Assembly (NCBI GenBank): GCA_937896565.1 | Contig: CALBOV010000112.1 | Coordinates: 1-51,649 of the forward strand | Direction of reading: 5' to 3' | Length of the DNA stretch: 51,649 nt | From: an uncultured Salinisphaerales bacterium | Lineage (GTDB): Bacteria; Pseudomonadota; Gammaproteobacteria; Nevskiales; OUC007 | In this document: piece by piece, positions 1 through 51,649 of the stretch | Layout: each line of letters starts with the position of its first letter | How positions within the stretch are numbered: the first letter of the stretch is position 1 | Made by a program: the position numbers and the translations under genes | Notes under the pieces: model-generated | The model's input: only the letters and a program-made list of their open reading frames with translations | What the model was told of the DNA's origin: nothing | Database searches by the model: none

Positions 1-1234
1 GGTCCAGGAACTGCAGGCCGCGGTTGGTGTATTTCTTGGCGATGGAGATCACCAGGCGCAGGTTGGCCTCGACCATTTCCTTCTTGGCGCGACGGGCCTT
101 GGCCTCGCCCAGCGACATCTTCTTGTAGATCTCGCGGATTTCCTCGACGGTCAACATGGTGTCGACTTCCATCTGGCCCATGCGGGCCATGATGCGACCG
201 AGGTCTTCGGCGTGCTGGTTGATGCCGGAGGAGTACTTGCGCTTGGCGCGCACCAGTTTCTCGACCCAGGCCTCGTTGGTGAGGTTGCCCGGGAAGCTGT
301 CGATGAACGTCTTGCGCGGCATGCCGGCGCGGTTGACGCAGATGTCCAGAATCTCGCGCTCGGCGGCGCGGATCTTCTCGATGGCCTCGCGCAGATTGCC
401 GGTCAACTGGTCGGTGGTGCGCGGCGTGAGCTTGAAGCGCATGAATTCATGCGACAGCTTTTCGCGCGCGGCCTGGGTATCCGGATGCCCGGTGCCTTTG
501 GTTTCCAGCAGCTTGACGACGGTGTCGAAGTAACCCTGCAGGTTCTCGAACGCGATCCGGCACTCTTCCGGGTCCGGACCGGTGTCGACAGGCTTGTCGT
601 TGCTGTCGTCATCGTCGTCGTCATCCGCGTCGCCGTCATCGTCGCCGTCGCTGTCGTCGGCGGAGTCGGTGGTTTCCTCTTCGGGCTCGTCGGCCACGAC
701 CGGATCGCCGGTTTCCGGATCGACGAAACCAACCATGAAGTCGGTCAGGCGGCGTTCGCCGTCGGCGACCTTCTGCCATTCCTCCAGCAGGATGGCGACC
801 GTCTCCGGGTGGAAGGCCAGTGCGTACATCGCTTCGGCCAGGCCTTCCTCGATGCGCTTGGCGATGCGGATTTCGCCCTGGCGGTCCAGCAGTTCCACCG
901 TGCCCATCTCGCGCATGTACATGCGCACGGGGTCGGTGGTGCGACCCAGCTCGGAATCCAGCGCGGCCAGCGTGGCGGCGGCTTCCTCGGCGGCGTCGTC
1001 ATCGTCCTCGTCGTCGGTGACGGGAGCGTCGGCCATCATGAGCTGGTCTTCGTCCGGTGCTTCTTCGTGCACCGTGATGCCCATGTCGGCGATCATGTTG
1101 ACGATGTCTTCGATCTGCTCCGGATCGACGATGTCGTCCGGCAGGTGATCGTTGACTTCGGCGTAGGTCAGATAGCCCTTCTCTTTACCACGGGCGATCA
1201 ACGCTTTGAGCTGAGATTGCTTCTCGACGGTCAT
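1..1234 (-). CDS. rpoD: RNA polymerase sigma-70 factor RpoD, N-terminal part (runs off window start)
   Basis: Reverse-strand translation from ATG at 1234: [45 protein letters not shown]... through ...[24 protein letters not shown]; sigma70 regions 1.1, 1.2 and start of 2; adjacent to dnaG. Confidence 0.97.
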   Translation of the reverse strand, partial: [411 protein letters not shown]

Positions 1235-1592
1235 AGGAAACGGTCTTGAAAAGTAGGAAGCCGGCGCAGAGACGCCGGCAGAACACGCCATTTTACTAAG
1301 CCGGTACCAGCTTAGGCAAGGTGAGGCAAGGTCTGCCGTTCAAAACATTTGGACCGGCGACGGATCGAATCGATCCCGTCCGGTCGCGGGTGTCGGCGAC
1401 ATTGCGGCCAAGCGCTCGCAGGTTCAGATTGACTCAGTGCCGTGGCACTACACGTTTTCAAGGCCCGATCGGCATCGAGGTTGTGGTGTTGCACCACTGC
1501 GAATCGTCGTCGCATAGCCTGGGCGCCCTGACGCGGACCTCTATATGGTGCGCCTTCGCGGCGGTTCAAGGGGTGGTTCGCAAAGAATCGTT

Positions 1593-3305
1593 TCAGCGCT
1601 GGTAAGCGGCCCGCAGTTCGTCCCGTTCCGCCTGCGTCAGTTCACGGGTGCCTGAAAGTGCGCTGAGCTCCTGAATCCGTCGCCGGGCGTTGTCCTGGGT
1701 GATCAGCCCGAGCGCCTCCTGGAAGTCCGCCTTCGGGTCGAAGCCGGCCGGGACGGCGTCGCCGTTCAGCACGTCCTCCAGCGTCGCCTCATCCGGCTCG
1801 CCCCGCAGTCGTTCCAGGTACTGGGCAGCGGTGAGCGATGGTTTCGCGGCGAAGGCGTGGATCAACTGTTCCAGGAACTGCTGATCCGGCGCGTCGGCCA
1901 GGCGGGGGATCGACGGCAGTTCGGCGGCGAGTCCCGGCTGCTCCAGCAGGGCGCGGGCGGCGCGCCGGACTTTCGGGCTGAGCGTCGGCGGTTCGTGTTC
2001 GTCGACCGATTGCGGTTCGGGTGGTGGGGGAAGAGGAGGGCGCATCGGCGGCGCCGAGGTCATGTCGTGAATATCGAAGCCGACGATCTCGGAGACCTGC
2101 TGCTCCAGTCCCTTGCGAAACGCGCCGGGCGCCAGCGCTTCGAGATGCGGTTTCGCCAGCGCGACCAGCCGCGCCCGGCCGTCGACGGAGGACAGGTCCA
2201 CCTGTTCGGTCAGCCGGTTGAGCAGGAAGCTGGACAGGGGTTCGGCACCGGCGACACGTGCGTTGAAGGCGTCGGCGCCTTCCTTGCGCACCAGCGTGTC
2301 CGGGTCCTCGCCGTCGGGCAGGAACAGCAGGCGGATTTCGCGACCGTCGCGCATGGCGGGCAATGCCCGCTCGACGGCACGCCAGCCGGCCTCGCGTCCC
2401 GCGCGGTCGCCATCGAAGCACAGCACGATCCGCGACGTGGAGCGGAACATCAGGTTGATGTGGTCGGTGGTCGTGGCCGTGCCCAGCGTGGCTACCGCGC
2501 AGTGGATGCCGAACTGCGACAGGGCGACGACGTCCATGTAGCCCTCGACGACCAGCAGATGCGGCAGTTCCTTGCTGGCCTGCCGGGCCTCGTACAGGCC
2601 GTAGAGCTGGGTGCCCTTGTGGAACACCGGCGTTTCCGGTGAGTTCAGGTACTTGGGTTTTTCGTCACCGAAGGCGCGGCCGCCAAAGCCGATCACCCGG
2701 CCGCGCAGGTCGCGGATGGGGAAGGTCACGCGATCGCGAAACCGGTCGTAGGCCCGGCCGTCATCCTTGCGGATCGCCAGGCCGGCCTGCACGGCGATGC
2801 GGGTGTCGGCGATGGCGTCGACCACGGTTTGCCACGCCGCCGGCGCGTAACCGATGCCGAAGCGCTTGGCGGTACGGCCGTCCAGACCGCGGCTCTTCAG
2901 GTAGTCGATGGCCTTGTCGGAGCCTCGGAGCGAGTGGGCGAAGATGCCCTGGGCGGTGTTCAGCGCTTCCCAGATCTTCGGGTCGATCCGCGGCCCGGAA
3001 TCGGCGGCGTCCTGCGGAATCTCGACGCCGGCCATGCGCGCCAGTTCCTCCACGGCGTCACGGAATTCAAGGCGGTCGTACTCCATCAGGAAGCTGATCG
3101 CCGTGCCGTGCGCGCCGCAGCCGAAGCAGTGATAGAACTGCTTGGTCGGCGAGACGGTGAAACTGGGCGACTTCTCGTCGTGGAACGGGCAGCACGCCGC
3201 GTACTCGCTGCCCTGCCGCTTGAGCGACACGCGACCGTCGATCAGCTGGACGATATCCGTCCGCGCCAGCAGATCATCGATGAAGTTTTGCGGGATTCGG
3301 GCCAT
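1593..3305 (-). CDS. dnaG: DNA primase DnaG
   Basis: MARIPQNFIDDLLARTDIVQLIDGRVSLKRQGSEYAACCPFHDEKSPSFTVSPTKQFYHCFGCGAHG: CHC2 zinc finger and TOPRIM; start at 3305 rather than 3431. Confidence 0.97.
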   Translation of the reverse strand: MARIPQNFIDDLLARTDIVQLIDGRVSLKRQGSEYAACCPFHDEKSPSFTVSPTKQFYHCFGCGAHGTAISFLMEYDRLEFRDAVEELARMAGVEIPQDAADSGPRIDPKIWEALNTAQGIFAHSLRGSDKAIDYLKSRGLDGRTAKRFGIGYAPAAWQTVVDAIADTRIAVQAGLAIRKDDGRAYDRFRDRVTFPIRDLRGRVIGFGGRAFGDEKPKYLNSPETPVFHKGTQLYGLYEARQASKELPHLLVVEGYMDVVALSQFGIHCAVATLGTATTTDHINLMFRSTSRIVLCFDGDRAGREAGWRAVERALPAMRDGREIRLLFLPDGEDPDTLVRKEGADAFNARVAGAEPLSSFLLNRLTEQVDLSSVDGRARLVALAKPHLEALAPGAFRKGLEQQVSEIVGFDIHDMTSAPPMRPPLPPPPEPQSVDEHEPPTLSPKVRRAARALLEQPGLAAELPSIPRLADAPDQQFLEQLIHAFAAKPSLTAAQYLERLRGEPDEATLEDVLNGDAVPAGFDPKADFQEALGLITQDNARRRIQELSALSGTRELTQAERDELRAAYQR

Positions 3306-3322
3306 GGCGAGCCGGCCGGCAA

Positions 3323-3799
3323 TCAGAGCAGGGCTTCGATGTCCTTGCGCAGCGACGCCGGCTTGTCGGTCGGCGCGTAGCGCTTCACGACCTCGCCCTT
3401 GGGGTCGACCAGAAACTTGGTGAAGTTCCACTTGATCCCCTTGGAGCCCATCACGCCCGGCCTGGCCGTCTTCAGGCTCTGGTAAAGCGGATGCGCATTG
3501 GGGCCGTTCACCTCGATCTTGGCGAACATCGGGAAGCTGACGTCATAGGTCAGCGAGCAGAAGTTCTTGATCTCGTTCTCGTCACCGGGTTCCTGGTGAC
3601 CGAACTGGTCGCAGGGAAAGCCCAGCACGGCGAAATCGCGGTCCTTGTACTCCTGGTACAGGGCTTCGAGGCCCTCGTACTGCGGAGTGAACCCGCACTT
3701 GCTGGCGGTGTTGACGATCAGCAGCGTCTTGCCGGCATAGTCGCCGAGCGACTGCTCCTGACCGTCGATGGTCTTTGCGGAATGCGTATGAATGCTCAC
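3323..3799 (-). CDS. glutathione peroxidase (Cys-type)
   Basis: LIVNTASKCGFTPQYEGLEALYQEYKDRDFAVLGFPCDQFGHQEPG...KWNFTKFLVD, GPx family signatures. Confidence 0.95.
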   Translation of the reverse strand: MSIHTHSAKTIDGQEQSLGDYAGKTLLIVNTASKCGFTPQYEGLEALYQEYKDRDFAVLGFPCDQFGHQEPGDENEIKNFCSLTYDVSFPMFAKIEVNGPNAHPLYQSLKTARPGVMGSKGIKWNFTKFLVDPKGEVVKRYAPTDKPASLRKDIEALL

Positions 3800-3993
3800 G
3801 GGCGGCGACTCATCGGTTCGGGGCGAACGGGGAGTCTAGCGCGCCGCGGTTCGCGGTCACTAATCCTCTGAGGACGCGACCTCGGGTGGGACGATGCAAC
3901 TGGCGACAGGCGTGGCCTCGCAATCGCACGCCGGGAGCGCAGGGAGCGTGCAGGACACCTCCGTGACCTCCGCCGTGCAGACCTTGGAACAAT

Positions 3994-4017
3994 GGGCTGT
4001 CAGGCTGTCAGGCTGTC
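3994..4017 (-). repeat. tandem octamer repeat GACAGCCT GACAGCCT GACAGCCC (minus-strand sense), 3 units
   Basis: Read directly: plus strand gggctgtcaggctgtcaggctgtc; two perfect units plus one 7/8 unit. Confidence 0.95.
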
Positions 4018-4317
4018 GCCACAACTACAGGCCGGGAGGGTGGGCTCCACGCATGCAATTTCGACGACCGGAGCCCCGCACACGTTCGAGCAGTGACTGG
4101 CGGTGACCTTCGGTTCCCCGTCGCTTGATTTGGGGCGAATGCCGCCAAGGGTGATGTCGTCGACGACGAGTAGTGTGCGAGCAAGAGTGCGGTCTGAAGG
4201 CGAGCGGCAATCCACAGCCCCATCGTAGTCGGGGCAATTGTATGTGGTCATGGTGCCGCTCAGTGAGGAGCATGCGCCAAGCAATATGACTGTACTTAGG
4301 ATGCCGATGGTCCTCAT
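4000..4317 (-). CDS. small cysteine-rich lipoprotein, apparently frameshifted; restored reading frame would span 3860-4317
   Basis: MRTIGILSTVILLGACSS lipobox; CSNVCGAPVVEIACVEPTLPACSC; downstream frame encodes a second homologous copy CSKVCTAEVTEVSCTLPALPACDC. Confidence 0.7.
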   Translation of the reverse strand: MRTIGILSTVILLGACSSLSGTMTTYNCPDYDGAVDCRSPSDRTLARTLLVVDDITLGGIRPKSSDGEPKVTASHCSNVCGAPVVEIACVEPTLPACSCGDSLTA

Positions 4318-4363
4318 ATGCGGCTACCTCCGTTCCTGATATTGCGATTCTCGCTCGTCCGTT

Positions 4364-4519
4364 TCAGTCGTCCGTGCCAGGGCTGACCGCGGGTGGATCG
4401 CTGGCCGGGAAGGATTCCCTGCCGGCTTCGTCGATCAGTTTGTCTTCGTGTTCCTTCGGAGTCTCGTCCTTGCGGTCCTCGGGCTCCGGTACGTTTTCGT
4501 TCTGGGTGCCAGGGTTCAT
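4364..4519 (-). CDS. small acidic hypothetical protein (51 aa) with C-terminal ESFPASDPPAVSPGT motif
   Basis: MNPGTQNENVPEPEDRKDETPKEHEDKLIDEAGRESFPASDPPAVSPGTDD; DEA..ESFPASDPP is a recurring motif of short bacterial hypothetical proteins. Confidence 0.75.
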   Translation of the reverse strand: MNPGTQNENVPEPEDRKDETPKEHEDKLIDEAGRESFPASDPPAVSPGTDD

Positions 4520-4601
4520 GCAACCTCCACCTGGGGAAACTCCGGTTGCACTATACGCTCCCGCGGAACGTTGATCTCCCGCCCGCGGGAACGCATCTAG
4601 T

Positions 4602-5051
4602 TCAACCGGACAGTTTTGCCTTGATCTGACCCGACAGCGCGGACATGTCGGCACGGCCGGCGACCTTGGGCTTGAGGTAGCCCATGACCTTGCCCATGTC
4701 GCGCATGGATTCGGCGCCGGTGCTGGCCATGGCCTCGTCGATCAGCGCGGCCAGTTCCTCGTCGCCAAGCTGCTCCGGCAAGTACTCGGCCAGCATGGCG
4801 GCTTCGGCGGCTTCCTGGTCGGCGAGATCGTTGCGGTCGCCGTCGCGGTACTGCGCTTCGGCCTCGCGGCGCTGCTTGACCAGCTTCTCGACGATGGCGA
4901 TCACGTCGTCGTCGGTCAGTTCGATGCGTTCGTCCACCTCGCGCTGTTTCATCGCGGCGGTGAGCATGCGAATGGTCGTCAGGCGCTCCTTGTCCTTCTC
5001 GCGCATGGCGGTCTTCATGTCGGCGGTGATGCGTTCCTTCAGGGCGGACAT
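4602..5051 (-). CDS. yqeY: GatB/YqeY domain-containing protein
   Basis: MSALKERITADMKTAMREKDKERLTTIRMLTAAMKQREVDERIELTDDDVIAIVEKLVKQRREA...; between rpsU and dnaG as commonly seen. Confidence 0.95.
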   Translation of the reverse strand: MSALKERITADMKTAMREKDKERLTTIRMLTAAMKQREVDERIELTDDDVIAIVEKLVKQRREAEAQYRDGDRNDLADQEAAEAAMLAEYLPEQLGDEELAALIDEAMASTGAESMRDMGKVMGYLKPKVAGRADMSALSGQIKAKLSG

Positions 5052-5079
5052 GGGGTGTTCCTCGTTCGGTTCGGGGGCT

Positions 5080-5112
5080 TCAAAACAAAACTAGCGGCCG
5101 CAGCCGCTAGTT
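5080..5112 (-). terminator. Rho-independent terminator downstream of rpsU
   Basis: Minus strand AACTAGCGGC-TGCG-GCCGCTAGTT then TTTGTTTTG; perfect 10-bp stem at 5089-5098/5103-5112 with T tract. Confidence 0.85.
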
Positions 5113-5155
5113 GAGTACGCAATGTCAGGCGCCAATGGCTGCCTGGATACCGCCT

Positions 5156-5371
5156 CTAGTACAGGCGGGTCCGGCGCGCCGTCTCGCGGGACAGCTTCTT
5201 GGCATGGCGCTTTACAGCAGCCGCCTTCTTGCGCTTGCGTTCCTGGCTGGGCTTCTCGAAGAACTCACGCTTGCGCACGTCGGACAGCACACCGGCCTTT
5301 TCGCAGGTGCGCTTGAAGCGGCGCAGAGCAACTTCGAAAGGCTCGTTTTCTTTGACGCGAACGCTAGGCAT
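5156..5371 (-). CDS. rpsU: 30S ribosomal protein S21
   Basis: [60 protein letters not shown]. Confidence 0.98.
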
Positions 5372-5424
5372 GTTGAGATCAGCTCCGTGGCCTATCCTGG
5401 GAGGCTTGGCAAAAAGGGACGCGG

Positions 5425-5453
5425 ATTCTAATGGCGGGGCGCGTGATTTTCAA
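5425..5453 (-). promoter_or_regulatory. sigma-70 promoter for rpsU
   Basis: Minus strand TTGAAA-N17-TAGAAT about 55-80 nt upstream of rpsU start. Confidence 0.65.
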
Positions 5454-5460
5454 CGACAAA

Positions 5461-5488
5461 TTTACATTGCCGTCAAAGCACGGATAAT
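5461..5488 (+). promoter_or_regulatory. sigma-70-like promoter for tsaD
   Basis: TTTACA-N16-GATAAT upstream of tsaD. Confidence 0.5.
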
Positions 5489-5553
5489 CCGGCCTCTTCC
5501 CGCGTTCCCTCAAGGCTTTCGCGGTTGCTCGAACCCCCACCCAACCTGACGAC

Positions 5554-6561
5554 TTGACCACCGTACTCGGCATCGAAACCTCCTGCGACGAAACCGGCGT
5601 GGCTGTCTACGACACGCGGCGCGGTTTGCTGGGCGAGGCGCTGTACAGCCAGATCAGGCTGCATGCCGAGCACGGCGGCGTGGTGCCGGAACTGGCCTCG
5701 CGGGATCACGTCCGGCGACTGTCCGGGCTGGTCGACGAGGTGTTGGCCCAGGCGGAGCTGCTCCGGACCGATGTCATTGCCTATACGGCGGGGCCTGGCC
5801 TGATCGGGGCGCTGATGGTCGGTGCCTCGTTCGCGACCGGTCTGGCAACTGCATGGGACGTTCCGGTGGTGCCGGTGCATCACATGGAAGGCCACCTGCT
5901 CGCGCCGCTGATGAGCGGCGAGGCGCCGGCCTTTCCGTTTGTCGCGCTGCTGGTCTCCGGCGGGCACACGCTGCTGGTGCGGGTCGACGGCATCGGCCGC
6001 TACACCCTGCTGGGGCAGACCCGGGACGATGCGGTCGGCGAGGCCTTCGACAAGACCGCCAAGCTGCTCGGCCTGGATTATCCCGGTGGCCCAGCCGTCG
6101 CGAGGCTGGCCGAGTCTGGCGATCCGGGCCGGTTCCGCCTGCCGCGCCCGATGCTGGACAAGCCGGGTCTGGACTTCTCCTTTTCCGGGCTCAAGACCGC
6201 GGTCTATCTGCTGGCGCAGGACGAACCGGACGCCGGACCCGACATCGCACGCGCCTTCGAGGAGGCGGTGGTCGAGACGCTGGCGACCAAATGCGCCCGG
6301 GCGCTGGATGCGGCGGGCTGCCAGGACTTGCTGATCGCCGGAGGTGTGGCCGCCAACCGGAGGTTGCGTGCGGCCCTGTCCGCGTTGCCCGGCGTACGAC
6401 TGCACACGCCACCGTTGAATCTGTGCACCGACAACGGCGCGATGATCGCGCACGCCGGCGCGCTGCGAGTCAGCGATGCGATTGCCCGTCCGACCGCGAT
6501 GTCCGCTCGCGCCCGCTGGCCGCTCGATACACTGGCGCCGCCCGCCGGGGCCAGCACCTGA
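5554..6561 (+). CDS. tsaD: tRNA N6-adenosine threonylcarbamoyltransferase TsaD (TTG start)
   Basis: [17 protein letters not shown]...[12 protein letters not shown]...[11 protein letters not shown]...[10 protein letters not shown]; divergent from rpsU. Confidence 0.97.
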
Positions 6562-6592
6562 CCTCTCACTCCTTGCACCGCACCGAGCACCC

Positions 6593-6961
6593 ATGGACCT
6601 GATCTACCTGCGCGATCTGCGCATCGAGACCGTCATCGGCATCTTCGACTGGGAGCGCGAGATTCGGCAGACCGTCGTGATCGATCTCGAGATGGGCACC
6701 GATATTCGCCGAGCGGCGGAAACCGATGCCATTGACCACACGCTGGACTACAAGTCGGTGGCGAAACGCATCATCGGATTTGTCGAGGAAGCGAAATTCG
6801 AACTGGTGGAGACGCTGACCGACCGCATCGCCCGGATCATCATCACCGAGTTCGCCGTGCCCTACGTCAAGGTCACCGTGAACAAGCAGGGCGCGGTGCG
6901 CGGCTCGCGGGATGTCGGCGTCATCATCGAGCGTCGCCCGGAGGACTATGCCGATGGCTGA
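6593..6961 (+). CDS. folB: dihydroneopterin aldolase
   Basis: MDLIYLRDLRIETVIGIFDWEREIRQTVVIDLEMGTDIRRAAETDAIDHTLDYKSV; followed by folK. Confidence 0.95.
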   Translation: MDLIYLRDLRIETVIGIFDWEREIRQTVVIDLEMGTDIRRAAETDAIDHTLDYKSVAKRIIGFVEEAKFELVETLTDRIARIIITEFAVPYVKVTVNKQGAVRGSRDVGVIIERRPEDYADG

Positions 6962-7460
6962 GGTGTTCATCGGTGCCGGGAGCAACGAGAACGCGGAAGA
7001 GAATCTCGCCCGGGGCGTACGGCTGCTGCGGGAGCGGTTCGGGGCGGTGAGCTGTTCTCCGGTGTACCGGAATCCGGCCGTCGGGTTCGCCGGCGATGAT
7101 TTTCTGAATTTCGTGATTCGCCTGGCGACTGACGAACCGATGGCCGGGGTGATGCGCGATCTGCGCGAGATCGAGGATCGCTGCGGCCGTGATCGCGGCG
7201 GGCCGAAGTTCAGCCCGAGAACGCTGGACCTCGATTTGCTGCTGTACGGGGATTACGTGTCGGATGATCCGGCGGTGGATGTGCCGCGCGACGAGATCCT
7301 GAAATACGCGTTCGTGCTGAAGCCGCTGGCCGATCTTGCTCCGGAGCAGCGACACCCGGTCGACGGGCAAACCTACGCGGCGTTGTGGCGCGCCATGGCG
7401 CAGTCCGGCCCCGCAGCGCTGACGCGAGTCGACTGGACGCCGGAGCAAGCGCCGGTTTAG
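6954..7460 (+). CDS. folK: 2-amino-4-hydroxy-6-hydroxymethyldihydropteridine diphosphokinase
   Basis: MAEVFIGAGSNENAEENL...FLNFVIRLAT...RDRGGPKFSPRTLDLDLLLYGD; overlaps folB end. Confidence 0.95.
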   Translation: MAEVFIGAGSNENAEENLARGVRLLRERFGAVSCSPVYRNPAVGFAGDDFLNFVIRLATDEPMAGVMRDLREIEDRCGRDRGGPKFSPRTLDLDLLLYGDYVSDDPAVDVPRDEILKYAFVLKPLADLAPEQRHPVDGQTYAALWRAMAQSGPAALTRVDWTPEQAPV

Positions 7461-7987
7461 CCCGCCATCCTCTGCGCGAATGCGTGGAGGCTTTCGACGC
7501 AGCGTACGCCGCTGAGCGCATCACCATGCTCTGCCTCGGTCGCCGCGCCGTGACCGGTGCGAACCAGCACCGGCCGGGTGCCGGCCGAGCGGGCGGCCTG
7601 CACGTCGTTCCATTCATCGCCCAGCACCGCGATGGTTTCGGCATCGATCTGCATCCGTCGGGCGATGTCCTGGATCAGCGCAGCCTTGCCCGCCTGGCGG
7701 TCCTCGGCGTCGGAATGCGGATTGAAGGCGATGGCGTCGAAGCGGCCACCGAACTGGCTCACGGCGTCCTGCATGCGTTGATGAATCGCGAACAAGTCGT
7801 CGTGCGTCAACTCGCCGCTGCCGAGCAATGGCTGATGGGTGACGACGCAGACGCGCACACCGCTCTGATTGAGTTGCGCCACGGCTTCCAGGCTGCCGGG
7901 GATGGGGCGCCAGTCCGCCGGGCGGCGAACGCCGCCGTCCACCGGTTCGTTGATGACGCCGTCGCGGCCGAGGATCACCAGTTTCAT
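7457..7987 (-). CDS. gmhB: D-glycero-beta-D-manno-heptose-1,7-bisphosphate 7-phosphatase-like HAD hydrolase
   Basis: MKLVILGRDGVINEP...WRPIPGSLEAVAQLNQSGVRVCVVTHQ...; downstream of glyS. Catalytic motif reads GRDGVIN rather than DRDGVIN. Confidence 0.85.
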   Translation of the reverse strand: MKLVILGRDGVINEPVDGGVRRPADWRPIPGSLEAVAQLNQSGVRVCVVTHQPLLGSGELTHDDLFAIHQRMQDAVSQFGGRFDAIAFNPHSDAEDRQAGKAALIQDIARRMQIDAETIAVLGDEWNDVQAARSAGTRPVLVRTGHGAATEAEHGDALSGVRCVESLHAFAQRMAG

Positions 7988-8036
7988 GGCCGACAGTGTA
8001 GCGCCGACCTGTCGCCGACGCTGCGGGTCAAACGGA

Positions 8037-10076
8037 TCAGATCGACAGCGCCGCGATCTCCGCGACGGAGCTCAGCAGTGTGTCCAGATGGGTCAGTAGT
8101 CGCAGTCGGTTAGTCTGGGCGGCCGGATCCTTGACCATGACCATGACCTCGTCGAAGAAGGTATCCACCGGACCCTGTAACGAGGCGAGGTGGTTCAGGG
8201 CCGCGGTGTAGTCGGCGCGCTCGAGTTCGGCGGTGACGTCGGTTTCCACACGTCCCATCGCCTCGAACAGCGCGCGCTCCGCGTCTTCGGTGAACTTGGC
8301 CGGTTGCGGCGCGGATTCGTCGCCGCCGTTCTTCTTCAGGATGTTGCGCACGCGCTTGTGCGCGGCCGACAGGCTCTGCGCGGCGTCGGTGTCGCGGAAT
8401 GCCTGCACGGCCTTCGCCCGGGCGTACAGGTCCAGCGGCTCGTACTCCTGGTCCATGTACGCCGCCTCGAAGGTATCCGGGCCGATGCCGCGATCGAGCA
8501 GCAGGCCCTTGAGGCGATCGTGAAAAAAGGCGAGCAGGGCGTCGAGCGTGTCGCTGTCGCCTTCGTCGTCGTGCGCGGTCAGGGCATCCCGGCAGACCGC
8601 CCGCAGATTCAGCGACAGCCCGGCTTCCAGGGTGATGCGCAGCACGCCCAGCGCGGCGCGGCGCAGACCCAGCGGGTCGCGGTCGCCGGTGGGGCGGTTG
8701 CCGAGCCGGAACTGGCCGGCTAGCGTGTCCAGCTTGTCCGCAAGCGCCAGAACCCGTCCGCCGGCGCTGGCCGGAATCGCATCCGACGGGCCTCGCGGCT
8801 GGTAGTGCTCGGCGATGGCCGCCGCGACCGCATCGGTTTCGCCCGCCGCCCGGGCGTAGTGGCCGCCCATGATGCCCTCGAGCTCGGTGAACTCGAACAC
8901 CATGTCGGTGACCAGGTCGGCCTTGGCGAGTTCGGCCGCGCGGCGGGCGGTGTTCATGTCCGTGCCCAGCGACTCGGCGAGCCGGCCCGACAGCGTGACC
9001 AGCCGGTCGGATTTGTCGGCGTAGCTGCCCAGGCCCTTCTGGAAGGTGACCTTGTCCAGGCGCGGCAGATAGTCCGCCAGCGGTTGCTTGCGGTCCTTCT
9101 CCCAGAAGAACAGGGCGTCCTCCAGGCGCGGTCGCACCACGCGCTCGTTGCCGGCAATCACCTGCTTGATGTCCAGCGATTCCACATTGGCGACGGTGAC
9201 GAACTGCGGCAGCAGCGTGCCCTCGCCGTCGCGGACCGGAAAGTAGCGCTGGTGGCTTTCGATGGTGGTGATCAGCACTTCCGGCGGCATGGCCATGAAG
9301 CGTGCGTCGATGCCCCCCGAGATCGCCACCGGCCATTCAACCAGCGCGGTCACTTCGTCCAGCAGGTCGGCGTCGAGTTGCGCGGTGCCGCCGGCGCGCT
9401 CCGCGGTGCGGGTCACCTGCTGCTTCACGATCTTGCGGCGCTCCTCGAATGAGGCGATGACCTGATGATCGAACAGGGTGATTTCGTAGTCGGATGCCGC
9501 GGCCAGCGCGACCGGCTCCGGCGCGTGGAAGCGATGCGCCGAGGTCGTCCGGTCGGCGACGAGGCCGAACAATTGGACCGGGATCACCGTCTCGCCGTGG
9601 AGGCAGACCATCCACTGCACCGGGCGCAGGAAGCTCTCGTCCAGGTCGCCCCAGCGCATGCGCTTGGGCGTCGTCAGCTTGTGGATCGACTCGACGATCA
9701 GCGCGGGGAGGACCTCGCCCAGCGGCTTGCCGGTCTCCCGCCCGCGAAAGACGTAGTACGGACCCTTGTCGGTTTCGAGGGTCTCAAGCGCGTCGACATC
9801 GACGCCACAGGAGCGGGCGAAGCCGGCGACGGCCTTGTCCGGCGCCTTGGTCGACGGGCCGCGGCGCTCGATATCGCGATCGGGCTGGCGGTCGGCGACT
9901 TCGCGGATCAGTACGGCCAGGCGGCGCGGTGTCGCGAACACGCGCGCGTCACCCTGCTCGATGCCGAGTTCGCGCAGGCCGTCGCTCAGACGCTGGCCGA
10001 GTTCGGCGGCCATGGATTGCAGCGGGCCGGGCGGCAGCTCCTCGCAGCCGAGTTCAAACAACAGATCTGATGTCAT
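8037..10076 (-). CDS. glyS: glycine--tRNA ligase beta subunit
   Basis: MTSDLLFELGCEELPPGPLQSMAAELGQRL...; 679 aa, next to glyQ. Confidence 0.98.
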   Translation of the reverse strand: MTSDLLFELGCEELPPGPLQSMAAELGQRLSDGLRELGIEQGDARVFATPRRLAVLIREVADRQPDRDIERRGPSTKAPDKAVAGFARSCGVDVDALETLETDKGPYYVFRGRETGKPLGEVLPALIVESIHKLTTPKRMRWGDLDESFLRPVQWMVCLHGETVIPVQLFGLVADRTTSAHRFHAPEPVALAAASDYEITLFDHQVIASFEERRKIVKQQVTRTAERAGGTAQLDADLLDEVTALVEWPVAISGGIDARFMAMPPEVLITTIESHQRYFPVRDGEGTLLPQFVTVANVESLDIKQVIAGNERVVRPRLEDALFFWEKDRKQPLADYLPRLDKVTFQKGLGSYADKSDRLVTLSGRLAESLGTDMNTARRAAELAKADLVTDMVFEFTELEGIMGGHYARAAGETDAVAAAIAEHYQPRGPSDAIPASAGGRVLALADKLDTLAGQFRLGNRPTGDRDPLGLRRAALGVLRITLEAGLSLNLRAVCRDALTAHDDEGDSDTLDALLAFFHDRLKGLLLDRGIGPDTFEAAYMDQEYEPLDLYARAKAVQAFRDTDAAQSLSAAHKRVRNILKKNGGDESAPQPAKFTEDAERALFEAMGRVETDVTAELERADYTAALNHLASLQGPVDTFFDEVMVMVKDPAAQTNRLRLLTHLDTLLSSVAEIAALSI

Positions 10077-10093
10077 GGGGGTATGCAGCGGGT

Positions 10094-10999
10094 TCAGGCG
10101 GCGTCGGCGGCTTGTTGCAGCATCGGGAAGCCCAGCGCCTCACGAGCCTCGTAGTAGACCCGGGCGACATCACGGGCCATGGCGCGCACGCGCAGGATCA
10201 CGTTCTGGCGCTCGGTGACCGAGATTGCCTTGCGCGCGTCCAGCAGGTTGAACAGGTGGCTGGCCTTGAGCATCTGCTCGTAGGCCGGCAGCGGGAGCCT
10301 GGCCTCGACCAGCCGGCCGCAGGCGGCCTCGCACTCGGCGAACTGGGTGAACAAGGCGTCGGTGTTGGCGTGCTCGAAGTTGTAGGTCGACTGTTCCACC
10401 TCGTTCTGGTGAAACACGTCGCCATAGGTCACGGTGCCGTTCGGGGTTTCGGCCCAGACGAGGTCGTACACCGATTCCACGTCCTGCAGGTACATCGCCA
10501 GGCGTTCGAGGCCGTAGGTGATCTCGCCCGCCACGGGCTTGCATTCGATGCCGCCGCATTGCTGGAAGTAGGTGAACTGCGTGACTTCCATGCCGTTGAG
10601 CCAGACCTCCCAGCCCAGGCCCCAGGCGCCCAGCGTCGGCGACTCCCAGTTGTCCTCGACAAAGCGGATGTCGTGGACCAGCGGGTCAACGCCCAGCTCG
10701 ACCAGGGAATCCAGGTAGAGCTGCTGGAAGTCGGGTGGTGACGGCTTCATCAACACCTGGAACTGGTAGTAGTGCTGGAGGCGATTCGGGTTGTCACCGT
10801 AGCGGCCGTCGGTGGGGCGACGCGACGGTTGCACGTAGGCGGTGTTCCATGGTTCGGGGCCAATCGCCCTCAGAAACGTGGCCCAGTGAAACGTTCCGGC
10901 GCCCACTTCCATGTCCAGTGGCTGGACGATCACGCAGCCCCGGGTTGCCCAGTAGTTCTGGAGGCGTAGGATCAGGTCCTGAAAGGTCAGCCGTTGCAT
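10094..10999 (-). CDS. glyQ: glycine--tRNA ligase alpha subunit
   Basis: [62 protein letters not shown]. Confidence 0.98.
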
Positions 11000-11083
11000 G
11001 CGACGGGTTTGATTCAGTGCAATCGAGAGCGCGCGAGTATACCGGCGCGGGCTCGGTTCTGTGCGCGGAATTGCCCCGTTCGT

Positions 11084-11099
11084 TGGCATAAATGCTGCT
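11084..11099 (+). promoter_or_regulatory. sigma-54 (RpoN) promoter of glnA
   Basis: TGGCATAAATGCTGCT versus consensus TGGCAYRN4TTGCW; invariant GG and GC correctly spaced; about 80 nt upstream of glnA start. Confidence 0.8.
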
Positions 11100-11177
11100 T
11101 TTCTTCGAACCCGGGCGCGATCATGGGGCGACCCCCTCAGCGCCGGTACCTACACATACAAATGTTGGAGAGGGTGG

Positions 11178-12587
11178 ATGAAAGCCGAAGACGTTCTCAA
11201 GCTGATCAAGGACGAAGACGTCAAGTTTGTCGACTACCGCTTTGCCGATACGCGAGGCAAGGAGCAGCACGTCACGGTGCCGTCACACACCGTGGATGCC
11301 GACGAACTTGAAGGCGGGAAGATGTTCGATGGGTCCTCCATCGCCGGATGGAAGGGCATTAACGAATCGGACATGATCCTCATGCCCGACACCGAAACCG
11401 CGGTCATGGATCCGTTCTTCGAAGAATCGACCCTGATCATCCGCTGCGACGTGGTTGAGCCGTCCACCATGCAGGGTTACGAGCGCGACCCGCGCTCCCT
11501 GGCCAAGCGCGCCGAGGCCTACATGAAGTCCACCGGTATCGGTGACACGGCGTTCTTCGGCCCGGAAAACGAATTCTTCGTGTTCGACGACGTGAAGTTC
11601 GGCGCCGAGATGAAGGGTGCGTTCTACTCGATCGACGCCGAGGAAGGCAGCTGGAACTCGGCCAAGGTCTACGAAGACGGCAACATGGGCCACCGCCCGG
11701 GCGTCAAGGGTGGTTACTTCCCGGTCCCGCCGGTGGACTCGCTGCAGGATCTGCGTTCGGCCATGTGCCTGGCGCTGGAAGACATGGGCATCCCGACCGA
11801 AGTGCATCACCACGAGGTGGCCACGGCCGGTCAGTGCGAAATCGGCGTCAAGTTCAACACGCTGGTCAAAAAGGCTGACGAAGTGCTGGCGCTGAAGTAT
11901 GCGATCCAGAACGTGGCGCACGCCTACGGCAAGACCGCGACGTTCATGCCCAAGCCGCTGGTCGGTGACAACGGCAACGGCATGCATGTCCACCAGTCCA
12001 TCTCCAAGGACGGCGTGAACCTGTTCTCCGGCGACGGTGTTGGTGGCCTGTCCGAAACGGCGATCTACTACATCGGTGGCATCATCAAGCACGCCAAGGC
12101 GATCAATGCCTTTGCGAACGCCTCCACCAACAGCTACAAGCGTCTGGTCAAGGGCTTCGAGGCGCCGACCCTGCTGGCCTACTCGGCCCGCAACCGGTCC
12201 GCGTCGATCCGTATCCCTTACATCGCCAACCCGAAGGGTCGCCGTATTGAAGTCCGCTTCCCGGACTCCACCGCCAACCCGTACTTCGCGTTTGCGGCGA
12301 TGCTGATGGCGGGTCTGGACGGCATCCAGAACAAGATCCATCCGGGCGACCCGATGGACAAGGATCTCTACGATCTGCCGCCGGAAGAGGAAGCCGCGAT
12401 CCCGCAGGTTGCCTACAGCCTGGAGCAGGCGCTGGAGTCGCTGGACAATGACCGTGCATTCCTCACCGCTGGTGGCGTGTTCACCGACGACCTCATCGAT
12501 GCCTACATCGAACTGAAGAACGAGGAAGTCACGCTGCTGAAGATGACCACGCATCCGGTCGAATTCGCGATGTACTACTCGCTGTAA
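11178..12587 (+). CDS. glnA: type I glutamine synthetase
   Basis: [37 protein letters not shown]...[11 protein letters not shown]...NRSASIRIP; 469 aa. Confidence 0.99.
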
Positions 12588-12640
12588 GCAGGTCTTTTGG
12601 GCCGGGCGGGATGTTCCGCCTCGGCTTTGATCGGCCTGTT

Positions 12641-12698
12641 CCGGCCCCGCTGCTTCGGCGGGGCCGGAGCGTGCAAGCCCCGACCTGGTCGGGGCTTG
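12641..12698. terminator. two adjacent GC-rich hairpins after glnA, possible terminator or processing site
   Basis: ccggccccgc-tgcttcg-gcggggccgg (12641-12667) and caagccccgac-ctg-gtcggggcttg (12674-12698); no strong T tract. Confidence 0.5.
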
Positions 12699-12845
12699 TG
12701 CATTTGGGAGAGCGGGAAGGCATGTGCGGTCGGCGCGTTTGTCGCCCGGGGCATGCGGTCCGACCGATGCACCGGCTGTCGGGTGCGTCGTAGTGAGTAT
12801 GATGCGGTGCAAGGAATCCCTGGGATCGGATCGGGTCCAAGCGGC

Positions 12846-13388
12846 ATGAGCAAGCGAATTCTCAGTCTGGTTCTTCTGTGCGCGGTCCCGGCGGCCGGGA
12901 TGGCTGGTGAGGTGTATCGCTACGTGGACGAGAGCGGTCGCGTTCACTACACCGATGAACCGCCGCCGGAGTACGAGCGCAGCGCCGAGCGACTGGATCT
13001 GGACGGTGTTCAGACCTATGACGCGGCCCGGAGTCCGGTCACGCCCGAGCCCCCGACGCGCGCCGAGAAGGATGAAGCGTCGTCGCGATACGAGACGGTC
13101 GCGCTTGTTCGGCCGCGGTCCGAGGAGACCATCCGGGATCCCAGTCACACGCTCACTGTTTCGGTGCGCCTGACACCGGCGTTGCGCACCAAGGCGGGGC
13201 ATCGCCTGCAGTATTTTCTCGACGGCAGGCCGGTTGGCTCGCCGACGACGTCCACCAGCCGGACACTGACCGATGTCTTCCGGGGCACGCACTCGGTTCA
13301 GGTGGTCGTCACCGACAAGAACGGCCGCCAGATCGGCCAGACGGGCACCCGCACGGTGTTCATGAAACCCCCGACCGTGAGCCGATAG
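12846..13388 (+). CDS. DUF4124 domain-containing protein
   Basis: Signal peptide then GEVYRYVDESGRVHYTDEPPPEYERSAERLDL, typical DUF4124; between glnA and ntrB. Confidence 0.9.
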   Translation: MSKRILSLVLLCAVPAAGMAGEVYRYVDESGRVHYTDEPPPEYERSAERLDLDGVQTYDAARSPVTPEPPTRAEKDEASSRYETVALVRPRSEETIRDPSHTLTVSVRLTPALRTKAGHRLQYFLDGRPVGSPTTSTSRTLTDVFRGTHSVQVVVTDKNGRQIGQTGTRTVFMKPPTVSR

Positions 13389-13412
13389 GCTCGCGTCCAC
13401 CACGGCAGCGGG

Positions 13413-13431
13413 GCGCACTATAATGGTGCGC
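13413..13431 (+). promoter_or_regulatory. NtrC-type palindromic site overlapping a TATAAT -10 element upstream of ntrB
   Basis: GCGCACTATAATGGTGCGC; matches GCACY-N5-GGTGC architecture of NtrC sites; TATAAT at 13419-13424. Confidence 0.7.
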
Positions 13432-13463
13432 AACCATGGCGTGTTCATTGCGTTGAATCCCAT

Positions 13464-14558
13464 ATGTTGTCGCTTGGTGCAACTTCCCCAAAATTGGGCA
13501 CGATCCTCGATGGTCTGAGCACGGCGGTGGTCTGCCTGGACGAGGATCTGCGTGTCGTCTTTGTCAACGCCGCCGCGGAGATGCTGTTCGGTGTCGGTGC
13601 CCGCCATGTGCTGGGCGAGCCCGTGACGGCCGGCATTCCGCATCTGGCGCCGCTGGAGGCGCGCTGCCAGGAGGTCATCGAGCTGGGCGCTCCGATGATC
13701 GAACGCGAGCTGGCGCTCAAGCGCAGCGATACCGATGCCATCATCGTTGACTGCACGTTTTCGCCGCTGGCGGATTCGAAGCGTCGTGCCCTGTTGCTGC
13801 TGGAATTCTTTCGTTTGGAGCGCCATATGCGCATTTCGCGCGACGAGCAGACCCTGGCGCATCAAAAGCTGAATCGCGAGATCGTTCGCGGATTGGCTCA
13901 CGAGATCAAGAATCCCCTGGGCGGCCTGCGCGGCGCCGCGCAGTTGCTCGAGCGGGAACTGCCCGATCAGGGACTGAGCGAATTCACGCGCATCATCATC
14001 CGGGAGGCGGATCGCCTGCAGCGTCTCGTCGATCAGATGCTGGGGCCATCGCGGCGTCCCCAGCCCACGGAACTGAACATTCACGAAGTGCTGGAACATG
14101 TCCGGCAACTGGTTGAGATCGATGGCCTGCACGACATCATCATCGTCCGTGACTACGACCCCAGCCTGCCCAACGTCTATGGCGACCGAGAGCAGCTGAT
14201 TCAGGTGTTTCTGAACATTCTCCGCAATGCTGTGCAGGCGCTCGACGCCACCGCCGTGCGCTGCGGCACCATCTTCATCCGCTCCCGCGCGCGACGGCAG
14301 TTCACGATCGGCGCGACGCGGCATCGCCTTGTGGCCCAGGTCGATATCGAGGACAACGGGCCTGGTATCGATCAGGACATGATCGACAAGATTTTCTACC
14401 CCCTGGTGACCTCCCGCGCGGACGGAACCGGACTTGGCCTGTCAATTGCTCAGTATCTGGTCCAGAACCACGGGGGATTCATCGAATGCAGCAGTCGGCG
14501 GGGGCGTACGGTGTTTTCCGTATTTCTCCCGATATCGTCGGAGGGCCGAGAAACGTGA
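13464..14558 (+). CDS. ntrB: nitrogen regulation sensor histidine kinase NtrB (GlnL)
   Basis: PAS-like N-terminus, REIVRGLAHEIKNPLGGLRGAAQLLERELP, DNGPGID...TGLGLSIAQYLVQNHGG. Confidence 0.96.
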   Translation: MLSLGATSPKLGTILDGLSTAVVCLDEDLRVVFVNAAAEMLFGVGARHVLGEPVTAGIPHLAPLEARCQEVIELGAPMIERELALKRSDTDAIIVDCTFSPLADSKRRALLLLEFFRLERHMRISRDEQTLAHQKLNREIVRGLAHEIKNPLGGLRGAAQLLERELPDQGLSEFTRIIIREADRLQRLVDQMLGPSRRPQPTELNIHEVLEHVRQLVEIDGLHDIIIVRDYDPSLPNVYGDREQLIQVFLNILRNAVQALDATAVRCGTIFIRSRARRQFTIGATRHRLVAQVDIEDNGPGIDQDMIDKIFYPLVTSRADGTGLGLSIAQYLVQNHGGFIECSSRRGRTVFSVFLPISSEGRET

Positions 14559-16003
14559 AGGCATGGATTGTCGACGATGACGAATCAATTCGCTGGGTGC
14601 TGCAACGCGCACTCGGCGCACACGATGTGGACGTCAAGAGCTTTCCCGGCGGTGTGGAGATGCTGGACGAACTGGAGTCGGATTCTCCGGACGTTCTGCT
14701 GACCGACATCCGCATGCCCGGCATCGACGGGCTGAAGCTGCTGGAGCGGGTCAAGGCCAGCGCGCCGGAACTGCCGATCATCATCATGACCGCGCACTCC
14801 GACCTGGATAGCGCGGTGGCGGCCTATCGCAAGGGAGCCTTTGAATATCTGCCCAAGCCGTTCGACGTGGATGACGCGGTCGAGCTGGTGCAGCGCGCGG
14901 CGCGGATCGCCGGTGAGTCGCAGGCGGAAGGGCTGGATGCCGAGCAGCGCGATGCCATCATCGTCGGCGAGGCGCCTGCGATGCAGGAGGTCTTTCGAGC
15001 CATCGGCCGGCTGACTCGTTCGCAGATCACGGTGATGATCACCGGGGAGTCCGGAACCGGGAAGGAACTGGTCGCGCGCGCCCTGCACGAACACAGCCCC
15101 CGGGCGGGAAAACCGTTCATTGCGGTCAATACGGCCGCAATCCCGAAAGATTTGATGGAATCCGAATTTTTCGGTCACGAAAAAGGGGCGTTCACCGGTG
15201 CAACCGCGCTGCGCCGTGGTCGCTTCGAGCAGGCCCACGGCGGCACCCTGTTCCTGGACGAAATCGGCGACATGCCGGCGGATCTTCAGACGCGCCTGCT
15301 GCGTGTGCTGTCCGATGGTGAGTTCTACCGCGTGGGCGGTCACATTCCGGTGCGGGTCGATGTGCGCGTGATCGCGGCGACCAACCAGGACCTGGAATCG
15401 GCGGTCGACGCCGGCAAGTTCCGTGAGGATCTGTACCACCGCCTCAACGTGATTCGCGTGCGCATCCCGCCCCTGCGCGAACGCAAGACCGACCTCCTGC
15501 TGCTGATGACGCACTTCATGGCGCGTGCGGCGCGTGAGTTGGATGTGGAGCCGAAGCGCATCCTGCCGGATGCGATGACACGGCTTCAGGAGTTCGACTG
15601 GCCCGGCAACGTGCGCCAGGCGGAAAATGTCTGCCGCTGGATGACGGTCATGGCGCCGGGGCAGGACATCCACGCCGATGATCTGCCACCCGAGATTCTC
15701 GGCGCGACGCCGTCGACGTCGATCCGGTCGTCCGGCGGAGAGGAAGTCGCGCCGGTGTCGACCGCCGCGATATCCAGCGAACCCGTTGGAGCCTGGGATG
15801 CCCAGCTCGCGACCTGGGCCCGGCAGTCGCTGGCCGACGGGTCGGTGGGCGTGGCGCAGGACGCGCTGCTGAAACTGGAACAGACGCTGATGGACGTGGC
15901 GCTCGAACACAGTCACGGGCACAAGCAGGAAGCGGCGCGTCTGCTCGGTTGGGGGCGTAACACGCTGACCCGCAAGCTCAAGGAGCACGGGCGGCCCGAC
16001 TAG
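14555..16003 (+). CDS. ntrC: nitrogen regulation response regulator NtrC (GlnG), GTG start overlapping ntrB stop
   Basis: [20 protein letters not shown] receiver; [25 protein letters not shown]-terminus [19 protein letters not shown]. Confidence 0.97.
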
Positions 16004-16036
16004 AAGGGCCTGTTGACCCGATTCAGGTCGCCGCGC

Positions 16037-16828
16037 TTATCCCAGCGTGGTGTCCAGAAACATCATCACGACCATCCCGGTCATCAACGCGAATGTTGCG
16101 GGTGTCTCGAACCCGCGTCGATGCGTTTCCGGGATGATTTCGTCGCTGATGATGTAGAGCATCGCCCCGGCGGCAGCGCCGAGCACGGATGGCAGCGCCA
16201 GCGTGGCCAGACCGCCGGCGGCGGCGCCGATTACGCCGCCAAGTGGTTCCGCCAGCCCTGTCAGCGCGCCCCAGCCGCAGGCCGACAGCCGGGAATACCC
16301 GATCGCCAGCAGCGAGACCGAAACCGCCAACCCCTCGGGGATGTTCTGCAACCCGATGCCGATCGCCAGCCCCATGCCGTTGCCGACATCCCCGGTGGCG
16401 AAACCGACGCCGACCGCCATGCCCTCCGGCAGGTTGTGCAGGGTAATCGCGATCACGAACAGCCAGATGCGCTTGATCTCGTGGCTGTCCGGTCCTTCGT
16501 GCCCGCCGATGAAGTGTTCGTGCGGCACATGCTCGTGCAGCATCCACAGGCCGATTGCGCCGATCAGCACGCCGGCGATCACCACCAGGGACGCCATGGT
16601 GCTGCTGCCGGTCACCTCGGTGGCCATGTCCAGACCCGGCAGGATTAGCGAGAAGAACGACGCCGCGAGCATGATGCCGGCGGCCGCGCTGAGCATGATG
16701 TCCTCCAGCTTGGGGGACAGTTGCTGGATGCCGAATACGGCCGCGGCGCCGATCGCCGTGCAGGCGCCGGCCACGGTGCTGCCCAGCACGCCGAGCCAGA
16801 ACGGGTGTTCTAACCAGGTCTCGGTCAC
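16037..16828 (-). CDS. ZIP family metal transporter
   Basis: LHNLPEGMAVGVGF...GIGLQNIPEGLAVSVSL, ZIP TM4/TM5 signatures, His-rich loop. Confidence 0.92.
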   Translation of the reverse strand: MTETWLEHPFWLGVLGSTVAGACTAIGAAAVFGIQQLSPKLEDIMLSAAAGIMLAASFFSLILPGLDMATEVTGSSTMASLVVIAGVLIGAIGLWMLHEHVPHEHFIGGHEGPDSHEIKRIWLFVIAITLHNLPEGMAVGVGFATGDVGNGMGLAIGIGLQNIPEGLAVSVSLLAIGYSRLSACGWGALTGLAEPLGGVIGAAAGGLATLALPSVLGAAAGAMLYIISDEIIPETHRRGFETPATFALMTGMVVMMFLDTTLG

Positions 16829-16850
16829 GGCGCCCTTCTCCAGCGGTTAG

Positions 16851-17912
16851 TCATGAGTTGGTAGCGTCCCGTGTTGCCGGCGTGACCGCAACTGCATCCT
16901 CGGTCTCGTCCGGCGTCTCGGCCGGACGGCCCAGCGCGCCACGGTCCAGCGCGAACAACTGGACGTTGGCGACCACCACGCGCTCCGATGGCGTGGATTC
17001 GGCGACCACCGAGCGCAGCTGCCGGAAATAGGCCAGATGCAGGCGGCGCAGCCGTTCGAGGTCGCGCTCCGACACCGAAAACACGTTGTAAGAGAACAGT
17101 CCGTCGGATTGGGCGCCGAGCTGCTCCAGCCCGGTTTGCGCCCAGAAGCGCTTGTTGCGAATGCCCAGCGTGCGATCCCGCCGCGTATCCAGGGCTTCGC
17201 TGCCCGATACGCGCCAGTGCCGGCCGTCCCAGGTGATTTGCCCGCCTGCGCTCAGCGCATCCAGGCAGTCCTGCTCCACGGCGTCGGGAACCCCAATCCG
17301 ACGCGCGATCCAGCCGGTCCGATGTTCGGGCAGGTGCTCGTATTCACTGAGTTCCAGCGCCCGCAGCACGGCTTGTGTCCACGGCAGCGCGTAGGCGGCG
17401 CGGCGCTGCGCTTCGAGCTGGGCCCATGCGGGCGCCACGCTGGGCAGGCGGGCGATGGGCGCCGCGGCGGCCAGCCAGTCCAGCAGGCGCAGGCTCAGCG
17501 CTTCAATCAACGCGAGGAACGTTGGCAGGCGCGGCATGGTCTGGCCGGACAGCGCTCTGGATACGGCGAACCGGCTGAGACCGGCGCGGTCCGCGATCTC
17601 GTCAATCGGGGTGCGTCCACGCAGATCGCTCAGTGCGGCGACGATACCTTCCGGTGAATCCGGAGCGACATGGTCCAGCCATGCCGGCCGATTGCCGTGA
17701 AACGCCACCCAGATCGACTCCGCCGGCCGGCCGCCGAGTGCGGCGCATCGTAATGCTTCCACCGCGGTGGGAGACCGTCGGCCCGACTCCCAGGCGTAGG
17801 CGACGTTGCTGGTGTAGCCCAGGCGCCGGGACTGCGCAGGTTGCGATCGCCGGCCGCGCCAGCATCGCAGCAGTTCTCGGCTGACAGCCTGTGCGTCAAG
17901 GGCCTCGGGCAT
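16851..17912 (-). CDS. TIGR02147/DUF4423-type transcriptional regulator with apparently two HTH segments
   Basis: N-terminal SNVAYAWESGRRSPTAVEALR, second IDEIADRAGLSRFAVSRALSGQTMPRLPTFLALIEAL, C-terminal DUF4423-like FSVSERDLERLRRLHLAYFRQLRSVVAESTPSERVVVANVQLFAL. Confidence 0.75.
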   Translation of the reverse strand: MPEALDAQAVSRELLRCWRGRRSQPAQSRRLGYTSNVAYAWESGRRSPTAVEALRCAALGGRPAESIWVAFHGNRPAWLDHVAPDSPEGIVAALSDLRGRTPIDEIADRAGLSRFAVSRALSGQTMPRLPTFLALIEALSLRLLDWLAAAAPIARLPSVAPAWAQLEAQRRAAYALPWTQAVLRALELSEYEHLPEHRTGWIARRIGVPDAVEQDCLDALSAGGQITWDGRHWRVSGSEALDTRRDRTLGIRNKRFWAQTGLEQLGAQSDGLFSYNVFSVSERDLERLRRLHLAYFRQLRSVVAESTPSERVVVANVQLFALDRGALGRPAETPDETEDAVAVTPATRDATNS

Positions 17913-17922
17913 ATGGCGAGAA

Positions 17923-17960
17923 TGCACATGAAATCGCGTTAACGCCAGATGATATGTGCA
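17923..17960. promoter_or_regulatory. near-concentric palindromes in divergent intergenic region (candidate operator)
   Basis: TGCACAT-N24-ATGTGCA enclosing GCGTTAACGC (17936-17945). Confidence 0.5.
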
Positions 17961-18028
17961 CAAAAGCTGTAGAACCAGCCTCGCGATCGGCGAATAATGA
18001 TGTCACTCACCGTCCCGAGGACACCCGC

Positions 18029-18724
18029 ATGTGTCGACGCCCGATTCTCGCGCTGCTGCCGCCAGTGTTGGTGGCGCTGCTGCTGTCGGGCTGCGCTGGT
18101 GGACAGTCGGGCAGCGAGTCGCCGATTGGTGGTGACCCGACAAGCCCGACATCGGGTGACAGCGCGGGGCTGGCCGGGTGCGCGGAGATCAGCCGCGAAG
18201 CGATCGACCGCGACACCTTGACGCCGATGGGCTTCACCCCGCGTCAGGCGCTGAATCTCGCGGTCGGAACCGATCGCAGCATGCTCGAGTTCACCGAGTC
18301 GGATGAAACGGGGTTGACGCTCACCGTGACCGATACGGGCGAGGAGGTCGAACTCGTGGACGTGGAACCGGCCGATGACAATCCCGACGCCGGTTGTCCC
18401 GACTATGTGCTGATTCCAGTGTCGGTGCAGTTCACCACCGACGATGGCCGCCTTGATGAAGGTTTCGACGTGAAGCTGGTCGCATTCCAGCCGAACGAGA
18501 CCAGCTTCACCCAACGCCTGGATGCCGAAGCGCTGAATGGCAGTTTCCAGTACGACTCGGTTGACGCGGCCAGCTACGAGCAGCGCGACCTGGTGATCAA
18601 CGCCGTCTACGACCCGGACGGCAGTCGTGGGCGGGTCAGCGGCATCGGACGCCGCGAAGACGACACTCAATCCACCCTGGTGATTGCGAATTGGGGCGAC
18701 AGCCCCGCGGGAGACGCACGATGA
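18029..18724 (+). CDS. hypothetical lipoprotein
   Basis: MCRRPILALLPPVLVALLLSGCAGG lipobox; 4-nt overlap with next gene. Confidence 0.85.
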   Translation: MCRRPILALLPPVLVALLLSGCAGGQSGSESPIGGDPTSPTSGDSAGLAGCAEISREAIDRDTLTPMGFTPRQALNLAVGTDRSMLEFTESDETGLTLTVTDTGEEVELVDVEPADDNPDAGCPDYVLIPVSVQFTTDDGRLDEGFDVKLVAFQPNETSFTQRLDAEALNGSFQYDSVDAASYEQRDLVINAVYDPDGSRGRVSGIGRREDDTQSTLVIANWGDSPAGDAR

Positions 18725-20772
18725 ACGGACGGATTTGCACGGCACTGACATTGGCGGTGAGCACCACGGTGCTCGTGGCCTGTGGTGGATCGGGTGATGG
18801 TTTCGATGGTGGCGAACGCCTCACGCTGACGGCGAAGCGAACACCCGCGGCCCAACTGCGCCTGAAGGAAGTCGCCAGCTGCGCCGACTGGCGGACGTTC
18901 GCGGCGGAAAGTTTCGTCGAGCGCGCGATCAGTCCGATCTACTTCTACGCCGAAGATGGCGCCGTACCGGTTGCCGCCGATGCGGGTGGAGAGGCGGCGG
19001 CCCCGGATTTCACCGAAACCAACACCCAGGAGGTCGGCGTGGACGAGGCCGACCTGATCGAGACGGACAGCGCGCGCGGCCTGATCTTCGCGATGCATCG
19101 CCAAACGGCCAGTGTCCGCGTGATTGACGCCATGCCGGCGGCGCTCAGTCACGAGGTCGGCCGGATCGATCTGGGCGATTCCGTCTATCTGCACGGACAG
19201 TATCTGGACACCACGACACAACGGCTCACCACCGTGGTCGCCGACAACATCGGCACCCGGCTGGATTTCTATGACGTCTCGGATGCCGCCGCCCCGGTGC
19301 GGATCGGCCAGTACCGTGTCGACGGCTACTACATCAGCTCGCGACGGATCGACTCACGCATCCATCTGGTCGCCGGTCACTACTTCACGGGGCTCGATGG
19401 CCTGTACTCCGATGATGCGTTCACCAGCCGCGTCAGCGCCTGGTTCGAGGCGGAGTCGGAGGGTGATTCCGAGCGTGCGGACGAACTGCGCGAGGAGCTG
19501 GTTGCACTGGCCCAGTCCGAGGCCGATGCGGCGCCGCTGGCGGATCTCGTCCCCAATGTCGCCAGCGGGGTTGGTGCCGCCTTCACCCCGATGGCCTGTG
19601 ACGACCTGTACCGGCCGGACGTCGCCACCGCGATGGCCACGCTGACCATCAGTAGCGTCGACACCGACGGCGGCAACAACGCGGCCATCGGCACCGTCAA
19701 TAACGCCTGGATGGTCTACGCCTCGGCGGACAACCTGTATCTGGCGCAGACCAGCAACGGCTGGTTCTTCGCGCCGTTCCAGGTCGACCAGACCGCGGTC
19801 CAGCGTTTCGAGATCAGTGACAGCGGCGCGGCCGTGCCCCGGGGCGCTGGCGCCGTCGACGGCTGGCTGCTCAACCGCTACTCGATGAGCGAGTTCGACG
19901 GTCATCTGCGGCTGGCCACATCGCGGGCCGACAGCTGCGGTAGCGTCAATCCCAATGAAGCGTGTCCCGCCGAAGCCAGCGTGCCGACCAATGACGTCAC
20001 CGTGCTGCGTCTGGATGACGACGCTCTGACCCAGGTCGGCAACGTGACCGGATTCGGTAACGACGAGCGCGTGTTCTCCGCGCGGTTCGTTGGCGATGTC
20101 GGCTACGTCGTTACCTTCCGGCAGATCGATCCGCTGTTCACCTTCGACCTGTCCGATCCGGCCGACCCGACCTTGCTGGGCGAGGTGGAGATTCCCGGTT
20201 TCTCCTCGTACATCCATCCGGTGTCCGACGACGTGCTGCTCACCATCGGCCGCGAAGGCGGAGAGGGTGGTGTCGGGACGGGTAACGCGTTTCAGCTCCA
20301 GCTCTTCGATGTCTCGGACCTGACGAACCCGGCGCGGATCGCCGCGGCCACGCCGGCCATTGAACCGGACGACTACGCCTATTCGTTGGCCGAACACGAG
20401 CCGCTGGCGTTCACCTACGCGCCGTCTACCGACACAACCGGGCTGCTGAGCATTCCGGCCTATATCGGATCGCCATCGGAGTCGCGGGCGTTCTCCGGCT
20501 TCATCACCTGGAACATCGACACCGCCGGCACGATCACCGAAGACCTGCGCGTGGACCACAAGCAGACCGGCGGCGGAGATGCCTGCCCGCCCACGGCTGA
20601 AGGCGATGAGGGAGGCTGCACCAGCTTCGCGCCGATTTATTACAACGAGCCGCTGCGGTCGGTCATCGCGACGGATGCCACCAGCCAGACGCTTTACACA
20701 CTATCCAATGCGTTCCTGATCGTGACTGATGTGGCCACCGGGTCTGAGCTGGCGACGCTGGCGTTTGAGTGA
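18721..20772 (+). CDS. beta-propeller domain-containing secreted lipoprotein (PF09826-like)
   Basis: Lipobox LVACGG; FTETNTQEVGVDEADLIETD and repeated IGQYRVDGYYISSRRIDSRIHLV.. blade-like segments typical of the family. Confidence 0.85.
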   Translation: MNGRICTALTLAVSTTVLVACGGSGDGFDGGERLTLTAKRTPAAQLRLKEVASCADWRTFAAESFVERAISPIYFYAEDGAVPVAADAGGEAAAPDFTETNTQEVGVDEADLIETDSARGLIFAMHRQTASVRVIDAMPAALSHEVGRIDLGDSVYLHGQYLDTTTQRLTTVVADNIGTRLDFYDVSDAAAPVRIGQYRVDGYYISSRRIDSRIHLVAGHYFTGLDGLYSDDAFTSRVSAWFEAESEGDSERADELREELVALAQSEADAAPLADLVPNVASGVGAAFTPMACDDLYRPDVATAMATLTISSVDTDGGNNAAIGTVNNAWMVYASADNLYLAQTSNGWFFAPFQVDQTAVQRFEISDSGAAVPRGAGAVDGWLLNRYSMSEFDGHLRLATSRADSCGSVNPNEACPAEASVPTNDVTVLRLDDDALTQVGNVTGFGNDERVFSARFVGDVGYVVTFRQIDPLFTFDLSDPADPTLLGEVEIPGFSSYIHPVSDDVLLTIGREGGEGGVGTGNAFQLQLFDVSDLTNPARIAAATPAIEPDDYAYSLAEHEPLAFTYAPSTDTTGLLSIPAYIGSPSESRAFSGFITWNIDTAGTITEDLRVDHKQTGGGDACPPTAEGDEGGCTSFAPIYYNEPLRSVIATDATSQTLYTLSNAFLIVTDVATGSELATLAFE

Positions 20773-21044
20773 TGTCGTACCGCTTCGGGCCTTCAAATGC
20801 GGGATATCGAGAGGCCGGCGGGGCGCTGTTGTTCTCTGGTGCGCGGATGCTTCTGGCATCGGGACTGGTCGCCTGTTCCGGATCAGATGATGACGTGTCC
20901 GTCATCGAGCTGACCACGGAGTTATCAGCCCCTTATTCCGGCGCGCCGGATGGCGGATTCCAGACAGACGTTTTCTTCTACGACAATCGCTATGCGTACT
21001 ACGAGGAGATGGCCGGTTCGAGTCACAACGTAGGCAGCAGCTAG
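20769..21044 (+). CDS. short hypothetical lipoprotein, possibly truncated (GTG start coupled to upstream stop)
   Basis: MMSYRFGPS...ARMLLASGLVACSGSDDDVSVIEL; lipobox LVAC; 91 aa. Confidence 0.5.
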   Translation: MMSYRFGPSNAGYREAGGALLFSGARMLLASGLVACSGSDDDVSVIELTTELSAPYSGAPDGGFQTDVFFYDNRYAYYEEMAGSSHNVGSS

Positions 21045-21062
21045 CTGCCGGGAGCCGAAAAC

Positions 21063-21533
21063 GTGAAATCGTTCAATCTAGCCTCAACCGTCCCTGCATT
21101 GCTGGTACTTGCTGCTTGCGGTTCGGATAGTGCGGCTGATGACTTGCAGGCTTGCACGATGCCCCTTCGCATTGGTGCCGCGGTGATTTCTCTCGACCAG
21201 GCTCGCGGGTCCTCCACGGACGCGGTGATTGGTGAGGTTTTGCTGTCTGATTTCACATACGCGGATGTCGAGGGGTCAGCACAAGACGTCTTTGACCAAT
21301 CTGACTTCAACTCCAACGTCACGGTCGAAACCGACGGTCTGCGTTGCGTGTTGCCGTGTTCGTTCGGAATCGTTTCCGAACCGTGGGAGTTCTCAGCCTC
21401 GGCCCCCGGGTATTTGTCTACAACCCAACAGATCGATGCCCAATTCACGGCGTATGTCTCTAGTTGCCCGGGCGGTACAGCGACCGACGGAACGCATGCG
21501 ACGGTGTACCTGGACGAGGAGAGTGCCGGATAG
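21063..21533 (+). CDS. hypothetical lipoprotein, carboxypeptidase-regulatory-like fold suspected (GTG start)
   Basis: VKSFNLASTVPALLVLAACGSDS lipobox; paralogue-like to 21616-21996. Confidence 0.75.
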   Translation: MKSFNLASTVPALLVLAACGSDSAADDLQACTMPLRIGAAVISLDQARGSSTDAVIGEVLLSDFTYADVEGSAQDVFDQSDFNSNVTVETDGLRCVLPCSFGIVSEPWEFSASAPGYLSTTQQIDAQFTAYVSSCPGGTATDGTHATVYLDEESAG

Positions 21534-21615
21534 TCATTTGTTGTAGTGGGTCGAGCAATCCACGGACGAGCGCTCGACGTCAGGCCGTAGTTACCGCAAA
21601 CAACAGGAGATTCAG

Positions 21616-21996
21616 ATGCGCTTAGGATCAATCGTTGCGCTATCAGTCGCACTGCTCCTTTCCGCCTGCTCGGATTCGCCTCATAGCGACGAGATTGTGT
21701 GTACCACGCAACTCGTACCGGGCATCGTCATCGAGATTCGGGATGCCTCATCCGGGGCATCCATTGCCGAAACCGCGGAGGGGGAGGTGATCGACCAGGA
21801 TGGCGTCCAGTATGCGTTCGAGGCGGTTGGCGACCCCGTCGCGACGGCCTATGAAGCCCCGGGCGTTTTTGTCGTGAATGTTCGTCACGACGGCTATGTG
21901 GACTGGTCGGTCGGAGGTGTTCTGGTGGAGAGCGACGAATGCCACGTGATCACCGAGTTTCTTACCGCGTTTCTCGAACCTGAGACGGCGCCGTAG
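21616..21996 (+). CDS. hypothetical lipoprotein, paralogue of preceding gene
   Basis: MRLGSIVALSVALLLSACSDSPHSDEIVCTTQLVPGIVIEIRDASSG..., HDGYVDWSVGGV. Confidence 0.8.
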   Translation: MRLGSIVALSVALLLSACSDSPHSDEIVCTTQLVPGIVIEIRDASSGASIAETAEGEVIDQDGVQYAFEAVGDPVATAYEAPGVFVVNVRHDGYVDWSVGGVLVESDECHVITEFLTAFLEPETAP

Positions 21997-22096
21997 CAGT
22001 CCACCGTTCACACAACCTTGAAGTGCCCACGTCCAGAGAAACCCGTCAGTGGATATGGCTGGTGCGTGGTTGGAAGAGAGATCAATCTCCGGTTTG

Positions 22097-22133
22097 CCGC
22101 GGTGCGTCGCTGACGCACCGCGGTGTTTTCTTT
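22097..22133 (+). terminator. Rho-independent terminator after lipoprotein run
   Basis: ccgcggtgcgtc-gct-gacgcaccgcgg followed by tgttttcttt; perfect 12-bp stem. Confidence 0.85.
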
Positions 22134-22137
22134 CCGG

Positions 22138-23253
22138 TCAGGCGTCCACCGACTCCGAAGGCCGGACGGCGACTGATGGCTGTTCGGCGTGTTCCGGCGC
22201 GTAGCGATTCGCCCGCCGGAACGTCCCCAGGTCGTTGAACCGCACGCCGTTCTCACGCATGACGCGATGAGCTGCCCTGGCGGTGGCCTGGCGGATGTAG
22301 AACGGTTCCTTCACGACAAAGTGGTGGATCGCATGGGTGGAGCCGAAGTTGAAGCAGAACAACTGCAGCGGTGCCATCCACCAGACATTCAGGACCTGGG
22401 TCTGCTGGATGATGTTCTTGGCCTCGACATCACCGTAGTAGTGCATGTTCGAGCTGATGAAGTGCAGGCAGAACGTGCGCAGCATGTTCGGGCCGAGGTA
22501 GACGACGGCCGTGGTGTTCAGCAGGCCGATCGCCGCTTCCATGCCGGCGGACAGCGGGATGCCGTTGCCGATGAGCAGAGCCACGCCATTGACCAGGTGA
22601 AACAGCACGAAGCTGTGCCACAACAGGTAGTGCATGAGCCCCAGCGGGAAATAGCCGCGGCGTTGTTCTCTCGCCAACCGCTTCACTTCCTCCTGTGACG
22701 TCGGGTTCTGGGCGCGGATGAACGCCTTTGCCGTCTGGTACATCGTCTTGGGACGCAGGTAGACCGCGAGCATGTTGTCGCCGGTCATGATCAGGCGACG
22801 CAGACCCCAGCGTTCGCCGTTGGTGATGCCGCGCTCCTCGATATCCGATTCGGTGCCCGAGTACTTGTGGTGGTGCAGGTGCATGCGCTTGCGCACCCAG
22901 GGGCTGATGGTGCTCGGCCGGGTGATCCAGCACAGCGCCATCATGAGGTTGTAGGCGCGCGGACTGTTGCGGAAGTACAGTTGGTGGATCAGGTCGTGTT
23001 CCAGTTCGTGGATGAACGACAGGAACACCGCGGTGAGGGGAATGCAGACATACCAGGGGATGACACCCGCCACATATGCCCAGCCGCTGGCCACGGCGCC
23101 GGCGATGGAACCCGCCATGATCAGCGCGCCGATGGCGTTCTGATGGCGCAGCCAGCGATGGCGCCGGCGCAAATCATCCGACGCGGCGCTGATGCCGGCG
23201 CGAATGGTCTGGATTTTCTGTTTGTCGCTATCCGACAGATTGCGGGTTTCCAT
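22138..23253 (-). CDS. fatty acid desaturase
   Basis: Three His boxes: HELEHDLIH, HLHHHKYSGTESDIEE, HAIHHFV. Confidence 0.9.
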   Translation of the reverse strand: METRNLSDSDKQKIQTIRAGISAASDDLRRRHRWLRHQNAIGALIMAGSIAGAVASGWAYVAGVIPWYVCIPLTAVFLSFIHELEHDLIHQLYFRNSPRAYNLMMALCWITRPSTISPWVRKRMHLHHHKYSGTESDIEERGITNGERWGLRRLIMTGDNMLAVYLRPKTMYQTAKAFIRAQNPTSQEEVKRLAREQRRGYFPLGLMHYLLWHSFVLFHLVNGVALLIGNGIPLSAGMEAAIGLLNTTAVVYLGPNMLRTFCLHFISSNMHYYGDVEAKNIIQQTQVLNVWWMAPLQLFCFNFGSTHAIHHFVVKEPFYIRQATARAAHRVMRENGVRFNDLGTFRRANRYAPEHAEQPSVAVRPSESVDA

Positions 23254-23369
23254 GACAAGAGTTCTCCTACCGTGACTGTCGCCAGTGTCCGGTGTTCGCA
23301 ACACCTCGGCAGGGCCGAACGCGCCATTCGCATGATCGCTTGCGCCAATCCGGTCCGGTTGGCCGGTTG

Positions 23370-24389
23370 ATGACCTCCGCGGACGACATCACCACGCTGG
23401 CGAGCTGGGCGCGCGCGATCCGCGCCGCGCTTCAGGATGCCGGGATCGACTGGGTGCCGCTGTTTCGCACGGCCGGCATCGATCCGGACTGTCTGGCCGA
23501 CCCCGATGCTCGCATTCCGCTCAGCCAGACCACGCGGTTATGGGCCGCCGTGGTCGCCGCGACTGGCGACGAGGCCTTTGGGCTGCGCGTGGCTCGCCAT
23601 GTGAACCAGACGACCTTTCATGCGTTGACCGTCACCACGCTGGTCAGTGACTCGCTGCGCGATGCCATGCAGCGCATGTCGCGTTACGGTCGTGTCGTCA
23701 CCGATGCCGCGCGGCTCGAGTACGGTGAGGATGACGGGCATTGCTGGCTGCGGCTTGGACACGTGCCGGTGGAGCCGCCGCCAGCCTGGCAGGCCGTGGA
23801 TGCCTTCGCGGCGATCATGGTTCGTACCGCGCGGGCGCTGGTCGGGAAGGACTGTGGGCCGGAGCGTGCCGAGTTCGCGCGTCCGGTGCCGGCGCAGCCA
23901 GCGGTGTTCGAGCAGATGTTCCGCTGTCCGGTCAGCTTTGGTGTCGGGCACACGCGCATCATCTACACCCGCGAACTGGCCGAGCGCCGGCTGGAAACGG
24001 CGAACCCGGCGCTGCGCGCCGTCAACGAGGCGTTGCTCGACGATATGCTCCGGCACCGGATGCGTGACGACATCGTGTCCACCGCGCGTGACGCGATCTC
24101 ACGGCTGCTTCCGGGCAACGCCTGCTCCCAGCAGGCGGTTGCCGATGCGCTCCACGTCAGCCAGCGCAGCCTGCAACGCAAGCTGGCCGACCGCGGCACC
24201 AGCTTCCGTCAACTCGTGGAAACCACACGCCGCGAGCTGGCGGATCGCCATCTCGCCGCCGGGCGTTGCTCGATCACCGAGGTGGCCTACCTGGTCGGAT
24301 TTTCCGACGCCAGCAGTTTCACCCGCGCCTACAAGCGCTGGACCGGGCATGCGCCCAGCCATGCACCCGGTCGCGATCCGGCCGATTGA
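23370..24389 (+). CDS. AraC family transcriptional regulator (arabinose-binding-like N-terminus)
   Basis: AraC HTH ALHVSQRSLQRKLADRGTSFRQLVETTRRELADRHLAAGRCSITEVAYLVGFSDASSFTRAYKRWTGHAP. Confidence 0.93.
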   Translation: MTSADDITTLASWARAIRAALQDAGIDWVPLFRTAGIDPDCLADPDARIPLSQTTRLWAAVVAATGDEAFGLRVARHVNQTTFHALTVTTLVSDSLRDAMQRMSRYGRVVTDAARLEYGEDDGHCWLRLGHVPVEPPPAWQAVDAFAAIMVRTARALVGKDCGPERAEFARPVPAQPAVFEQMFRCPVSFGVGHTRIIYTRELAERRLETANPALRAVNEALLDDMLRHRMRDDIVSTARDAISRLLPGNACSQQAVADALHVSQRSLQRKLADRGTSFRQLVETTRRELADRHLAAGRCSITEVAYLVGFSDASSFTRAYKRWTGHAPSHAPGRDPAD

Positions 24390-24471
24390 GCCGGCTCATG
24401 GTCGCCGCGCCTCGTGAGGACGGGCCCGCGGTGCTATCGTGCGCGCCTCATGATTGTTGACTGCTGACCTG

Positions 24472-24885
24472 ATGATTCCGGTTCCCACCAAGCTGACTCT
24501 GCACCGCGCATCGCGCGTGCTGGACGTGACCTATGACGACGGGTCCACCTACTCGATTCCCGCCGAGCTGATGCGCGTCTATTCGCCATCGGCCGAGGTC
24601 AAGGGTCACGGCCCCGGGCAGGAGAAGCTGGTCTGGGGCAAGCGCAGTGTCGGCATCGAACACATCGAGGCGGTGGGCAGTTACGCGATCCGTCCCGTGT
24701 TCGACGACGGGCATGACAGCGGCCTCTACGGGTGGCAGTTGCTGCACGAGTTCTGCATGAACCAGGACGCGCTGTGGCAGAACTACCTGGCCCGGCTCGA
24801 CGCCGCCGGCGTGGGTCGCGACCCCGGTGTGCGCACGCTCGATTCCGTCGTCAAGCAATACAACCCCAACGCGGGCAAGGCCTGA
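24472..24885 (+). CDS. DUF971 domain-containing protein
   Basis: [39 protein letters not shown]...; typical location upstream of ubiE. Confidence 0.9.
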
Positions 24886-25628
24886 TGAGCAAGACCACGC
24901 ATTTCGGTTACGAGACCGTCAACGCCACCGACAAGACCCGCCGCGTCGGTGAAGTGTTCGCCTCGGTGGCGTCGCGCTATGACTTGATGAACGACCTGAT
25001 GTCGATGGGCATTCATCGCGTCTGGAAGCGCTTCACCATCGATCTGGCCGCTGTCCGGCCCGGTGAGCGGGTGCTGGACCTGGCCTCGGGCACCTGCGAT
25101 CTGGCTGGCAAGTTCGCCCGTCAGGCCGGGCCGGAGGGGCAGGTCATCGCCTCCGACATCAACCCGTCCATGCTCAGCGTGGGTCGGGATCGCATGATCG
25201 ACCGCGGCATCGTTCAGGGCATGGACTACGTGATCGCCAACGCCGAGGAACTGCCGTTCCCGACCGATCACTTCGACTGCGTCACCATGGCTTTCGGCCT
25301 GCGCAACGTCACCGACAAGGATGCGGCGCTGGAGGAAATACAGCGCGTGACCAAGCCGGGCGGCCGCGCGCTGGTGCTGGAATTCTCCAAGCCGACCTCG
25401 ACCGGCTTCGGCAAGCTCTACGACGAATATTCCTTCAAGGTGCTCCCGGCGCTGGGCCGCTACGTCGCCAAGGACGAGGCCAGCTACCGCTACCTCGCCG
25501 AGTCCATCCGCATGCATCCGGATCAGGACACGCTGAAGGGCATGATGGAAACGGCCGGCTTCCTGCGCTGCCAGTACTTCAACCTCGCCGGCGGCATCTG
25601 CGCCGTGCACCGGGGCTTTGGCGCATGA
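24885..25628 (+). CDS. ubiE: ubiquinone/menaquinone biosynthesis C-methyltransferase UbiE
   Basis: [45 protein letters not shown]. Confidence 0.97.
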
Positions 25629-26245
25629 GCCTGATCGCCAACGGCGTCGCCGTGGTCGAGGCCGGGCTCAACCGCGCGCTGGCGCTGGACCCGGAGGTCG
25701 CCGATCGCCTGCGCAAGCTGGACGGCCGCGTCATCGCCGTGACCATTTCCGGCTGGGACCAGACCGTGTTCGCCGTGCCCGTGGTCGATCGTTTGCAGCT
25801 CTCCGTGTTCTGGCCGGACGAACCCGACGTGCGGCTCAGCGGACGCCTCGGTGACTTCGCGCGCCTGGCCGCGTCGGGCGCCGACAAGCAGGCCGAATTG
25901 CTGTCCGGCGGCGTGCGTATCGAGGGCGACGCCGTGCTGGCGCAGCGCTTCGCCGAGGTGTTCGAGGCGCTGGATATCGACCTTGAGGCGCCGCTGGAGC
26001 GGATGTTCGGGCCGATCGCCGCCCACCGCATCGGTCAGACCGCGCGGCGCTTTTTCGGCTGGGGTCGTGAGGCGATGAAGACCCTGGGCGATGACACCAT
26101 CGAGTTCCTGCGCGAGGAAACCGGTGATCTCGTCCACGGCGACGACGTCAACGACTGGATGGATGCCGTCGACGACCTGCGGACCGGAACGGACCGGCTC
26201 GAAGCCCGCATCCGGCGCCTGGAACGCAAAACCGCCGAGGCGTGA
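25625..26245 (+). CDS. ubiJ: ubiquinone biosynthesis accessory factor UbiJ (SCP2 domain)
   Basis: SCP2-like N-terminal region, coiled C-terminus, directly after ubiE. Confidence 0.85.
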
Positions 26246-26829
26246 GCCGGTCGCTGGAACAGACGCTCGACTACCTGATCGAGGTCGACAAGCTCAAGAC
26301 GATCCAACGGCAATCGTGGATCACCGACGGCTCCCGGCAGGAAAATTCCGCAGAACACTCCTGGCATGCCGCGCTGTCGGCCATGGTGCTGGCGCCGTTC
26401 GCCGTCTACCCGGTCAACGTCGACCGCGTCATCCGCATGTTGCTGCTGCACGACATCGTCGAAATCGATGCCGGTGACACCTTTCTCTACGACGCCGAAG
26501 CCGCGGCCGATCAGGCCGAACGTGAACAACAGGCCGCCGATCGCCTGTTCGGCATGCTGCCGTTCGAGCAGGGCAGCGCCGACCGGGCGCTGTGGGATGA
26601 ATTCGAGGCCGGCGAGACCCCGGACGCGCAATTCGCCAAGGCCGTGGATCGGGTCAATCCCGTTCTGCTGAATCTCGCCACCGAAGGACAGGGTTGGCGC
26701 CGGCACGGCATCCGTCTGACGCAGGTGCTGGATCGCAACGGCGGTGTCGCCGGGCCGTTGCCGGATGTCTGGAACAGGTTGAAGGCGAGGCTTGAGGCGG
26801 CGGCGGATGCGGGCTGGCTGCTGCGATAG
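26242..26829 (+). CDS. HD domain-containing hydrolase (YfbR-like), GTG start
   Basis: QENSAEHSWHAALSAM...LLLHDIVEIDAGDTF, HD_3 motif. Confidence 0.88.
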   Translation: MSRSLEQTLDYLIEVDKLKTIQRQSWITDGSRQENSAEHSWHAALSAMVLAPFAVYPVNVDRVIRMLLLHDIVEIDAGDTFLYDAEAAADQAEREQQAADRLFGMLPFEQGSADRALWDEFEAGETPDAQFAKAVDRVNPVLLNLATEGQGWRRHGIRLTQVLDRNGGVAGPLPDVWNRLKARLEAAADAGWLLR

Positions 26830-26854
26830 CACGGGGCATTCGAGGTGACGAGAT

Positions 26855-27319
26855 TCAGTCAGGCATGGCCTGGACGCTGAATCGCATTCCGCAACGCAAT
26901 TCGCCGTCCGAGATCACATTCGCCCGAAGGCCGCCCTTGTGCACCCAGGCTTTCACGACCCGGGAGGCAGGCAGCGTGTCGGTGGCCAGTTCGTCGCCCA
27001 GCGTCGCGCACGGTTCGCAGAGTTCGACGCCGTAGAACCGCGCCCCGCCAACCTCGAACAACCGTCCGACCAGATCGTTCAGACGAACACCCCGTGTGAC
27101 CACGTTGCGGCGTGTGTCTCCGGGGGAAATCGTGAGATTGAATGTCCTGTTGAAGTCTTCCACTGCCTCGGCTTCGATGAACGTGATGTTCTGGCCGGGC
27201 CAGTCCGACCGGTCGAAATTGCGATCGCCGACGATGCCCTTTCCAGGGATGACGGAAACCCGGTCAACCGACACCTGCGGCTCCCCGCTGCGTGCGGCGA
27301 TGAAGATGGCTTCGATCAT
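26855..27319 (-). CDS. MOSC domain-containing protein
   Basis: MIEAIFIAARSGEPQVSVDRVSVIPGKGIVGDRNF...RRNVVTRGVRLNDLVGRLFEVGGARFYGVELCEPCATL. Confidence 0.9.
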   Translation of the reverse strand: MIEAIFIAARSGEPQVSVDRVSVIPGKGIVGDRNFDRSDWPGQNITFIEAEAVEDFNRTFNLTISPGDTRRNVVTRGVRLNDLVGRLFEVGGARFYGVELCEPCATLGDELATDTLPASRVVKAWVHKGGLRANVISDGELRCGMRFSVQAMPD

Positions 27320-27351
27320 GTTGAGGTGCTTGCTCGACGGTAGCGCCCGAC

Positions 27352-28101
27352 TCAATAGCCGGTATGACTCGTCGGATCCAGCTCCTTCTTGCTGAGCCGC
27401 TCTTCCCGATCCTTGTCCGTCGCCCAGATCACCTGTGGGAACAGCAGCACGCGCAGCAGGCCGATCAGCATGTACAGGTAGCTGAGCGAGAACAGGATTC
27501 CGCAGACGATGGAGATGACCTCGAAATTCGGACTCACGTACTTGATGCCCCACCACGACATCACGTCGGTGAGCGCGGCGGCCAGGCCGATGGGGAACAC
27601 CCACTGGTAGATCCAGAGGTGGTTGAACTGCATCGAGAACGGGATGCCGATGACCAGAAAGCTGGTCGTGAACCCGAACAAATGGGCGTGGGTGAAGGCG
27701 ATGAGCTTGCCCTGCGACATGTTGGCGAAGTACGCCTCGGCGCTGCCGTGCAGATGAAGCTGGTAGGCGATTTCCGCCGCGCCGAAGGCGAACGCGATGC
27801 CGTAGAGGGTGATCGCCAGGGCCAGCCCGCGCTTTACGCCGGTGGGGAAATAGAACAGCGTCAGTGATTCCTTGCTGACCCGGAACGGCACGGCCAGCCG
27901 GCCCAGCCACAGCACGAAGAAGAAGAAGGCGCCCAGCGCGATTGGGCTGCCGATGGACTGCCAGGCTGGTGGCGGTGGCTCCACTTCGACCAGGTCGTCC
28001 ATGTCCAGCGCGTCGAGCACGGACAGGTCGTCCTGGGCGTGGGCCCATTCCGGCCCGAAGATGGCGATGGCCAGAACGGCCAGCATCCAGATGGCTTTCA
28101 C
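27352..28101 (-). CDS. multi-pass membrane protein with signal-like N-terminus, unknown function
   Basis: Several hydrophobic segments; conserved-looking LIAFTHAHLFGFTTSFLVIGIPFSMQFNHLWIYQW. Confidence 0.75.
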   Translation of the reverse strand: MKAIWMLAVLAIAIFGPEWAHAQDDLSVLDALDMDDLVEVEPPPPAWQSIGSPIALGAFFFFVLWLGRLAVPFRVSKESLTLFYFPTGVKRGLALAITLYGIAFAFGAAEIAYQLHLHGSAEAYFANMSQGKLIAFTHAHLFGFTTSFLVIGIPFSMQFNHLWIYQWVFPIGLAAALTDVMSWWGIKYVSPNFEVISIVCGILFSLSYLYMLIGLLRVLLFPQVIWATDKDREERLSKKELDPTSHTGY

Positions 28102-28184
28102 GTGGTCTCCCCCTTGTTTTTTGTCAGTCTAATCGCTTGTGCCCGGAATGCCCGCGCCGTAATGTTCGCCGGGGGGTAAATTCG

Positions 28185-29390
28185 ATGCTCGACGCGGGTC
28201 AGCGACGCACATACGAAGACGGGGAACTGGTCTTCGCCGAGGGTGATGCCGGCGACGTGGCCTATCTGCTGGACGATGGTGCCGTCGAGGTCTTCACCGG
28301 TTCCGGTGACCAGCGCACGGTGTTCGCGACGCTGGGGCCGGGCGAGATCGTCGGCGAGATGGCGTTGATTGATACCCGGCCGCGTTCCGCCAGCGTCCGC
28401 GCCATCGGCACCACCAAGCTCACCGTGATCAGCCGCGAAGGCCTGAGCGATCGCCTGGAATCCGTTGATCCGATGGTTCAGCTCGTGCTGCATAGCATGC
28501 TCGGCCGATTCCGCGTGGCCATGCATCGCGTGCGTAGCGGCGAGGAGGAGCCTGCACCGCGGCGTGTGCCTGAAGCCGAAGCCCTGCCGAATGCGCCGGT
28601 CAACGAGGCGCTGCGCCACGGGGTGTTGCAGCAAAGTCGCATGGAGGCGCGGCTGCGCGATGCCATCGCGGCGGATGCGCTGGAACTGCACTACCAGCCG
28701 ATCGTAAAGCTGCCGCTGGGCAAGCCGGTGGGCTACGAGGCACTGGTGCGCTGGCCAGTGGCCGACGGCGGCGTGATCTCGCCGGCCGAGTTCATTCCGC
28801 TGGCCGAGCAGACATCGCTGATTCTGGAACTGGATGCCTGGGTGATCCGCCGCGCCTGTATGGACTTCATGGCGCAGGGGCGGCGGCTGGCCGGCCAGTA
28901 CGTCAGCGTGAACCTGTCCGGGCGTCAGTTCGCGCAACCGACGGCCTACGACCTGATCGAGTCGACGCTCCAGTCCACCGGGCTGCCGCCGGAGCGGTTG
29001 CAGATCGAGCTCACCGAAGGCGTGGTGATGTCCGACCCGGACCACGCGGCGGAATTGCTCGCCGAATTGCAGAAGCTCGGAATCTCCATCGCCATTGACG
29101 ATTTTGGTACCGGCTACTCCTCGCTGGCCTACCTGCACACGTTCTCGGCGGATGTGCTCAAGCTCGATCTGAGCTTCGCCCGCGAGGTTCGCAAAGGCCC
29201 CAGCGGCGCCCGCATCGTCCGAGGGATTTCGGCGATGGCTGACGAACTGGGGCTGCGTGTGGTCGCCGAGGGCATCGAGGCCGATGCCGAAGGTCGCCAG
29301 CTCTACAAGCTGGGCTGTGGCTGGGGGCAGGGGTTTGGTTACGCACGCCCGCAGCCTCTCGCGCAGCTGCTCGACGATTCCGAGGCGTAG
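28185..29390 (+). CDS. cyclic nucleotide-binding domain plus EAL domain (c-di-GMP phosphodiesterase)
   Basis: GELVFAEGDAGDVAYLL...GPGEIVGEMALIDTRPRSASVRA; EAL motifs GYEALVRW, VNLSGR, IELTEG, IDDFGTGYSSL, VAEGIE, GQGFGYARP. Confidence 0.93.
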   Translation: MLDAGQRRTYEDGELVFAEGDAGDVAYLLDDGAVEVFTGSGDQRTVFATLGPGEIVGEMALIDTRPRSASVRAIGTTKLTVISREGLSDRLESVDPMVQLVLHSMLGRFRVAMHRVRSGEEEPAPRRVPEAEALPNAPVNEALRHGVLQQSRMEARLRDAIAADALELHYQPIVKLPLGKPVGYEALVRWPVADGGVISPAEFIPLAEQTSLILELDAWVIRRACMDFMAQGRRLAGQYVSVNLSGRQFAQPTAYDLIESTLQSTGLPPERLQIELTEGVVMSDPDHAAELLAELQKLGISIAIDDFGTGYSSLAYLHTFSADVLKLDLSFAREVRKGPSGARIVRGISAMADELGLRVVAEGIEADAEGRQLYKLGCGWGQGFGYARPQPLAQLLDDSEA

Positions 29391-29413
29391 TCGGCGCGGC
29401 CGCCAGTTTGGTC

Positions 29414-30511
29414 TCAGGCGGCGAGGCCGCTGCCATGCCTGCGCAGATGGGCGTCCACCTCTTCCGGGCGGAAGTACACACGCAGCTTCCAGGCATCTCG
29501 GGGCCTGCCGCCCAGTGCGTGATCGTCCAGCCAGTCGACCATGTTCAGCAGTGCCTGGACGTCATCATCGGAGTAGTCACGCGGCGGTGCTTCCGGAGGG
29601 AAATGGGTTTCCAGCGGCTGGGCGGCTGCGGCCACGGCTTTGCGCAGGGGCGAACCCGATGGTGAGTCCAGAAAGCCCGGCACGTTCAGCAGCGATCGCC
29701 GCAGGTCCGGCATGTCCGGCAGGTGGCCCAGCCAGTCCAGTTCCACGCCCAGCTTTTGCCGGCACAGCATCCGCAGATTGTCGATCAGCACCGGACTGGC
29801 CTGGGCCGAATGCCGGTTGACCAGCAGCGCGGGACGAAACGCCTGCTGCACCTCGTCGATCAGCGCGACTGCGTCGGGCGCCTGCGCCCGGGCCTGCTGC
29901 CGCAGCCAGTCCAGGCTGAAGGCGCGTCGATCCTCCGGCAGCGCCAGATCGGCTTCCAGCGCCTCGCCCAGCGTTTCGTGGTGTCGGAACACCGATTGCA
30001 GCGTGCGCAGCAACGCGCTCTTGATGAAGCCATAGGCGTTCATCACCGCGGCTGGCTCGGGCTCGGTGACGATCACGCCGTCGTCCGCCGCGTCGAAGAA
30101 ATCCAGCGTGTTGAAGGCGACGCCGGCGCCGAGGTCGAGCATGACCACATCGGCGTCCAGCGCGCGAATGTGACGGAGCAGTTTCTGCTTGAGCCAGTGC
30201 GGCGGATTGGCCATGCCCGGGAATGACTCCGCGCCACTGCAAAGTCGCAGATGGGGCAGGCCGGTGGGGATGAGCAGCGGCTCCAGGCTGTCGGTTTTCC
30301 GACGCAGGAAATCCGCCAGTGTCGGTGTCTGCCGGCGGATGCCCAGGTAGCTGTGCAGGTTGGCGGCGCCGAGGTCCAGATCGATCAGCACGACGCGCCG
30401 CTGCTGGCGCGCCCAGTGACAGGCCAGCGCGGTCGACACGATGCTCTTGCCGACGCCGCCCTTGCCGCCGCCGATGGCGATGATCCGCTTGGCCTTGCGT
30501 TCGAGTTTCAC
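29414..30511 (-). CDS. MinD/ParA-family (FleN-like) P-loop ATPase
   Basis: IIAIGGGKGGVGKSIVSTALACHWA deviant Walker A; VVLIDLDLGAANLHSYLG; VVMLDLGAGVAFNTLDFF. Confidence 0.9.
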   Translation of the reverse strand: MKLERKAKRIIAIGGGKGGVGKSIVSTALACHWARQQRRVVLIDLDLGAANLHSYLGIRRQTPTLADFLRRKTDSLEPLLIPTGLPHLRLCSGAESFPGMANPPHWLKQKLLRHIRALDADVVMLDLGAGVAFNTLDFFDAADDGVIVTEPEPAAVMNAYGFIKSALLRTLQSVFRHHETLGEALEADLALPEDRRAFSLDWLRQQARAQAPDAVALIDEVQQAFRPALLVNRHSAQASPVLIDNLRMLCRQKLGVELDWLGHLPDMPDLRRSLLNVPGFLDSPSGSPLRKAVAAAAQPLETHFPPEAPPRDYSDDDVQALLNMVDWLDDHALGGRPRDAWKLRVYFRPEEVDAHLRRHGSGLAA

Positions 30512-30536
30512 TGCTGGTCGCTGGTCCGGACGATAA

Positions 30537-30591
30537 CGGGAGCCTGCCGGCTGAGCCGGCCATTGCCCTGGAGAGGCAAGTTTGGGTCCCG
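30537..30591 (-). other. candidate structured RNA (three-way junction) in leader of ParA-like gene
   Basis: Minus strand CGGGA...TCCCG closing stem enclosing TTGCC/GGCAA and GCCGGC-TCA-GCCGGC hairpins. Confidence 0.35.
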
Positions 30592-30639
30592 GCAGCCCGC
30601 TGCGGCCGTGCGTTCGCCAGCGTCAGGCGGCTGACGGCA

Positions 30640-31428
30640 TCAGCCGGATTTCAGTCGCACCAGCAACATCGTCGCGGCCTTTTGCACCGTGCGGTTCACC
30701 GCGGCGGGAACGGCGTCGTCCGCGTCCGGCGGTTCCAGCGTTTCGACCGACTGGCCGATGAAGCCGTCGTACAGAGCCTCGCGCCGCGCCGCCTCCAGGC
30801 TGCCGGCGTCGATTGCGCTTGCATGCGTGATTCGCAGCTGCCGATCGGTGGCGAGCAGCACGAAGAACTGCTGTCCTTCGTGTTGCCCGGGCACGATGAT
30901 GGCCGTGCCGATCGGGCGGCGTTCCCGGACGGGCACGTAGATGGTGTTCTCGTCCTCGGCGGCGAGGGTTACGCCGCGGGCTGCGGCGCGGGCGATTTCC
31001 CGGTCCGTGAAGATCGCGTCGACGAGCTTGTAGGTCGTCACGTCGGGGAACAACGCGCGGACCGCTTTCGGGATCAGGTTGCTGGTGTCCAGCCAGTCGC
31101 CGGGCGCGTCGGGGGTCGAACTGTCCGAACCAGGACTGGATCGCGCCTCCGACTCGGCGCCATTTCGGACGCCGTCGCCGTCCGCGTCCAGCGCCGCGAT
31201 CTTCGCGAAGGCTCCGGCATTCAGGCCGGCATCCTTGAACTGCTGACCATACTGGTTGACCGGCGTGCCGCCGCCGTCCTTGTGGCAGGCGTTGCAGGAG
31301 GGCATGTAACCGAACTGGTTCTTGTACAGCCGCGCGAAGGCGGGCTCCGCCTGCGCCGGCGTGCCGAGCAGCCAGCCCGCGGCGATCAGCGTGGGTAGTG
31401 CGAGCCTGCGAAACGGGGTGGGGCGCAT
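30640..31428 (-). CDS. secreted monoheme c-type cytochrome-like protein with EF-hand-like segment and C-terminal domain of unknown function
   Basis: Signal peptide; PSCNACHKDGG heme motif; LDADGDGVRNGAE. Confidence 0.8.
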   Translation of the reverse strand: MRPTPFRRLALPTLIAAGWLLGTPAQAEPAFARLYKNQFGYMPSCNACHKDGGGTPVNQYGQQFKDAGLNAGAFAKIAALDADGDGVRNGAESEARSSPGSDSSTPDAPGDWLDTSNLIPKAVRALFPDVTTYKLVDAIFTDREIARAAARGVTLAAEDENTIYVPVRERRPIGTAIIVPGQHEGQQFFVLLATDRQLRITHASAIDAGSLEAARREALYDGFIGQSVETLEPPDADDAVPAAVNRTVQKAATMLLVRLKSG

Positions 31429-31437
31429 CGGTCGTCC

Positions 31438-33156
31438 TCAGAAATCGAACAGCGCGGGGATTTGCTCGCGCATCGGTGTCAGCGGGTCGTCGCCGTTGGC
31501 CAGCGCCTGTTCCAGATGTTCACGTTGCCAGGAGCCTTCCGGCGGCATCAACTGGCCGGCCTTGCGCGTGCCGCGATAGCGCTCGTAGTCCAGCGCGTCA
31601 CGAATCTTGTCGGTGGCCTGGATGTGATCCAGCACGTCGGCCTCGGTGCCGCCGGCCATGAAGTTCAGGCGGGCGTTGGGATTGTCACGATGACAGCCGA
31701 AACAGTAGGTCTCGAAGGGTTTGAGCGGCGAGTCGGCGGCCAGTTGCAGCGGGGGTTCGCCCTCGCGTATGGGCGGTGACAGTTCGGTGAGCGGCAGGCC
31801 CCAGCGCGTCGCTCGGGCATCCGCACCCAGCCGGGCCAGCAACGCCAGCATGATCTCGGTGCGACGGAACGGAACCGCCCCAACGTGCTCGTTCAGCGAT
31901 GAGTCGTTCAGCGCGGCGAGGATAGCGTTGACCCCTCCGGTACGTCGCAGGCGGTCGATGTCCGTTGGAGTGAAGGCCTGCGCCAGCGCGTATACCGCAT
32001 CCAGGTCCCGCGGCTGCGCCCAGCGTGCCGGGGGGCGCCGGGTCAGTGGATCGAACTCGGCCGGCAGCGGCGGCAGCGCGTCGAAGGCCTCCAGCTTGTC
32101 CTCCCCGCGCTGGTCGTCACCGCCAGCATCGCGGCCGAACACGGCGCGCTTGAGGCCGGCCAGCCAACCGCCCTGGTACAGGTCATCCTCCAGCGGGTTG
32201 CGGTTGTTCAGGTCGTTGTCCGGTACCTCGAAACCGCGCTCGGGCCAGTTGGTGGCCAGACGGGTTGCCAGTGCGGTGGCTGACTCCGACGCCGGGTCGT
32301 AGCTGCCGGGTGCCAGTGCGTAGCGCAGCGCCTCGGTCAGCAGCTCGCGGCGGCATTGATCGCCGGGGCCGCCTTCGCCGCAGCCATCCAGCCAGATGCG
32401 TTGGGCCAGAGGGATCATGTTGGCGATGTCCGTCGCGTTGTCGATGGCTTCGGGTGCGGCCAGCCGCACGCTGGTCGGCGCGCCGTGCAGGTTGGCGGCC
32501 TCGGGATGCGCCGCGACGATGCGTTCCGCGATCACCGGGGCGGCGTTGGTTTCTTCCCAGGGGCGGACCGGAAAGATCGCCGCGGCATTCTGGTGGCAGG
32601 TCAGGCAGACCCCGCGCCGGGCATAGACGATGCGCGGCGTGCAGCCTTCGCAGTAGTCCTGGACGAGCTGGAATTCGTAGCGACCGGCGGCCTCGTTGTA
32701 GGACAGCACCTCGATCTCGTCGGCGGCGTCGACAAAGCCGAGGAACAACCGCCCCCGCAGTGGCGGAGCCAGGGCGGAGCCGGGCGGCGGCGTGATGTCT
32801 GCCGACAGCACGACGCGCGGATCGGCGAAGGAGGAGCGTCCCTTCTGCAGCGAGCGGCCGTGCGGGATGAGTACCGTGGTCGGGCGCCGGCCCTGGGCAT
32901 CCAGTGTGGCGAGCCAGTCGACGACGGATTCGAACGGGTAGGGCAGCGCGCCGTTCTGCGCGACGAGCTGGTCGAACAGTGATCGGGTGCCCTCGGGCGG
33001 CAGGTCCGAATTCGGGATCACCCGTGCGGACAGGCTGGCCGGGTCGTAAAGCGGCGGCAGCCGTTCGGCCAGATCGTGAACGCCGACACTGTCATCACCG
33101 CCGCCACATCCGGTGGCGAGCAGTGCGATGAACGCGGCGGCGACGACGGTCTTCAT
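31438..33156 (-). CDS. diheme c-type cytochrome lipoprotein, unknown function
   Basis: MKTVVAAAFIALLATGCGGG lipobox; heme motifs GVCLTCHQN and TYCFGCHRD. Confidence 0.82.
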   Translation of the reverse strand: MKTVVAAAFIALLATGCGGGDDSVGVHDLAERLPPLYDPASLSARVIPNSDLPPEGTRSLFDQLVAQNGALPYPFESVVDWLATLDAQGRRPTTVLIPHGRSLQKGRSSFADPRVVLSADITPPPGSALAPPLRGRLFLGFVDAADEIEVLSYNEAAGRYEFQLVQDYCEGCTPRIVYARRGVCLTCHQNAAAIFPVRPWEETNAAPVIAERIVAAHPEAANLHGAPTSVRLAAPEAIDNATDIANMIPLAQRIWLDGCGEGGPGDQCRRELLTEALRYALAPGSYDPASESATALATRLATNWPERGFEVPDNDLNNRNPLEDDLYQGGWLAGLKRAVFGRDAGGDDQRGEDKLEAFDALPPLPAEFDPLTRRPPARWAQPRDLDAVYALAQAFTPTDIDRLRRTGGVNAILAALNDSSLNEHVGAVPFRRTEIMLALLARLGADARATRWGLPLTELSPPIREGEPPLQLAADSPLKPFETYCFGCHRDNPNARLNFMAGGTEADVLDHIQATDKIRDALDYERYRGTRKAGQLMPPEGSWQREHLEQALANGDDPLTPMREQIPALFDF

Positions 33157-33222
33157 GGGCGGCAGTCTGCGACGTCGGGTCGCGTGATGCCGCCGCTGTC
33201 CAGGGCCGAACATGCGCAACGG

Positions 33223-35619
33223 CTACATCAGCTTCAGGAATTCGGTCAGCGCCGCCTTGTCTTCGGCGGGCAGGTCCACGCCGAACTGGTGCCCCTTGTT
33301 CTCGATCAGGTCATCGCATTTCTGGAACACGGGCTTGTGGGGATCGGAACTGGCGAAGTACGCCACCGGCGTCCCCGTCTTCACTGGCAGCTGGATCAGG
33401 CCTTGCCCATCCTCGCGTGGCGCGACCTTGATGTCGGTCGTGGTCACCGAGACCTTTTGTGGCCGGTGCGGCTCGTCGTTGGGGTCATCCGACATCAGCA
33501 GCCGCTTCATCGCGATTTCGTACTGCGCGATTCGGCCCGCCACCGTGTAGTCGATGCCGCCGTCGTCCAGATAGGTCAGCTCGCCCAGCGCGTTGTTGTG
33601 CAGGAACGGCGCGATTGCCCAGACATTGATCAGCGAAATGTTGCGGTAGTAGCCCGCGCCGTCGTCGGCAAAGGTCTCCCCTTGCTCGGCGGGGCCGCCA
33701 ATGGTCTTGGTGCCCACTTCGTTGCCGCCGATCAGCGGCACCATGCGGTTGATCTTCTTCGGCTCGGAGCCCGGTGACGGCCGGTCGCGGTAGGTCTCGG
33801 AGGCGAATTCCTCCCAGATGTGGCCGGTGGAATGGTTGTCATGGCGAGCGCGGCAGCTGTTCACGCCGACCACGTTGTAGGCCGTGGGCTCGTCGTTGCC
33901 CAGCCAGTCCTGGCCGAACACGCCGTTCTCGGCGAATTGCTTCGGCTGCCATTCGTCGTCCCCGGTCCGCACCAGGTATTGCTCGCGGAAGGTTTCGGAT
34001 TCGAGCTGGGCGTCGGTGAACTCGTGCCGCCAGAAATCCTCGGAGCCGAACACGTGACCCTCGTAGAAGCGCTCCAGCGCGTCGGGGTCGCCGACGATGG
34101 CGTCGGGTGGCACCTTGGTGGAGTGGCATTGCGCGCAGTTGCGGGCGTAGACCTTGCGGCCGGCCGGCACCTGTTCGAGGTCGATGAACGTGTCACCCGG
34201 CGTGCCGTCCACATCGGTAGCGTGGAGCAGGTAGGTCGGTCCACCGGTCAGCAGGTAGGCGGCGAGATCCTCCATCTTGGCGTCGGCGTAATTCCAGGCG
34301 TCGCAGTCGATCGCGCACTGCTGGATCGACATGGGTTTCTGGGTCGAGCCGTCACCGAAGAAATCGCCCGGCACCGGGAAGTTTGGCACCCAGCATTCCT
34401 CGGTGCACATGCCGATGTTGATGTAGACGCGCAGCAGCGCCAGCCGGTCGCCCACGGAATCCTCGGCGCCCTTGAGCACATGCTGGGTCGGCGCGGTGCT
34501 GATTTCACCGGTGAGCGGGTGCTTCATCTCGTGCTGGAAGATGCGCTTGTTGATGAAGTCGGTGATGTTGTTCTGGGTGCCGGGGTTGTGCTGGAAATCA
34601 TTGGGGTTGAGCGAGGTGTCGACGGTGCCGACGCGGGCTGCGCCCACGGCCTGAACCGCGAAGTTGTCCCGCGGCACGGCGGACAGGAACGCCGCCAGCG
34701 GCTGGTTCACGTACTGGTTGCCGATCAGCCCCATGATGTTTTCCCACTCCGGCTCATTGGGATTCGCCGGCGGATTGGTGGGGTCGAACGCGGCGTGGCA
34801 TTGCACGCAGGGGTGGCCGATCATGAAGCGCTTCTGCGACTCGATCTCGCCGTCTTCATAGGGTGCGGTGCGCGGGTCGTAGACCACATTTCCCGCCTCG
34901 TCGACGGTCGGGTCGCGGAAATACTTGCGGTAGCCGATCACCCCGGAGGATTTCGGGTCGTCGCAGCGGTCCAGCCAGTACGTCGAGGCGTCACCCTGCT
35001 CGCAATCCGGATCGTTGATCAGGCCCCATTTGGTGTAGCGGTAAGGTCGGTGCCTGGTGTGCATCCACTCGCCGTAGTGCATGTTCTCGTAGCCGATGGT
35101 GCGGGCGAGGTGGATGTCGTTGAGATCCTGGTTGCCGAAGGTGCCCTTGAACCAGACGTCACGACCGCGTCGCACGGCCTCCCGCAGTCGGCGAGCCTTG
35201 TCGGGATCTTCGGCTTCCACGTCCTCGAACAGCGCGCCGACGATGCGACAGCCTTCCGCGTCGTACTTCGTTGGCTGCGGGTTGTCGCAGGTCGGTGGCG
35301 GCGCCTGCGGGATCGGGGCGATGTCCCAGGTGATCGGGCCGTTGCGCTCGTGCGTCGCCGGGCTGGTGCCCTCGTGCCAGATCTTCTTGGCCGCGAGGGT
35401 GTTGTAGAAGTTGTCCTCGTACCACTGGGCGTCGGCCTGGACCTTCGGCGAGCCGCGGTAAACCCCCATCGGAAAGCCCTTGGAGGCCAGGTCGTCCGGT
35501 GTGGGGCTGCGCAGCGTGCGCGTGAACGGATCGTCCTTGACCGGATACGTGGTCTCGGCGGCGTGGACCGGAATGATGCCGACGGCCATCAGGCAGGCCA
35601 GCAAGGTGATTGTTTTCAT
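33223..35619 (-). CDS. large periplasmic diheme c-type cytochrome of unknown function
   Basis: MKTITLLACLMAVGIIPVHA signal peptide; heme motifs PCVQCHAAF and NCAQCHSTK; C-terminal ISLINVWAIAPFLHNNALGELTYLDDG. Confidence 0.85.
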   Translation of the reverse strand: MKTITLLACLMAVGIIPVHAAETTYPVKDDPFTRTLRSPTPDDLASKGFPMGVYRGSPKVQADAQWYEDNFYNTLAAKKIWHEGTSPATHERNGPITWDIAPIPQAPPPTCDNPQPTKYDAEGCRIVGALFEDVEAEDPDKARRLREAVRRGRDVWFKGTFGNQDLNDIHLARTIGYENMHYGEWMHTRHRPYRYTKWGLINDPDCEQGDASTYWLDRCDDPKSSGVIGYRKYFRDPTVDEAGNVVYDPRTAPYEDGEIESQKRFMIGHPCVQCHAAFDPTNPPANPNEPEWENIMGLIGNQYVNQPLAAFLSAVPRDNFAVQAVGAARVGTVDTSLNPNDFQHNPGTQNNITDFINKRIFQHEMKHPLTGEISTAPTQHVLKGAEDSVGDRLALLRVYINIGMCTEECWVPNFPVPGDFFGDGSTQKPMSIQQCAIDCDAWNYADAKMEDLAAYLLTGGPTYLLHATDVDGTPGDTFIDLEQVPAGRKVYARNCAQCHSTKVPPDAIVGDPDALERFYEGHVFGSEDFWRHEFTDAQLESETFREQYLVRTGDDEWQPKQFAENGVFGQDWLGNDEPTAYNVVGVNSCRARHDNHSTGHIWEEFASETYRDRPSPGSEPKKINRMVPLIGGNEVGTKTIGGPAEQGETFADDGAGYYRNISLINVWAIAPFLHNNALGELTYLDDGGIDYTVAGRIAQYEIAMKRLLMSDDPNDEPHRPQKVSVTTTDIKVAPREDGQGLIQLPVKTGTPVAYFASSDPHKPVFQKCDDLIENKGHQFGVDLPAEDKAALTEFLKLM

Positions 35620-35642
35620 TTGTGTCTCCCCGTTGCGTCCGC

Positions 35643-35670
35643 ATGGTACGACATGCCCACGGCGGGTCAA
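35643..35670 (-). promoter_or_regulatory. sigma-70-like promoter for cytochrome operon
   Basis: Minus strand TTGACC-N16-TACCAT, about 25-50 nt upstream of 35619 start. Confidence 0.5.
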
Positions 35671-35728
35671 CGCCGGGCCTCGTCGTCCGATGTTTGCCCG
35701 GCGCGCGCGGCGCGGCGAGAATGCGCGC

Positions 35729-37342
35729 ATGCTCTCACCTCGACAGTTGCGCCGTCTCTGGCAGATTCGGCGTGTATATCGCCGCTATGGACTGGCGGAA
35801 GCCCTCGGCAAACCGGTTCGGCGTTCGTTCCCCGAACCCATCGGCGTCCGCTTGCGCAAGGCGCTGGAAGAGCTGGGGCCGGTGTTCGTGAAATTCGGTC
35901 AGGCGCTGTCGACACGGCCGGATATCCTGCCGCCGGAGCTGGCCGGTGAACTCGCGAAGCTTCAGGATCAGGTGCCGGCATTTCCTGGCGCCGAGGCCCG
36001 TGCGCTGGTCGAGCAGGCGCTGGGCAAGTCGGTGGGCCAGGTGTTCGCGATCTTTGACGACAAGCCGCTGGCTTCGGCGTCGATCGCGCAGGTGCACGCG
36101 GCGCGGCTCAAGGGCGAGGGCGACGAGCCCGGCTTCGACGTCGTGGTCAAGGTGGTCCGCCCCGGTATCGACAAGCAGATTCGGCGCGACGTGGATTTGC
36201 TGCACGCGCTGGCGCAGCTGGCTGAATGGTTTTCGCCGCTGGCGCCGCGTCTGCGTCCGAAGGAAGTCGTCACCGAGTACGAGAAGGTCATCTTCGACGA
36301 GCTGGACCTGTTGCGCGAGGCGGCCAACGCCAGTCAGCTGCGGCGCAACTGGCTGGGCAGCGAGCTGATCTATCACCCGCTGGTGGTGTGGGAGCTGTGC
36401 CGGCCCAACGTGATGGTGATGGAGCGGCTCCACGGGGTGCCGGTGGACGAGATCGCCACGCTGCGGCAACGCAACGTGAACATTCAGCTGCTGGCCGAGC
36501 GCGGGGTGGAGATCTTCTTCCGTGAAGTCTTCTTCTTCAATTTCTTCCACGCCGACATGCATCCCGGCAACGTCTTCGTGGATACCAGCGATCCGGACAA
36601 TCCTCGCTGGCTGGCGCTGGACTTCGGCATCGTCGGTTCGCTGACCCCGGATGATCAGCGTTATCTCGCCGAGAATTTCGTCGCCTTTTTTGATCAGGAC
36701 TACCGTCGTGTCGCCGAGCTGCACGTGGAGTCCGGCTGGGTTCCCGCCGAGACGCGCGTGGACGAGTTCGAGGGCGCGATCCGCTCCGTCTGCGAGCCGA
36801 TCTTCAACAAACCGTTGAGCGAGCTGTCGTTCGGACTGTTTCTGGTGCGCCTGTTCGAGGTGGCCCGGCGTTTCGACATGACCGTGCAGCCGCAGCTGGT
36901 CCTGTTGCAGAAGACCATTCTCCAGGTCGAAGGGTTGGGGCGACAGCTATATCCGGATCTGGATCTTTGGAAAACCGCCAAGCCGTTGATGACGGAGTGG
37001 ATGCGCGAGCGCATGAGTCCCAAGCGGGTCATGGCGCAATTGCGACGTCAGGGGCCGCAGCTGCTGGAGGAACTCCCGCGCGCGCTGTCACGTCTGGCGC
37101 AAGGGGAATCCGGTGGGGTCTCCCGGGCGGACCTGGAGCGGCTGACGCAGTCGTTCCGGCGGGAGCAGCAGCGCAATCGCCGCACCATGATCGGCGCCAC
37201 GCTGATGCTGTCGGCCCTGGTGATCTTCGGGCTGGATGGCTATCGCCCGGCGATCTGGAACGGGATGCCCGCGATCAGTTGGCTGCTTGCAGCATCCGGT
37301 CTGGCGTTGTGGCTGTCGGCACGTCGCCCAGACGCAGACTGA
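35729..37342 (+). CDS. ubiB: ubiquinone biosynthesis regulatory protein kinase-like UbiB
   Basis: LGPVFVKFGQALSTRPDILPPELAGELAKLQDQVP...ADMHPGNVFV; 537 aa with C-terminal TM segments. Confidence 0.96.
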   Translation: MLSPRQLRRLWQIRRVYRRYGLAEALGKPVRRSFPEPIGVRLRKALEELGPVFVKFGQALSTRPDILPPELAGELAKLQDQVPAFPGAEARALVEQALGKSVGQVFAIFDDKPLASASIAQVHAARLKGEGDEPGFDVVVKVVRPGIDKQIRRDVDLLHALAQLAEWFSPLAPRLRPKEVVTEYEKVIFDELDLLREAANASQLRRNWLGSELIYHPLVVWELCRPNVMVMERLHGVPVDEIATLRQRNVNIQLLAERGVEIFFREVFFFNFFHADMHPGNVFVDTSDPDNPRWLALDFGIVGSLTPDDQRYLAENFVAFFDQDYRRVAELHVESGWVPAETRVDEFEGAIRSVCEPIFNKPLSELSFGLFLVRLFEVARRFDMTVQPQLVLLQKTILQVEGLGRQLYPDLDLWKTAKPLMTEWMRERMSPKRVMAQLRRQGPQLLEELPRALSRLAQGESGGVSRADLERLTQSFRREQQRNRRTMIGATLMLSALVIFGLDGYRPAIWNGMPAISWLLAASGLALWLSARRPDAD

Positions 37343-38105
37343 CCCGCCACCCCTGATCGTCGCGCTGGGCCATGCGCGTGTGGATCAGGTCGCTGACGGC
37401 GACGATCTGAATGCCCTGGCGCTTGAGCGCGGGCAACCGGCGTTCGAGCACGTCCAGCGTCTCATCGTAAGGATGACCGATGGCCAACGCGGTGCCGTGG
37501 CGTCTGGCGTGTCGTACCAGCCGGTCGAACTGGGCGTCGATGGCCTCCGGTCGCGGGTCGTGGTCCAGGAACACGTTGCGACGCGTGCTGGGAATCTGTG
37601 CGGCCCGGGCCGAGTTCAGCGCGACGCTGTGCGGGCTGGTCATGCTGTCGACGAAATAGAGTTGCGGGTAGGCATCCATCGCGTCCATCAGCCAGCGCAT
37701 CGACGCGCTGCGTTCGGTCAGCAGGCTGCCCTGGTGATTGTTCAGGCCTACCGCGTGCGGGATGTGCAGCATCGCGGCGCGAAGCAGGTGGCGCACGTCG
37801 TCCGCGCTGCTGTTGATCGTCAGCGTATTCGGGTGGGCGCGCGCGCCGGCATGCGGCTGCATCGGAATGTGCAGCATCACTTCCTTGTCCAGCTCGAACG
37901 CGACCTCCGCCTGTTCGGCGGAAAACGGTGCATCGGGAATGAATGAGCAGGCAACCGGGCCGGGCAGTTGCAGCACGCGGACCCCGCTCGCGCGGTTGTA
38001 GCCGAGGTCATCGATGATGATGGCGATGCGCGCCTGGGCATGCGCCAGCACCGGCGCGAACGCCAGCGCCACGAGACAGAGCCCCCGGATTCCCCGTCGT
38101 CGCAT
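37275..38105 (-). CDS. divergent polysaccharide deacetylase family protein (YibQ-like)
   Basis: RIAIIIDDLGYNRASGVRVLQLPGPVACSFIPDAPFSAEQAEVAFELDKEVMLHIPMQPH. Confidence 0.92.
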   Translation of the reverse strand: MRRRGIRGLCLVALAFAPVLAHAQARIAIIIDDLGYNRASGVRVLQLPGPVACSFIPDAPFSAEQAEVAFELDKEVMLHIPMQPHAGARAHPNTLTINSSADDVRHLLRAAMLHIPHAVGLNNHQGSLLTERSASMRWLMDAMDAYPQLYFVDSMTSPHSVALNSARAAQIPSTRRNVFLDHDPRPEAIDAQFDRLVRHARRHGTALAIGHPYDETLDVLERRLPALKRQGIQIVAVSDLIHTRMAQRDDQGWRVSLRLGDVPTATTPDRMLQAAN

Positions 38106-38167
38106 CAGTCGGCGTCCCTGGCCCGTTGCGTGCCGCGCATGCTCTGCTGTCCCTGGCCCCGGTGTCG

Positions 38168-38190
38168 CGAAAACGCCCCGCCGCGGGGCG
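38168..38190 (-). terminator. Rho-independent terminator downstream of ctpA
   Basis: Minus strand CGCCCCG-CGG-CGGGGCG-TTTTCG. Confidence 0.65.
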
Positions 38191-38215
38191 GCGGCGAGGC
38201 GTTCGGCTGCGAAGT

Positions 38216-39529
38216 CTAGCGTCTGGCCTGCTCGAGAATCGACAGACCCTTGAGAATGTTCAGCGCCTCGAACAGGCCGAAGTCGTTCTCGGCGAGGTTG
38301 GGGTCGCTCTTGATCCCGCCCTCTTCATCGTCGGCTTCGAGCAGATCCTTCAGCTGGTCGTTATCGAGACGGCCAGCGAGATCGGCCTCGGTGATGGCTT
38401 TCGGGCCATCACGCTTCTCGACCTTGACGCGCTCGATGGCAATGTCCGGGTTGATGCCTTCGGCCTGGATCGAGCGACCGGACGGCGTGTAGTAACGGGC
38501 CGTGGTCAGCTTGATCGCGGCGTCGTTCTTGAGCGGCACGATGGTCTGTACCGAGCCCTTGCCGAAGGTCTTGGCGCCGACGAGCACGGCGCGGCTGTGG
38601 TCCTGCAATGCGCCAGCGACGATTTCCGATGCCGACGCGGAGGCCTCGTTGATCAGCACGACGATCGGCACGCCGTCGAGCAGGTCGCCCGGCGTGGCGT
38701 TGAAGGTGCGGTTGGCCTGATCGCTGCGCCCCTTGATCGAGACGATCTTGCCCTTGTTCAGGAAGGCGTCGGAGACATCCACCGCGGCGTTCAGGACACC
38801 ACCGGGATTGGTCCGCAGGTCGAGCACCAGTCCGCGCAGCGCGGTCTCGTTCTTCTCCCGCAGCTTCTGGATTTCCTCTTCCAGCAGGCGGCCGGTACCA
38901 CCGGTGAAGGTGGAAATCCGCACGTAGCCGTAGTTGGGCTCAAGCATGCGTGAACGCACGCTGCGTACTTCGATGATGTCGCGGACGATGTCGATTTCCA
39001 GCGGCTGGGGTTCGCCTTGGCGGACCACCTCCAGCGTGACCTTGGTGCCGGGTTCGCCGCGCATCAGTCGTACGGACTCGTTGAGTGTCAGGCCCTTCAC
39101 CGCCGTGTCGTTGACCTTGATGATCAGGTCGCCCGCTTCCACGCCGGCGCGCTGGGCCGGTGTGTCGTCGATGGGGGCGATGACACGGACGAAGCCGTTC
39201 TGTCCCTGGACCTCGATACCCAGACCGCCGAACTTGCCGGAGGTCGAGATGGTGATGTCCTTGAATTCCTGCGCATCCAGATACGCCGAATGCGGATCCA
39301 GACCGGAGAGCATGCCGCGGATGGCGGATTCGAGCAGCGCGTCGTCGTCGATCTGTTCGACGTAGTCCTGCTGAACCCGGTTCAGAATCTCGACGAAGGT
39401 CTGCAACTCGGACAGCGGCAGTTCGGAGGCGGTCTCGCGCCCGGCAAACACGCCCTGCGTGAAGGTCATGGATATGCCGACCACCGCGCCCGTGCAGAGC
39501 AGCAGAGCGGTCTTGACGGTGTTGTTCAT
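38216..39529 (-). CDS. ctpA: S41 family carboxyl-terminal protease CtpA
   Basis: MNNTVKTALLLCTGAVVG...; PDZ GLGIEVQGQNGFVRVIAPIDDTPAQRAGVEAGDLI; LVLDLRTNPGG; ASASEIVAGALQDHSRAVLVGAKTFGKGSVQT. Confidence 0.95.
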   Translation of the reverse strand: MNNTVKTALLLCTGAVVGISMTFTQGVFAGRETASELPLSELQTFVEILNRVQQDYVEQIDDDALLESAIRGMLSGLDPHSAYLDAQEFKDITISTSGKFGGLGIEVQGQNGFVRVIAPIDDTPAQRAGVEAGDLIIKVNDTAVKGLTLNESVRLMRGEPGTKVTLEVVRQGEPQPLEIDIVRDIIEVRSVRSRMLEPNYGYVRISTFTGGTGRLLEEEIQKLREKNETALRGLVLDLRTNPGGVLNAAVDVSDAFLNKGKIVSIKGRSDQANRTFNATPGDLLDGVPIVVLINEASASASEIVAGALQDHSRAVLVGAKTFGKGSVQTIVPLKNDAAIKLTTARYYTPSGRSIQAEGINPDIAIERVKVEKRDGPKAITEADLAGRLDNDQLKDLLEADDEEGGIKSDPNLAENDFGLFEALNILKGLSILEQARR

Positions 39530-39632
39530 GCTGTTGTGATCTCCGTGGGTCGGGAGGGATGTCGCGGTGTGTCCCGACCTTCTCCGCATCATAGTACAGC
39601 CCCGTGAAGGGGCAGGGTCATTCTGGGGGCTT

Positions 39633-39729
39633 TGATCAGGCAAGGCCTATGCCTGATCAGGCCCAACCGCCTGATGGTCGGTGCCGCCCGACCGGCGTTG
39701 GCCGGGCGTGTCCGAAGGATCAGACCATC
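39633..39729 (-). other. cluster of inverted repeats between envC and ctpA (candidate RNA structure or regulatory site)
   Basis: TGATCAGGC-N9-GCCTGATCA (39633-39659); GATGGTC/GACCATC (39673-39729) enclosing CGCCCGACC/GGCCGGGCG. Confidence 0.45.
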
Positions 39730-39745
39730 TGAGCCCGCGCCTTGT

Positions 39746-40957
39746 TCAACGCGAGGCCAACCAGCCAATCGGGTCGACGGCCCGTTGCCCCTTGCGCAGT
39801 TCGAAATAAACGCCGCTCTCGCGGTGTCCGCCGCTGTTTCCGGCGGCGCTGACGGCTTCACCGCTGCGCACCCATTCGCCGATTTGCACATAGGCGGTCT
39901 GGTTGTGTCCGTAGAGCGAATACCAGCCATCGTCGTGTTCGAGTACCACGAGCACGCCGTAGCGGTGCATCCAGCCGACATAGGCGACGCGGCCGCTCGC
40001 CACGGCCTTGACCGGGTCGCCTTCGTCGGCGGCGATCCAGAGTCCCTTCCAGCGAATATTGCCGGCCTTGGGCTGGCCGAATCCGGCCAGCAACCGTCCG
40101 CGCAGCGGCCAGTCCACCGCACCCTTGCGCTGGGTGATTGGCTCGTCGTCGTCCAGCACCAGCGGGATGTCGGCGAGCACGTCCTCGAGGCTGGCGAGCA
40201 GATCCCGCAGCTGTTGCTCGTCGGCCTCCAGTTGTTCGACTTCCAGTACGGAGTCGCGAATCTTCGATTCCAGCGTGGCCACGGCCTGTTCCCGTTGCTC
40301 GCGCGTCTCCTCCAGGGCATCCAGCGATCGTTTGCGCTTGGCGAACAGGGCTTCCAGCGAGCGGATTTCGCCGGCGAGCTGGTCCTCGAGCTTGCGCAAT
40401 GCCTTGGCGGCGGTGGTGAAGGACTGAATCCGCTCGCTGCGGGCCTTGGCCAGGTAGTCGTAGTAGGTCAGCACGCGACCGATCGCGGCGGGGTCTTCCT
40501 GGTTGAGCAGCAACTTGGTCCGGCCCTGGCGGCCGATCTGGTAGGCCGCGCGAATCTGGTGCTTGAGCGTCTCGCGCTCGCGCTCCACGTCCTTGAGCGC
40601 CTGATCGCGCGAGCGGCGTGTGCGCTGCATGCGGGATTCCGCCGAGTTGATGTCGCCTTGCAGTGTCGTCAGCGTCTGGCTCAGCTCGCCGATCCTGGTC
40701 TCGGTGGCCTCAAGCTCGCGGAACAGCTTGCCGCGGCGTGAACGGTCACGGTCGACTTCCTTCTTCAGCGCCTGGAGGCGGGCGCGGACGCGCTCCAGTT
40801 CCGCCGTCGTCTGCTCCATGCGATCGCCGTCGGGCTCCGCGAAAACCGGAGAGGCCAGAGCTGCCGCAGTCAGCAGCCCGACGCCCCAAATGACGCGCGC
40901 GACGAATCCCGGCCTTCTACCGATGGCGCCCCAATGCGATAATCGTGTGCTTTGCAC
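39746..40957 (-). CDS. envC: murein hydrolase activator EnvC (coiled coil plus LytM/M23), GTG start inferred
   Basis: Signal peptide VIWGVGLLTAAALASPVFA, long coiled coil, LytM KGLWIAADEGDPVKAVASGRVAYVGWMHRYGVLVVLEHDDGWYSLYGHN. Confidence 0.93.
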   Translation of the reverse strand: MQSTRLSHWGAIGRRPGFVARVIWGVGLLTAAALASPVFAEPDGDRMEQTTAELERVRARLQALKKEVDRDRSRRGKLFRELEATETRIGELSQTLTTLQGDINSAESRMQRTRRSRDQALKDVERERETLKHQIRAAYQIGRQGRTKLLLNQEDPAAIGRVLTYYDYLAKARSERIQSFTTAAKALRKLEDQLAGEIRSLEALFAKRKRSLDALEETREQREQAVATLESKIRDSVLEVEQLEADEQQLRDLLASLEDVLADIPLVLDDDEPITQRKGAVDWPLRGRLLAGFGQPKAGNIRWKGLWIAADEGDPVKAVASGRVAYVGWMHRYGVLVVLEHDDGWYSLYGHNQTAYVQIGEWVRSGEAVSAAGNSGGHRESGVYFELRKGQRAVDPIGWLASR

Positions 40958-40993
40958 GAACGCCCTTCCCCAATCCAGTCCGATCCCTGACGT

Positions 40994-41422
40994 ATGGACC
41001 TGATACTCGACTTCCTGGCCCGGCATCCGGTCCTGACGACCGCGCTCATTGTCGTGCTCGTGGCGGTGATCGGCAACGAAATCGCGATTTCGTTGCGTTC
41101 CGGCCACAAGCTTTCGCCGGCCGACGCGGTGCGGCTGATCAACGATCGCGAGCCCGTGATCGTCGACGTGCGCTCTCAGTCTGACTACCGCAAGGGGCAT
41201 ATCATCGGCGCGGTGAATCTGCCGATGTCCCGGATTGGCGAGGCCGAGAAGGAGCTGGCGAAGTACAAATCCAAGCCCGTGTTGCTCTACTGCGCGATTG
41301 GCACCGCGGCCGGCGCCGCGCGCGAAAAGCTGATGAAGCAGGGCTGGGACGAGGTCTTCCCGCTGCGCGGCGGTCTCAACGCATGGCAGGGAGCCGGGCT
41401 GCCCGTTTCCAAGGCGAGATAA
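40994..41422 (+). CDS. rhodanese-like domain membrane-anchored protein (YibN-like)
   Basis: LSPADAVRLINDREPVIVDVRSQSDYRKGHIIGAVNLP...VLLYCAIGTAAGAAREKL; precedes grxC-secB-gpsA. Confidence 0.94.
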   Translation: MDLILDFLARHPVLTTALIVVLVAVIGNEIAISLRSGHKLSPADAVRLINDREPVIVDVRSQSDYRKGHIIGAVNLPMSRIGEAEKELAKYKSKPVLLYCAIGTAAGAAREKLMKQGWDEVFPLRGGLNAWQGAGLPVSKAR

Positions 41423-41682
41423 TGCCTCGCATCGAGATCTACACGACACGCTACTGCCCTTACTGCCTGATGGCCAAACGGCTGCTTCAGGCGCGCGGCC
41501 TGGCGTTCGACGAGATCGCGGTGGACGAGGATCCGGACACCCGGCGGGCGATGACCCGGCGCGCAGGGCGTCACACGGTGCCGCAGATCTTCATTGGCGA
41601 GACGCATGTGGGTGGCTGCGACGACTTGCACGCGATGGATGCGAGCGGCGAGCTGACGCGCGTCTTGCAGCAACAGGGCTGA
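41422..41682 (+). CDS. grxC: glutaredoxin 3
   Basis: MPRIEIYTTRYCPYCLMAKRLLQARGLAFDEIAVDED...HTVPQIFIGETHVGGCDDL. Confidence 0.96.
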   Translation: MPRIEIYTTRYCPYCLMAKRLLQARGLAFDEIAVDEDPDTRRAMTRRAGRHTVPQIFIGETHVGGCDDLHAMDASGELTRVLQQQG

Positions 41683-41737
41683 TTTCAGACAACGTTCCGC
41701 CCGACACCGGGCGGGCAAACCGACGACGGAGAAACAG

Positions 41738-42205
41738 GTGGCAGAGGAACAGGCAGGCGGCAAGCAGGTCGTCATGCAGAAGGTGTTCATTCACGACGCC
41801 TCGCTGGAGGTGCCGAAGGCGCCACAGATTTTCACGCGCAAATGGGAGCCGCAGGTGGACCTGTCCATCAACACCGCGGTGCAGCGTGTGGAGGGCGAAA
41901 CCTATCAGGTCACACTGACCGTGACGGCGACGACGAAGGTGGGCGAGGAGGTCGCCTACATCTGCGAGATCCAGCAGGCCGGGATTTTCGTGCTGCAGGG
42001 CATTGCCGACGACGCCGAGCGTCGCGCCATCCTCGGCGCCTATTGCCCGAACGTGCTGTTTCCGTTCGTCCGTGAGGCGGTCAACGACTTCGTGCAGCGC
42101 GGCGGCTTCCCGCAGATGCTGCTTCAGCCGGTGAACTTCGACGCCATCTACCAGCAGCATCTGGCGCAGAGCGCGGAGAAGGGCGAAGACGGGACGCGAC
42201 ATTGA
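41738..42205 (+). CDS. secB: protein-export chaperone SecB (GTG start)
   Basis: MQKVFIHDASLEVPKAPQIFTRKWEPQVDLSINTAVQRVEGETYQVTLTVTATTKVGEE. Confidence 0.97.
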   Translation: MAEEQAGGKQVVMQKVFIHDASLEVPKAPQIFTRKWEPQVDLSINTAVQRVEGETYQVTLTVTATTKVGEEVAYICEIQQAGIFVLQGIADDAERRAILGAYCPNVLFPFVREAVNDFVQRGGFPQMLLQPVNFDAIYQQHLAQSAEKGEDGTRH

Positions 42206-43209
42206 GTGAGCCGGCCACCATCGCGGTCATCGGCGCCGGCAGTTATGGCACCGCGCTGGCGATTCAGGTCGCCCGACAGGGGCATCCGACGCGGTTGTGG
42301 GGGCGCAATGCCGACGCCATGGCGCAGATGGATGCCGAGCGGCTCAATGAGCGCTATCTGCCCGGTTGTCCGTTTCCGGAGTCGCTGCGCCCGCTGTCCG
42401 ATCTGAAGCAGGCGCTGGACGGTGCCGATGCGGTGATCGTCGCCGTGCCCAGTCACGCCCTGCGCGAAACCTGTACCGCGATCGGCGCGCATATCGGCGA
42501 CCAGGTGCCGGTGGCCTGTGCCGCCAAGGGCCTGGAGCCGGAGAGCTGCAAGCTGCCGCTGGATGTCATCGCCGAGGTGCTGGGCGAGTCCTGGCCGCTG
42601 GCGGTGATTTCCGGTCCGACCTTCGCCAGGGAAATCGGCCAGGGCATGCCCAGCGCGGTGAGCATCGGCGCAAGCCCGATCGAGGTCGCCGAGGCCTTCG
42701 CTGAAGCGCTGCACGGCGCCGGATTCCGGGCCTACACCACCGATGACATCGTTGGCGTGCAGATCGGCGGCGCGGTCAAGAACGTGCTGGCGATCGGTGT
42801 CGGCATCGCCGACGGTCTGAATCTGGGCGCCAATACCCGTGCCGCGCTGATTACGCGTGGTCTGGTGGAGATGAGTCGGTTGGGTGAGGCGCTGGGCGCG
42901 CGCTCGGAAACCCTGATGGGTTTGTCCGGCATGGGCGATCTGGTGCTCACCTGTACCGACAACCAGTCACGCAATCGACGCTTTGGCCTGGCGCTGGCTC
43001 GGGGCGAGTCGGTGGACGAGGCGATGGAGGCGATCGGGCAGGTGGTCGAGGGCTACCGTGTCACCCGCGAGGTGCGCGAGCTGGCGCGCTCGCTGGGTAT
43101 CGAGATGCCGATCACCGAACAGGTCTATCAGGTGCTCTACGAAGGCGTGGCGCCGGTGGCCGCCGTGTTGAGCCTGTCGTCACGGCCGCAGCGCGCCGAG
43201 ACGGAGTAG
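42202..43209 (+). CDS. gpsA: NAD(P)H-dependent glycerol-3-phosphate dehydrogenase (TTG start)
   Basis: IAVIGAGSYGTALAIQVARQGHPTRLWGRN...ISGPTFAREIGQGMPSAVSI...GGAVKNVLAIGVGIADGL. Confidence 0.97.
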   Translation: MSEPATIAVIGAGSYGTALAIQVARQGHPTRLWGRNADAMAQMDAERLNERYLPGCPFPESLRPLSDLKQALDGADAVIVAVPSHALRETCTAIGAHIGDQVPVACAAKGLEPESCKLPLDVIAEVLGESWPLAVISGPTFAREIGQGMPSAVSIGASPIEVAEAFAEALHGAGFRAYTTDDIVGVQIGGAVKNVLAIGVGIADGLNLGANTRAALITRGLVEMSRLGEALGARSETLMGLSGMGDLVLTCTDNQSRNRRFGLALARGESVDEAMEAIGQVVEGYRVTREVRELARSLGIEMPITEQVYQVLYEGVAPVAAVLSLSSRPQRAETE

Positions 43210-43233
43210 TAGGCCCCGTCAACAGGTCCTGGC

Positions 43234-43719
43234 TCAGCCGCCGCCCGCGAATCCGAGCTGGCGCCAGGCCTCGTAGGCGATCACCGCCACGGCGTTCGAC
43301 AGATTGAGGCTGCGATTGTCCGGGCGCATCGGAATGCGCAGGCGTTGCGTAGCGGGCTGGGCGTCGAGCACGGCCTGCGGCAGCCCGCGGGTTTCGGGTC
43401 CGAAGATCAGCAGGTCGTTGGTGTCGTAACGCACCTGGTCGTAGCGCCGCGCGCCGCGGGTGGAGCAGGGCAGCCAGCGCCGATGGCCCTGATCGGCCAG
43501 CAGTGCGTCGAGGTTGGCGTGGCGTTTCACTGGCGCGAATTCGTGATAGTCCAGTCCCGCGCGCCGCAGCCGGCGATCGTCCATTTCGAATCCCAGCGGC
43601 TCGACCAGATGCAGCTCGGCGCCGAGGTTGGCGCAAAGCCGGATCACGTTGCCGGTATTGGGTGGTATCTCCGGTTCGAACAGGGCAATGGCTAACTGCG
43701 CCGCCGGCGTGTCAGTCAC
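43234..43719 (-). CDS. trmL: tRNA (cytidine(34)-2'-O)-methyltransferase (GTG start)
   Basis: LAIALFEPEIPPNTGNVIRLCANLGAELHLVEPLGFEMDDRRLRRAGLDYHEF...IPMRPDNRSLNLSNAVAVIAYEAWRQ. Confidence 0.95.
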   Translation of the reverse strand: MTDTPAAQLAIALFEPEIPPNTGNVIRLCANLGAELHLVEPLGFEMDDRRLRRAGLDYHEFAPVKRHANLDALLADQGHRRWLPCSTRGARRYDQVRYDTNDLLIFGPETRGLPQAVLDAQPATQRLRIPMRPDNRSLNLSNAVAVIAYEAWRQLGFAGGG

Positions 43720-44021
43720 GGTTTTTCCGCGCCGCAGCGCCAGCAGTCCGAGAACTGGCCGTCCATGCGTTCGCCGCAGTCGACACAGGTCCAGGGTGGC
43801 CGTGGGTCCTCGCCGCGCTCCCACATCCGGATCAGATCGCGGGCTCGCCCGGCATCCGCATCACGGGCGACGCAGACCTGCGGGTAGGCGTTCGCGGGCA
43901 GGTCGCCGCGCCCGCCCCAGCCGAATACGCCCTGGATGAACACATCCATGCCCCAGGAGGCCAGGTAATCCTTGACGATCTCGGCGTTGACCGGATCGGA
44001 GGCCTCGTAGACGCACTTCAT
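43716..44021 (-). CDS. DUF2007-like protein with C-terminal zinc ribbon
   Basis: MKCVYEASDPVNAEIVKDYLASWGMDVFIQG...CVDCGERMDGQFSDCWRCGAEKP. Confidence 0.85.
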   Translation of the reverse strand: MKCVYEASDPVNAEIVKDYLASWGMDVFIQGVFGWGGRGDLPANAYPQVCVARDADAGRARDLIRMWERGEDPRPPWTCVDCGERMDGQFSDCWRCGAEKP

Positions 44022-44788
44022 GCGCTCAGCCGCAGTACGTGGGCGGGCGCGGGCTGGTCCAGCGCCTCGCGGGTCAGGTTCAGCGCGACGTGGTAGGCCT
44101 CGACGCCCTGGTCCAGCGCATCCGGGCCGACGCGCGGAAGGTCGTCGAAGGTCAGCGCGAGCAGGCCGGGCCGCTCCGGGATCACAGTTTGCGCGCCGTC
44201 CGCCGCGCGCCAGGGCGAGCGCGAGGACAGGTGGTGGTAGAGCACGCGATCCGCGGTCATGCCGACCAGGCCCGGCCGGTCGAGCACGCCGCCGTCCAGG
44301 TAGGGCCGACCGCGCATCCACACCGGATGAAACATCAGCGGGACCGCGCAGGATGCCCGGATCGCGCGAGACAGCGGGCCGGAATCGACCACCCGGGTGC
44401 GTCGCCCGATGACGTCGTACACGGAGACGGCGAGGGGGATGCGGCAGTCCGCGAAGGTTCGCACCGGCAGCCATTCATCCAGCAGACGTTCGAAGCGCCG
44501 GCCGCGGATCAGCCCTGGCCCCGGAAACGGGTCCCAGAAATCCTGCTTGCGGATGCCCAGCAGGCGCTCGGAGATCGCCGATGGTGTCAGCCCGGCCGCC
44601 CAGCTGGCGCCGATGAGCGCGCCGGCGCTGGAACCACTGATGCGCGCCGGCCGCAACTGCCGCTCCTCCAGCGCGTGTACCACGCCGGCATGGGCGAAAA
44701 AGCCGAAGAATCCGGACGATAGCGTGAGCCCGAAGGGGGCCAGGGCCAGCCAGTCGGCGAGCGTCGGGGAAGGCTTGTTATGCTGCAT
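44018..44788 (-). CDS. patatin-like phospholipase family protein
   Basis: LSSGFFGFFAHAGVVHALEERQLRPARISGSSAGALIGASWAAG; DGGV catalytic Asp motif. Confidence 0.88.
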   Translation of the reverse strand: MQHNKPSPTLADWLALAPFGLTLSSGFFGFFAHAGVVHALEERQLRPARISGSSAGALIGASWAAGLTPSAISERLLGIRKQDFWDPFPGPGLIRGRRFERLLDEWLPVRTFADCRIPLAVSVYDVIGRRTRVVDSGPLSRAIRASCAVPLMFHPVWMRGRPYLDGGVLDRPGLVGMTADRVLYHHLSSRSPWRAADGAQTVIPERPGLLALTFDDLPRVGPDALDQGVEAYHVALNLTREALDQPAPAHVLRLSA

Positions 44789-44908
44789 CGACTCGATTGT
44801 AACGGGCCGCGAAAAACCGCGGTTCCCACGGAAACACCGGGCGCCAGAGATGGTCTGACCCGGTGTGCCGACAGACAAGAATGCCCGTTTGCAGATGGAG
44901 ACTGCCCG

Positions 44909-45292
44909 ATGGAGTTCGGACCTGAAATCAGCCTGGTTGCCCTGTTTCTCGGACTGCTGATCGGAGGGGCGCTCGGTTTCGCCATCGGTCGTGGCAGCGT
45001 GTCGCGTGATCGTCAGGCGTTGAAGAACAGTGCCGACGCGCAGGCCGCCCTGAAGCGGGAGATGGAAGCCCATCTGCGCGAAACCGCGACGCTGATGGAT
45101 CATCTGGCGACTGGTTATCAGGATGTCTACGCCCATCTGGCGGAAGGCGCGCGGCGTTTCGGTGCCGGTGACATGCCTCTGTCCGCCTCGCGGGCGCTTA
45201 CCCACGAGGATGAGAGTCCCGAGCAGGAGCCCGGGCCGCACGGTGCAGTGCCGGCCGCCAGGCCGCGCCGGGATGAGCCCAGCGCCGATTGA
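44909..45292 (+). CDS. zapG: YhcB/ZapG (DUF1043) family protein
   Basis: N-terminal TM then FAIGRGSVSRDRQALKNSADAQAALKREMEAHLRETATLMDHLATGYQDVYAHLAEGARR. Confidence 0.85.
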   Translation: MEFGPEISLVALFLGLLIGGALGFAIGRGSVSRDRQALKNSADAQAALKREMEAHLRETATLMDHLATGYQDVYAHLAEGARRFGAGDMPLSASRALTHEDESPEQEPGPHGAVPAARPRRDEPSAD

Positions 45293-45344
45293 CTCCGGAC
45301 TGTCGGCGACCTACCGTCGAGCCATCCTCAGCAGGGAGTGAGCC

Positions 45345-45638
45345 ATGAGACGCTGGATCGCCGTACTGTTTGCCGCCGCACTGAGTTTGAGTGTCACCAC
45401 CGCTTCGGCGGGCAGTGCCTCCGCTCCGCATGAAGAACCGTCCGCCGGTGCCATCACCTTCGATTTGCTGATCGTCCGCCCGCTGGGACTGGTCACCACG
45501 GTCGCGGGTGCGGGGCTGTTCGTGCTGTCGGTGCCGTTTTCCGCCATTCAGGGCAAGTCGCCGCTGGATGCCGCGGACACGCTGGTCGTGAAGCCGGCGC
45601 AGTTCACCTTCACGCGACCGCTGGGCGAATCGGACTGA
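45345..45638 (+). CDS. small membrane/secreted protein of unknown function
   Basis: Signal peptide MRRWIAVLFAAALSLSVTTASA; ITFDLLIVRPLGLVTTVAGAGLFVLSVPFSA. Confidence 0.8.
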   Translation: MRRWIAVLFAAALSLSVTTASAGSASAPHEEPSAGAITFDLLIVRPLGLVTTVAGAGLFVLSVPFSAIQGKSPLDAADTLVVKPAQFTFTRPLGESD

Positions 45639-45659
45639 ACGACCGCGCGGCCGGTGCCC

Positions 45660-45998
45660 TCAGTGCCAGCCGATCCCGATCAACAGTCCGAGACTGGCGA
45701 GGCCCAGCGCCGCGTGCGTGAGCCGGGCGGGTCGGGTGGTGGCGCCCGCCCGGGTGCGCTGACGAAACAGCAGGCCCCCGCTGGCGGTGGCGAATCCCAG
45801 CAAACCGATCGTCGGTCCCTGCGCCGCGATGCCGGCGTCATGCGCGCCGGCGAAGACGCCGACCAGCGCGACCACGCCGAACGCGGCGTGCGTCCAGCGG
45901 ATGATCCAGCGACGCGAGCTGGTTTCCGCGACCAGGACGAGCGCCAGTCCGCCCAGAGCGGCGATCGCCACGCAGGCGGTGACCAGGGTCAGCAACAT
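45660..45998 (-). CDS. small multi-pass membrane protein, unknown function
   Basis: 112 aa, about 4 hydrophobic segments; MLLTLVTACVAIAALGGLALVLVAETSSRRWIIRWTHAAFGVVALVGVF. Confidence 0.65.
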   Translation of the reverse strand: MLLTLVTACVAIAALGGLALVLVAETSSRRWIIRWTHAAFGVVALVGVFAGAHDAGIAAQGPTIGLLGFATASGGLLFRQRTRAGATTRPARLTHAALGLASLGLLIGIGWH

Positions 45999-46006
45999 GC
46001 GGTCGG

Positions 46007-48796
46007 TCAGGGGGTCGCGACGGGCTGGCCGTCCACGTCCAGCACCTGAACCGGGCCCAGGCCTAGCGCGCGAACATCCGCCTCGATGACATCGAGATCG
46101 CCGATGATCACCCAGGTCAGTGATTCCGGAGCGATCAGCGTTTGCGCCAGCGTGTCGACGGTCGCGGTGTCCAGCGCCTGCACGCGGGAGACGAATTGTT
46201 CGTACCAGCGCGGATCGAGGCCGAATCGCACCGACTCGGCCAGCGTGCTCGCGACCTGTCCGCTGGTTTCGTTGGAACCCGGCAGCTCCAGCGTCAGTCC
46301 GTTCTTCGCGGCGGCTAGTTCCTCCGCCGACACTGGTCGATCCGCCCCGAAGGTCTTCGCCTCACGCAGGATTTCCTCCATCGCTTCGGCGGTTCGATCG
46401 GTTTGCACCGGCGCGAACAGAATCAGCGGGCGTTGCGCGGCCGTGGATGGCACGAAGCTGCTGGCGCCGTAGGACCAGCCCTTGTCCTCGCGCAGGTTCA
46501 TGTTGAGCCGCGCGGTGAAGTTGCCACCGAGCATCGCGTTCATCGCTCGCAGGGCGGCCTCGTCCACGTCACCACGTCCGGGGATCAGCTCGCCGGCCAG
46601 CACCACGGATTGCTCGGCGTGTGGCTTGTCGATCAGGAAGACCTTGGGCTGCGCGGGACGTTCGACCGTGGTCAGCGACTTCGCGGGTGCCGCGTCACCG
46701 CTGGGTGTCCAGTCACCGAAGTGACGTTCCAGCATGGGCTTGAGCGTCGCCATGTCGATGTCGCCGACCGCGATTAGCGTCGCCTGCTCCGGCCGGATCC
46801 AGCGCTGGTGGAAGCGCACCAGATCATCCCTGGTCAGTGCCGAGATCGCGGTTTCGGTTCCGGAACCCGTCAGCGGCTGAGAATACGCGTGATCCTCACC
46901 ATAGAGCAGCGGTGGCAGCAGGCGGAACGCGAGGGAGTTCGGGCGCGTCTTTTCCTGCTGAATGCCGGCCAGCCAGCGGGGCTTGATCCGGTCGAGTTCC
47001 TCCTGGGGAAAGGCCGGCGAGCGGACCACATCGGCCATGACATCCATGGCGGTATCGAGTTGCGGCGTGAGGGCGGACAGGCTGACATGGCACTGGTCCA
47101 CGTTGGATCCGGCCGACAGATTCGCGCCCAGGCGCTCCAGCTCCGCCGACAGGCCCAGCGCGTCGCGTCGCGCGGTTCCCTCGTCGAGCATGGCCATGGT
47201 CATTGATGCGGTGCCGGGTCGGGCGGTCTGGTCGGCGGCATAGCCGGCATCGAACAGCAGCCGCAATTCGACCAGCGGGACCGCGTCGCGCCGGGCCAGC
47301 AGCACGCGCATGCCGCTGCTCAGCGTGGTTTCCTCGACGGCGGGCAGTCGCAGGTCCGGTGGCGTGCCGGTGGTCGGGAGCCGGCTGCGGTCTACCGCGT
47401 CGGCGTCGGCCGCCAGCTCCTGCATCGGCTGTACGGTCAGCACATAGACGCCATCGGTGAGCCACTGTCGGCCGACCCGCTGCAGGTCGGTCGCCGTGGC
47501 GGTCTCCACGACGTCCAGATAACGCTTGTAGGCGTCCGGGGAACCACCGAATACGGTGGAACGGGCGAGGATGCCGGACTTGCCGGAGCTGCCGCCCACG
47601 CGTTCGGCGCCGCGAATGAAGGCCGCGCCAACCCGAGCGCGGACACGTTCGAGCTCGTCGGCCGTCGGGCCGGTCTCGATCAGACGGGCCAGTTCCTCGT
47701 CGAGCGCGGCTTCGACCGCTTCGGCGTCACCGCCCGGCCGGACGGTGGCGCTGATGATGAACTGCGAGCCCAGTTCCTTGGGCCACAGTCCGGCGCTGAC
47801 GCCCGTGGCGATCTGATCCTCGTAGACCAGGCGCTGGTAGAGGCGACTGTTCTTGCCGTTGCCCAGCACGTCGCTGAACAGATCCAGTTCCTCGACCGCG
47901 CGGGTGTTGACGCCGGGGACGTTCCAGATCTTGTAGATGCGCTGCTGGGGCACGTTGTCCATCAGCACCTCGCGCCGCTCTCCCTCCATCTTCGCGATCC
48001 ACTGGGTGCGGCGCGAGACGGGCGGTCCGGGTTCGATGCCGCCGAAAAAGTGCTTCACCCGCTCCAGGGCGGCGGCGGTGTCGACATCGCCGGCGACCAC
48101 CAGCGTCGCGTTGTTGGGGCCGTAGTAGCTGCGGAACCATTGATGCACGTCGTCCAGCGAGGCGGCTTCCAGGTCATCCATGGAGCCAATCGTCGACCAG
48201 CTGTAGGGGTGACCCTCCGGGTAGGTGGAGCGGACGATGGTGTCCCAGACCTTGCCGTAGGGCTGGTTCTCGCCCTGGCGTTTTTCGTTCTTGACGACTT
48301 CGCGCTGCTCGTCGAGCTTGTCCTGCGTGATCGCGCCGAGCAGATGCCCCATCCGGTCGGACTCCAGCCACAGCAGCAGATCGAGCGCCGGCGCGGGCAC
48401 CGTGCCGAAATAATTCGTCCGGTCGACGTTCGTGGTGCCGTTGAGGCCGGTGGCGCCGACGTTCTCCAGCGGTCGGAAGAACTCGTCGTCGTGGTGCTCC
48501 GAGCCGTTGAACATCAGGTGTTCGAACAAATGGGCGAACCCGGTCTTGCCGGGCACCTCGTCCTTGGAGCCCACGTGGTACCAGAGGTTGGCGGCGACGA
48601 TGGGCGCCTTGTGGTCTTCGTGAATGACGACACGCAGGCCGTTGTCGAGCACGAATTCGCTGTAGGGGATGTCCAGTGACGGAATCGCCGTGTCCGCGGT
48701 TTTCGCGGCCTTGGAGGGTTCCGGTCGGGGAGACTGGATCGCGGCGCATCCGGCGAGTAGAGCGATGGCGGCGGCCGCGCTAAGAATCTGGCGCAT
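46007..48796 (-). CDS. M16 family zinc metallopeptidase lipoprotein (two-domain)
   Basis: MRQILSAAAAIALLAGCAAIQ lipobox; GKTGFAHLFEHLMFNGSEH HxxEH motif; second degenerate M16 half. Confidence 0.95.
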   Translation of the reverse strand: MRQILSAAAAIALLAGCAAIQSPRPEPSKAAKTADTAIPSLDIPYSEFVLDNGLRVVIHEDHKAPIVAANLWYHVGSKDEVPGKTGFAHLFEHLMFNGSEHHDDEFFRPLENVGATGLNGTTNVDRTNYFGTVPAPALDLLLWLESDRMGHLLGAITQDKLDEQREVVKNEKRQGENQPYGKVWDTIVRSTYPEGHPYSWSTIGSMDDLEAASLDDVHQWFRSYYGPNNATLVVAGDVDTAAALERVKHFFGGIEPGPPVSRRTQWIAKMEGERREVLMDNVPQQRIYKIWNVPGVNTRAVEELDLFSDVLGNGKNSRLYQRLVYEDQIATGVSAGLWPKELGSQFIISATVRPGGDAEAVEAALDEELARLIETGPTADELERVRARVGAAFIRGAERVGGSSGKSGILARSTVFGGSPDAYKRYLDVVETATATDLQRVGRQWLTDGVYVLTVQPMQELAADADAVDRSRLPTTGTPPDLRLPAVEETTLSSGMRVLLARRDAVPLVELRLLFDAGYAADQTARPGTASMTMAMLDEGTARRDALGLSAELERLGANLSAGSNVDQCHVSLSALTPQLDTAMDVMADVVRSPAFPQEELDRIKPRWLAGIQQEKTRPNSLAFRLLPPLLYGEDHAYSQPLTGSGTETAISALTRDDLVRFHQRWIRPEQATLIAVGDIDMATLKPMLERHFGDWTPSGDAAPAKSLTTVERPAQPKVFLIDKPHAEQSVVLAGELIPGRGDVDEAALRAMNAMLGGNFTARLNMNLREDKGWSYGASSFVPSTAAQRPLILFAPVQTDRTAEAMEEILREAKTFGADRPVSAEELAAAKNGLTLELPGSNETSGQVASTLAESVRFGLDPRWYEQFVSRVQALDTATVDTLAQTLIAPESLTWVIIGDLDVIEADVRALGLGPVQVLDVDGQPVATP

Positions 48797-48963
48797 GGGC
48801 AATGGCGATGGTCGTCTGGGATCGACAAGCCTAGGGAAACACTGCTCCATTTGCACCGCCAAGGGTGAATCGACGGGTGCTCTCCCCGGAACAGCCCCGT
48901 CCGTGTCGCGCGGGCGCTCAAAGAGAAGTGTGCAGGCAGGCCGGCCTCGCTAAGCTACGTGAC

Positions 48964-49527
48964 ATGCTGCGCTTGAACGAACAGACCGGGTGGATTGATG
49001 AGGGCGAGCATTGCCCCTCGCCGAATTGCGACGCGCGGCCGGCCGGCGTGGCCGTGGACTTGCTGGTGATTCACGGCATCAGTCTGCCGCCCGGTGAGTT
49101 CGGTGGCCCCTGGATCGCCGATCTGTTCACCAACCGACTGGATCCCGGGCGGCATCCGTACTTTGCGCAGATTCACGCGTTGAGGGTGTCCGCGCATTTT
49201 CTTCTGCGGCGCGACGGATCTCTGATTCAGTTCGTGCCGACGACGCGGCGTGCCTGGCACGCGGGCGTCTCGACGTTCGGTGGCCGCGAGCGCTGCAACG
49301 ACTTTTCCATCGGCATCGAGCTGGAGGGGGTGGATGACCAGCCCTACGCTGATGCGCAGTACGATCGTCTGGCGGAGTTGACGCAGGCGATCCGGGTGGC
49401 GTATCCGGAGATCACGGAGGATCGGATTGTCGGCCACAGCGATATCGCGCCCGGTCGCAAGACGGATCCGGGGAATGCTTTCGACTGGGCGAGATATCGG
49501 CGGTCGATTCAGGGAGAGGCCGCATGA
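48964..49527 (+). CDS. ampD: 1,6-anhydro-N-acetylmuramyl-L-alanine amidase AmpD
   Basis: VDLLVIHGISLPPGEFGG...VSAHFLLRRDGSLIQFVPTTRRAWHAGVSTFGGRERCNDFSIGIELEG...VGHSDIAPGRKTDPG. Confidence 0.97.
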   Translation: MLRLNEQTGWIDEGEHCPSPNCDARPAGVAVDLLVIHGISLPPGEFGGPWIADLFTNRLDPGRHPYFAQIHALRVSAHFLLRRDGSLIQFVPTTRRAWHAGVSTFGGRERCNDFSIGIELEGVDDQPYADAQYDRLAELTQAIRVAYPEITEDRIVGHSDIAPGRKTDPGNAFDWARYRRSIQGEAA

Positions 49528-50420
49528 TTCTGCTGTCCATGGTGCTCGCGCTGCTGCTCGAACGCGTGCTCAGCCATCTGCAGGGCTGGCGCGAGCACGC
49601 GCTGTTTGAGCGCCATGTGCGCTGGGTCCATGGCAGGGTAAGCCGCAAGACCTGGAATTCCCCGCTGATGGTCATCGTGTTGCTGGCGCCGGCGCTGCTG
49701 GTCACCGGTCTGCTGCAGCATCTGCTGGCGGAGGCGGTCTACGGCGTGCTGGGGTTCGTGTTCTCGACGCTGGTGTTGCTGCTGTCCCTGGGACCTCGCG
49801 ATCTTGGAGAGGAAGTCCGTGCCCTGCTCGCGGCCCGGGAGCGCGGTGATACCGAGGACGCCGAGCGCATCCGGCAGGATTTGCTGGAAACGCCGGGGCG
49901 GCTGACGCAGAGCTGCCAGGGCGCGGATCGGCGGTCCGTGGTGGCCGCCATCTGCATTCAGGCGCATGAGCGCAGTTTCGCCGTGCTGATGTGGTTTTTC
50001 GTGCTCGGGCCAATCGGCGCCCTGGGGTATCGGCTGGTGGCGGGTCTGCCGCGCGTGCTTGCGCTGATGGACGAGTCGCCGAGGAGCCTGGAACCCGCAA
50101 CTCGCCTGCACGCCATCATGGCCTGGGTCCCCGCACGCATCACGCAGATGTTGTACGCCCTGGCGGGCAGTACCGACGATGCGTTGTCCGAGCGGCATCG
50201 CGTGATGCAGAAACCCGCACTGGACTGGGTGTCCGACACCTGGCGGCAGCTGGCGGTGGTCGGAGTCGGTGCGCTGAATGTCGAGGACGAAGGCGATGCA
50301 CCGGTGGCGCCGCGCTCGCTGGATGCCGCGCTGGAGGCCGTGCTGGGCCTGCGTGGCCGGGCACTGCTGGTGCTGCTCGCACTGCTTGCGCTGCCGACCA
50401 TCGGTGGCTGGCTGGGGTGA
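49524..50420 (+). CDS. ampE: regulatory signalling modulator protein AmpE
   Basis: Follows ampD with 4-nt overlap; multi-pass membrane protein; CIQAHERSFAVLMWFFVLGPIGALGYRL. Confidence 0.92.
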   Translation: MILLSMVLALLLERVLSHLQGWREHALFERHVRWVHGRVSRKTWNSPLMVIVLLAPALLVTGLLQHLLAEAVYGVLGFVFSTLVLLLSLGPRDLGEEVRALLAARERGDTEDAERIRQDLLETPGRLTQSCQGADRRSVVAAICIQAHERSFAVLMWFFVLGPIGALGYRLVAGLPRVLALMDESPRSLEPATRLHAIMAWVPARITQMLYALAGSTDDALSERHRVMQKPALDWVSDTWRQLAVVGVGALNVEDEGDAPVAPRSLDAALEAVLGLRGRALLVLLALLALPTIGGWLG

Positions 50421-51301
50421 TTGCGTTCGGAGGCCGAATCGGCCTGTTGGCGCTGGCGGTATTGTTCGCCGTGCCGGCCTGGGCGGCCGAGCGGGTGATC
50501 ACGCTGGCGCCGCATCTCGCCGAACTGGTGGTCGAGGCCGGTGCCGGGGACCAGTTGGTCGGCGTGATCCGCTATTCCGACTATCCGCCACAGGTCACGT
50601 CGCTGCCGGTAGTCGGTGACGCCTTCAATCTGAACCATGAACAGATTCTGGCGCTACGGCCGACGCGGCTGCTGGCCTGGGCGGGTGGAACGCCGGAACC
50701 GGAGATTCGCCGTCTCGAGGCGTTAGGACTGCGCGTGGATGCGGTCGATGTCCGACGCCTGAACGACGTCGCCGACGCGCTGCGCCACATCGGTCGTCTG
50801 CTGGGGACGCCGACCGCCGCGGAGGCCGCGGCCCGGTCCTTCGCCGAACAGATCGAGTCGTTGCGCGTGGTCACGGAGGAACCGCTGCGTGTCTACTACC
50901 AGGTGTCCGCCGTGCCGCTGTATTCGCTCAATGGCGAGCATGCCGCCTCGGACGTGATCCGGCTCTGCGGCGGGCGCAACATCTTCGCCGATGCTCCGGT
51001 GCTGGCGCCGCAGGTCAGCCGCGAGGCCGTGCTGGCCGAGCGGCCCGACGTGATCCTCTACAGCGGCGAAGACGGAGCGGCGCCGTGGCAACCCCTGCTG
51101 GCCGATCGGCAGGTGCTGGATGCCACGCTGGCGCGGATTTCGCCGGACCTGCTAGCCCGACCGGGGCCGCGGCTGGCGCAGGGCGCCCGCGCGGTATGCG
51201 CCGTGCTGGCGCGGGTCAAACCTGCCAGGTCGTCTCCTGCGGATTCGCATCCCGCGCCAGATGACGGGCGATCACGAACAGCAGATCGGACAGGCGATTG
51301 A
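50417..51301 (+). CDS. cobalamin-type ABC transporter substrate-binding protein (BtuF-like), GTG start
   Basis: Signal peptide; RVITLAPHLAELVVEAGAGDQLVGVIRYSDYPPQVTSLPVVGDAFNLNHEQILALRPTRLLAWAGG. Confidence 0.88.
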   Translation: MIAFGGRIGLLALAVLFAVPAWAAERVITLAPHLAELVVEAGAGDQLVGVIRYSDYPPQVTSLPVVGDAFNLNHEQILALRPTRLLAWAGGTPEPEIRRLEALGLRVDAVDVRRLNDVADALRHIGRLLGTPTAAEAAARSFAEQIESLRVVTEEPLRVYYQVSAVPLYSLNGEHAASDVIRLCGGRNIFADAPVLAPQVSREAVLAERPDVILYSGEDGAAPWQPLLADRQVLDATLARISPDLLARPGPRLAQGARAVCAVLARVKPARSSPADSHPAPDDGRSRTADRTGD

Positions 51302-51649
51302 GATAGATCGCGGCATCCCGGGGTTCCTCCGGCTCCGCTTCGATCACCTTCCAGACCGCACGCTCGGCGCGGCGGCAGACGGCGCGGGCCAGATGCGCCG
51401 TCGTCACCGTCTGCGGCCCGATGGGCAGCACGAAGTCCTTGAGCGGCGGCAGTTCGGCGTTCAATGCGGTGACCGCCTGCTCGAGCCCCGTGAGATGTGA
51501 CGGCTCCAGCAGGCTCTCGCCGGGCATCGCCAGCCCGCCGCCCAGATTGAACAACTGATGCTGGACCGGGCCGAGGGCGCCTGCCAGGGGTGCGGGCAGG
51601 CCGCAGCCCAGCAGGCTTCCGATCAGCGCGTTGAGCTCGTCCACGTCAC
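51216..51649 (-). CDS. cob(I)yrinic acid a,c-diamide/corrinoid adenosyltransferase, PduO type (partial, runs off window end)
   Basis: GDVDELNALIGSLL...LFNLGGGLAMPG...RAVCRRAERAVWKVIEAEPEEPRDAAIYLNRLSDLLFVIARHLARDA. Confidence 0.92.
   Translation of the reverse strand, partial: DVDELNALIGSLLGCGLPAPLAGALGPVQHQLFNLGGGLAMPGESLLEPSHLTGLEQAVTALNAELPPLKDFVLPIGPQTVTTAHLARAVCRRAERAVWKVIEAEPEEPRDAAIYLNRLSDLLFVIARHLARDANPQETTWQV

Follow-up and report, generated by a model that had tools for sequence, protein, structure and literature searches.

Near the start of the DNA analysed here, an ORF for an apparent lipoprotein stops inside a short tandem repeat of octamers, and a second module resembling the end of this protein follows directly in another reading frame. 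This raises the question whether the gene is switched on and off by gain and loss of repeat units, or whether it was truncated by a recent 8-bp duplication; the initial annotation had proposed both possibilities. The window, i.e., the whole stretch of 51,649 nucleotides that was analysed, belongs to an Abyssibacter MAG, a MAG-like draft of 4.07 Mb in 414 contigs with 88.5% completeness. In the NCBI taxonomy, Abyssibacter is placed under Oceanococcaceae, Chromatiales. The coordinates, translations and repeat described in the initial annotation were all reproduced in the sequence, and the gene consists of the following parts:

4000..4317, minus strand: truncated lipoprotein ORF with signal peptide, lipobox (LGA/C), linker and module 1 minus its sixth Cys (profile match at 4015-4104, E 2.1e-9)
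3994..4017, minus strand: octamer array, GACAGCCT twice followed by GACAGCCC, with the TGA at 4002-4000 inside it (read from the sequence)
3860..3994, minus strand: module 2, a complete six-Cys module in the other frame, HCSKVC...CDCEATPVASCIVPPEVASSED-TAG (profile match, E 3e-17; AlphaFold2 pLDDT 87)

The truncated ORF (4317-4000) comprises 105 aa, starts with ATG downstream of a GGAGG sequence and has the C-terminus ...CSCGDSLTA directly before the TGA. Its signal peptide and lipobox, MRTIGILSTVILLGAC, were recognized by inspection, and a scan for promoters and terminators gave no result. Within the 24-nt array (4017-3994), which occurs only once in the genome, a stretch of 23 nt (4017-3995) has a perfect period of 8. 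The array is not a product of chance: when the window was shuffled 40 times with dinucleotides preserved, arrays with a period of 7-9 and at least 2.75 copies never arose, and 469,470 bases from other contigs contained none of this kind with a period of 7-8. Period-8 dimers with at least seven matches, on the other hand, are common, with six in the window versus 4.9 expected.

Five of the six Cys residues of module 1 precede the stop, and the TGA lies one codon ahead of Cys 6. It directly follows an Ala that is invariant in the family alignment (see below), where a single residue separates this Ala from the sixth Cys. Module 2, which ends with the TAG at 3860, is read in a different frame from the truncated ORF. 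The homology between the two modules is real, since their Cys spacing is identical and the family profile matches both. From H to H, the distance between module 1 and module 2 is 101 nt, corresponding to 31 codons plus 8 nt (93 + 8), which bears out that the frame is broken by one extra 8-nt unit. Because module 1 stops before Cys 6 and module 2 is out of frame, so that the lipobox frame contains no complete module, the gene is a broken member of a family of six-Cys lipoproteins. In family members with the x8 spacing, Cys 1 and Cys 6 are 31 residues apart. Since this equals the inter-module register, Cys 6 of module 1 would, without the extra 8 nt, also be Cys 1 of module 2, with the spacing typical of the family.

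The family was collected by searches with a profile built from three modules (A2) and then with a larger one (A3), the matches being read by script and by eye. This yielded 15 lipoproteins in 13 genomes, 12 of the same order and one outside. In all 15 relatives a single C-terminal module is present, always with six Cys in the pattern C-x3-C-x8/9-C-x7-C-x-C-x7-C, and the lipoboxes were recognized by eye. In the alignment, module 2 of the window gene shows the same spacing (3-8/9-7-1-7). The window gene thus shares with its relatives the lipobox, a variable linker and the Cys pattern, but it has two modules with the frame broken between them, whereas the relatives have one intact module. Homologues ending at GDSLTA, named in the initial annotation as evidence against a truncation, did not occur (0 of 15); all relatives extend to the sixth Cys. 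The proposed tandem-module protein found a counterpart in none of these lipoproteins, as a second module was present in no relative, and what argues for it comes from within the gene, namely the 31-codon register and the saturated synonymous divergence between the modules (see below).

Weak profile matches (E > 1e-4) mostly proved to be without the Cys pattern once read and were left out. One weak match in the protein search of the order was rejected because it overlapped the end of an electron-transfer flavoprotein oxidoreductase-like gene. A direct search of genome contigs with the truncated ORF found no relatives, and a search of plasmids and 399 genomes of the phylum gave no match beyond the window.

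Comparison of the two modules gave a pS of 0.76, which is saturated, and a pN of 0.30, which is not. Mismatches at codon positions 1, 2 and 3 numbered 9, 6 and 16, respectively, a modest excess at third positions (p 0.027, 25 codons). Since the synonymous divergence is saturated and the nonsynonymous divergence is not, module 2 must have been translated long after the duplication. No further lesions were seen in it, and the gain of the octamer is therefore recent. The earlier suggestion that a formerly longer protein was truncated recently agrees with these data. In our view, the gene was probably disrupted by a recent slippage expansion from two to three units, which truncated a two-module lipoprotein gene.

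The gene is flanked by two syntenic anchors:

4367..4522, minus strand: small upstream ORF of about 52 aa with an ESFPASDPP motif, a syntenic anchor conserved in both congeners
3323..3799, minus strand: glutathione peroxidase gene, the downstream syntenic anchor (PF00255, E 2.9e-42)

At the equivalent site, congener G001 carries a 188-aa one-module lipoprotein flanked by the small ORF and the glutathione peroxidase gene. In congener G002 (Abyssibacter sp. SW_4_13, JAGLCS010000153.1, a contig of 6980 bases), the corresponding interval is devoid of a lipoprotein gene. The ESFPASDPP ORF is located between YqeY and the lipoprotein gene and was found in three Abyssibacter genomes (window 4367-4522, minus strand; L006:2024-2209; L005 about 1242-1390). 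It had no match in Pfam, and the window copy had none in NCBIfam either.

The comparison with G001 also bears on the quality of the assembly. If the third unit were an artefact of assembly or amplification, the cell would hold two units and an intact gene, which the draft character of the MAG, with its incompleteness and many contigs, might suggest. However, ordinary reads can span an array of only 24 nt, and the orthologous genes of the window are free of other frame breaks against G001. ORFs matched to G001 were read in a single frame throughout, with three apparent exceptions elsewhere in the window that turned out to be spurious ORFs or over-extended starts. Because these ORFs stay in single frames, stray indels are rare in the window and the assembly is not likely to be rich in indel errors; we regard an artefact as unlikely.

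A different explanation for the third unit is reversible phase variation, in which the two-module lipoprotein and its truncated form would alternate as units are gained and lost, and the MAG would represent the OFF state. The gene resembles SSR contingency loci (PMC11868660) in that the unit length is no multiple of three and the product is a surface-type protein, and the array is far from chance expectation. SSR switching, however, rests on hypermutable repeat numbers (reviewed in PMC11868660), whereas the window array consists of about three octamers, is known as a single allele from one genome of the species and is not conserved. An octamer array was present at the homologous place in none of 13 relative genes scanned, the gene is missing from G002, and dimers such as the presumed parent are about as frequent as expected. 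Another parallel is offered by the spontaneous sequence duplications that control phase variation in pneumococcal capsule genes, at the type 3 locus and in cap8E and tts (Waite et al., 2001, 2003, as cited in PMC4022640). There, as in the window gene, the frame is shifted by a short tandem duplication within the ORF, which could be reverted precisely; for the pneumococcal capsule genes phase variation was observed in culture, whereas for the window gene one genome state is known. Since 13 relative genes are without the array and one congener is without the gene, the array is not a conserved contingency locus. The ON/OFF switch considered in the initial annotation was thus not supported, and phase variation of this gene is unlikely. 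Somewhat less likely still is that a low-copy array exactly at the shared Cys serves to switch between the two-module and the truncated lipoprotein, which would make module number, and not expression alone, phase variable; if the array did switch, slippage-based variation would reach an environmental (marine) genus.

For the favoured recent expansion, we propose the following history. The ancestral gene would have encoded an envelope lipoprotein in which a six-cysteine beta module, probably disulfide-bonded, occurred twice, with one Cys common to both copies at the junction and a period of 31 residues. The junction DNA would have held a chance 15-nt period-8 dimer (GACAGCCTGACAGCC), at which slipped-strand mispairing might have added an 8-nt unit, shifting the frame and leading to the TGA. 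We infer the ancestral two-unit allele from the present sequence, since an intact two-module homologue was not found. The current product would be a 105-aa lipoprotein in which module 1 has five of its six Cys and module 2 is missing, and it is most likely non-functional or impaired. That the truncated form is functional, or that module 2 is still produced via frameshifting or reinitiation, is scarcely credible: the sixth Cys is kept in all relatives, the truncated module has an odd number of Cys, the frame of module 2 contains no ATG, GTG or TTG ahead of the Cys core, and a known slippery signal was not seen in the sequence, although the ORF has retained a good ribosome-binding site and the lipobox. 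With an old module duplication, a long coding life and a recent gain of 8 nt, the locus would neatly capture a slippage mutation whose history can be traced.

Searches of Pfam, NCBIfam and PDB sequences with the module gave nothing credible. The AlphaFold2 model of the module has four strands (mean pLDDT 87), and a fold search of the PDB with this model gave no match at an E-value of 10 or better. Gene neighbours outside Abyssibacter, judged from ORF lists, gave no functional hint. The intact protein is likeliest to be a disulfide-stabilised envelope lipoprotein. The analysis also brought to light a small, previously undescribed six-Cys lipoprotein module of this order.

A further tandem repeat in the window, with two 33-bp copies at 40313-40377 (TRF score 79), lies in an EnvC-like coiled-coil/peptidase gene, which is in one frame against G001. 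In four of the six-Cys lipoproteins (L119, L117, L118, L107), QSVGPGGVQQ-type repeats in variable number are located between the lipobox and the module. One genome of the order (G047) encodes three paralogous lipoproteins with the six-Cys module (L119, L129, L130).
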